Assembly: GCA_027859095.1 (NCBI GenBank) | Contig: JAQIBN010000167.1 | Location: forward strand, 1 to 36,547 | Direction of reading: 5' to 3' | DNA length: 36,547 nt | Origin: Spirochaetia bacterium | Lineage (GTDB): Bacteria > Spirochaetota > Spirochaetia > B11-G9 | In this document: positions 1 to 36,547 of the stretch, one piece after another | Numbering within the stretch: the first letter of the stretch is position 1 | Layout of the letters: every line of letters begins with the position of its first letter | Notes under the pieces: generated by a model | The model's database searches: none | Told to the model about the DNA's origin: nothing | What the model saw: the letters and a program-made list of their open reading frames with translations, nothing else | Made by a program: the position numbers and the translations under genes

Positions 1-119
1 ATCCAGATCAGCAAGCGGAATATTTGCTCAATACAGTTTACATAACGCTCAGCTTCCCCCCCGCCCACTGGCAAAACAATCAAACCAAGCCCATCCACCA
101 AATCAAATCCCAGAGGCAA
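1..119 (-). other. possible partial reading frame running off the left edge
   Basis: Reading leftward from a TTG at 119, the frame stays open for 39 codons to the window edge and gives a peptide containing LGFDLVDGLGLIVLPVGGGE. An AGGAGG lies at 122-127, just after the methyltransferase stop, but only 2 nt from the TTG, which is too close for a normal start. The next candidate start, a GTG at 96-98, is too far away. No family was recognised. The frame could be the start of a gene coupled to the upstream methyltransferase, or chance in GC-rich DNA. Confidence 0.2.
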
Positions 120-127
120 GACCTCCT

Positions 128-832
128 TTAGTAAATCCCCGGAAACAATCGATAACGCACGCGCTTTGCATAATCACCATAACCCGGCAACTCTTCCTGC
201 AGAGTCCGATCTTCCAGTGAGGTTCTGATCACCGTTATGATCAACGCAAGCACTGCCGGAATAAGTGTCCACACCGAGCCTAAGGCCAGCACAATGCCAA
301 ACAGTGGCAGAACACTCCCGGCATAACCCGGATGCCGCACAATCCGGTATGGACCACTGTCACACACCACATGCCCCCGATCCGCCTGAATACGCACTAC
401 GCCGGAGAAAAAGCGGTTCTCCAGCAATGCCCACACACCGAAAGAGTATCCCAAAGAGACCAGGATGAAGCCGAGTACGCTAAGCCATAAGGGAAATAAG
501 GGTGACCAGGCATAGTGGTGATCCAGCCCTGCAACAATTACAAGTGGGAAAACCAGACTCAGAGCCATTAGCGGAGCAAGCACCTTGTCCCAGGATTTCG
601 CGCTTTGGATCTTCTTTATATCTTGTCGTTCGGCCATCAAGCCCGGATGCCGCAGTTCCGCCCAAATGCGCCCCCCTGTGCCGGCAATAAAGAACACAAG
701 TGAATAGACCCAGGCCTGCCACCAGGCGAAGTCCCCTCCGCATAGCAAAAGAAGCAGGGGTACTAAGAGATACACCATAACTAATCTGATCCACTGGCGA
801 AGTGACACTGTTTTAACCTTTTCCGAAGACAT
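128..832 (-). CDS. isoprenylcysteine carboxyl methyltransferase (ICMT/PEMT)-family membrane protein
   Basis: This is a predicted integral membrane methyltransferase of 234 residues. Several hydrophobic helices fill the first two thirds. The C-terminal part carries the family signature: RHPGYAG, then an acidic LEDRTLQEELPGYGDYAKRV block and a YRLFPGIY end, which form the SAM-binding region in ICMT/PEMT proteins. The true substrate cannot be read from the sequence; bacterial members methylate lipids or unknown small molecules. The start at 832 is chosen over an ATG at 850 because a GGAGG lies 6 nt upstream of 832. Its base composition is visibly richer in GC than the genes from 1282 onward, so it may have a different origin. 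It is separated from the next gene by a repeat-bearing gap. Confidence 0.75.
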   Translation of the reverse strand: MSSEKVKTVSLRQWIRLVMVYLLVPLLLLLCGGDFAWWQAWVYSLVFFIAGTGGRIWAELRHPGLMAERQDIKKIQSAKSWDKVLAPLMALSLVFPLVIVAGLDHHYAWSPLFPLWLSVLGFILVSLGYSFGVWALLENRFFSGVVRIQADRGHVVCDSGPYRIVRHPGYAGSVLPLFGIVLALGSVWTLIPAVLALIITVIRTSLEDRTLQEELPGYGDYAKRVRYRLFPGIY

Positions 833-1090
833 ACCATTCCTCCAAATCATGTGATTTTTAATGAAAGCCCAACTATTGAGTATACTGAAAATAAGCAGGA
901 TAGCTTTGGTATAATGCTGACTTTTTGTTGAATGTCTACTTTATTTCCATAATATACAGGAATTATTTCTTGTATATTTTAATACGATTAACACTTATCA
1001 GCAATAATATTATTTAATTACAGAATTTTATCGAATTCTTGCCTCAATTCTTTTCCAAAAGCGTTATGGATTGTAGGGGCGCGACAGCGG

Positions 1091-1142
1091 TTTGTATTTA
1101 TTGTAGGGACAGGTCGCGACCTGTCTCTACAACAAATACAAA
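1091..1142. repeat. 52-nt near-perfect palindrome (MITE/REP-like)
   Basis: The arms 1091-1116 and 1117-1142 are reverse complements with 24 of 26 positions matching and no loop. The centre is AGGTCGCGACCT, flanked by TTGTAGGGAC on the left and GTCTCTACAA on the right, with TTTGTATTT/AAATACAAA at the outer ends. A partial copy of the left part (TTGTAGGGGCGCGAC, 1071-1085) precedes it. Short elements with TGTAGGGGC/TGTAGGGAC ends are widespread non-coding repeats in bacteria. This one could also act as a strong RNA hairpin downstream of the ABC operon. Confidence 0.75.
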
Positions 1143-1164
1143 CGGAACCCCCGGAAAGCCAGGT

Positions 1165-1205
1165 CCCTTTGTATGGGCGAATTCCATATTCGTCCATACA
1201 AAGGG
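1165..1205. repeat. second palindromic repeat, 18-bp arms
   Basis: The left arm CCCTTTGTATGGGCGAAT (1165-1182) pairs with the right arm ATTCGTCCATACAAAGGG (1188-1205) with one G.T-type mismatch and a 5-nt loop TCCAT. It lies 22 nt from the previous palindrome, so both may be parts of one composite repeat element. It sits downstream of the last gene of the minus-strand ABC operon and could also help terminate transcription. Confidence 0.7.
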
Positions 1206-1281
1206 AAACGCCCGGTATATTAAATAATTATATATAATCATTACGGTACCGGGTGGTTTACATTTAACAATTAAAGAAATT

Positions 1282-2124
1282 TTACTTAACCCCTCCAAAT
1301 GTAAGCCCGCTGATATAGTACTTCTGCAGCAACAGCGATAAAAGGATTACCGGGAATATCGCTATAACTCCCATGGCAGCCATATAAGTCCATCCCTGCT
1401 GAAGTATTCCGTATGTACTCAGCATGCCAAGAGGCAGAGTCGTAGTATCCGGAGATGTAAGTGTTAAAGCAAATAAAAAGTCATTCCAGGAAAAGATGAA
1501 TGCAAAAAGAGCAGAAGTTACAAGACCGGGTTTACTTAATGGAACTGCTATATATAAAAAGGCCTGCACCGGATTACATCCGTCAATACGACCGGAATCC
1601 TCCAGATCTGAAGGTATGGATTCAAAAATCCCACTCATGAGCCAAAAGGTAAACGCAGCATTGTAAACTGTGTCAATTAAAATTACAGCAGTTCTTGTTC
1701 CAAGGAGACCAAAGTTCTGCATTATTAAACGAAAGGGCATAACAAGAACAATTGTTGGTAATGCCCTTGTCAGAAGTATCATTATTAGTAAGAGTTTTTT
1801 ACCTCTAAAATTAATTCTTGAGAATGCATAACCAGCAGGAACACCTATAATAAGGGAAAGAATCATTGTACCTATAGATATTATTAAACTATTTGCAATC
1901 CAGCTGTTTATAGACATTTGAGTAAAAACATATTTAAAATTATCGATAATAAAAGCAGAAAATAATTTTGGAGGCAATTTGAACATTGCAATACGCTGAG
2001 ATAAAGAAGTTGAAAGAATCCAAACAACAGGCAGAGCAATAAATGCAAGAATAATTAAAATCAAAAATATTCTGAAAATATTAATAGTTGATTGTAAAGT
2101 ACCATTTCTACCGACGATAGCCAT
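1282..2124 (-). CDS. ABC sugar transporter permease, MalG-type (second permease)
   Basis: Inner-membrane permease of 280 residues, the usual size for the carbohydrate ABC (CUT1/MalG) family. Hydrophobic helices are evident from residue about 15 onward. The cytoplasmic EAA loop is at about residues 178-200, reading EDSGRIDGCNPVQAFLYIAV, so the usual EAA is replaced by EDS while the RIDG...P pattern is kept. It pairs with the MalF-type permease and the binding protein directly upstream; the start lies 1 nt after the preceding stop and has AAGGAG upstream. No ATP-binding subunit is encoded nearby, so a shared MsmK/UgpC-type ATPase from elsewhere is expected. The transported substrate is not known; neighbouring kinase, aldolase and dehydrogenase genes point to a sugar or polyol. 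Confidence 0.9.
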   Translation of the reverse strand: MAIVGRNGTLQSTINIFRIFLILIILAFIALPVVWILSTSLSQRIAMFKLPPKLFSAFIIDNFKYVFTQMSINSWIANSLIISIGTMILSLIIGVPAGYAFSRINFRGKKLLLIMILLTRALPTIVLVMPFRLIMQNFGLLGTRTAVILIDTVYNAAFTFWLMSGIFESIPSDLEDSGRIDGCNPVQAFLYIAVPLSKPGLVTSALFAFIFSWNDFLFALTLTSPDTTTLPLGMLSTYGILQQGWTYMAAMGVIAIFPVILLSLLLQKYYISGLTFGGVK

Positions 2125-2125
2125 A

Positions 2126-3016
2126 TTATAACTTCTCCTTTTGATAGATGAATTTGATAAAAAATATTCCTATAATTACACCAATAATCAAAAGAACATT
2201 AGATAGAGCAGCAGCATAACCTATCCTTAGCTGATTCATTCCAACTTCATAAATTCTTAAATTTGCAACTGTAGTGGATGTACCAGGTCCACCCCCTGTA
2301 ATAGCCCAGATAATATCAAATACTTTCAGGGCGTCCAGAGATCTGATAAGAAGTGCAACTAATAAGGTTGGTCTTAAAAGAGGAAGTGTAATTTTGAAAA
2401 ATATGGGAACCTCTCCAGCTCCATCAATTCTTGCAGCTTCATATGGTTCTGTTGGAAGACTCTTAAGACCGGCAAGGATAATTATTACCATAAGGGGAGT
2501 CCATTCCCAAATATCAACAACAACAATAGACCCAAGAGCCAATGACCTCTCTACAATTAATCCTCTGCCTATATCTATACCAAATTTTCTTAAATAATAA
2601 GTTATCATTCCCAAATCGGGATGATACAGGGATTTCCATACCAAACCGGCAACCAAAGGAGTAAACACTGTCGGGATTAGAATGAAAGTCCTTATAATTT
2701 CCATTACTCGATTTTCATGATTTAATAGAAATGCTATAAGCATTCCAAAAACAACTTCTACCGATACAGCAGAAAATACAAATATTAAAGTAGTAACTAA
2801 GGAATTTAAAAACTGAGTATCAGCGAGCATTTCTCTGTAATTCGATACACCGTTATAAATAGGGGTGCGCCCAAGTTTCAGTTCAAAAAAACCAATAAAA
2901 ATATTGTATATAACCGGATAAAGGAAAAAAACAACCATATATACTGTGATGGGTACAAGAAACCACATCAGAGTACTTTTCTTTTTATCGATCGATAATA
3001 TTCCGCTTATAGTCAT
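2126..3016 (-). CDS. ABC sugar transporter permease, MalF-type (first permease)
   Basis: Membrane permease of 296 residues with an N-terminal cytoplasmic stretch (MTISGILSIDKKKS) and about six hydrophobic helices. The EAA loop reads EAARIDGAGEVPIFFKITLP at about residues 192-211, the classic ATPase contact site. It forms the heterodimeric channel with the following permease. AGGGGAG precedes the ATG. It is separated from the binding-protein gene by a short gap with a hairpin terminator, so it is probably expressed at a lower level than the binding protein. Confidence 0.9.
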   Translation of the reverse strand: MTISGILSIDKKKSTLMWFLVPITVYMVVFFLYPVIYNIFIGFFELKLGRTPIYNGVSNYREMLADTQFLNSLVTTLIFVFSAVSVEVVFGMLIAFLLNHENRVMEIIRTFILIPTVFTPLVAGLVWKSLYHPDLGMITYYLRKFGIDIGRGLIVERSLALGSIVVVDIWEWTPLMVIIILAGLKSLPTEPYEAARIDGAGEVPIFFKITLPLLRPTLLVALLIRSLDALKVFDIIWAITGGGPGTSTTVANLRIYEVGMNQLRIGYAAALSNVLLIIGVIIGIFFIKFIYQKEKL

Positions 3017-3033
3017 TCAATCTCCCCTAAAAA

Positions 3034-3056
3034 GGCCGGATGAAAAACATCCGGCC
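3034..3056 (-). terminator. hairpin terminator/attenuator between binding-protein and permease genes
   Basis: A perfect 9-bp GC-rich stem (GGCCGGATG 3034-3042 with CATCCGGCC 3048-3056) with a 5-nt loop is followed, in the direction of transcription (minus), by TTTTT. It lies 41 nt after the binding-protein stop and just before the ribosome site of the first permease. This is the arrangement of a partial intra-operon terminator that raises the ratio of binding protein to permeases. Confidence 0.75.
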
Positions 3057-3096
3057 ACAAAATATGCTACATTCAGCTTATAATTACAGGTAAACC

Positions 3097-4443
3097 TTAT
3101 TTCATAAAGGCTTTAATATCTGCAGCTGCAAGATCAAGAGCTTCTTTAACTCCAAGTTCATGTGTAATAGCCTGATTAATTCTTAATCCAAGAACGTCCT
3201 GTATTTGACTGTATTCTGGAACTCTTGGACGGTAATCGCCATCTCCATTCTGAAAAACTGTAAGAACATCAGCTAACCATGGCATTTCTGAATTAAGTTC
3301 AGGATCAGTAAGTGTAGAAAGCCTTATTGGAGCACCATTATTTCTTGTCCAGTCTTTTTGAGCTTGTTTACTGGTTACATATTTAATAAATTCCCAGGAA
3401 ATTTCAGCGTTTTCTTCTGAAGAATCTGCATTAATAGAAACTCCCCAGCCACCAACACCATAACCGGCATCTGCACCGGAAACTTTAGGAGGAACAGCCA
3501 TACCTGTTTTTCCTGCTACCATCGAGATTGATTCATCCTCATATCCAGCTCTTGCAATACTCCAGGATGACTGTGATACTGTCTGACCTGTTCTGTATGA
3601 AGTTTCCCTGCTGTCCCACCAATAACCGATGGCACCGGCAGGAGCCCATTTATCAAACATTTCTACAAAAAATTCCAATGATTCAACACATTCTGCACTA
3701 TTTACAGTTACCTCTCCTGCAGAGTTGAATATCTGACCACCGAAGCCTCTCATATATTCCATCCAGTCCTGAGCAACAGCCGGGCCTCTTGCACCACAGG
3801 CTACAAGACCATACATATTTTCATCTGGTCGTGTAAAAAAAGCGGAGATATCACTAAGTTGCTTAAAAGTTTCAGCAGGAGCCAGATCATATCCATACTT
3901 TGCTTTAAATGCAGCTTTTTCACCTGAATCTTCAAATAAATCTTTTCGATAGATCATACTATTTGCATATGCAGATAAAGGATAACCAATCTGTTTACCA
4001 TTCCAGTCACCCATTACCCAGAGGATTGGCAAAATATCATCATAATCAATTTCTGCCTTATCTCTGTTTATCCATGCAGTCAGGTCCTTTGTCCAGCCTT
4101 CCTGTTCGAACTGGCCGGTCCATACAATATCCATTGTTGCAAGATCATATTCAGCAGATCCAGTTGCAAAATCCTGAGTTATTTTCTGCATCAATTCAAC
4201 ATAACCAAGAATATCGATACGCACATCCGCACCGGTTTCCATCATAAACTCTTTGCTGAAAACTTTTAGTTGATCAGCAAACTGTTCCGCTGCTACTGCA
4301 AAGTGGATGACAGCACCTTCATAAGGCAGGGCCTTCTCCATAACAGGAGCTTCAGCTGCCTCTTCTGTTTTCCCACCTGCAAAAGCCATCACACAAATAA
4401 GAAGCATGATTGAAACGAATAACAAACCTTTACTCTTTCTCAT
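3097..4443 (-). CDS. extracellular sugar-type solute-binding protein of the ABC importer
   Basis: Periplasmic binding protein of 448 residues (family 1 solute-binding, MalE-like). The N-terminus is a signal peptide: MRKSKG, a hydrophobic core, then AFAGGKTEEAAEAP. There is no lipobox cysteine; this AFAGG-type junction is common in spirochaete binding proteins. The mature part has the family features: a YDLATMDIVWTGQFEQEG ligand-hinge region, GKQIGYPL, and a MYGL...WMEYMRGFGG segment. It is likely anchored or free in the periplasm and feeds the two permeases encoded just downstream. GGAGAGG precedes the ATG. A TATTAT -10-like box lies upstream (4457-4462), so it may also have its own weak promoter. 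The ligand is unknown. Confidence 0.88.
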   Translation of the reverse strand: MRKSKGLLFVSIMLLICVMAFAGGKTEEAAEAPVMEKALPYEGAVIHFAVAAEQFADQLKVFSKEFMMETGADVRIDILGYVELMQKITQDFATGSAEYDLATMDIVWTGQFEQEGWTKDLTAWINRDKAEIDYDDILPILWVMGDWNGKQIGYPLSAYANSMIYRKDLFEDSGEKAAFKAKYGYDLAPAETFKQLSDISAFFTRPDENMYGLVACGARGPAVAQDWMEYMRGFGGQIFNSAGEVTVNSAECVESLEFFVEMFDKWAPAGAIGYWWDSRETSYRTGQTVSQSSWSIARAGYEDESISMVAGKTGMAVPPKVSGADAGYGVGGWGVSINADSSEENAEISWEFIKYVTSKQAQKDWTRNNGAPIRLSTLTDPELNSEMPWLADVLTVFQNGDGDYRPRVPEYSQIQDVLGLRINQAITHELGVKEALDLAAADIKAFMK

Positions 4444-4507
4444 TTTCCTCTCCTATAATATTTTTTCTATCCTGAAGTCCAATACTCAAGTACAGCCGGG
4501 ATAGGGT

Positions 4508-5536
4508 CTAAAAATTTATTGCAACCCGGAATGTATCCGGATCAATAGCACTTTCCATAGCCTTCTGTGCATCACTAATATTCCATTCTTCCGTCAGGAA
4601 CTCTTTGACATCTATCAAATTGTTGGAAAGAAGCCTGGATGCAGTATAGAAATCAACAATTGAAGGGCTGTAAGATCCGGTAATAACATATTCTCCATAA
4701 TGAATTGCATTTGGATCGATTGAAATAGGATCGTTGGGGTGAAATGAACCGTAATACACAATGGTTCCCATTTTCTTTAAAAATTTAACCGCAGCCTCTG
4801 CTATGAAAGACTTAGCTGCAGTAAAAAATATATATTCAGCCCCAAGGCCGTCTGTAATATCCTTAACAATTAATTCTGCATTATCATTTATTGGGTCAAC
4901 AGTAAAATGAGCTCCCGCTTTTTCTGCAATTTTCCTTCTATCCTCTCTGGGTTCAATTACTATTACCCTGCAACCCCGTAAAAGAGATAGTTTCAGATGA
5001 AGCATTCCCATTATTCCTGCACCAATAACCACAACAGTCTCTCCGAAATCCGGATTTACTCTTTTAAGACTGTGGACACAACATGCAAGGGGTTCAGTAA
5101 ATGCAGCATGGGTATAGGGTATTTTATCGGAAACCAAAAATACTTTTCCAACATCCATAGCTATAAATTCTGCAAGTCCGCCACTTGAGCCAATATTACT
5201 ATAAACTCTTTTTTCAGGTGTTCCACTGCAAAGATTATTAAAACCCTGATAACAAAAGGAACAATGACCACAGTCATCAAGGGTTTTGAATACAACCCTG
5301 TCCCCTACTTTAAATGTTGTAATTGTTTCATCTGGTATTGAAATTATTTCCCCAGCAGCCTCGTGACCGGGAATAAATGGAAGTGTCATACTGGATTCAC
5401 CGGAAAAGATCCTTTGCTCCCAGGTGCATAAGAGACAACTGTGTATTTTAATAAGAACCTGTCCATGTCTGGCAACAGGTGCTTCAACTTCGACTATTTC
5501 CACCTCTTTTTTATTTGTTACAGCTACAGCTTTCAT
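4508..5536 (-). CDS. zinc-dependent alcohol/polyol dehydrogenase (MDR family)
   Basis: NAD(P)-dependent medium-chain dehydrogenase of 342 residues resembling sorbitol/threonine dehydrogenases. The catalytic-zinc region is visible (SCLLCTWEQ cysteine, GHEAAGE histidine and glutamate). The structural-zinc lobe has four cysteines in DCGHCSFCYQGFNNLC, and the Rossmann motif is VVIGAGIMGM. The start at 5536 is chosen over the upstream in-frame ATG at 5626 because MKAVAVTNKKEVEIVE is the usual family beginning. Its ATG overlaps the aldolase stop as ATGA, so translation is probably coupled. In this operon it most plausibly oxidises a polyol or sugar alcohol to a ketose for the kinase. The exact substrate is inferred from context only. 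Confidence 0.85.
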   Translation of the reverse strand: MKAVAVTNKKEVEIVEVEAPVARHGQVLIKIHSCLLCTWEQRIFSGESSMTLPFIPGHEAAGEIISIPDETITTFKVGDRVVFKTLDDCGHCSFCYQGFNNLCSGTPEKRVYSNIGSSGGLAEFIAMDVGKVFLVSDKIPYTHAAFTEPLACCVHSLKRVNPDFGETVVVIGAGIMGMLHLKLSLLRGCRVIVIEPREDRRKIAEKAGAHFTVDPINDNAELIVKDITDGLGAEYIFFTAAKSFIAEAAVKFLKKMGTIVYYGSFHPNDPISIDPNAIHYGEYVITGSYSPSIVDFYTASRLLSNNLIDVKEFLTEEWNISDAQKAMESAIDPDTFRVAINF

Positions 5537-6303
5537 AGATTCATACCTACCTCTGAAGCAGTTTTGCCGTTGTGAACCAGTTCCACAAATGCAGCAGTTA
5601 ATGCACCCGGATCCGGGTGTTTCCAAACGTTTCTACCAACAGCAACACCACTGGCACCAGCTTCCATTGCTTTCTCAATAACAACAAACAGATCATTTAG
5701 ATTCTTTACTTTAGCCCCGCCAAGTACGATAACGGGCTTGAAGCAGCCCTCAACTATAGTTCTGAATTCTTTGACTGTACCTACAAAACTGGTTTTAATA
5801 ATATCCGCACCAAGTTCAGCTCCAATCCTTGCAGCCAGGCGAATAGTTTCTACATTTTTTTCTGGTTTCGGGGAGAAAGCTCCTGGCAGCATTTCGGCAA
5901 GTAAGGGCATACCCCAGCTGTGGGCTTCTGCTGCAAGCTCGGAAATAGTTGTCAGGGTATCAATTTCATTGGGAGCACCTGGAAAACCCATACAGGCCAG
6001 GCAGTCCGCACCGTTTCTAACAGCATCTTCGGGATCAAGTATCCGGTTTCCAGTCTGAAAAGATGATAACTCGGAATTACCTCCATCCATTCTAAGAATT
6101 AATCCGGTTCCCTTTAATTCTTCAACATAATTTCTTGCCATACCGTATCCGCAAAGTACGGCATCTGCACCGCCCTTTACGATAGAAGAAAGAATACCTG
6201 ATGTATCATTAAGTCCAGGCAGTACATTCATACTTAATCCATGATCCAATGCCACTATTACAGATTTCTTATCATCTCTAAAAATATTTCCAAGTCTTCG
6301 CAT
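5533..6303 (-). CDS. DhnA/LsrF-type class I aldolase
   Basis: TIM-barrel class I (Schiff-base) aldolase of 256 residues, in the DeoC/FbaB/LsrF superfamily. The start of the barrel reads VIVALDHGLSMN. The Schiff-base lysine is Lys170 in GADIIKTSFVG, and the phosphate-binding loops IVLGGAK and GVAVGRNVWKHP are present. Relatives include fructose-bisphosphate aldolase, LsrF and 2-amino-3,7-dideoxy-heptulosonate synthase. Position between an FGGY kinase and a polyol dehydrogenase suggests cleavage of a phosphorylated ketose. AAGGAG precedes the ATG, 12 nt after the kinase stop. The specific substrate cannot be assigned. Confidence 0.82.
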   Translation of the reverse strand: MRRLGNIFRDDKKSVIVALDHGLSMNVLPGLNDTSGILSSIVKGGADAVLCGYGMARNYVEELKGTGLILRMDGGNSELSSFQTGNRILDPEDAVRNGADCLACMGFPGAPNEIDTLTTISELAAEAHSWGMPLLAEMLPGAFSPKPEKNVETIRLAARIGAELGADIIKTSFVGTVKEFRTIVEGCFKPVIVLGGAKVKNLNDLFVVIEKAMEAGASGVAVGRNVWKHPDPGALTAAFVELVHNGKTASEVGMNL

Positions 6304-6314
6304 TTACTACTCCT

Positions 6315-7745
6315 TTAGCAAAGTTTTTTTAGTTTCCTCTTAATATTAAATAATTTATGGGTGCTGTCCTTTAAATTTGAGTAGGATTCTGAATACACAA
6401 AATAAAGCTGCTCCCAAATATCACTGTATGTATTATCTGGATAAACTTCAAAATTGATTTCTACCCATCTCTCAGTTAATTCATTTACACTGCCCTCTTT
6501 GCAGGCAAAGGAAGCAAGAATAAGTGCTCCAAGGGCAGCCCCTTCGGTCTCGGCCATAGAGATATATTTCAGACCTGTAATGTTTGCCTTGTACTGGAGT
6601 AATGCCCTGTTGTTTGAACCTCCACCAACTGCCCGGATAGATCTGTTTTTATAAGCTCCTGCTTTTTCTGCAAGTTCAATACATTGTCTTGTACCAAAGG
6701 AAACTCCCTGAAGAACAGCTTTTATTAAATCCAACCTTTGGGTTTCAGAACTTAATCCCAGAAATGCCCCGGAGGCTTCTTCATCCCAGACGGGACTTCG
6801 CTCTCCATCGAGATAGGGAAGATAGACTAGAGGCAGTGGTATACAGGAATCAATTTTACCTATTTCATCCATATCAATGTTCAGGATATTTTTCATCCAA
6901 TCAATGGAAGTTCCTGTAGATGACATAGTTTCAATATCCAGGGATTTACCCGGTATTACATGACTGAGTTTTGAATCTTTTCCATTTCTGCAGCAGGTAA
7001 TACAAGTGGATGTTCCGGATCCGTCCACCAGCATCCCCTCCTCTATAGCTCCGGCACCAAGGGCCTCACACCAGGCATCCGGTCCTCCGCATATTATGGG
7101 GATATTATTATTTATCCCACATTTTTCTGCAAAATCTCCGGTAGTCATGCCTGCTGACTCCCATGATTCGATAATCTCAGGAAAGGTATCCAGGGGTATT
7201 CCCGTGGAAAAGGTATCAAACAATCTGTTTACAGGATTAAAGAAAGCTAGTGTTGAAGCTGTGGGATAATCGATTATCATCCTTCCGGTTAGAAGAAAAA
7301 TCACATAATCTTTAGGATATAAGGCTTTAATACTCCCGGAAAAAAGTTCCTTTCTCTCCTTGAAAAGTTTGTAAAGCTTTGCTTCAAAACATGTGCCGTC
7401 TTTTTCAAATCCCTTGACTAAAGATTTTAAAGTATTGGCAGCTTCAGAAGCACTGCTGTCCTGCCAGGTTATAATATCTGTAAGAGTTTCTCCATGACTG
7501 GAAACAAGGACTAAACTCGGACCATGGCCACTAAAACCAATACCTTCAATCTCATCATTAGTTTCTAAACTGTAATGGGATATTTTTTTAATAAATTTTA
7601 ATACTGATTGCCTGAACAGTTCACTCCTATGGTGTCCACCAGAGAACATTCCCTCTTCATATTTTTGAGTAAGAGTATATGGACCAGATTTAAGTCCCAA
7701 TACTGCTTTTAAGCTACCAGTTCCTATATCAATACCCACGTACAT
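6315..7745 (-). CDS. FGGY-family carbohydrate kinase (xylulokinase-like)
   Basis: Sugar kinase of 476 residues with the two actin-like domains of the FGGY family. The N-terminal phosphate loop reads MYVGIDIGTGSLKAVL. The substrate region has GIGFSGHGPSLVL and ITWQDSSASEAA. The second domain has the phosphate-2 motif LVDGSGTST and the C-terminal adenosine motif RAVGGGSNNRALLQYKAN. The closest resemblance is to xylulokinase and similar ketose kinases. It is slightly shorter than typical xylulokinase (about 480-500). GAGGA lies upstream of the ATG, 9 nt after the regulator stop. In context it phosphorylates the imported sugar or the ketose made by the dehydrogenase. Confidence 0.85.
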   Translation of the reverse strand: MYVGIDIGTGSLKAVLGLKSGPYTLTQKYEEGMFSGGHHRSELFRQSVLKFIKKISHYSLETNDEIEGIGFSGHGPSLVLVSSHGETLTDIITWQDSSASEAANTLKSLVKGFEKDGTCFEAKLYKLFKERKELFSGSIKALYPKDYVIFLLTGRMIIDYPTASTLAFFNPVNRLFDTFSTGIPLDTFPEIIESWESAGMTTGDFAEKCGINNNIPIICGGPDAWCEALGAGAIEEGMLVDGSGTSTCITCCRNGKDSKLSHVIPGKSLDIETMSSTGTSIDWMKNILNIDMDEIGKIDSCIPLPLVYLPYLDGERSPVWDEEASGAFLGLSSETQRLDLIKAVLQGVSFGTRQCIELAEKAGAYKNRSIRAVGGGSNNRALLQYKANITGLKYISMAETEGAALGALILASFACKEGSVNELTERWVEINFEVYPDNTYSDIWEQLYFVYSESYSNLKDSTHKLFNIKRKLKKLC

Positions 7746-7754
7746 CTTTATTCC

Positions 7755-8477
7755 TCATCGCTTTAATCTAACTATATATTTATAACGGTCAGCCCTGTAG
7801 ACACCCTCTGCATATTCAATACGTTTATTCTCACTATCAAAGGTTGTATATTTAATAATCAAAATGGGATCACCAGGTGATATATTAAGAAATGTTGAAT
7901 CTTCATTTCCGGCTATACCAGCTTCAATCTCTTTTTCAGAACCCGATATAATAATGCCATATTTCTTTTCCAGAAGATTAAATATTGAACCACTAAAATC
8001 GTCTAATTCTGTTACTCCAGTAATGGTGCATATATAATTTTCAAATAGAGCTATTGGCTCACCATCGATCTTCCTAAGGCGCTTTGAATAAATTATTTCA
8101 TCACCTTTTTCAATATTAAGATGTTCAGCCAGTCTTTCAGTTCCAGGAATTCTTACTACATCAATAACCTCAGTTGATATTTTAAAGCCCTGCTTTTCCA
8201 TTTTCTCAGTAAAACTCTGAAGTTTTGTATTTCCGTTTTCCTGCATCCTGGGAAAGGCTACCATAGTACCCCGACCCTGCTTTTTAATAAGAAGGTCATC
8301 AAAAACAAGTCCGTTTACTGCATTTCGAACAGTTATTCTGGAAACACTGTAAAGTTCCTGAAGTTCTTTCTCAGATGGAATTAAATCTCCAGGTTTATAT
8401 TCGCCATCAAGAATTTTTCTTCTTAGTATTTCCTGTAACTGAAAATAAAGAGGAACAGGACTGCCAGTATCCAACAT
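7755..8477 (-). CDS. GntR-family transcriptional regulator with UTRA ligand domain
   Basis: Regulator of 240 residues. The N-terminal winged helix (about residues 8-75) has PLYFQLQEILRRKILDGEYK and the recognition helix IPSEKELQELYSVSRITVRN typical of the HutC subfamily. It is followed by a UTRA effector domain ending in ...YRADRYKYIVRLKR. HutC-type regulators usually sense small sugars, sugar phosphates or histidine-pathway compounds. It is the first gene of the kinase-aldolase-dehydrogenase run, so autoregulation is likely. Its promoter carries a candidate operator also found at the promoter of the upstream catabolic operon. CAGGAG lies upstream of the ATG. Confidence 0.9.
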   Translation of the reverse strand: MLDTGSPVPLYFQLQEILRRKILDGEYKPGDLIPSEKELQELYSVSRITVRNAVNGLVFDDLLIKKQGRGTMVAFPRMQENGNTKLQSFTEKMEKQGFKISTEVIDVVRIPGTERLAEHLNIEKGDEIIYSKRLRKIDGEPIALFENYICTITGVTELDDFSGSIFNLLEKKYGIIISGSEKEIEAGIAGNEDSTFLNISPGDPILIIKYTTFDSENKRIEYAEGVYRADRYKYIVRLKR

Positions 8478-8499
8478 AATTACTCCTGACGCATCTAAA

Positions 8500-8517
8500 G
8501 GATATAACGTTATAACC
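8500..8517. promoter_or_regulatory. palindromic candidate operator in the gntR leader
   Basis: GGATATAACGTTATAACC is an inverted repeat with 8 of 9 positions matching and a perfect TATAACGTTATA core. It lies between the predicted transcription start and the AGGAG ribosome site of the GntR gene, where a bound repressor would block transcription. I do not see a clear second copy at 20756-20784, so it may be specific to this promoter. Confidence 0.5.
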
Positions 8518-8524
8518 TTTATCT

Positions 8525-8553
8525 ATAATGACATGTATATACCTCTTTGTCAA
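8525..8553 (-). promoter_or_regulatory. sigma-70 promoter of the gntR-kinase-aldolase-dehydrogenase operon
   Basis: On the minus strand a perfect -35 TTGACA (8548-8553) is followed, after a 17-nt spacer, by CATTAT (8525-8530, 4 of 6 matches to TATAAT). The upstream catabolic gene ends at 8600, so this promoter separates two same-strand operons in a 122-nt gap. Confidence 0.7.
8531..8543. promoter_or_regulatory. shared GntR-type operator, copy 1
   Basis: ACATGTATATACC on the plus strand contains the palindrome GTATATAC, fitting the GT-N(4)-AC core bound by GntR/HutC proteins. It lies in the spacer between -35 and -10. It matches 11 of 13 bases with the site at 20764-20776 in the promoter of the catabolic operon. 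Confidence 0.55.
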
Positions 8554-8599
8554 GATAAATATAAAATTAAAATCTTCTTTAGTAATGTAATCAGTATTC

Positions 8600-9778
8600 T
8601 TATAAACTTGCAGCAAGTCCTGCATAAAAAGCTGTTGCTGTAAGTAAATCATCTATAACCACATGTTCATTTGCCAGATGACAAAGAGCCATCTCACCGG
8701 GGCCAAAACCAATTGTAGGAAAATTATTTTTACCCATGGTATAGTTGCCGTTTGTACTGAACCCCCAGGTAGTAACAACAGGATTTTTCTTAAAAAGTTC
8801 TTTATAACCTTCGACTCCAGCCTGTATTATTGGATGAGTTTCACTTATAACCCATGCCGGGAAATATACTTCACCACTAATATTGTTTCCCTTATAACCG
8901 TTATCATTCCATACAGCATATTCCAGTTTACATTTATCCCCGTTAGGAAGCTTTTTTAACTCCTCTATAAGGCTTTCATAACTATCGAGTGTTGTTATCC
9001 TTCTGTCCAGCACAACCTTTGTACTTGTGGGAAGAGAACTTAAGGATAAAGACTCACATTTTGTATCAACAGCTGTAATATGACCCTGTCCCAGCACTTT
9101 ATCTTCTGGTATATTTTTATCAAACTCAATTAAAGCTTCTAAAAATGGTAGTGCTGTCTCAATAGGATTTACTCCATTATGATGCATACTTGCATGCACA
9201 GACTCTCCTTTGAAAGTTGCAGTTATTTGCGCTCTTCCTTTATGACCCCGGCATATTTGCAGACCACTGCTTTCTGCAATAACAACCTGATCCGGTTTTA
9301 TATTATACTCCTCAAGGAAGGCTCCCAGGGCAAGACCCTCACACTCCTCTTCTACAATACTTCCAACTACATAAACAGTATATTCATCTGCGAGATTAAG
9401 ATCTTTTATTATTTTACCGGCATAAAGTGTACATGCAAATGGACCCTTATCATCTATAGTTCCACGACCAAACATCCTCCCATCTTTTACAGTGGCCTTA
9501 AAGGGATCAGTGTCCCAATCCTGACCGGCTACATCAACAACATCAAGATGAGCATCAAAGACCAGTATTTTCGAACCACTGCCCACCCGACCTATGATAT
9601 TTCCAAACTTATCTGTAAAAACCTCATCATAAGCCAGAAATTCCATCTCTTTTTTTACTCTGTTGACAACTTTTTCTTCGTTGCAGGTTATACTTTCTAT
9701 ACTGACTATATCTGCCAGGAAATTAACCAGGCCATTTTTTTCTGTTTGTACTGCGGATAAGATATCTTCTGATTTCAT
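8600..9778 (-). CDS. YgeY-like M20 metallo-hydrolase
   Basis: Zinc-dependent M20 amidohydrolase of 392 residues. Metal-site motifs are visible: FDAHLDVVD (His, Asp), GRGTIDDKGPF (bridging Asp), IVEEECEG (catalytic Glu-Glu), and a late LCHLANEH histidine. The dimerisation insert runs from about residue 185 to 290. The overall pattern (AGKIIKDL, EEYNIKP, TWGFSTNG, IGFGPGE) follows E. coli YgeY, a member of the selenium/purine-linked hydrolase group. It probably cleaves an amide or ureide intermediate. The start at 9778 is chosen over 9814 because GGGAGG lies 7 nt upstream. It is the last gene of the ten-gene catabolic run, 36 nt after the MoaD-like gene. Confidence 0.82.
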   Translation of the reverse strand: MKSEDILSAVQTEKNGLVNFLADIVSIESITCNEEKVVNRVKKEMEFLAYDEVFTDKFGNIIGRVGSGSKILVFDAHLDVVDVAGQDWDTDPFKATVKDGRMFGRGTIDDKGPFACTLYAGKIIKDLNLADEYTVYVVGSIVEEECEGLALGAFLEEYNIKPDQVVIAESSGLQICRGHKGRAQITATFKGESVHASMHHNGVNPIETALPFLEALIEFDKNIPEDKVLGQGHITAVDTKCESLSLSSLPTSTKVVLDRRITTLDSYESLIEELKKLPNGDKCKLEYAVWNDNGYKGNNISGEVYFPAWVISETHPIIQAGVEGYKELFKKNPVVTTWGFSTNGNYTMGKNNFPTIGFGPGEMALCHLANEHVVIDDLLTATAFYAGLAASL

Positions 9779-9814
9779 AATCCGTCCTCCCTTTGTTTTA
9801 TTGATGACCAACAC

Positions 9815-10084
9815 TTAGCCTCCTGCTAACATAATAAACAGGTATAGTTGGTCTCCTTCTCTCAATTTTTTATTATAATTATGTACGGGCTTTTCCCCAC
9901 AGATGATTAAAACGTGAGACTTCTTTATTCTATCATGAGAAAGAGTGCCCGACATTTTAGTATATTGATCTATCAGATAATCAAGCATCTCTCTGATAGT
10001 CGCATCTTCATTAAGTTCTATTGTCTGTTCCGCTCTGTTGGCAATACTTCGAAAATTGCCAAAAAAATGAACCTGTACCTTCAT
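9815..10084 (-). CDS. MoaD/ThiS-family small sulfur-carrier protein
   Basis: Ubiquitin-fold protein of 89 residues ending in LAGG; the C-terminal Gly-Gly is the residue pair that is adenylated and thiocarboxylated in MoaD/ThiS. It starts MKVQVHFFGNFRSIAN, and its start overlaps the aldehyde oxidoreductase stop by one base (TAATG), which implies coupled translation. MoaD-like proteins next to tungsten aldehyde oxidoreductases are a recurrent pairing and may serve cofactor sulfuration or maturation. No other pterin-cofactor gene is in the window. Confidence 0.85.
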   Translation of the reverse strand: MKVQVHFFGNFRSIANRAEQTIELNEDATIREMLDYLIDQYTKMSGTLSHDRIKKSHVLIICGEKPVHNYNKKLREGDQLYLFIMLAGG

Positions 10085-11949
10085 TACCCCTTCAAGTCCT
10101 TTACTGTTTCTTCAAGTCCCAGTTCATTTAATTTATCGGTTCCTGGAATACCATTCTCTGTCCATTTTCGTAATCTGTAATAACGGTCCAGCATGTAATC
10201 GAGGTCTACAAGCATTCCTTCACTTATTACCTCTTTTGTTTCCATATCTATGAGAGTGGCTGGCTCAGTTAGAAACCGTGAAGGGAGCTGATCATCCTTT
10301 CTGTTAAAACCCTGACGCACATTGTACATACGTTCAATGTTTACTATGCGTTCACCTGCCTTTATTAAATCCTTTTCATCAAGGTCATAACCCGGAAGTT
10401 CACTAAGTCCCCGGGCAATATCTTCAGGGTACAGAATAAAGGCTTCTGTAGTGGTAAATTTACACACTCCCAGAGCATCAGAAATTGCACAGTAAGCTTC
10501 GGAGAGAATATTCATATCGGGTTTATACTTTTCACTTGTCCGCTCAAGGATTTCCGGCATACATTCAGGAAATAATTTACTGGCCGCTTCAACATTTCCA
10601 GTTAAATCAATTGTTGGAAGAGCATAAAGATGATCCGCACCTCTGTTTGAAGTAGAATGAGCAAGAGCCATTCCCTTTGTTGTCCGGGGTTCCTGCCTTG
10701 GCATTTCCATACCCTTAACATGGAGGGCATAATGGTCGGAGCCCCGGCCAATTTTTTCTGCAGCTCTTTTTACACCCTCTGCCAGTAAATCTCCTATACC
10801 CTCTTTCCTGTATGCGATTCTTTCGATTAATCCTGTTATAGACTTCTCATCTCCCCATTCAAGGCTTAATTCTTCATCATCAAGGAGTCCTCTCTGATGA
10901 CATTCCATTGCAAATGCAATAGCTACACCTGTAGAAATTGTATCCAATCCGTATCTGTTACAGAGAAGATTTGCATAGATTATCAATTCCATATTATTAT
11001 TGCCGACCATAGGACCGAAGGAATTAATTGTTTCATACTCAGGTCCCTCTGTGGAACACTTGTACTTTCCTTCTTTAACACTTGTAAATCTTGAACATCT
11101 GATGGGACAATTATAACAGCCGTCATTCTTATCCAGATAACGATCAAGCATTTCTGCGTTCACTTCCTTCCAGTATGGAACCTGTACTTCCTGATGATTT
11201 TTTGCAGGAAGATCACCACTGCTGTTTTTAGGATCTATTAAGAGAGCTGTTCCCCATTTTCGTAAAAACTTAGCTTCCGGATGTTTACCAACTTTCTTCA
11301 TCATTTCCAGAGCAACTTTTTTAAAGGAATCAGGATAGGGGACATCAGCACTGGCACGGCATACAACAGCCTTCAGATTCTTAGAACCCATGACAGCTCC
11401 GACACCGCATCTGGCAGCTGCCCTTCCATGATCATTTATTACAGAAGAAATCTTTACAAGGTTCTCTCCTCCAGGTCCTATGGAAGCAACTTTAGAATCC
11501 TCGTATCGCTCTTTAAGAATATTTTCTGTTTCCTCTGTGTCTCTTCCCCATAAATCACTGCCATCCACAAGAGAGAGTTTATTATCATCAACAATAAGTA
11601 TTGTTTTCGAATCTGACTTCCCTGTGAACACTAATGCATCAAACCCTGCTTTTCTTAATTCAGGGCCGAAAAAACCAGATGAATTTGCATAACCATATGC
11701 ACCTGTAAGGGGGGATTTTGCAGTAACTGTATACCTGGCAGAGGTGGGCCAAGGGGTTCCTGTCAGGGGTCCGGTTGAAAATATCAGGTAATTTTCCGGA
11801 CTCAGGGGCTCTACATCAAGACCCACATTATCATAGAGAATTTTAGCTGCATATCCTCTCGATCCAAGATATTTCTGAACCGTTTCAGCAGGACTTTCCT
11901 CTATTCGGATAAGACCATCTGTAAGATTAATGAATGCTGTAAGAGCCAT
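10084..11949 (-). CDS. tungsten-type aldehyde:ferredoxin oxidoreductase (AOR family)
   Basis: AOR-family enzyme of 621 residues, the normal length. It oxidises aldehydes to acids with reduction of ferredoxin, using a tungsten or molybdenum bis-pterin and one [4Fe-4S] cluster. Cluster cysteines are Cys278, Cys281, Cys285 (CYNCPIRC) and Cys496 (DALGVC). N-terminal pterin-binding features include YLGSRGYAAKILYD, GPLTGTPWPTSARY and a glycine-rich SIGPGGENLVKIS. The start at 11949 (MALTAFIN) is chosen over an ATG at 11997 because GGGAGG lies 6 nt upstream. It is the first gene after a 114-nt gap. The substrate is unknown; an aldehyde released by the nearby aldolase is one candidate. Confidence 0.92.
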   Translation of the reverse strand: MALTAFINLTDGLIRIEESPAETVQKYLGSRGYAAKILYDNVGLDVEPLSPENYLIFSTGPLTGTPWPTSARYTVTAKSPLTGAYGYANSSGFFGPELRKAGFDALVFTGKSDSKTILIVDDNKLSLVDGSDLWGRDTEETENILKERYEDSKVASIGPGGENLVKISSVINDHGRAAARCGVGAVMGSKNLKAVVCRASADVPYPDSFKKVALEMMKKVGKHPEAKFLRKWGTALLIDPKNSSGDLPAKNHQEVQVPYWKEVNAEMLDRYLDKNDGCYNCPIRCSRFTSVKEGKYKCSTEGPEYETINSFGPMVGNNNMELIIYANLLCNRYGLDTISTGVAIAFAMECHQRGLLDDEELSLEWGDEKSITGLIERIAYRKEGIGDLLAEGVKRAAEKIGRGSDHYALHVKGMEMPRQEPRTTKGMALAHSTSNRGADHLYALPTIDLTGNVEAASKLFPECMPEILERTSEKYKPDMNILSEAYCAISDALGVCKFTTTEAFILYPEDIARGLSELPGYDLDEKDLIKAGERIVNIERMYNVRQGFNRKDDQLPSRFLTEPATLIDMETKEVISEGMLVDLDYMLDRYYRLRKWTENGIPGTDKLNELGLEETVKDLKG

Positions 11950-12063
11950 AGTTTTCCTCCCATAAGAATTAACTGCCCCGATTTTTATTTTAATCAAAAT
12001 CTTCTAAACTATTATGATATCCTGACAATTGACGAAAAATTATCATTCAGAAAATTCATATTT

Positions 12064-13461
12064 CTAAACGGATCTCCATTTTCGTCGTTTATTTCCACTT
12101 GTTCCGGCCCTCTTTGAAAGATCATCAGCTGCTTCCTGTCCCCTTTTTATTATCTGGTATTCATCTGCTGTTTTCAATATACTATTTTCCAGAATAATAT
12201 TACCGTCAATAACTACTGTTTCAACACAAGCATGTGTCCCTGAATAAACAAGAGTGGATACAGGATGATGCATAGGGGTAGATTTTGCAGAAAGTGCAGG
12301 ATTGTAGATAAAAAAGTCTGCCTTTTTCCCTACTTCGATTGATCCTATATTCTTTTCTTCCCCAATGGCTCGGGCTCCATCAATAGTTGCCATCTCCAAA
12401 ACTTTTTCTGCTGTTATTACAGTAGGATTCTGAGTATAAACCTTATGAAGTAAAGCCGTATGTTTTAATAACTCAATCATATCCTGGGAATTATTACTTG
12501 CAGCACCATCTACACCTAAACCAACTGTCAGGCCTGCTTTTAACATTTCCGGAACAGGAGCTACACCGGACGCAAGATACATATTACTTGTTGTATTATG
12601 GGAAACCTTTAGATCAAATTGCTTGGCTTTCTTAATATCTTCCGGGGTCAAATGAACACAGTGCACCATAAGGACATTCGGACCAACTATTCCAAGTTTT
12701 TCAAGAACATCAAAATCAAAAACACCATGGATTTCTTTTCCTGCTTCTCTGTCAAAAGGGGTCTCTGATACATGTATTGTAAATCCACTATCATACTCAT
12801 TGGTTATCCGCCAGGCCAATTTTAATAGTTCCTCTGAGTTGGACCATAGGGCAGCAGGGGCTGTCCATACCTTAATTCTGTCATTTTCTGTTTTATGATA
12901 AGTGTCAAACAATCTGTAACAGTCTTTTTCTATAGTATCCAGATCCTGCATAATTGCCTTTGGAACTCCAAATTGTTCGCCAATATTCATCATTCCCCGG
13001 CCAAGGATTCCGCGAATTTTTAAATCCTTGAAGGCATTTACAACACCATCTGATAGTCCTTCCCTTGCATGGGGATACATATAGTCCAGCTGTGTTGTAG
13101 TTCCACATCTAATTCCCTCAACACATCCAAGCATCGAAGCATCATAAACATTTTCCGGCAGGAGATGTGCAGAACTGGGAAATGTCATTTGAGCAAGCCA
13201 GTCTGCTAAGTTAAGATCATCACCTAACCCTTTTAGCAGTGTTTGAAATAGGTGATTATGAGTATTTATCAATCCGGGAAAGATTATTTTTCCGGTTCCA
13301 TCAATTATTTTCTTTGTATCCTTGTATTTCGCTTTTATTAGTTCAGAGGGGCCAATATCTTTTATCAGGGAACCATCTACAACAAAAGCATATTTCTCAA
13401 GGATCTCTCTTTTTTCATTCATTGTAACAATTGTAATATTTTCAATTAAAAGATCTGCCAT
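12064..13461 (-). CDS. amidohydrolase, 8-oxoguanine/guanine deaminase-like (TrzN/SsnA group)
   Basis: Metal-dependent aminohydrolase of 465 residues. The HxH metal motif is His68 and His70 in LINTHNHLFQ. Further ligands are in FTIHVSET, LMVHCVHLT and the GLGVDGAASN aspartate, with the substrate-loop motif VSHNTTSNMYLASGVAPVPE. This combination is seen in 8-oxoguanine, guanine and S-adenosylhomocysteine deaminases, so deamination of a purine or related ring is the likely reaction. AAGGAG precedes the ATG. The last residues (GTSGNKRRKWRSV) are basic and unlike the family core. It is one of two amidohydrolases in the operon. Confidence 0.82.
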   Translation of the reverse strand: MADLLIENITIVTMNEKREILEKYAFVVDGSLIKDIGPSELIKAKYKDTKKIIDGTGKIIFPGLINTHNHLFQTLLKGLGDDLNLADWLAQMTFPSSAHLLPENVYDASMLGCVEGIRCGTTTQLDYMYPHAREGLSDGVVNAFKDLKIRGILGRGMMNIGEQFGVPKAIMQDLDTIEKDCYRLFDTYHKTENDRIKVWTAPAALWSNSEELLKLAWRITNEYDSGFTIHVSETPFDREAGKEIHGVFDFDVLEKLGIVGPNVLMVHCVHLTPEDIKKAKQFDLKVSHNTTSNMYLASGVAPVPEMLKAGLTVGLGVDGAASNNSQDMIELLKHTALLHKVYTQNPTVITAEKVLEMATIDGARAIGEEKNIGSIEVGKKADFFIYNPALSAKSTPMHHPVSTLVYSGTHACVETVVIDGNIILENSILKTADEYQIIKRGQEAADDLSKRAGTSGNKRRKWRSV

Positions 13462-13537
13462 TCTGACTCCTTATTAACAGGGTACAGTCCATCCGGAGAG
13501 TACCCATTATTCAATTCCTTTTAAAGTAATTTTAGTT

Positions 13538-14539
13538 TCAGATATTAGCCATAGTAGCGGCCATAATTGCCTTCATAATATGTAGTCTGTTTCCGGCCTC
13601 ATCAAAAACAACAGATTGAGGACCATCTACGACCTCACTGGTTACTTCCACATCTCTGTCATAAGGCATGCAGTGCATATAGATGGATTCAGGTTTTGCA
13701 ATATTCATTTTTCTTTGATCTACAACCCAGTCCATATTTCCATTTTCCCGGTATGAATCTATTATCTTGATACCTTCAGCTTCATCTTCTGTGTGCATAA
13801 TGGGTCCCCAGCCCTTGGCATATACAACATCTGCACCTTCACATGCTGCAGCCATGTCATTCACAACCTCAAATTTACCACCAGTCAGTTCAGCATTCTT
13901 CTTTGCAATCTCCATAACTTCCGGTTTTAAAGAAAACTCCGGAGGATGAGCAAGAGTTACATCCATTCCAAACCTAGGCATAAGCTGTATAAGTGACTGA
14001 GCCATAGAGAGGGGTCTAATATAATTTGGGGCAGAAGTCCATGAAACTACAATTTTTTTACCCTTTATGTCATTCTGGAATCTATCCTGAATAGTCATAA
14101 GGTCTGCAAGTACCTGGGTTGGGTGATAATCCTCACACTGCATGTTAACAACCGGTAATTTTGACCATTTAGCCATTTCACGCATGTATGCATGACCTGT
14201 GCCGAATGTTTTTCTTATGCCAATACCTTCTCCATATCTTTCCAGAACCTTTATAGTATCTTTTGGAGTTTCGCCATGATCTATCTGAGTTGCCTTGGGA
14301 GTTAAAAAATGAGCATGACCACCTAGCTGATGAATTCCAGCTTCAAATGCATTTCTTGTTCGTGTTGATTCTTCAAAAAACAGCATAAAAAATGTTTTTG
14401 CACGTAAAACATCATCATGGAATATCCCTAATTCCCTTTCCTCTTTAAATCTGAAGGCCACTTTTAATAACTGATCAATTTCCTGCACAGTCCAGTCCTG
14501 GGTATTGAGCAGATGTTTTCCTCTTAAACTTGTGTACAT
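13538..14539 (-). CDS. YgeW-like carbamoyltransferase (short form)
   Basis: Aspartate/ornithine carbamoyltransferase-superfamily protein of 333 residues. The carbamoyl-phosphate loop is ESTRTRNAF. The other active-site elements are QIDHGETPKDT, QCEDYHPTQVLADL, and HCMPYDRDVEV in place of the usual HCLP. The middle part (PLSMAQ, FGMDVTLAHPPE, ADVVYAKGWGP) follows E. coli YgeW, a knotted carbamoyltransferase of the purine-degradation cluster. It is shorter than E. coli YgeW (about 396 residues); the missing pieces seem to be before DYHPTQ and in the loop before DWVVD. In catabolism such enzymes recover carbamoyl phosphate from a carbamoyl-amine, but no carbamate kinase is present here. GGGGAGG precedes the ATG. 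Confidence 0.8.
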   Translation of the reverse strand: MYTSLRGKHLLNTQDWTVQEIDQLLKVAFRFKEERELGIFHDDVLRAKTFFMLFFEESTRTRNAFEAGIHQLGGHAHFLTPKATQIDHGETPKDTIKVLERYGEGIGIRKTFGTGHAYMREMAKWSKLPVVNMQCEDYHPTQVLADLMTIQDRFQNDIKGKKIVVSWTSAPNYIRPLSMAQSLIQLMPRFGMDVTLAHPPEFSLKPEVMEIAKKNAELTGGKFEVVNDMAAACEGADVVYAKGWGPIMHTEDEAEGIKIIDSYRENGNMDWVVDQRKMNIAKPESIYMHCMPYDRDVEVTSEVVDGPQSVVFDEAGNRLHIMKAIMAATMANI

Positions 14540-14553
14540 TTTTTGTACCTCCC

Positions 14554-15030
14554 CTATTTCTTCATATTATCAGCAGCCATATGAACTGCATTGATGATTT
14601 GTTTATATCCTGTACACCTGCAAAGGTTTCCAGAAATTGCTTCTTTAATCTCCTGGTCTGTAGGATCCTGATTCTCATTTAATAAATGATATGAACTGAT
14701 TACCATGCCAGGGGTACAGAAACCACATTGAACTGCTCCCTTCTCAAGAAAAGCTTCCTGAACAGGATGCATACTTCCATCAGAATTCTCAACACCCTCA
14801 ATTGTTAAAATATCTGCTCCCTGAGCCTGGGCTGCAAGAACCATACATGAGTTTACTTTTTTACCATTCATAATAATTGTACAGGCACCGCACTCACCTA
14901 TACCACAACCCTCTTTTACCCCTGTAAACCCGAACTTATCCCTAAGAACATCCAGCAACCTGGCATAGGGTTCAATTTCTGTTTCAACATTTTTTTTATT
15001 AACCGTCATAACAAGTTTTATCTTATTCAT
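14554..15030 (-). CDS. molybdenum hydroxylase [2Fe-2S] subunit (XdhC/CoxS-like)
   Basis: Iron-sulfur subunit of 158 residues with two [2Fe-2S] domains. The plant-ferredoxin-like cluster uses Cys42, Cys47, Cys50 and Cys62. The C-terminal helical domain uses Cys102 and Cys105 (CGFC) and Cys137 and Cys139 (CRC). It passes electrons from the Mo site to the FAD subunit. Its start overlaps the FAD-subunit gene by 8 nt with GGGGTG upstream, so the three subunits are co-translated. Confidence 0.93.
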   Translation of the reverse strand: MNKIKLVMTVNKKNVETEIEPYARLLDVLRDKFGFTGVKEGCGIGECGACTIIMNGKKVNSCMVLAAQAQGADILTIEGVENSDGSMHPVQEAFLEKGAVQCGFCTPGMVISSYHLLNENQDPTDQEIKEAISGNLCRCTGYKQIINAVHMAADNMKK

Positions 15031-15901
15031 TTTCTTTCACCCCTGTAGCCTCATTCAAAGCACGTTTTACAAGACTGGCAATTACTGGCTCCTTGTATGG
15101 TGTAGACCATCTTTTCCCTGTTATTCCAATCATTTTCTCTGATACCTTTTTACCAATTGCTTCGTGAAGATCATATGAAGGAATTTTTCCAAGAAGCATA
15201 TTTTCTGCCTCAAAAATTCTTTTGGATACTGGAGTTGCTGAACCGGGAACAATTCTTACATCTGTAACAACTCCGTCTTTATCGGATTCAACATAAACAG
15301 CTACATTCATCCTTGCTATTGCTAATGTTTTTCTTCTTCCCAGCTTAACAAATGAAAAACCTGCCTCTGGCTTTAATTTTTTAAATTGTATAGATTTTAT
15401 TACTTCATCAGGTTGAATTAATGTTCTGCCGGCTCCCTCAATAAAATCACTCAAAAGAATATTTCTTGTTCCTTTAGAACTGGCAAGAACCAGTTTACTG
15501 TCCATGGCAACCAGGGGAGGAACGGAATCGGATGCCGGGGAAGCTGTACCGATATTGCCCCCAACAGTCCCTGTATTTCTAATCTGAGGAGATCCCACTG
15601 TTTTGCAGGCTTCAATAAAAAATGGAGCATATTTTTCCAATACAGGATTTTCTATTATCTGTGAAAAGGTAGCACCGGATCCTATACTTATTGAACCTTG
15701 ATCCAGTTTAATTATTTTCAATTCAGTTAATTTAGATATATCAAGAACTAATTCAACATCTTTTAACTTTTTATCTTCCGCCCTGAATTCTACCATCAAG
15801 TCTGTTCCACCGGCAAAAAGCCTGGCTTTTTCCCGATACATATCAAGAAGAGCAAGACACTCTTCTATAGAATCAGGTCTCTTATAATCAAATCTAATCA
15901 T
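15023..15901 (-). CDS. molybdenum hydroxylase FAD-binding subunit
   Basis: FAD subunit of 292 residues of the xanthine dehydrogenase/CO dehydrogenase medium-subunit family. FAD motifs are LFAGGTDLMVEFR (about residues 29-41) and TVGGNIGTASPASDS (about 117-131). The C-terminal domain follows from about residue 180. Its ATG overlaps the stop of the Mo subunit as ATGA. Xanthine dehydrogenase-type complexes with this subunit reduce NAD+ or ferredoxin. Confidence 0.93.
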   Translation of the reverse strand: MIRFDYKRPDSIEECLALLDMYREKARLFAGGTDLMVEFRAEDKKLKDVELVLDISKLTELKIIKLDQGSISIGSGATFSQIIENPVLEKYAPFFIEACKTVGSPQIRNTGTVGGNIGTASPASDSVPPLVAMDSKLVLASSKGTRNILLSDFIEGAGRTLIQPDEVIKSIQFKKLKPEAGFSFVKLGRRKTLAIARMNVAVYVESDKDGVVTDVRIVPGSATPVSKRIFEAENMLLGKIPSYDLHEAIGKKVSEKMIGITGKRWSTPYKEPVIASLVKRALNEATGVKENE

Positions 15902-18252
15902 TTTATCATCCCCCCCTTACTCAAACTTTTTCCCAGAAGGGTTCTTTCCAGATTACAAGGAAGCTCTCTTACAGGTACACCAGTTGCATTCGCTACAGCC
16001 GCGGCAATTGCTGCTCCAACAGCTTCAGTTGCAGGCTCACCAAGAGATTTTGCACCGTAGGTACCAGCACTATCATCACATTCAAAAATCACAGCTTCCA
16101 TTTCGGGGACATCAATTGATGTCGGGAAAATATAGGAATCAAAATTCTTAGACTCCAACTGTCCTTTGTTTACTGGAACCTCTTCTGTGACACCAAAACC
16201 CTGGCCCATAGCGATTCCACCATAGATTTGACCTTCCACAGTATCCGGGTTTACACAGGTACCAACATCATGTCCCGAAGAAACCTTTAGAACATCAACA
16301 AAGCCAGTTTCCATATCCACTTCAACTTCAGCCACAACTACTCCATAGGAATAAGTGGGAAAAGCATCTCCCTGACCAGTATGATGATCAATCCCAAGGT
16401 CTCCTGGCTCGCTCCAGTTATAGACAGCCATAGCTTTACCTGTCCATAATCTTGTGTTACATACATCAGCCAGACTTACCTTATTTTTGCCATCACTGCC
16501 AATTATGTAAAACTCATTATTATCTATATCCACTTTATCAGGATCTGTTTTAAGTAACATAGCTGCTGTTTCCCTAAGTAAAGTCCCTAAATCTATAGAA
16601 GCCTTCCTCATAGACTGAGCTCCCATGACTGTACCTCGTGAGGCAACTGTCATACCGGAATCCGGAATGGAATGTGTATCTACACCAACAAAATTGATAA
16701 TATCCGTTGTGCATCCAATTCCTTCTGCTGCTATCTGTGTATAGGCTGTTTTTAATCCCTGTCCATTTTCAGCAAGACCTGTATTAATTAGAATGGTTCC
16801 GTCTTCTATTGCTGTTACTAATGAACCACCTGCATCTGGTGTTTCAGCACCATACCCACTGCCTCTGTAACAGGAGACCAGGGCAATGCCCTTTCTTTTC
16901 TCTTTAGATTTATGAGTATTAGAATATTCTTCTTTTTTCCGATAATACTCTGTTGTATTTACCATATGATCAATCATTTCCAGAGTTATTGTTTCTGCAG
17001 TTAGTTTTTGACTTGTAGCTGTTAAATCACCCTGCTTTAGAATATTTTTCCTGCGTAAGTCAATTTCATCAATACCCATTTCTTTTGCAATTTCATTTAA
17101 AAACTGCTCTTGAGCAAAGATAATCTGAGGGGAAGAATATCCTCTCATGGCACCTGAGTGAATATTATTGGTAAACACCCCATAAGTATCAGTTTTGATA
17201 TTAGGAATATTGTATACTCCTGCAGAATGAATAGCAGCCCTGCAGTTTAGATATTGGGTTTGATTATTATATGCCCCTGCATTAGCAATTTGAGTACCTT
17301 CCCATGCGATAATTTTTCCATCTTTAGTTAATCCAGCCTTATACTTAAAATTAAAGGGATGTCTTTTAGCTGATTCCATAAATGATTCTTCTCTTGTTGC
17401 AACCATCTTTACGGGTCTGTCGGTAGCCATTACTAAAAGAGCCGCTCTTCCAACCATTAAACCAACTAACTCCTCCTTACCACCAAAGGAGCCTCCTAAC
17501 ATTTTCTGAACTACTCTGCATTTATTAAAAGGAGCCTGAATCGCATCAGCTAAATATCGTCTCGTAAAAAAAGGATTTTGAGCTGAAGCATAAGCCGTTA
17601 CAATACCTGCATCCGGGTCTTTCATAACTACACAGGCTTCTCTTTCTATATAAGAATGCTCAACAAAGGGGGTTTTATATTCTCTTTCCAAAATAAAATC
17701 TGCTTCTGAAAATCCTTTTTCTATATCACCCTTTCTTATAGGATAATATGAATCATAAAATATATTACCCTTTTTATCTTTATCAGGGAGACCATCTTTT
17801 AGACCAACTCCTTTTTCTCTTATTTGAACAGCATTTTTTTCTAATGCACCTTCAATAGTGTAGACTCCATCAAGTTCTTCATATTCTACCTCAATAGCCT
17901 TCAGGGCATCTTCAACCAGGTCAGTTGTTTCTGCAGCAACAATAGCAACAGTTTCTCCAACAAATCTAACTGTACCATCAGAAAGGTATGGATAGTCTGC
18001 CCAACTCTGAGTTTTTGGTACATCTTTGGCAGTCAATACAGCATAGACACCTGGAATTGCCTTTGCTTTTGAGGTATCAATTTCCACTATTATTGCATAG
18101 GCATATTTACAGCGAAGAGATCCACCAAAAATCATACCAGGGACTTTAACATCAGCAGCGTAAAGAGCCCTTCCGGTAATCTTATCTGCAGAATCAACCC
18201 TGTTTAGACGTTTATTTAAATGTCTGTAATTTTTTGTTCCCATTAATGGCAT
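15898..18252 (-). CDS. molybdenum hydroxylase molybdopterin-binding subunit (xanthine dehydrogenase-type)
   Basis: Large catalytic subunit of 784 residues, complete for the family. Domain order is the a/b hammerhead (about residues 20-125), then the Mo-pterin domain. Key motifs are MLGGSFGGKEEL, GAMRGYSSPQIIF, GLAENGQGLKTAYTQIAAE, and the catalytic glutamate in GAKSLGEPATEAVGAA near the C-terminus. It binds the molybdopterin-cytosine-dinucleotide cofactor and hydroxylates N-heterocycles such as purines; the precise substrate is not shown by the sequence. GGAGG lies 7 nt upstream of the ATG. With the FAD and Fe-S genes it makes a full three-subunit enzyme. Confidence 0.92.
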   Translation of the reverse strand: MPLMGTKNYRHLNKRLNRVDSADKITGRALYAADVKVPGMIFGGSLRCKYAYAIIVEIDTSKAKAIPGVYAVLTAKDVPKTQSWADYPYLSDGTVRFVGETVAIVAAETTDLVEDALKAIEVEYEELDGVYTIEGALEKNAVQIREKGVGLKDGLPDKDKKGNIFYDSYYPIRKGDIEKGFSEADFILEREYKTPFVEHSYIEREACVVMKDPDAGIVTAYASAQNPFFTRRYLADAIQAPFNKCRVVQKMLGGSFGGKEELVGLMVGRAALLVMATDRPVKMVATREESFMESAKRHPFNFKYKAGLTKDGKIIAWEGTQIANAGAYNNQTQYLNCRAAIHSAGVYNIPNIKTDTYGVFTNNIHSGAMRGYSSPQIIFAQEQFLNEIAKEMGIDEIDLRRKNILKQGDLTATSQKLTAETITLEMIDHMVNTTEYYRKKEEYSNTHKSKEKRKGIALVSCYRGSGYGAETPDAGGSLVTAIEDGTILINTGLAENGQGLKTAYTQIAAEGIGCTTDIINFVGVDTHSIPDSGMTVASRGTVMGAQSMRKASIDLGTLLRETAAMLLKTDPDKVDIDNNEFYIIGSDGKNKVSLADVCNTRLWTGKAMAVYNWSEPGDLGIDHHTGQGDAFPTYSYGVVVAEVEVDMETGFVDVLKVSSGHDVGTCVNPDTVEGQIYGGIAMGQGFGVTEEVPVNKGQLESKNFDSYIFPTSIDVPEMEAVIFECDDSAGTYGAKSLGEPATEAVGAAIAAAVANATGVPVRELPCNLERTLLGKSLSKGGMIK

Positions 18253-18315
18253 AATTCAACCTCCAATACAACACACAATAGAATTCCTCAATTTTATGTA
18301 TCTCATTTTATCTCT

Positions 18316-19398
18316 TTATAAATAATCAGGTCTTAAAGAGCCGTTCGGACATACAGAAAAACATAATCCACAATATCTGCAAAGATCTGTATCAAGTGAC
18401 ATATTTTTACTGCTGAGAGTCCTTGCCTCATATGCACAGGCCTTAACACAGGCCATACACTCAGTACAGCTTTCCGGGTTGTAAATAAAATCAAATTTCT
18501 TATTATTTGCAGCAGAATTTAGATATTTATGTGAGAGACCAGATAAGTCAGCAGAATTATTATAACCTAGTTCGGTTATTAATTTTTCAAGCTTTACATT
18601 TAGTTTACTAATATATTCCACACCCTTAACAATTGGAGCAGTACAAATACCAACTGCCGAAGCTCCGGCCATTAACATCTCAACTGCATCTTCGGCCTTT
18701 GTTACTCCACCCAGGCCTATGACTGGTTTATCTGTGGCAGACGAAATCTCCGCCACATAACGAAGTGTTATTGGTTTAATGGAACTGCCAGTAAGCCATC
18801 CAAAACCATTACCCCCACCAATTAGAGGTTTACCTGTTTTTATATCAATTCTTAAAACAGGTCCAATGGAATCAATTGCAGTAATGCCGTCAGCTCCTGC
18901 TTCAAGAGCTTCAAGTGCTATTCCTACAGCATCTACCCAATTGGGACTTATTTTCACAAGCACCGGTTTTTTCGTAAGGAGCTTCGCTTTCTTCAGCATA
19001 GGCAGAATAGTATCTCTTTCATAGGAAACAAGTTCAATAATATCTGCTCCTGCCTTTGAAACTTTTCCAACCCAGTTTTTTGCTTCCAGGGGAGTATGGC
19101 CAATACTTGCAATAACAACAACACCTGCTTTTTTAGCCTCAGGGATCTCTTTCGCTACCCACTCTGAACCTGGAATATCCGACCATTCCTCAGCATTTAT
19201 CATACTGTTTTTTCCAGACACAGCCATATGTGGAAAAGGATTAACAGCTGGATTATCCCTTATAGTTTTTGTAACTACAGCTCCAGCACCTGCATTGTGA
19301 GCACGGATAAGACCCTTTGCTCCATAACTCAAGGGACCTGATCCAAGGATAAAAGGACTTTGGAGTTTTATCCCGAACAGATAAGTTTCGATGCTCAT
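18316..19398 (-). CDS. PreA-like dihydropyrimidine dehydrogenase/dihydroorotate dehydrogenase-family protein with C-terminal 2[4Fe-4S] ferredoxin domain
   Basis: FMN TIM-barrel oxidoreductase of 360 residues. The barrel covers about residues 1-285, with SPFILGSGPLSYGAKGL at the start, KPVLVKISPNW, and GLGGVTKAEDAVEMLMAGA near the phosphate site. The C-terminal ferredoxin domain has two clusters: Cys311, Cys314, Cys317, Cys321 and Cys340, Cys343, Cys346, Cys350. This matches the PreA subunit of bacterial dihydropyrimidine dehydrogenase, but no PreT partner is encoded next to it. It probably reduces or oxidises a C=C or C=N bond of a heterocycle. Its ATG overlaps the upstream amidohydrolase stop (ATGA) with GGAGG upstream. 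Confidence 0.87.
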   Translation of the reverse strand: MSIETYLFGIKLQSPFILGSGPLSYGAKGLIRAHNAGAGAVVTKTIRDNPAVNPFPHMAVSGKNSMINAEEWSDIPGSEWVAKEIPEAKKAGVVVIASIGHTPLEAKNWVGKVSKAGADIIELVSYERDTILPMLKKAKLLTKKPVLVKISPNWVDAVGIALEALEAGADGITAIDSIGPVLRIDIKTGKPLIGGGNGFGWLTGSSIKPITLRYVAEISSATDKPVIGLGGVTKAEDAVEMLMAGASAVGICTAPIVKGVEYISKLNVKLEKLITELGYNNSADLSGLSHKYLNSAANNKKFDFIYNPESCTECMACVKACAYEARTLSSKNMSLDTDLCRYCGLCFSVCPNGSLRPDYL

Positions 19399-20711
19399 TT
19401 ATCATCCTCCCATAATCGTGCTGCCTGTACTTTCACAGCCTTATATTCGTCTTTCATATTGGTATCAACAAGAGATCCATTGGCTTTCAACTGCCTTCCA
19501 TTAACAAAAACATTCATAACATTTTCAGGATTACAGTAAAGAACAAGCTGAGTAAAAATATTTTCTTTATTTAATGGTGTAGGAAGCTCTGGCTTAATAG
19601 TAATTATATCTGCAAAACTACCCACTTCCAGTTTTCCTGCCTGCTCCATTCTCATAGCTGAAGCACCATGGCTTGTGGCCATATTAAAAACAGTCTCTGC
19701 AGGCATAATTTCAGGATTCTCAAGGTTTGCTTTGTGTAACAAAAAAGCGCCTCTCATTACCTCAAAAAAATTGTTAATATATCCATCTGTTCCAAGGCCT
19801 ACCTTTAGCCCCTTTTCCAGCATCTCCGGTACAGGAGCAATACCACCGCCAACTTCACAGTTGCTTAGAGGGAGATGAGCCATATTTACTCCATGTTTAA
19901 ACAGAGTATCCATCTCTCCTTCAGTCAGTTTAACTCCCTGAGCAGCCAGAATCGGTTCTTCAAAAAAATCAAGTTCATCATACAATTCCACTGGAAGCAT
20001 ATTATAATTTTTTTGGCATAATTCCTGTTCGTATTTGCTTTCGGAAAGGTGCATCTGTATTCCAGTGCCAGTCTCTCTGGAAGCATCCATTGCTTTACGA
20101 ATAAATTCTTTGGAACAGGTAAATGTTGTATGAATACAGATCATTCCTGAAATTAGAGGGTGGTCCTTGTATTTATTATAAAAGCTTTTGTTCTCTTCAA
20201 TAGCGAGCAATCCATTATCAGTATTTACTCTTTCGGAAGCTTCAAAAGAGAGAATAGCCTTTATTCCTACATCTTTGAGAGCTTCTGCTTCTGCTTCCAG
20301 AGCACCCGGAATAGCCATAGGGGCTTCAAGAATATCACAAAGGGCAGTAACGCCGCTGTTAATCAGCTCATAGGCCATCGCTCTTGCTGTTACGGCTATC
20401 ATTTTATGGTCAAGGCGGTCTTCAACTTTCGGCCACCAGAAATCTTCGAGAAAGTTTTTAAAATCTTCTATATCAGCAGGAACAGATATTCCATGGGATA
20501 AAACACCATATAGATGCATATGCGCATTTATAAAACCTGGGGAGATGATCTGATCCCTGCAGTCCAATACTTCGAAATCAGGATATTTTTCCAGGAGGAA
20601 TTCATTCGAATTGACTTCAGAAATAAGATCACCCTCTATGGCCAGACCATAATTCTCCATGACTACAGCGTTATCAGCCAATAAAAATTTACCTAAAACC
20701 AGTTTTCCCAT
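19395..20711 (-). CDS. SsnA-like amidohydrolase
   Basis: Metal-dependent hydrolase of 438 residues, first gene of the catabolic operon. The HxH motif is His64 and His66 in GFINAHMHLYG. Later metal and substrate motifs are IQMHLSESKYE, MAHLPLSNCEVGGGIAPVPE and GLGTDGYINNFFE. Overall order and length agree with the putative aminohydrolase SsnA of selenium-linked purine clusters and with chlorohydrolase/cytosine-deaminase relatives. It probably deaminates or opens a ring intermediate. AAAGG precedes the ATG, and a clear promoter lies upstream. Confidence 0.82.
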   Translation of the reverse strand: MGKLVLGKFLLADNAVVMENYGLAIEGDLISEVNSNEFLLEKYPDFEVLDCRDQIISPGFINAHMHLYGVLSHGISVPADIEDFKNFLEDFWWPKVEDRLDHKMIAVTARAMAYELINSGVTALCDILEAPMAIPGALEAEAEALKDVGIKAILSFEASERVNTDNGLLAIEENKSFYNKYKDHPLISGMICIHTTFTCSKEFIRKAMDASRETGTGIQMHLSESKYEQELCQKNYNMLPVELYDELDFFEEPILAAQGVKLTEGEMDTLFKHGVNMAHLPLSNCEVGGGIAPVPEMLEKGLKVGLGTDGYINNFFEVMRGAFLLHKANLENPEIMPAETVFNMATSHGASAMRMEQAGKLEVGSFADIITIKPELPTPLNKENIFTQLVLYCNPENVMNVFVNGRQLKANGSLVDTNMKDEYKAVKVQAARLWEDDK

Positions 20712-20755
20712 TTATTTACCTTTTAATACTTGTCTATACATGATCCATGGAAAAC

Positions 20756-20784
20756 AGATTAACACATGTACGTACCAATGTCAA
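20756..20784 (-). promoter_or_regulatory. sigma-70 promoter of the ten-gene catabolic operon
   Basis: On the minus strand a perfect TTGACA (20779-20784) is followed by a 17-nt spacer and TAATCT (20756-20761), which keeps the key T, A and final T of the -10 box. The predicted start lies about 35-40 nt before the first gene. The spacer contains the palindrome GTACGTAC. Confidence 0.65.
20764..20776. promoter_or_regulatory. shared GntR-type operator, copy 2
   Basis: ACATGTACGTACC on the plus strand has a perfect GTACGTAC core (GT-N4-AC). It differs at two central bases from the site at 8531-8543 in the gntR promoter and occupies the same place, between -35 and -10. Confidence 0.55.
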
Positions 20785-20948
20785 ATGATTATACGTTCTG
20801 AGAATTTTAGTATGAATTATGAATACAGTTCATAGCCGTTTCTCACGAAACACAAATAAACTATTTCATTTTATTAATCTAAAAAGGATATTGAGGGAAA
20901 TAGTCTAAATATTGAATAATCTAATAACCAGGTAAATTCATTGTGTTT

Positions 20949-21552
20949 TTAATCGGTGCTATGAGCCTTCCACAAACATTCTTCAAGTTTGAAATCTGAA
21001 AACACTGCTTCAAAAGATGATACGATAGGACTACAGGCATACAAACCGAATCTAACCGGTAGAGTTGGAGTAGTTTCTCCCAGACAATGGAGATGAAATA
21101 TACGCATTTGTTTAAACTCCAGTCCATCTGTTGAAAATTCAATAAGGAAATCCGGGGCCTCTGTGGCTAAGCCGAGACCAGACTTCTGTTTTTGTAGATA
21201 TATCTGTAGTAGCCCAGTCAGAGTAACCATTATTGGTAACAACACTACCCAAACGTGATAGATTTTTGTCTTCAAATTCTATTGAAGCCTTAAACCAGTT
21301 ATTACTATCCATATAAATAATTATTTCGCTTTGATCAAACCTTCCATTTTATTTAAAAGATACTTTTGTTGTAAATGAAAAGTTATCATTACCTGTCATT
21401 AATAATGTGGGAGCATTATCATTCCTGAAACCGTAGTAGCTGCGCTGCCAGTAATCGGTATTGGTCTCGGTAGTTATCTTTACAGAGCTGTCATTTATTT
21501 CATATGTTTTTGGCTGGTTTTGCCATTGGGCATTAGCGAATAATGATTTCAT
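20949..21552 (-). pseudogene. broken DUF1349 (concanavalin A-like/'regulation of enolase') protein gene
   Basis: The intact N-terminal piece (21349-21552, MKSLFANAQWQNQPKTYEIN...) reads well as a DUF1349 protein: YWQRSYYGFRNDNAPTLL. It then meets an in-frame TAA after KVSFK. The same frame continues past the stop with NGRFDQSEIIIYMDSNNWF and GYSDWATTD. Near 21155-21165, in a CCCC run, the frame shifts by one base into the third piece (DFLIEFSTDGLEFKQM...), which ends at 20949. Joined, the parts give one roughly 200-residue domain. Two lesions make it a likely pseudogene, although sequencing error cannot be excluded. AAGGA precedes the original ATG. It lies 99 nt downstream of glgX on the same strand and was probably once co-transcribed with it. 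Confidence 0.75.
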
Positions 21553-21651
21553 TATAAATTCCTTTTTAACACAGTAAAGTAATGTTGCAATATAGAGTTT
21601 ACTTTACAGCCTAAGACTCTTCTACATCAGAATCATTTACACCCGGATAAT

Positions 21652-23817
21652 TTAGTGCTGTATAGACAACAAAACAACAACAGATTTAGCCTTCACAAGA
21701 TATTCATCCTGCATCTCAAGATATTCTTCTTCGCCAAATACAGGAATATCTTTTCCCACCGTTAAATAAGTATCTATGGCTCTAAACCATAAAGTTCCAA
21801 CCGGGGGTGAACAAATTTTAAAGGTTTGATCAATATCACCCCCATTAAACATTAGATAAAAATCATTGTCATCTTTATCTGCATCAACATCTGCTTCTGT
21901 TCCATCAAGTCTATAGGCAAGACAATGATTCATATTTTTCCAATCCGGTAAACTTCCTTCCTTGTTGTACCAGATAATATCTGGCTTTGCATTAAAAGTA
22001 GAGTCTTTTCCAAGATAGAATTCCGGCCTATGAAATACTGGATGTTTTTTCCTGAATTCTATTATTTTTTTTGTAAATGTAAAATTTTCATTATTTTCAG
22101 TTTTTAATTTCCAGTCATACCAGGAAACTTCATTGTTCTGACAATAGGCATTATTATTTCCTCCTTGAGTTCTCAGGAACTCATCTCCCCCAAGTATCAT
22201 AGGAGTACCAAGTGAAAGCATAAGTGTTGCAATTAAATTTTTCGATTGACGTCGCCTGATAGCTGAAATTTCAGGATTATAACTTACCCCTTCTTTCCCA
22301 TGGTTGTAACTAAGATTATTATCACTACCATCACGACTCTCTTCGCCATTTGCTTCATTATGTTTATTATTATAACTAACCAGATCATTAAGGGTGAATC
22401 CATCATGGGATGTAATAAAATTAATACTGTGGAACGGTTTTCTTCCATCTCCCATAAATAGATCAGAACTTCCTGTAAGTCTTGTAGCCAGAGCATGAAC
22501 CATTCCCACATCACCGCGCCAATATTTTCTTATATCATCACGAAATTTATCATTCCATTCAGCCCAGCGCCCACCGGGGAAAGAACCAACCTGATAGGCT
22601 CCACCAGCATCCCATGCTTCTGCTATAATTTTAGTATTTCTTAATACAGGATCTTCTGCAATTCCTTCAAGTATGGGAGGATTTTCCATTAAATTTCCAT
22701 CCTGGTCTCTACCAAGAATCGATCCAAGATCGAAACGAAAACCATCGACATGCATCTCAATCACCCAGTAATGGAGACAACTTCGTATAATAGAACGAAC
22801 AATAGGGTGATTGCAATTAAGAGTATTACCACAACCGGAAAAGTTCCTGTAAAATCTTTTATCTTCGGATAATATGTAGTAAAGATTATTATCCCACCCT
22901 CTGAAAGAGAGTGTAGGACCTAGTTCACTTCCTTCGCCTGTATGGTTGAAAACAACATCAAGAATAACTTCAATGCCTGCTTTGTGCAGTTCTTTTATCA
23001 TCAGTTTAAATTCTTTAACCTGATTCCCATTATCTCCAGAACTTGAATAACGGCCTTTTGGTGCAAAAAAGGAGATAGGATCGTATCCCCAGTAATTTTC
23101 CAGAGGTTCATTAGTAAGGGGATTTATTCTATTAACACTATAAAAATCAAATTCAAATATTGGTAGGAATTCAAGGCTTGTTATTCCCAATTCCTTAAAA
23201 TAAGGGATTGTTTCGATAACACCCTTAAATGTTCCTGGATGTTTTACGTTTGAGGATTTATGTTTTGTAAGTCCGGAAATATGAGTTTCATAAATAATAC
23301 TATGTCTAAGTGGAAAATTAAGTGGGCGATCTCCCTGCCAGTCAAAATCATCTGCAATAACAATTGATTTAGGCATATCACCAGTATCATCTTGTTCACT
23401 GAATGAAAGATCTTTATCTGGTGAATTCCAATCATACCCTCTGGATTTACTTAGGTCCCATAGAAAAGAACCGGTAAGTGCTTTGGCAAAGGGATCCAGC
23501 AATACTTTATTGTGGTTATATCGGTGACCTTTTTCAGGTTCATAGGGACCATCTACCCTATACAGATATAGAACACCTTCTTTTATACCTTCCACACGTA
23601 TGTGCCAAACATCTCCTGTTTTATTTTGAACTGGATCCATAACAAACTCAGCCATAGGTATGGTATGTTCTGCTTTTTCGAAAAGAAGAAGAGTTACTGA
23701 TGTTGCATTACGGCTGAAAACAGCAAAATTAACTCCGTTATTTTGAACCGTCGCTCCAAATGGAAGTGGTTCGCCAGAAAATATATTATATTTATTTTGC
23801 TTTTCCATATTTGCCAT
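21652..23817 (-). CDS. glgX: glycogen debranching enzyme GlgX (GH13)
   Basis: Debranching enzyme of 721 residues, standard length for GlgX/isoamylase-type GH13. It hydrolyses alpha-1,6 branches of glycogen or limit dextrins in the cytoplasm. The N-terminal CBM48 domain begins FSGEPLPFGATVQNNGVNFA. The GH13 barrel has VILDVVFNHTGEG, the nucleophile aspartate in VDGFRFDLGSI, the acid glutamate in IIAEAWDAGGAYQVG, and the transition-state aspartate in FITSHDGFTLNDLVSY. A GAGGG lies upstream of the ATG. It stands apart from the flanking gene groups; only the broken DUF1349 gene follows it. Confidence 0.93.
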   Translation of the reverse strand: MANMEKQNKYNIFSGEPLPFGATVQNNGVNFAVFSRNATSVTLLLFEKAEHTIPMAEFVMDPVQNKTGDVWHIRVEGIKEGVLYLYRVDGPYEPEKGHRYNHNKVLLDPFAKALTGSFLWDLSKSRGYDWNSPDKDLSFSEQDDTGDMPKSIVIADDFDWQGDRPLNFPLRHSIIYETHISGLTKHKSSNVKHPGTFKGVIETIPYFKELGITSLEFLPIFEFDFYSVNRINPLTNEPLENYWGYDPISFFAPKGRYSSSGDNGNQVKEFKLMIKELHKAGIEVILDVVFNHTGEGSELGPTLSFRGWDNNLYYILSEDKRFYRNFSGCGNTLNCNHPIVRSIIRSCLHYWVIEMHVDGFRFDLGSILGRDQDGNLMENPPILEGIAEDPVLRNTKIIAEAWDAGGAYQVGSFPGGRWAEWNDKFRDDIRKYWRGDVGMVHALATRLTGSSDLFMGDGRKPFHSINFITSHDGFTLNDLVSYNNKHNEANGEESRDGSDNNLSYNHGKEGVSYNPEISAIRRRQSKNLIATLMLSLGTPMILGGDEFLRTQGGNNNAYCQNNEVSWYDWKLKTENNENFTFTKKIIEFRKKHPVFHRPEFYLGKDSTFNAKPDIIWYNKEGSLPDWKNMNHCLAYRLDGTEADVDADKDDNDFYLMFNGGDIDQTFKICSPPVGTLWFRAIDTYLTVGKDIPVFGEEEYLEMQDEYLVKAKSVVVLLSIQH

Positions 23818-23949
23818 TGTACCCTCATCCTAAATCATATGACTGTAAATATACAATTAGTCGATATTTATAATCAATGCAAACAGATTTTTTTACAAAA
23901 CAACTAAATAGTATGATACAGTCAATTTCCATAAATTATTTTATAATTC

Positions 23950-24077
23950 AGGCTGGTCGCAAACAAGTTTGCTGCTCGGCCTATGAGTCGTACCGGAAGA
24001 GCGAAGCGATGAGGAACGATCTCAGCATCCTAAGGCTGGTCGCAAACAAGTTTGCTGCTCGCCTATGCATCCTAAGG
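23950..24077. repeat. GC-rich repeat pair upstream of the fused Mo hydroxylase gene
   Basis: A 35-36-nt unit beginning AGGCTGGTCGCAAACAAG and ending CTGCTC(G)GCCTATG occurs at 23950-23985 and again at 24033-24067, differing by one extra G. Each copy contains GCAAACAAGTTTGC and can fold into a hairpin with AGGC/GCCT at its base. A second motif, GCATCCTAAGG, flanks the second copy at 24025-24035 and 24067-24077. The final copy supplies part of the AAGGAG ribosome site (24074-24079) of the next gene. The element is far richer in GC than its surroundings. A TATAAT box just before it (23942-23947) would place both copies in the leader RNA. Confidence 0.75.
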
Positions 24078-24085
24078 AGTTTACA

Positions 24086-26732
24086 ATGACTACAGATATT
24101 ACAACTGCTTTTATAGTTAACGGTTCTAAAATAGTAAAAAAAAATAACTAGTGAAGAAACTCTCCAAGATTTTCTACGATATAATTTAAAGCTTACAGGT
24201 GTAAAAAAAGGTTGCAGTAATGAAGACTGTGGCTCTTGTACCGTTCTTATAAATGGTAAACCTGTTAAATCATGTAGTTTAAAAATGGATGATCCTATTC
24301 TTAAAGGTGCTGAAATAGTTACAATTGAAGGCCTTTCAGATAATGAAGATAATCTTCATCCAGTACAGGAAGCATTTGTAAATGCAGGAGCACTTCAGTG
24401 CGGATACTGTACTCCGGGAATGATAATGACGAGCACTAGCTTACTTATGGAAAATCCTAATCCTACAAGTGAAGAAATAAGAGAATATATTGGTCCAAAA
24501 AATATCTGTAGGTGTACAGGATATCAAAAAATAATTGAAGCTGTAGAAGATGCAGGAAGAGTATTAAGAGGTGAAGAAAGTCTTCTTGCCAATCTTCCTG
24601 ATGATGCTTCCTTAAGAAAAAAAGATGCCAGACCTAAAGTTATGGGTAAAGTAAAATATGCTGATGATATTAAAGGTTCAAACAAAATCGGTATGGTTGA
24701 GCAAGATCAGCCAGGACTTGTAGGGATCGGCGAGAGAATTAGATCTGTTTCAGATCCTTTAGCTGCAGTTTTTGCCGAAACCAGAGAGGGAGCCGAAGAA
24801 GCTCTGGCTCTATTAAGTGCAGAATATAAAGAACTTCCGGGTATTTTCAGTGTAAAAGAGGCACTGGCTAAAAATGCACCTCTTATACATGAACATAAAA
24901 AAGATAATATTCTTTACAGCGGTTTCCTGGAAAGAGGAAAACCAGAAGAAGCATTAAAATTATCTGATATTGTAGTAAATGGTAATTTTACGACATCAAG
25001 AGCAGCTCATGGTTATACAGAAGTTGAATCAGGATATGCTGTACCGGATGGTAAGGGAGGGGTAGAGATTTACTATCCAACCCAGGCCGTTTTCGATGAC
25101 CGCAGACAGGTAGCCGGAGCACTTGGTATTAAGGAAAATAAAGTAAGAGTTATTCAGCTTCCGACAGGTGGTGCCTTCGGAGGTAAAGAGGATGTCCTTT
25201 TCCAGCACATTCTTGCAGCTGCTGCCCTCAAGTTCAATAAAACAGTAAAAATTACCCTTGAAAGAGAAGACTCTCTCCAGGTTGTTCAAAAGAAACATGG
25301 CATAGATTTCAATGCATCACTGGGAGTGGATAAAACAGGTCAGATCAGGGTTCTTAATGTGGATATAGAGACAGATACAGGAGCCTATGCTTCTCTCGGA
25401 CACGATATAATTGAAAATGCCATGACTTTTGCAGGTGGACCATATTATATCCCTGAATTAAGAATAAATGGAAAAGCTGTTTATACAAATAATGTTATGG
25501 GTGGAGCAATGCGTGGATTTGGTGCTAACCAGGCTAACTTTATGATAGAATCCCTTATAAATATGGCAGCAGAGAAGCTTCAGATGGATACAATCGATAT
25601 CAGGTTGATAAATGCTCTAAAACAGGGACTTCCAACTGTTGCCGATCATGTACTTGAACCTGGGTTACCGGGAATAGTCGAAGCCCTTTTAGAAGCAAAA
25701 AAAGCAAGGGAGGTTTTTCCACTTCCTCAAAACACAAAGGGGAAAAAATATGGAATTGGAGTTGCATGCGGAGTCAAGAATATTGGGTTTGGTCATGGAT
25801 TTCCTGAAAGTGCAGGTGCAATCCTGGAACTTTCGAATGAGGGGAAATGTGAATTGATGGTTACACATCATGAATTCGGTCAGGGAGCTGCTATAGGTCA
25901 GGCGAAACTGGTATCAGAAGTGCTTGGAATTCCTGTAGATGAAATATCTGTAAAACTTCCAGATACAGGTAAAACTCCTTTTACTACTGCAACAACTGCT
26001 TCCATGCAGACATTTATGACAGGGAATGCAACCCTGGGAGCTGCAAGAAAACTCCTTTCTGACATTCTGATAATTGCTGCAAAAAAGCTGGGAAATTCAA
26101 ATCCAGCCGCTCTTAAATTAAAAGGGGATTCGATAATTGACACAACTACTGATAAAGGAATCAAACTGTCTGAGCTTGGAGCTCCTTTCAGATCAGAATT
26201 CAGGGCATTTCCTCCCCAGACTGCCACATTTCCGGAAAAAATCACACAGAAAGACTATAAATCTCCCGAATTCGAAAGCAGGAGAACCCATTGGGCCTAT
26301 GCCTACGGTGTACAGCTTGCCCTTGTTGAGGTTGACGAGGAAAGTGGAAAGGTAATAACAAAAAAAATCGTTACTGTCAGTGATCTAGGAAAGGTTCTCA
26401 ACAAAAGAGCCGTTGAAGGTCAGCAGGAGGGTGGAGTTGTTATGGGTGTGGGCTATGCTCTAACAGAAAAATATTCCTCAAATAATGGAATGCCTGTAAC
26501 TAAGACACAGGGAGAACTGGGATTACCCAAAGCCGATGAAGCACCTGAAATAGAAAACAGAGTTGTAGAAGTACCACATCCATGGGGACCTCTGGGAGTT
26601 AAAGGATTAGCAGAAGCACCTTCTCTAGCCACTGCTCCGGCAATTACAAATGCAAGTTTCGATGCCACAGGGGTAAGGATATTTAATTTACCGGTTAATA
26701 AGGAATTATTAAAGAAAGAGAATGCTGGGTAG
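24086..26732 (+). pseudogene. fused [2Fe-2S]-Mo xanthine dehydrogenase-family gene with a frameshift in an A9 run
   Basis: ATG at 24086 has AAGGAG 6 nt upstream and starts MTTDITTAFIVNGSKIV, but the frame closes at a TAG (24149-24151) just after nine A's (24136-24144). With eight A's the frame would run on through GVKKGCSNEDCGSC, CGYCTPGM and CRCTGY (both [2Fe-2S] domains) into the Mo-pterin domain to 26732, about 880 residues in all. The longest uninterrupted part starts at 24285. Mo-domain motifs remain: TGGAFGGKEDV, GAMRGFGANQ, and the glutamate in GVKGLAEAP. The fused order resembles the selenium-dependent xanthine dehydrogenase group (XdhD-like). About 37 residues of the hammerhead region are missing compared with the intact Mo subunit at 15898-18252. 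It may be inactive, or rescued by slippage on the A run. Confidence 0.8.
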
Positions 26733-26755
26733 AGACACAAATATTTGTGTCTCTA
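26730..26755. terminator. perfect 26-bp palindrome between convergent genes
   Basis: The arm TAGAGACACAAAT (26730-26742) is exactly complementary to ATTTGTGTCTCTA (26743-26755). Its left end is the TAG stop of the plus-strand hydroxylase and its right end is the TAG stop of the minus-strand sufU gene. There is no T run on either side, so a bidirectional intrinsic terminator is possible but not of the classic form. The TAGAGACA arm recurs in the palindrome at 1091-1142. Confidence 0.6.
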
Positions 26756-27172
26756 TGCTAATAAATCTTCCAATGCATGCCATGGCAAAGTAGCACATTT
26801 AACCCGAAGTGGGTATTTTATTACACCTTCCAGGGCAATTAAATCTCCAAAATCATCAAGACTGCTTTCGCTTTCATTTCTCATTATTAAAATAAAACTT
26901 TTAATCATTTTAAGAACTTCTTCTTTTGATTTCCCTTCCACAATCTCTGTCATCATGGAGGCTGAGGATGTACTTATTGCACAACCATCACCATCGAATC
27001 GGACTCTTTCCAGTTTACCATCCTGGGAAAAATCAACAGCAAGTTTAACAGAATCCCCACAGGTTGGATTTTCATGAACCTCATCGTCTGAAATAAAATC
27101 CAGATTCTCTTTGTTTCTGGGATGTTTTGCATGGTCCAGGATAATTTCCTGATAAAGATCATCAAATGCCAT
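26753..27172 (-). CDS. sufU: SufU Fe-S cluster scaffold/sulfurtransferase
   Basis: IscU-fold protein of 139 residues and last gene of the SUF operon. It begins MAFDDLYQEIILDHAKHPRN. Zinc/cluster ligands are the cysteines in NPTCGDSV, GDGCAIS and VKCATLPWHAL. The insertion between the second and third cysteine is typical of SufU rather than IscU. SufU takes sulfur from SufS for the SufBCD assembly complex. The start at 27172 is chosen over 27211 by homology; it overlaps the sufS end by 11 nt. Its stop codon forms one end of the palindrome shared with the convergent gene. Confidence 0.92.
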   Translation of the reverse strand: MAFDDLYQEIILDHAKHPRNKENLDFISDDEVHENPTCGDSVKLAVDFSQDGKLERVRFDGDGCAISTSSASMMTEIVEGKSKEEVLKMIKSFILIMRNESESSLDDFGDLIALEGVIKYPLRVKCATLPWHALEDLLA

Positions 27173-28430
27173 TATTAAAGTACTCTCCTGCTGCAATAAT
27201 TTTTTCCACAAGAAAATCTATTTCTGATCTTGTGTTATAAAAAGCTAAACTTGCCCTGGCCATAGATGAAACTTTTAATTTTCTCATTGCAGGCTGGGCA
27301 CAATGATGCCCCGCTCTAACAGCAATTCCATATCTGTCAAGAAACTGGGCCATGTCATGGGGATGAAGATCATTGTGGGTAAAAGAGAACACTCCCGCTC
27401 TATGTCCGGAGGGTCCATATATTTTTATATTTTTAATTCCTGATAATGATTTCCTGGCATACTCTGTAAGCATATTCTCATACTCACAAATAGAGTCAAA
27501 ACTAAGCTCTTTAATATAGTCTATGGCAGCCCCAAAACCCGCAACTCCACCAACGTTGGGTGTACCAGCTTCAAATTTCCAGGGAAGGTCGTTCCATGTA
27601 GACCCTGTCAGTTTAACAGACCGAATCATATCGCCTCCACCCATATAGGGGGGCATCTTTTCAAGTAACTTTTCTTTCCCGTAAAGAATCCCTATACCCA
27701 TAGGTCCATATAATTTATGACTGGAAAAAGCAAAGAAATCACAATCCAGTTGTTGTACATCTATTGCCATGTGAGGGGAACTTTGCGCTCCATCAATTAG
27801 TACAGGTATGTCCATGCTATGAGCTTTACTAATAATCTGTTCAATATCATTAACTGTTCCAAAAATATTGGAGATATGAACTACACCAACCAAAGCTGTT
27901 TTATTTGTAAGAAGTTCATCCAGTTTTTCCAGTTCCAATTCTCCTCCAGGACTTATTGGAATAAATTTTAATTTACAACCAGTTTGCTCTGATAAAAGTT
28001 GCCAGGGGACCAGATTACTATGATGTTCCATTTCTGTAAGTAGTATTTCATCTTCAGGTCCAAAACTTCTACCAAAGGATGAAGCTACAAGATTAATTGA
28101 TTCTGTAGTATTCCTTGTAAATATTATTTCATGACGATGCTCAGCATTTATAAAAGCCTGAACCTTATCTCGGGATCCTTCGTATAAAGCAGTAGCAGTC
28201 TCTCCCAGGGTATGAAGAGCTCTGTGGATATTTGCATTTTGCTCCCTGTAATAACGAGCTTCGGCTTGAATAACCTTTAATGGTTTTTGAGCTGTAGCAG
28301 CTGTATCCAAATAGACCAGATCAATAGGATCATCATGGTCAACCAGAGTTAGCTTCGTTTGTAAAATAGGAAAGTCTTCACGTATTTCGCCTACACTTTT
28401 CCCATTGGCAAAAATCCACTCCGCTACCAT
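27162..28430 (-). CDS. sufS: SufS cysteine desulfurase
   Basis: PLP-dependent group II cysteine desulfurase of 422 residues. The cofactor lysine is in FSSHKLYGPMG, the catalytic cysteine in RAGHHCAQPAM, and substrate motifs are NIHRALHTLGE and AGTPNVGG. It removes sulfur from cysteine as a persulfide for transfer to SufU. The ATG directly follows the sufD stop (TAAATG), with GAGGAA upstream. Confidence 0.95.
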   Translation of the reverse strand: MVAEWIFANGKSVGEIREDFPILQTKLTLVDHDDPIDLVYLDTAATAQKPLKVIQAEARYYREQNANIHRALHTLGETATALYEGSRDKVQAFINAEHRHEIIFTRNTTESINLVASSFGRSFGPEDEILLTEMEHHSNLVPWQLLSEQTGCKLKFIPISPGGELELEKLDELLTNKTALVGVVHISNIFGTVNDIEQIISKAHSMDIPVLIDGAQSSPHMAIDVQQLDCDFFAFSSHKLYGPMGIGILYGKEKLLEKMPPYMGGGDMIRSVKLTGSTWNDLPWKFEAGTPNVGGVAGFGAAIDYIKELSFDSICEYENMLTEYARKSLSGIKNIKIYGPSGHRAGVFSFTHNDLHPHDMAQFLDRYGIAVRAGHHCAQPAMRKLKVSSMARASLAFYNTRSEIDFLVEKIIAAGEYFNNGI

Positions 28431-29705
28431 TTAGGAAATTTCCTCTTTTTGTTTAATTTTATCCATAATAAGTAATTCACTGTAAGATTTCACATGAACA
28501 GGCAATAGATCATAAACAGAACTTAAAAAACCTTCAAGAATCATTTGCCTTGCCTCCTCATCCGCAATACCTCTGGAAGTAAGATAGAGTATCTGCTCTT
28601 CATTTATTTTACTTGTAGTTGAACCATGACTGCATTTAACATCATTATTTCGAATTTTTAAGCTGGGTATAGAATCTGCCCTGGCTCCATTATTAAGAAC
28701 CAGATTATGGTTTGTTAAATAAGCATCCGTCAATGAGGCCTCTTCTTCTACCTCTATAAGACCCTGATAGATAGTTCTTCCCTTATCTTTTACAACAGAC
28801 TTAATTGTTGCCTGACTAAAACAATTTTTAGCCTTATGATGTTGAACTGTCCTCATATCTATCTGAGTATGATCCGTTGAGAAAAGAACCCCATAAAGTC
28901 TGGCATCAGCTTTTTCTCCTGAAAGATCTACTTCGGTTCTTGTTTTTATTAACTTACCACCAGTAGCAGATTGAAAATCTGATAAAAATGCATTTTTGGA
29001 AAGATTGAAAAACCTGTTTATAAATATCAAAGAGTCTGAACCAATATCTGTTACTGTTGCAGTATGAACATTCGAGTTATCTCCACATGTAACATTTAAA
29101 ACCCCAGAAACACTGGAACCATCAGAGCTTTTTATTTTCTGAATAAATCCAACCTGGGTATTAATACCAACGTGAATAAAAAGATTTGGTAAATAAGATT
29201 CTGCACCGGAGTCAGATTCAAACTCAACAACCAGTGGTTTCACAAGTTCAAGATTATCAGGTATTATTATAAATACAGAATCTTTAAAACTACTTAAAGC
29301 AAGAGAGCTAAGTTTGTTGTCAAAATGAGCAGCTGCATCTTCTGCAAGATTATTAACTAAAACTGTATCAGAATCATTTAACATTATAGGATTAGAAGGT
29401 TCAAAAATTATAACATTTTCTGAACCAGATTCATTTAGCTTTATTACAGCTTTTGTATTTGAAGTTTTGTTTATAATTAGTGAAGAGTTACCATCATTAT
29501 CCATTATATCAGATTTCGATGATGATACATTTTGAGTTTGTTGAGATAATTGAAACCCACTCATATCATATTTAGCCAAATTTGTCCTTCTCCATTCTTC
29601 TTCCATAGGAACAGGCCAATTACTTTTCTTAAATTTATCTGAAGAAACCTTATTTATTCCAATAAGTTTTTCCTGAATATTTTGTTTTAAAATTGTATTA
29701 TCCAA
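28431..29705 (-). CDS. sufD: SufD subunit of the SufBCD Fe-S assembly complex
   Basis: Beta-helix scaffold protein of 424 residues paralogous to SufB. The conserved core includes [33 protein letters not shown] and [19 protein letters not shown]. No ATG lies near the start. A TTG at 29705 has GGAG 7 nt upstream and overlaps the sufB stop by 8 nt, so it is preferred over a TTG at 29729 without a ribosome site. The N-terminal 180 residues are poorly conserved, as usual for SufD. Confidence 0.9.
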
Positions 29706-31098
29706 TTGATTTCTCCATTTCCAGCTCAATTAATCTATTTAACTCAACTGCATATTCCATTGGAAGTTCCTTAACCAGAGGATCAAGGAAACCGTTTACA
29801 ATCATAGTAGAAGCACTTTCTTCATCCAGACCCCGGGACATTAGATAAAAAAGCTGATCCTCAGATATTTTACTAACACTGGCTTCATGTTCCAATACAG
29901 CATCATCGGAAGTAACTTCCATATAAGGGAAAGTATTGGACACTGATTTATCATCTATAATAAGTGCATCACATGTAACTCTCGACTTGGCATTTTTGAC
30001 CCCATCAGCAACTTTTATAAGCCCTCTGTAAGTTGAAATACCACCATCTTTACTTATAGACTTTGAAGTAATCACCGAAGTAGTATCATCTGCCAGGTGA
30101 ACAACCTTGCCGCCAGTGTCCTGCTCCTGATTAAAACCGGAGTAGGCAATAGAAAGGATTTCTCCATGAGCACCAGGTTCTTTTAAAAACACAGAGGGGT
30201 ATTTCATAGTACGTTTACTTCCAATATTACCATCAACCCACTCGACGGTAGCGTTTTTATATGCAAAAGCTCTTTTTGTAACAAGATTATAAATATCACC
30301 TGACCAGTTCTGTATAGTGGAATACCTTACCCTTGCACCCTCTTTTGCAATAATTTCAACGACTGCGCTGTGAAGTGAATCAGTGGTATAAACAGGAGCT
30401 GTACAACCTTCAATGTAATGAACAAAACTTCCTTCTTCTGCAATAATCAGAGTTCTCTCAAATTGCCCAAAGTTTTCTGAATTAATTCTAAAGTATGCCT
30501 GTAAAGGTATATCTACATGAACCCCTTTCGGAACATAAACAAAACTTCCACCAGACCATACAGCAGAATTCAAGGCTGCAAATTTATTATCCGTATGTGG
30601 AATAATGGTTCCAAAATACTTTTTTACAATTTCAGGATGCTCTCTTACAGCTGTTTCAGGGTCACAGAAAATAACACCCTGTTTTGAAATCTCTTCCTTC
30701 AGACTATGATACACTACTTCTGAATCATACTGTGCTCCAACACCTGCCAAAAATTTCTTCTCAGCTTCAGGTATACCAATTCTATCAAAGGTTTCTTTAA
30801 TGTCATCAGGAACATCGTCCCAGGATCGTTGCTGTTTGTCCACCGGTTTTGCATAATAGTAGATCTCATCGAAATCTATATCACCAATATCAGCTCCCCA
30901 GTTTGGAAAATCTTTCTTAAGAAAAGTCTGATATGCCTTCAACCTGTAATTTAACATCCACTCAGGTTCATTCTTCCTGGCCGAAATAGCTCTTACAACA
31001 CTCTCATCAAGACCCTTCTTGGTCTTGAAAACTGATTGATCAGGAAAATAGTAACCATGTTCATAATCTTCAAGAGGCAATTGTGCGCTGATACTCAT
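29698..31098 (-). CDS. sufB: SufB subunit of the SufBCD Fe-S assembly complex
   Basis: Main scaffold of the SUF system, 466 residues. Recognisable parts are [64 protein letters not shown] and the cysteine in [11 protein letters not shown] that matches the essential late cysteine of SufB proteins. The start at 31098 (MSISAQLP) is chosen over an ATG at 31155 because GGAGG lies 6 nt upstream; it overlaps the sufC end by 29 nt. Confidence 0.95.
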
Positions 31099-31861
31099 CT
31101 GCTTCCTCCGGTATATTAAACTCTTCTCTAACCCAGCCATAACCTTTTGCTTCAAGCATATCTACAAGGTCTCTGCCTCCTGATTTTACAATCCTTCCCT
31201 GATAGAGGATGTGAACAAAATCGGGTTTGATATTTTCCATAATTCTTTGGTAATGAGTAATTATAAGGGCTCCAAAATCGCCACCCTTTAATTTATTAAC
31301 CCCTGTGGCTACTGTTTTAAGGGCATCAATATCAAGGCCGGAATCAATCTCATCTAAAATTGCAAAGGATGGCTCAAGCATCATCATCTGAATTAGTTCC
31401 ATTCTTTTTTTCTCCCCACCGGAAAAACCTTCATTTAGATATCTATTAATAAAATCATGACTCAAACCAACTGTATCAAGATTAGACTTCAGGTCTTTAA
31501 TAAATGCAGAAACATTCATTCTCTCACCTTCTGCCAGCCTTAGCTCAACAATACGTTTTAGATACTTCCCAATAGTTAATCCAGGAACTTCCATGGGCTG
31601 CTGAAAAGCAAGAAAAAGTCCAGCCAGGGATCGTTTGGAAACACTCATTTCTAAAAGATCTTCACCATTTAGGCTTATAGTTCCACCTGTTACTGTGTAA
31701 TCAGGATGACCTGCAAGAACATTTGACAGGGTACTTTTACCTGAACCATTTGGTCCCATAAGGGCATGTATTTCTCCTGTATTTATTTCCAGATTTATTC
31801 CATTAAGAATCTGCTTTCCGTCTACTTCCGCAGTCAGATTTTTTATTGTTAAAGTTTGCAT
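31070..31861 (-). CDS. sufC: SufC ATPase of the SufBCD Fe-S assembly complex
   Basis: ABC-type soluble ATPase of 263 residues. Walker A is GPNGSGKST, the Q loop is [12 protein letters not shown], the signature is [13 protein letters not shown], Walker B is [12 protein letters not shown] and the switch histidine is in IITHYQRI. It drives conformational change in SufBD during cluster assembly. GGAGG precedes the ATG. The C-terminus is a little extended and overlaps the sufB start. Confidence 0.95.
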
Positions 31862-31885
31862 TAAACCTCCAATTTATATTTTAAA

Positions 31886-32194
31886 TTAAATACTATAACC
31901 AAGCGTAAGCCTGGCTTCATCATTCATTAATTCAGGTCCCCAATATGGTGTCCATACAAGATTTGTAGTAATACGCCCTACTCCACTCACTTCAGAAACA
32001 TAAGTTCTTATTTCATTTTCAAGATAATCGGCAAGTGGACATCCAGGTGATGTCAAAGAAAAATCAATTATTACATGATCACCATCAAGATCAACCTTAT
32101 AGACGAGGCCAAGATCAGTTATGGGAATATTGATTTCCGGATCATTAACCCTGGACAAGGCATTCATAATATCTTTATGCTTCAATTCTTCCAT
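31886..32194 (-). CDS. SufT-like MIP18/DUF59 family protein
   Basis: Small protein of 102 residues of the DUF59/PaaD group, which helps Fe-S maturation. It has the motif DPEINIPITDLGLVYKVDLD and the conserved cysteine in LTSPGCPLADY. The start at 32194 lies directly after the Rrf2 stop (TAGGATG); a GTG at 32206 is a less likely alternative. Position between the regulator and sufC supports a role in cluster delivery. Confidence 0.88.
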   Translation of the reverse strand: MEELKHKDIMNALSRVNDPEINIPITDLGLVYKVDLDGDHVIIDFSLTSPGCPLADYLENEIRTYVSEVSGVGRITTNLVWTPYWGPELMNDEARLTLGYSI

Positions 32195-32195
32195 C

Positions 32196-32594
32196 CTACA
32201 CACCACTTACCAGTTCTCGTATACTTACTGAATCAAGAAAATTATTCCACATTAGTTGGAACTTACCCATACCATCGTGGATTCTACATATATCAATCCT
32301 GGAACAGGAGGATTTGTCTTCAAGGCATTGAACAACAAAGCTCTCTCCTGTAACAGCTCTTTTTAAATACCCAATTGTTAGTTTTTCTAAAGGAATATTT
32401 AATTCATAGCCACCGCCTTTTCCTTTGATTGATCTTACAATTTGAGCTTTTGAAAGCTTTTGAAAGATTTTTTTTATCAATTCTTCGGGCAGTTCCATAT
32501 GTCGTGCAATTTCGCCTGCAGTGCTGCGTACATCTCTCTCTGCAAGATCAATAAGCCCAATAATTGTATATTCCAGTTCTTTTGATATATCCAT
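32196..32594 (-). CDS. Rrf2-family regulator of the SUF operon
   Basis: Winged-helix regulator of 132 residues. The DNA-binding half has YTIIGLIDLAER, STAGEIARHMELPEELIKKI and the GKGGGYELN wing. Three cysteines in CLEDKSSCSRIDIC, followed by RIHDG, match the IscR/Rrf2 cluster-binding segment, so it probably senses Fe-S status. It is the first gene of the SUF operon. A palindrome just downstream of its promoter suggests autoregulation. Confidence 0.92.
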   Translation of the reverse strand: MDISKELEYTIIGLIDLAERDVRSTAGEIARHMELPEELIKKIFQKLSKAQIVRSIKGKGGGYELNIPLEKLTIGYLKRAVTGESFVVQCLEDKSSCSRIDICRIHDGMGKFQLMWNNFLDSVSIRELVSGV

Positions 32595-32610
32595 TACCTA
32601 CCTTCATTTT

Positions 32611-32633
32611 AATACGACTAATTAAGTCTTATT
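32611..32633. promoter_or_regulatory. candidate Rrf2/IscR-type operator of the SUF operon
   Basis: On the minus strand AATAAGACT and AGTCGTATT form an inverted repeat around 5 nt (TAATT) with a single mismatched pair. The GACT-N5-AGTC core is like the type 1 IscR site. It lies immediately downstream of the -10 box, over the expected transcription start. Confidence 0.65.
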
Positions 32634-32634
32634 T

Positions 32635-32663
32635 AATTTATTACTTTATCTTGAACATGTCAA
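32635..32663 (-). promoter_or_regulatory. sigma-70 promoter of the SUF operon
   Basis: Minus-strand TTGACA (32658-32663), a 17-nt spacer, and TAAATT (32635-32640). The operator follows it directly. It overlaps the -35 region of the divergent promoter. Confidence 0.7.
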
Positions 32664-32685
32664 TATATATTAGTATTTTTATAAT
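32657..32685 (+). promoter_or_regulatory. divergent promoter of the quinone reductase gene
   Basis: Plus-strand ATGTCA (32657-32662, 4 of 6 matches to TTGACA), a 17-nt spacer and a perfect TATAAT (32680-32685). Its -35 box shares bases with the -35 of the SUF promoter on the other strand, so the two promoters may compete for RNA polymerase. Confidence 0.6.
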
Positions 32686-32708
32686 GTTATAAAGAAAGAG
32701 AGGAAATA

Positions 32709-33284
32709 ATGAAATTTTTGATAATCATGGCACATCCTGATAAAAGAAGTTTTAACAGCAGTATTGCAAAAACTATCCGAGACTATATAATAAAATCCGG
32801 GAATGGAGTAATACTTCATGATTTGTATGAAGAAAATTTCAATCCTATACTAAGCGCAGAAGAAATAAATCGCAAATTCAGTTTTGATGAAAATATTCAA
32901 CGCTATAGTATTGAGCTATCAGAGGCAGATCATATTATATTTATACACCCTGACTGGTGGGGACAAATGCCTGCAATATTAAAAGGCTGGCTGGACAGAG
33001 TCTTTCGGCAGGGAACTGCATTTGAATATGATGGTCCGGATTTTGAAGATAAAGAAAAAATTGCTCTTCTAACAGGGAAGCTTGCGACTGTTATTATTAC
33101 CACAGATAGAGATCCTGAAATAATGCTTATAGAAAAAATCTGGCAAAAAGATATTCTTTCCTATTGTGGAATAGATGATGCTGGGGTTCTTATCCACTTT
33201 AAGGCAAGAACTTCAGGTTCAAAAGAAAGGGATTTATTTATTGAAAGGATAATTAGCCGTACAAATAGTATTGCTAAGAGCTAA
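32709..33284 (+). CDS. flavodoxin-fold NAD(P)H dehydrogenase (quinone) family protein
   Basis: FMN- or FAD-dependent reductase of 191 residues of the NQO/KefF-like family. It starts MKFLIIMAHPDKRSFNSSIA, a typical flavin phosphate-binding region. It has the family signature IFIHPDWWGQMPAILKGWLDRVF, then GTAFEYDGP and LLTGKLATVIITTD. It probably reduces quinones or similar electrophiles in the cytoplasm. GAGAGG precedes the ATG. It is transcribed divergently from the SUF operon with overlapping promoters, which would fit a redox or stress role. Confidence 0.88.
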   Translation: MKFLIIMAHPDKRSFNSSIAKTIRDYIIKSGNGVILHDLYEENFNPILSAEEINRKFSFDENIQRYSIELSEADHIIFIHPDWWGQMPAILKGWLDRVFRQGTAFEYDGPDFEDKEKIALLTGKLATVIITTDRDPEIMLIEKIWQKDILSYCGIDDAGVLIHFKARTSGSKERDLFIERIISRTNSIAKS

Positions 33285-33362
33285 ATTTTTATTTATACAT
33301 GACAAACTTGTAAATCAGGATTAGAATATAATTATCAAAATATAAATTTTCAGGTGGATAAT

Positions 33363-34364
33363 GTGAAAGAAAAGATACTAACATGGGGTATAATTGGCGC
33401 AGGTATTATTGCAGAAAAGATGGCCGAGGCTCTGCATATTGATAAAAACAGTGAACTAATTGCTGTAGCTTCAAAATCAAAAGAGAGGGCTGAAAGATTT
33501 GCAGAAAAGAACAATGTACCAATAGCATGTTCGTATAATGATATAGTGAACAATGCTGATATTAATGTAATATATGTAGCAACTACCCATAACTTCCACT
33601 TTAAAAATACAAAGCTTGCTCTGGAGCATGGAAAACATGTACTTGTTGAGAAAGCTTTTACTGTAAATGCCAGGGAAGCTGAAGAACTTGCAAAAATTGC
33701 AAAAGAAAAGAATCTTTTTTTAATGGAGGCTATCTGGGTAAGATTTCTGCCTAGCTATAAACTGCTTAAAAAAACACTTCAAGAAGGTACAATTGGTGAG
33801 ATTAGGCAAATAAATGTTTCCTTCGGTAATTTTGTACCACTAAAATATGAAAAACGTCTTACAGATCCGGCACTTGCAGGAGGTGTAACTCTGGACATGG
33901 GTATTTATCCAATAAGTTTTGTATGCTACATGCTTGGAGAACTCCCCACTGAAGTAAAGTCTATGACCCGCTTCAGCGACCTGGAGGTTGATGAGATATC
34001 TGATTATCTGTTCAAATTTCCGTCCGGATGTATGTCAACAATAAATGCTAGCCATAAACTTTTAATGAACAATGCAGCGATGATTTATGGATCTAAAGGC
34101 TATATAGAATATCCTAATTTTCAGGAAGGGGAAAAGTTTATTATCCGTGTTCATGGCGGAACCAATAATATAGAGTCAACGGAAGAAATTGTAGAAAGTA
34201 ATCATGACAATGGTTTTATATATCAAGTGGAAGAAGTTGTCCGGTGTATCAGGGAAGGTAAAACAGAAAGCACTGTAATCCCTATTCAGGAAACTATAGA
34301 TATAATGAAACTTATGGATGGAATGCGAGATGAGTGGGGGTTTAAGTACCCTTTTGAGAAATGA
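33363..34364 (+). CDS. Gfo/Idh/MocA-family oxidoreductase
   Basis: NAD(P)-dependent oxidoreductase of about 333 residues. The Rossmann motif WGIIGAGIIAEKMAEAL is at the N-terminus, the EKA(F) motif is in GKHVLVEKAFTVNAREA, and the C-terminal domain is the alpha/beta sheet fold of the family (ALAGGVTLDMGIYPISFV). The substrate is probably a sugar or related alcohol. The GTG at 33363 is preferred because AGGTGG lies 5 nt upstream; a GTG at 33354 in the same frame has no ribosome site. Confidence 0.87.
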   Translation: MKEKILTWGIIGAGIIAEKMAEALHIDKNSELIAVASKSKERAERFAEKNNVPIACSYNDIVNNADINVIYVATTHNFHFKNTKLALEHGKHVLVEKAFTVNAREAEELAKIAKEKNLFLMEAIWVRFLPSYKLLKKTLQEGTIGEIRQINVSFGNFVPLKYEKRLTDPALAGGVTLDMGIYPISFVCYMLGELPTEVKSMTRFSDLEVDEISDYLFKFPSGCMSTINASHKLLMNNAAMIYGSKGYIEYPNFQEGEKFIIRVHGGTNNIESTEEIVESNHDNGFIYQVEEVVRCIREGKTESTVIPIQETIDIMKLMDGMRDEWGFKYPFEK

Positions 34365-34374
34365 AAAACTTACA

Positions 34375-34785
34375 ATGAATAATGAAAAATTAAAAAACTG
34401 GATTCAAGAAAATGGTAGTCTGAGTTTCGCAAGATCAGGCGGGCCAGGTGGACAGCATGTTAATACCTCAGATACTAAAGTAGTACTTCGTATTAAAATT
34501 ATGGAACTCCCTCTCTCAGATGAAGCGAAATTGAGGATAAAACTCAATCTGGATAATCGTATAAATTCTGAAGGGGAACTTATAATTCACGCATCAAGTA
34601 CACGCAGTCAGGTTCAGAATAGGGAAAAGGCTGAGGAACTGGCTGCCAGTCTTATTCTGGCTGCTTTAAAGCGCAAAAAAAAGAGACGCCCGACAAAACC
34701 AACTAAAGGATCAAATGAACGACGTATTCAGTCAAAAAAAGTTCACAGTAGGAGAAAACAGCAGCGCCGTGAGCCAATGATGTAG
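34375..34785 (+). CDS. arfB: ArfB/YaeJ-like peptidyl-tRNA hydrolase (ribosome rescue)
   Basis: Release-factor-like protein of 136 residues lacking the codon-reading domain. The catalytic motif is FARSGGPGGQHVN, with GGQ for peptidyl-tRNA hydrolysis. The C-terminal tail is very basic (LKRKKKRRPTKPTKG ... VHSRRKQQRRE), as needed to enter the empty mRNA channel of stalled ribosomes. The start at 34375 (MNNEKLKNW) fits the family length, although it has no strong ribosome site; in-frame starts at 34318 and 34333 overlap the previous gene. It lies 10 nt after the oxidoreductase gene. Confidence 0.88.
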   Translation: MNNEKLKNWIQENGSLSFARSGGPGGQHVNTSDTKVVLRIKIMELPLSDEAKLRIKLNLDNRINSEGELIIHASSTRSQVQNREKAEELAASLILAALKRKKKRRPTKPTKGSNERRIQSKKVHSRRKQQRREPMM

Positions 34786-34794
34786 ATAAATAAC

Positions 34795-35508
34795 TTATTT
34801 TTTAAGTTTAAATACATAGATGTCTGCAGAAAAATCATTTCTATCAAAGACTGATTTTCCATAATCAGAAAAGTGCCCAAGAAGTTCAAAGCCTGTTTCC
34901 TGATGCATCGTAATATAATGTTCTGAAGGAACAGGATACATTGTAACTTTATCTTTAAAAACAACCTTTCCGTCACTTTTATTTTTTAGTTCTGTATTAA
35001 AAACAAGTGTATTCACAGTAATATCTGAATAATGTCTTAGAAACAATTTATCTTCAGTTTCAATTTCAGAAAAAATGTAGTTATCCTGCTTCAGAATATA
35101 ATCCCAGTTAATAACCTGATAAATCCATATCCCCCTATTTGGTATAATTTTCTTTAACGAAAATAGAAAGCTCTTAAAATCATCCAGGGATACATGAGCC
35201 AGTACATTACCGGTAGAATAAACCAGACCAAATTTTGAAGTTAATGCAGAAATATCAGTCAGATTCAACACTTTAAATTCTGCTACAGGATATGTATTTA
35301 CTGCAGTGCGTATCATATCAGAATCAAGGTCAATTCCTGTAATTTTGTAACCGTCGGCAGCAAACCTGCCACAGTAATGTCCGGTTGCACAACCTATGTC
35401 TAGGATATTTGTATTATTGGATGGTAAATATCCTTTTAGGAATGAGTACACTTTTTTATTGAAGGGGAATATTTGTTCATAGTCTTTTGAGAATTTGGAA
35501 TAAAACAT
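34795..35508 (-). CDS. class I SAM-dependent methyltransferase
   Basis: Rossmann-fold methyltransferase of 237 residues. SAM-binding motif I is ILDIGCATGHYCGRFA (about residues 35-50), followed by the acidic residue in ITGIDLDSDMI, and motif IV is LVYSTGNVLAHVS. The C-terminal half (about residues 120-237) carries mostly beta-strand sequence that probably binds the substrate, which is unknown. AAGGAG lies 7 nt upstream of the ATG. It is convergent with the arfB-like gene and ends 9 nt from it. Confidence 0.85.
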   Translation of the reverse strand: MFYSKFSKDYEQIFPFNKKVYSFLKGYLPSNNTNILDIGCATGHYCGRFAADGYKITGIDLDSDMIRTAVNTYPVAEFKVLNLTDISALTSKFGLVYSTGNVLAHVSLDDFKSFLFSLKKIIPNRGIWIYQVINWDYILKQDNYIFSEIETEDKLFLRHYSDITVNTLVFNTELKNKSDGKVVFKDKVTMYPVPSEHYITMHQETGFELLGHFSDYGKSVFDRNDFSADIYVFKLKK

Positions 35509-35575
35509 TGGGAACTCCTTTCAGATATCAATATTTCATATTCTAGGAAAAATAACCAGACTGACTTCCAATCAA

Positions 35576-35604
35576 TTGACATACATCTCAAAATGAGATA
35601 TTTT
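35576..35604 (+). promoter_or_regulatory. higBA promoter with palindromic operator
   Basis: Perfect -35 TTGACA (35576-35581), a 17-nt spacer and TATTTT (35599-35604). The spacer contains the inverted repeat ATCTCA-AAA-TGAGAT (35585-35599), a good candidate for autorepression by HigA. The -10 box ends only 5 nt before the higB ATG. Confidence 0.65.
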
Positions 35605-35609
35605 CAATT

Positions 35610-35897
35610 ATGAGGGTAATAGCAAAACGAACATTAATTGAGCAATATAAAGTATTTCCAGATTGTCAGGAAGCTCTTAAAAGATGGTATAAACTTATGT
35701 CAAAAAATAACTATAATAATTTAACTGAATTAAGAAGGGTGTTCCCTCCTGCTGATCCTGTAGATGATTTGACAGTCTTCAATATTAGTGGAAATAAATA
35801 CAGACTGATTGTTAAAATTATCTATCGACTACAACGAGTGTACATTGGTAATTTCCTGACTCATGCCGAATACAATAAGAATAAATGGAAGGAGTAA
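35610..35897 (+). CDS. higB: HigB-family toxin (mRNA interferase)
   Basis: Toxin of 95 residues with the RelE fold of the HigB family. It starts MRVIAKRTLIEQYKVFPDC, has the central FNISGNKYRLIVKIIY strand and ends with the conserved FLTHAEYNKNKW histidine-tyrosine segment. It is predicted to cleave translated mRNA on the ribosome. No ribosome-binding site precedes the ATG; with the promoter placed at 35576-35604 its transcript would be leaderless or nearly so. It lies 3 nt before the antitoxin gene, in the toxin-first order typical of higBA. Confidence 0.92.
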   Translation: MRVIAKRTLIEQYKVFPDCQEALKRWYKLMSKNNYNNLTELRRVFPPADPVDDLTVFNISGNKYRLIVKIIYRLQRVYIGNFLTHAEYNKNKWKE

Positions 35898-35900
35898 GTT

Positions 35901-36314
35901 ATGAAAGCAAATGCTAAATTAGATGATAAAATTATACAGGAACTTCTTCAAATAAGCTCATTAATTCATATCCCTCAAAATGATGAAGAGTATAAAAATA
36001 TGACTGACATTCTTTTTAAACTCACAAGAAAGGTAGGAGAAAATAAAGATCATCCCTTATTTCCTGCAATGGAATTATTGACCCTTTCCATTGAACACTA
36101 TGACAATGAGCATTTCCATATAGATGAAGCAGATGGTGTTTCAATTTTAAAGTATTTTATGGAAGAATTTGATCTCAAGCAGAAGGATCTTCAAAAAGAG
36201 CTAGGAACTCAAGGGGTGGTATCAGAGATTCTTAATGGGAAACGAAAACTTAATAGAAATCAGATTGAGAAGTTAAGTGAAAGGTTTCTTGTCTCACCTG
36301 CAGTTTTCTTTTGA
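35901..36314 (+). CDS. higA: HigA-family antitoxin with C-terminal HTH
   Basis: Antitoxin of 137 residues. The N-terminal about 80 residues are acidic and helical and probably cover the toxin. The C-terminal XRE helix-turn-helix reads LKQKDLQKELGTQGVVSEIL followed by NGKRKLNRNQIEKLSERF. It likely represses the operon by binding the palindrome in the promoter. AAGGAG lies 6 nt upstream of the ATG, in contrast to the toxin gene, which should favour antitoxin production. Confidence 0.92.
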   Translation: MKANAKLDDKIIQELLQISSLIHIPQNDEEYKNMTDILFKLTRKVGENKDHPLFPAMELLTLSIEHYDNEHFHIDEADGVSILKYFMEEFDLKQKDLQKELGTQGVVSEILNGKRKLNRNQIEKLSERFLVSPAVFF

Positions 36315-36366
36315 AGGAAATGATCCTGTGACCTAAAACCATCACCGCTACCAGTCAACCAACTCC

Positions 36367-36430
36367 AGCCGAATAATCGTTAGAACTGACCCCTTATGAA
36401 AAAAGGGGCATCTCAACTAACTATTCGGCT
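36367..36430. terminator. nested inverted repeat after higA
   Basis: AGCCGAATA (36367-36375) pairs with TATTCGGCT (36422-36430), GTTAG (36379-36383) with CTAAC (36417-36421), and CCCCTT (36390-36395) with AAGGGG (36403-36408). Together they can form one long interrupted hairpin between the convergent higA and right-edge genes. It could end transcription from both sides, although no clean T run follows. Confidence 0.5.
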
Positions 36431-36431
36431 G

Positions 36432-36547
36432 CTACTTCCCCCAGCGTTTATCCGTAAATATACCCGCAATACATGTATCATCGTAAGCTGTTCCAGGATA
36501 CACACTTCTTATTATTATTTTAAAATGTGTCCATCCTTCAGGCAACT
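36432..36547 (-). CDS. partial gene: C-terminus of a discoidin-like (NADase-type glycan-binding) domain protein
   Basis: Only the last 37 codons are in the window, ending at a TAG (36432-36434). The peptide reads LPEGWTHFKIIIRSVYPGTA followed by YDDTCIAGIFTDKRWGK. The VYPG-x-x-YDDTCI-x-x-I pattern is the closing strand of the discoidin-like domain found in bacterial surface lipoproteins and NADase-translocation proteins, often in spirochaetes. The rest of the protein is beyond the right edge, so its overall function is unknown. Confidence 0.6.
   Translation of the reverse strand, partial: LPEGWTHFKIIIRSVYPGTAYDDTCIAGIFTDKRWGK

Follow-up and report, generated by a model that had tools for sequence, protein, structure and literature searches.

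A run of nine A's near the start of a gene for a fused [2Fe-2S]-molybdopterin hydroxylase in a Spirochaetia bacterium, very probably uncultured, is followed by an early stop, and the question raised by this locus is whether the break is a very recent lesion, an error of the sequence, or a switch operated by slippage. The gene lies in the window, by which we mean the whole stretch of 36,547 nucleotides that was analysed; it corresponds to contig C196 of the G000 assembly (314 contigs, 4.2 Mb, 89.9% complete). A sequence-only reading of the window had put forward all three explanations. The comparison with five other genomes of the same genus (G001 to G005), presented below, suggests that we are most likely dealing with an ordinary gene broken very recently (or misassembled), rather than with a genetic switch.

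The frame break at the A9 run

The features of the locus are collected in Table 1. The sequence-only reading had credited the ATG with an excellent ribosome-binding site and had described the frame past the run as open, and both statements were confirmed. The TAG, which had been placed right after the nine A's, is actually located two codons past them. An A/T run of at least nine in a coding frame, ahead of a premature stop two codons on, is the arrangement that slippage would call for; set against the intact orthologues, the same site is a disabling lesion of the kind expected in a young pseudogene, as the frame ends after 21 codons. This is the single A9/T9 run of the window, in comparison to 4.4 expected on average from shuffles. 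The earliest ATG, GTG or TTG in the frame entered at 24144 is the ATG at 24285, and a product begun there would be without the first [2Fe-2S] motif.

Table 1. Features of the hydroxylase locus, in window coordinates.
Feature	Position	Strand	Basis and remarks
Promoter-like block TATGATACAGTC	23912-23923	+	alignment, sequence; promoter role putative
Two identical 29-nt copies (23950-23978, 24033-24061) flanking a 24-nt dispersed repeat (24002-24025)	23950-24061	+	
Ribosome-binding site AAGGAG	24074-24079	+	read from sequence; 6 nt 5' of ATG 24086-24088
ATG-started frame of 21 codons, ended by TAG 24149-24151, TGA next	24086-24151	+	sequence
A9 run, frameshift site	24136-24144	+	sequence, alignment to relatives
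Rest of the fused [2Fe-2S]-molybdopterin hydroxylase frame, 862 codons and stop	24144-26732	+	open frame, profile matches
Longest ORF with ATG/GTG/TTG start in the hydroxylase frame, 815 aa	24285-26732	+	ORF list
Junction of the 129-nt in-frame deletion, at GCTGATGATATT	24660-24675, break between 24674 and 24675	+	alignment, sequence

An orthologue, or pieces of one, was found in all five other same-genus genomes searched. The comparison of the run in close relatives, which had been proposed as a check, gave seven A's at the aligned place in G001, G002 and G003, five in G004 and eight in G005, and all frames were unbroken there. Since 5/5 same-genus orthologues read the A-run in one frame, the break at A9 is not a matter of chance. 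According to the alignment, the base next to the run in the window differs from that in four of the five relatives, which lengthens the run. The frameshift itself was common to none of the five orthologues, and thus the site does not appear as one kept in related lineages.

A second lesion in the hydroxylase frame

The remainder of the reading frame had been taken as intact and as encoding the full Mo domain. Neither statement survived the comparison with the relatives. The window copy lacks 43 residues, all of which are found in G001, G002, G004 and G005, as well as in the more distant G042. The missing codons correspond to the first third of the a/b-hammerhead domain, and the hammerhead profile PF01315 matched the window copy from profile position 37 only, with 28.5 bits versus a cut-off of 31.3; the matches in G004 and G005 covered positions 1-110 (66.6 bits) and 2-110 (71.6 bits), respectively. 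In G004, the 11-bp direct repeat GCTGATGATAT is located at either end of the stretch that is missing in the window, where one copy is retained. The 129-nt loss looks as deletions between short direct repeats usually do, and this is the mechanism we infer for it. The sequence-only reading overlooked this gap because it is in frame and visible only against relatives. With the A9 frameshift and the 43-codon gap, the window copy carries more than one lesion, as would suit a young pseudogene, and it is not the otherwise undamaged gene that rescue by slippage would require. The AlphaFold models built on five-row alignments (mean pLDDT of 52 for the window protein and 42 for the G004 orthologue) were too poor to judge the 43-residue gap.

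The G003 orthologue (G003:C322; L038 about 2636-4294, minus strand) lacks 171, 393 and 540 nt, each in frame and each at imperfect 15-16-nt repeats; the three deletions remove Fe-S ligands and much of the Mo domain. Its four remaining pieces are 93-96% identical to G001, and it represents either another young broken copy or a misassembly. A second copy is represented in the window's own genome by a 5'-truncated remnant on the minus strand (G000:C243; L040 about 7771-8445). It shares 73% identity with residues 637-858 of the window protein, and no further part of the gene was found in the 1.5 kb of contig upstream of it. Selection for in-frame deletions was considered and rejected. All four gaps (one in the window, three in G003) are in frame, which is unremarkable because 50-80% of the near-repeats within the G001, G004 and G005 genes are in phase, as estimated with two loose settings, the perfect 11-mers being too few to say.

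Domain composition and family of the hydroxylase

When the window copy was read from 24144, its matches to Fer2_2, MoCoBD_1 and MoCoBD_2 exceeded the Pfam cut-offs. The N-terminal Fer2 domain, with the residues before the run left out, scored 20.2 bits versus a cut-off of 21 (25.5 in G004 and 29.6 in G005), and its cysteine spacing is complete by eye. In G004 and G005, all five domains (Fer2, Fer2_2, hammerhead, MoCoBD_1 and MoCoBD_2) were above their cut-offs. The intact relatives belong to the fused [2Fe-2S]-molybdopterin hydroxylases.

The top-scoring curated model was TIGR03311, the Se-dependent xanthine dehydrogenase, yet the window copy (606.5 bits) and three intact relatives (G004 657.2, G001 685.3 and G005 667.0 bits) were all below its cut-off of 830.45. 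NF045668, the molybdopterin-dependent aldehyde oxidoreductase, scored 521.1 bits in the window versus a cut-off of 1100, with 551.6, 568.9 and 574.3 bits in G004, G001 and G005, respectively. The nearest solved structure for the G004 protein was 1sij, annotated as 'Aldehyde oxidoreductase' (E 2e-111). The 1sij/1vlb protein (907 aa) is the aldehyde oxidoreductase of Desulfovibrio gigas. Like that enzyme, the hydroxylase studied here combines the [2Fe-2S] and Mo parts in one chain; unlike it, the intact relatives reach about half of the NF045668 cut-off. Because G001, G004 and G005 are below both NCBIfam cut-offs, the substrate is not assignable from the family models.

Selection on the gene and its apparent mosaic structure

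At the positions on which four relatives are unanimous, the private changes of the window copy comprise 29 synonymous and two amino-acid ones, counted outside the first 20 codons, the gapped columns and G003. The corresponding N:S values in the relatives are about 21:44 (G004), 9:45 (G001), 5:24 (G005) and 4:20 (G002), and the synonymous distances exceed 1 for most pairs. A rough hand calculation, which assumes about three amino-acid changes per synonymous one without constraint and an upper limit of about six for the two seen, puts the unconstrained share of the window branch below roughly 7%. Relaxed selection after inactivation, as a young pseudogene may show, was thus not apparent (N 2 : S 29). 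Two amino-acid versus 29 synonymous private changes therefore suggest that the hydroxylase gene went out of use only very recently, if at all. The ratio excludes long decay and not a just-broken gene; an old pseudogene was rejected, as two amino-acid changes are too few for it. Together with the unbroken frames in 5/5 relatives, these counts support the earlier suggestion of a very recent lesion. The mosaic nature of the gene, described next, may lower the private-change counts.

Across the N-terminal 177 residues, the window shares 89-90% identity with G005/G002, 81% with G001 and 72% with G004. In the 271 columns following the gap, it is closest to G001 (88.6%), and in the last part (410 positions) it is 90% identical to G004 and 79-82% to G001, G002, G003 and G005. 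The C-terminal trees joining the window to G005/G002 or to G001 were rejected (AU p 0.0002 and 0.001, respectively). The G005/G002 tree was the best for the N-terminal part, the alternatives having p values of 0.044 and 0.075 (two with G004) and 0.055 (with G001). Based on these trees, the mosaic seems clear from the C-terminal side, with weak N-terminal support. Recombination among the relatives, or the joining of their reads, would explain it. We also considered, and rejected, that the contig combines two organisms with the seam located exactly at the gap: the gene order is as in the relatives, and the affinity shifts again well after the gap.

Contig ends were found within or at the hydroxylase gene in three of the five same-genus genomes. 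In terms of window-protein residues, the G002 gene is split at about 255/282 (C32 and C327; L037 and L036), and G005:C159 (L035) ends at 850; the G001 contig (C321; L003) begins 3 nt before the ATG. This pattern of ends would suit samples that contained several similar copies of the gene.

A9 runs across the genome

The genome contains 155 overlapping A9 places. Our survey comprised 62 runs, the window's own and 61 in 60 fetched stretches, which were taken in list order from the listed part of the 155 places (contigs C4 to C117, with C37:3779 skipped). The runs were classified mechanically, using a codon score for which 19 genes of the window served as training set, and this procedure may miss breaks. 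A continuing coding-like frame was assigned to 32/62 runs (one of them also flagged as a break), and 30/62 lacked it (three flagged), leaving 27 runs in neither class. The flagged runs amounted to 4/62, that is, the window's run and three others (3/61 without the window's).

One of these three, in L150, marks the point where a hypC-like gene ends normally, ahead of a hypD-like one, the names being taken from the translations. The second, in L143 (898-907; G000:C47:13297-13306), is an A10 closing a 125-aa ORF directly before a phage tape-measure gene. This ORF had no PHROG match; the A10 is possibly a tail-chaperone frameshift site, its location being typical of the phage G/GT tail-chaperone frameshift. 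The third, in L147 (around 901-909; G000:C49:2930-2938), concerns a T9 on the coding strand at which the frame possibly changes; it is located among consecutive frames that are tyrosine-recombinase-like, as named from the translation only.

Among the 61 other A9+ runs sampled, none of the three flagged was a convincing break of a non-mobile gene. A genome-wide use of A9 breaks was therefore rejected, the three other flagged runs being a gene end, a pre-tape-measure site and recombinase-like frames. In this sample, long A-runs in G000 seem seldom to break ordinary genes, which argues against a general run-length error, as well as against A9 as a common switch. The homopolymer error proposed earlier may apply to this one site, and is unlikely as a general fault (32/61 sampled runs in frame, three flagged).

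Explanations for the broken gene

In the best reading, to which we give slightly better than even chances, the window contains a newly dead or polymorphic allele broken by two slippage events. It would be a very young broken allele of the genus-typical fused [2Fe-2S]/molybdopterin hydroxylase gene. One lesion would be a single A added to the A-run, presumably via replication slippage, with translation halting after 21 codons; the other, visible by comparison with the relatives, is the 129-nt in-frame deletion, probably formed between the short direct repeats, with the loss of part of the hammerhead. Without frame rescue, the good ribosome-binding site would yield just a 21-residue peptide. Strong purifying selection would have acted on the gene until, or almost until, the present, and the allele may be dead population-wide or in some strains alone. 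We arrive at a young broken allele because the frame is broken here and unbroken in 5/5 relatives, and because of the 43-codon second lesion; we favour it because related copies break too (the three gaps in G003 and the C243 remnant). Three observations count against it. The absence of relaxed selection fits a gene that is intact in reality as well as one that is just broken, both lesions leave the downstream frame open, and the private-change counts may be lowered by the mosaic nature of the gene.

An assembly or consensus fault ranks second and, in our estimation, is somewhat unlikely. The gene would be intact in the organism, and one or both of the lesions (the added A and the 129-nt gap) would stem from the joining of reads of several related strains or species. 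The fragmented host assembly (314 contigs) and the three further gaps at short repeats in G003 are in line with such a fault, and the gene seems hard to assemble, as it coincides with contig ends in G001, G002 and G005. Its apparent mosaicism is a further point: the best tree of the N-terminal part is rejected for the C-terminal part (AU p 0.0002), which groups with G004. However, the gap does not mark a clean change of affinity, since the next 271 columns are closest to G001, and the mosaic is clear one-sidedly, the N-terminal trees joining the window to G004 being barely rejected (p 0.044) or not (p 0.075). The surrounding gene order, moreover, is that of the relatives, and among the other sampled A9+ runs 32/61 are in a continuing frame, with one false alarm and two mobile-element-like cases making up the three flagged. 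The missing decay fits an intact gene equally well and, given the contigs of G001, G002 and G005 that end at the gene, the assembly fault stays a serious explanation.

Transcriptional slippage on the A9, in which a share of the mRNA would have eight (or 11) A's and would encode a shortened working enzyme, appears improbable. According to PMC5009743, A9 is of a length at which bacterial RNA polymerase can slip, and as many as six extra bases have been reported. The purifying selection seen here (N 2 : S 29) would agree with such a rescue, as would the lack of rate increase that PMC3017870 gives for four Blochmannia genes with such frameshifts. The proposal of a slippage switch found no positive support: the frameshift is present in 0/5 relatives, and the product of the restored frame would still be without the 43 hammerhead residues. 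In addition, the frame needs one A lost or two gained, and in the reporter tests of PMC6260861 the RNA polymerase of E. coli did not slip towards deletion on poly(A); these tests concern runs of around seven and eight, and A9 may not be covered. The same paper cites in vitro work in which deletions predominated when the E. coli enzyme transcribed an A11 tract, as well as a Thermus sequence that gave both −1 and +1 shifts in E. coli. For this reason, the direction of slippage alone is not decisive.

A close published parallel to such a site is Citrobacter rodentium tssM1, for which PMC4256274 describes transcriptional frameshifting on an A11, with the slippage shown on transcripts. Like tssM1, the hydroxylase gene has an A-run shortly ahead of a premature stop and a downstream frame that is kept; unlike it, the A9 needs −1 or +2, and the break is near the 5' end. 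No case of slippage in the fused [2Fe-2S]/Mo hydroxylase family was present among the literature matches listed.

Frameshifts in poly(A) tracts of Buchnera and Blochmannia genes were reportedly described by Tamas in 2008 and Wernegreen in 2010. The hydroxylase gene resembles these cases in its single-base indel in a long A-run, a frame that is otherwise open and no rate acceleration. It differs from them in that 0/5 relatives share the break, a second 43-codon lesion is present, and the genome, with 4.2 Mb, is not that of a reduced endosymbiont. Should slippage prove to be the right reading, a large-genome spirochaete would join the organisms with poly(A) rescue. The locus is a clean example of an apparent lone frameshift accompanied by an in-frame deletion that is invisible from one genome, and a warning to compare relatives before single homopolymer breaks in draft assemblies are annotated as slippage switches.

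A narrower proposal, that the A9 is a tolerated or used slippage site which throttles a hydroxylase shortened in its hammerhead domain, with a minor in-frame mRNA pool and selection keeping the frame clean, we regard as very doubtful. The least credible explanation is that the product arises because the ribosome shifts by +1 on the run, or because translation begins again at an internal start codon. The stretch is A-rich and slippery and the ATG at 24285 is the first start in frame, but the site is not conserved in the relatives, a protein begun at 24285 would be without the first [2Fe-2S] motif, and sequence inspection revealed no ribosome-binding site like that at 24074 upstream of it.

Genomic context of the locus

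The hydroxylase gene is located between a divergent glgX and a convergent sufU. The divergent glgX neighbour is also found in G002, G003 and G005, and sufS is located downstream of the gene in G002, where one more gene of that cluster was also identified; because these neighbours match, the present site is, as far as gene order can tell, the native place of the gene. The sequence TATGATATAGTC is present upstream of the orthologue in G002, G003, G004 and G005, the G001 contig being without upstream DNA. Between the promoter-like block and the ribosome-binding site of the window copy lies the repeat array listed in Table 1. The dispersed repeat, CGAAGCGATGAGGAACGATCTCAG, occurs in 20 copies in G000, the window's included (up to three mismatches allowed), and was present in 6/6 genomes of the genus and in 0/3 others searched.

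The window also encodes, at 13538-20711, a separate xanthine-dehydrogenase-like enzyme with Fe-S, FAD and Mo subunits. It is part of a cluster that includes a carbamoyltransferase, an SsnA-like amidohydrolase and a PreA/PyrD-like protein. The Mo subunit and the SsnA-like and PreA-like proteins were below the NCBIfam cut-offs, and the cluster perhaps serves purine or pyrimidine breakdown.
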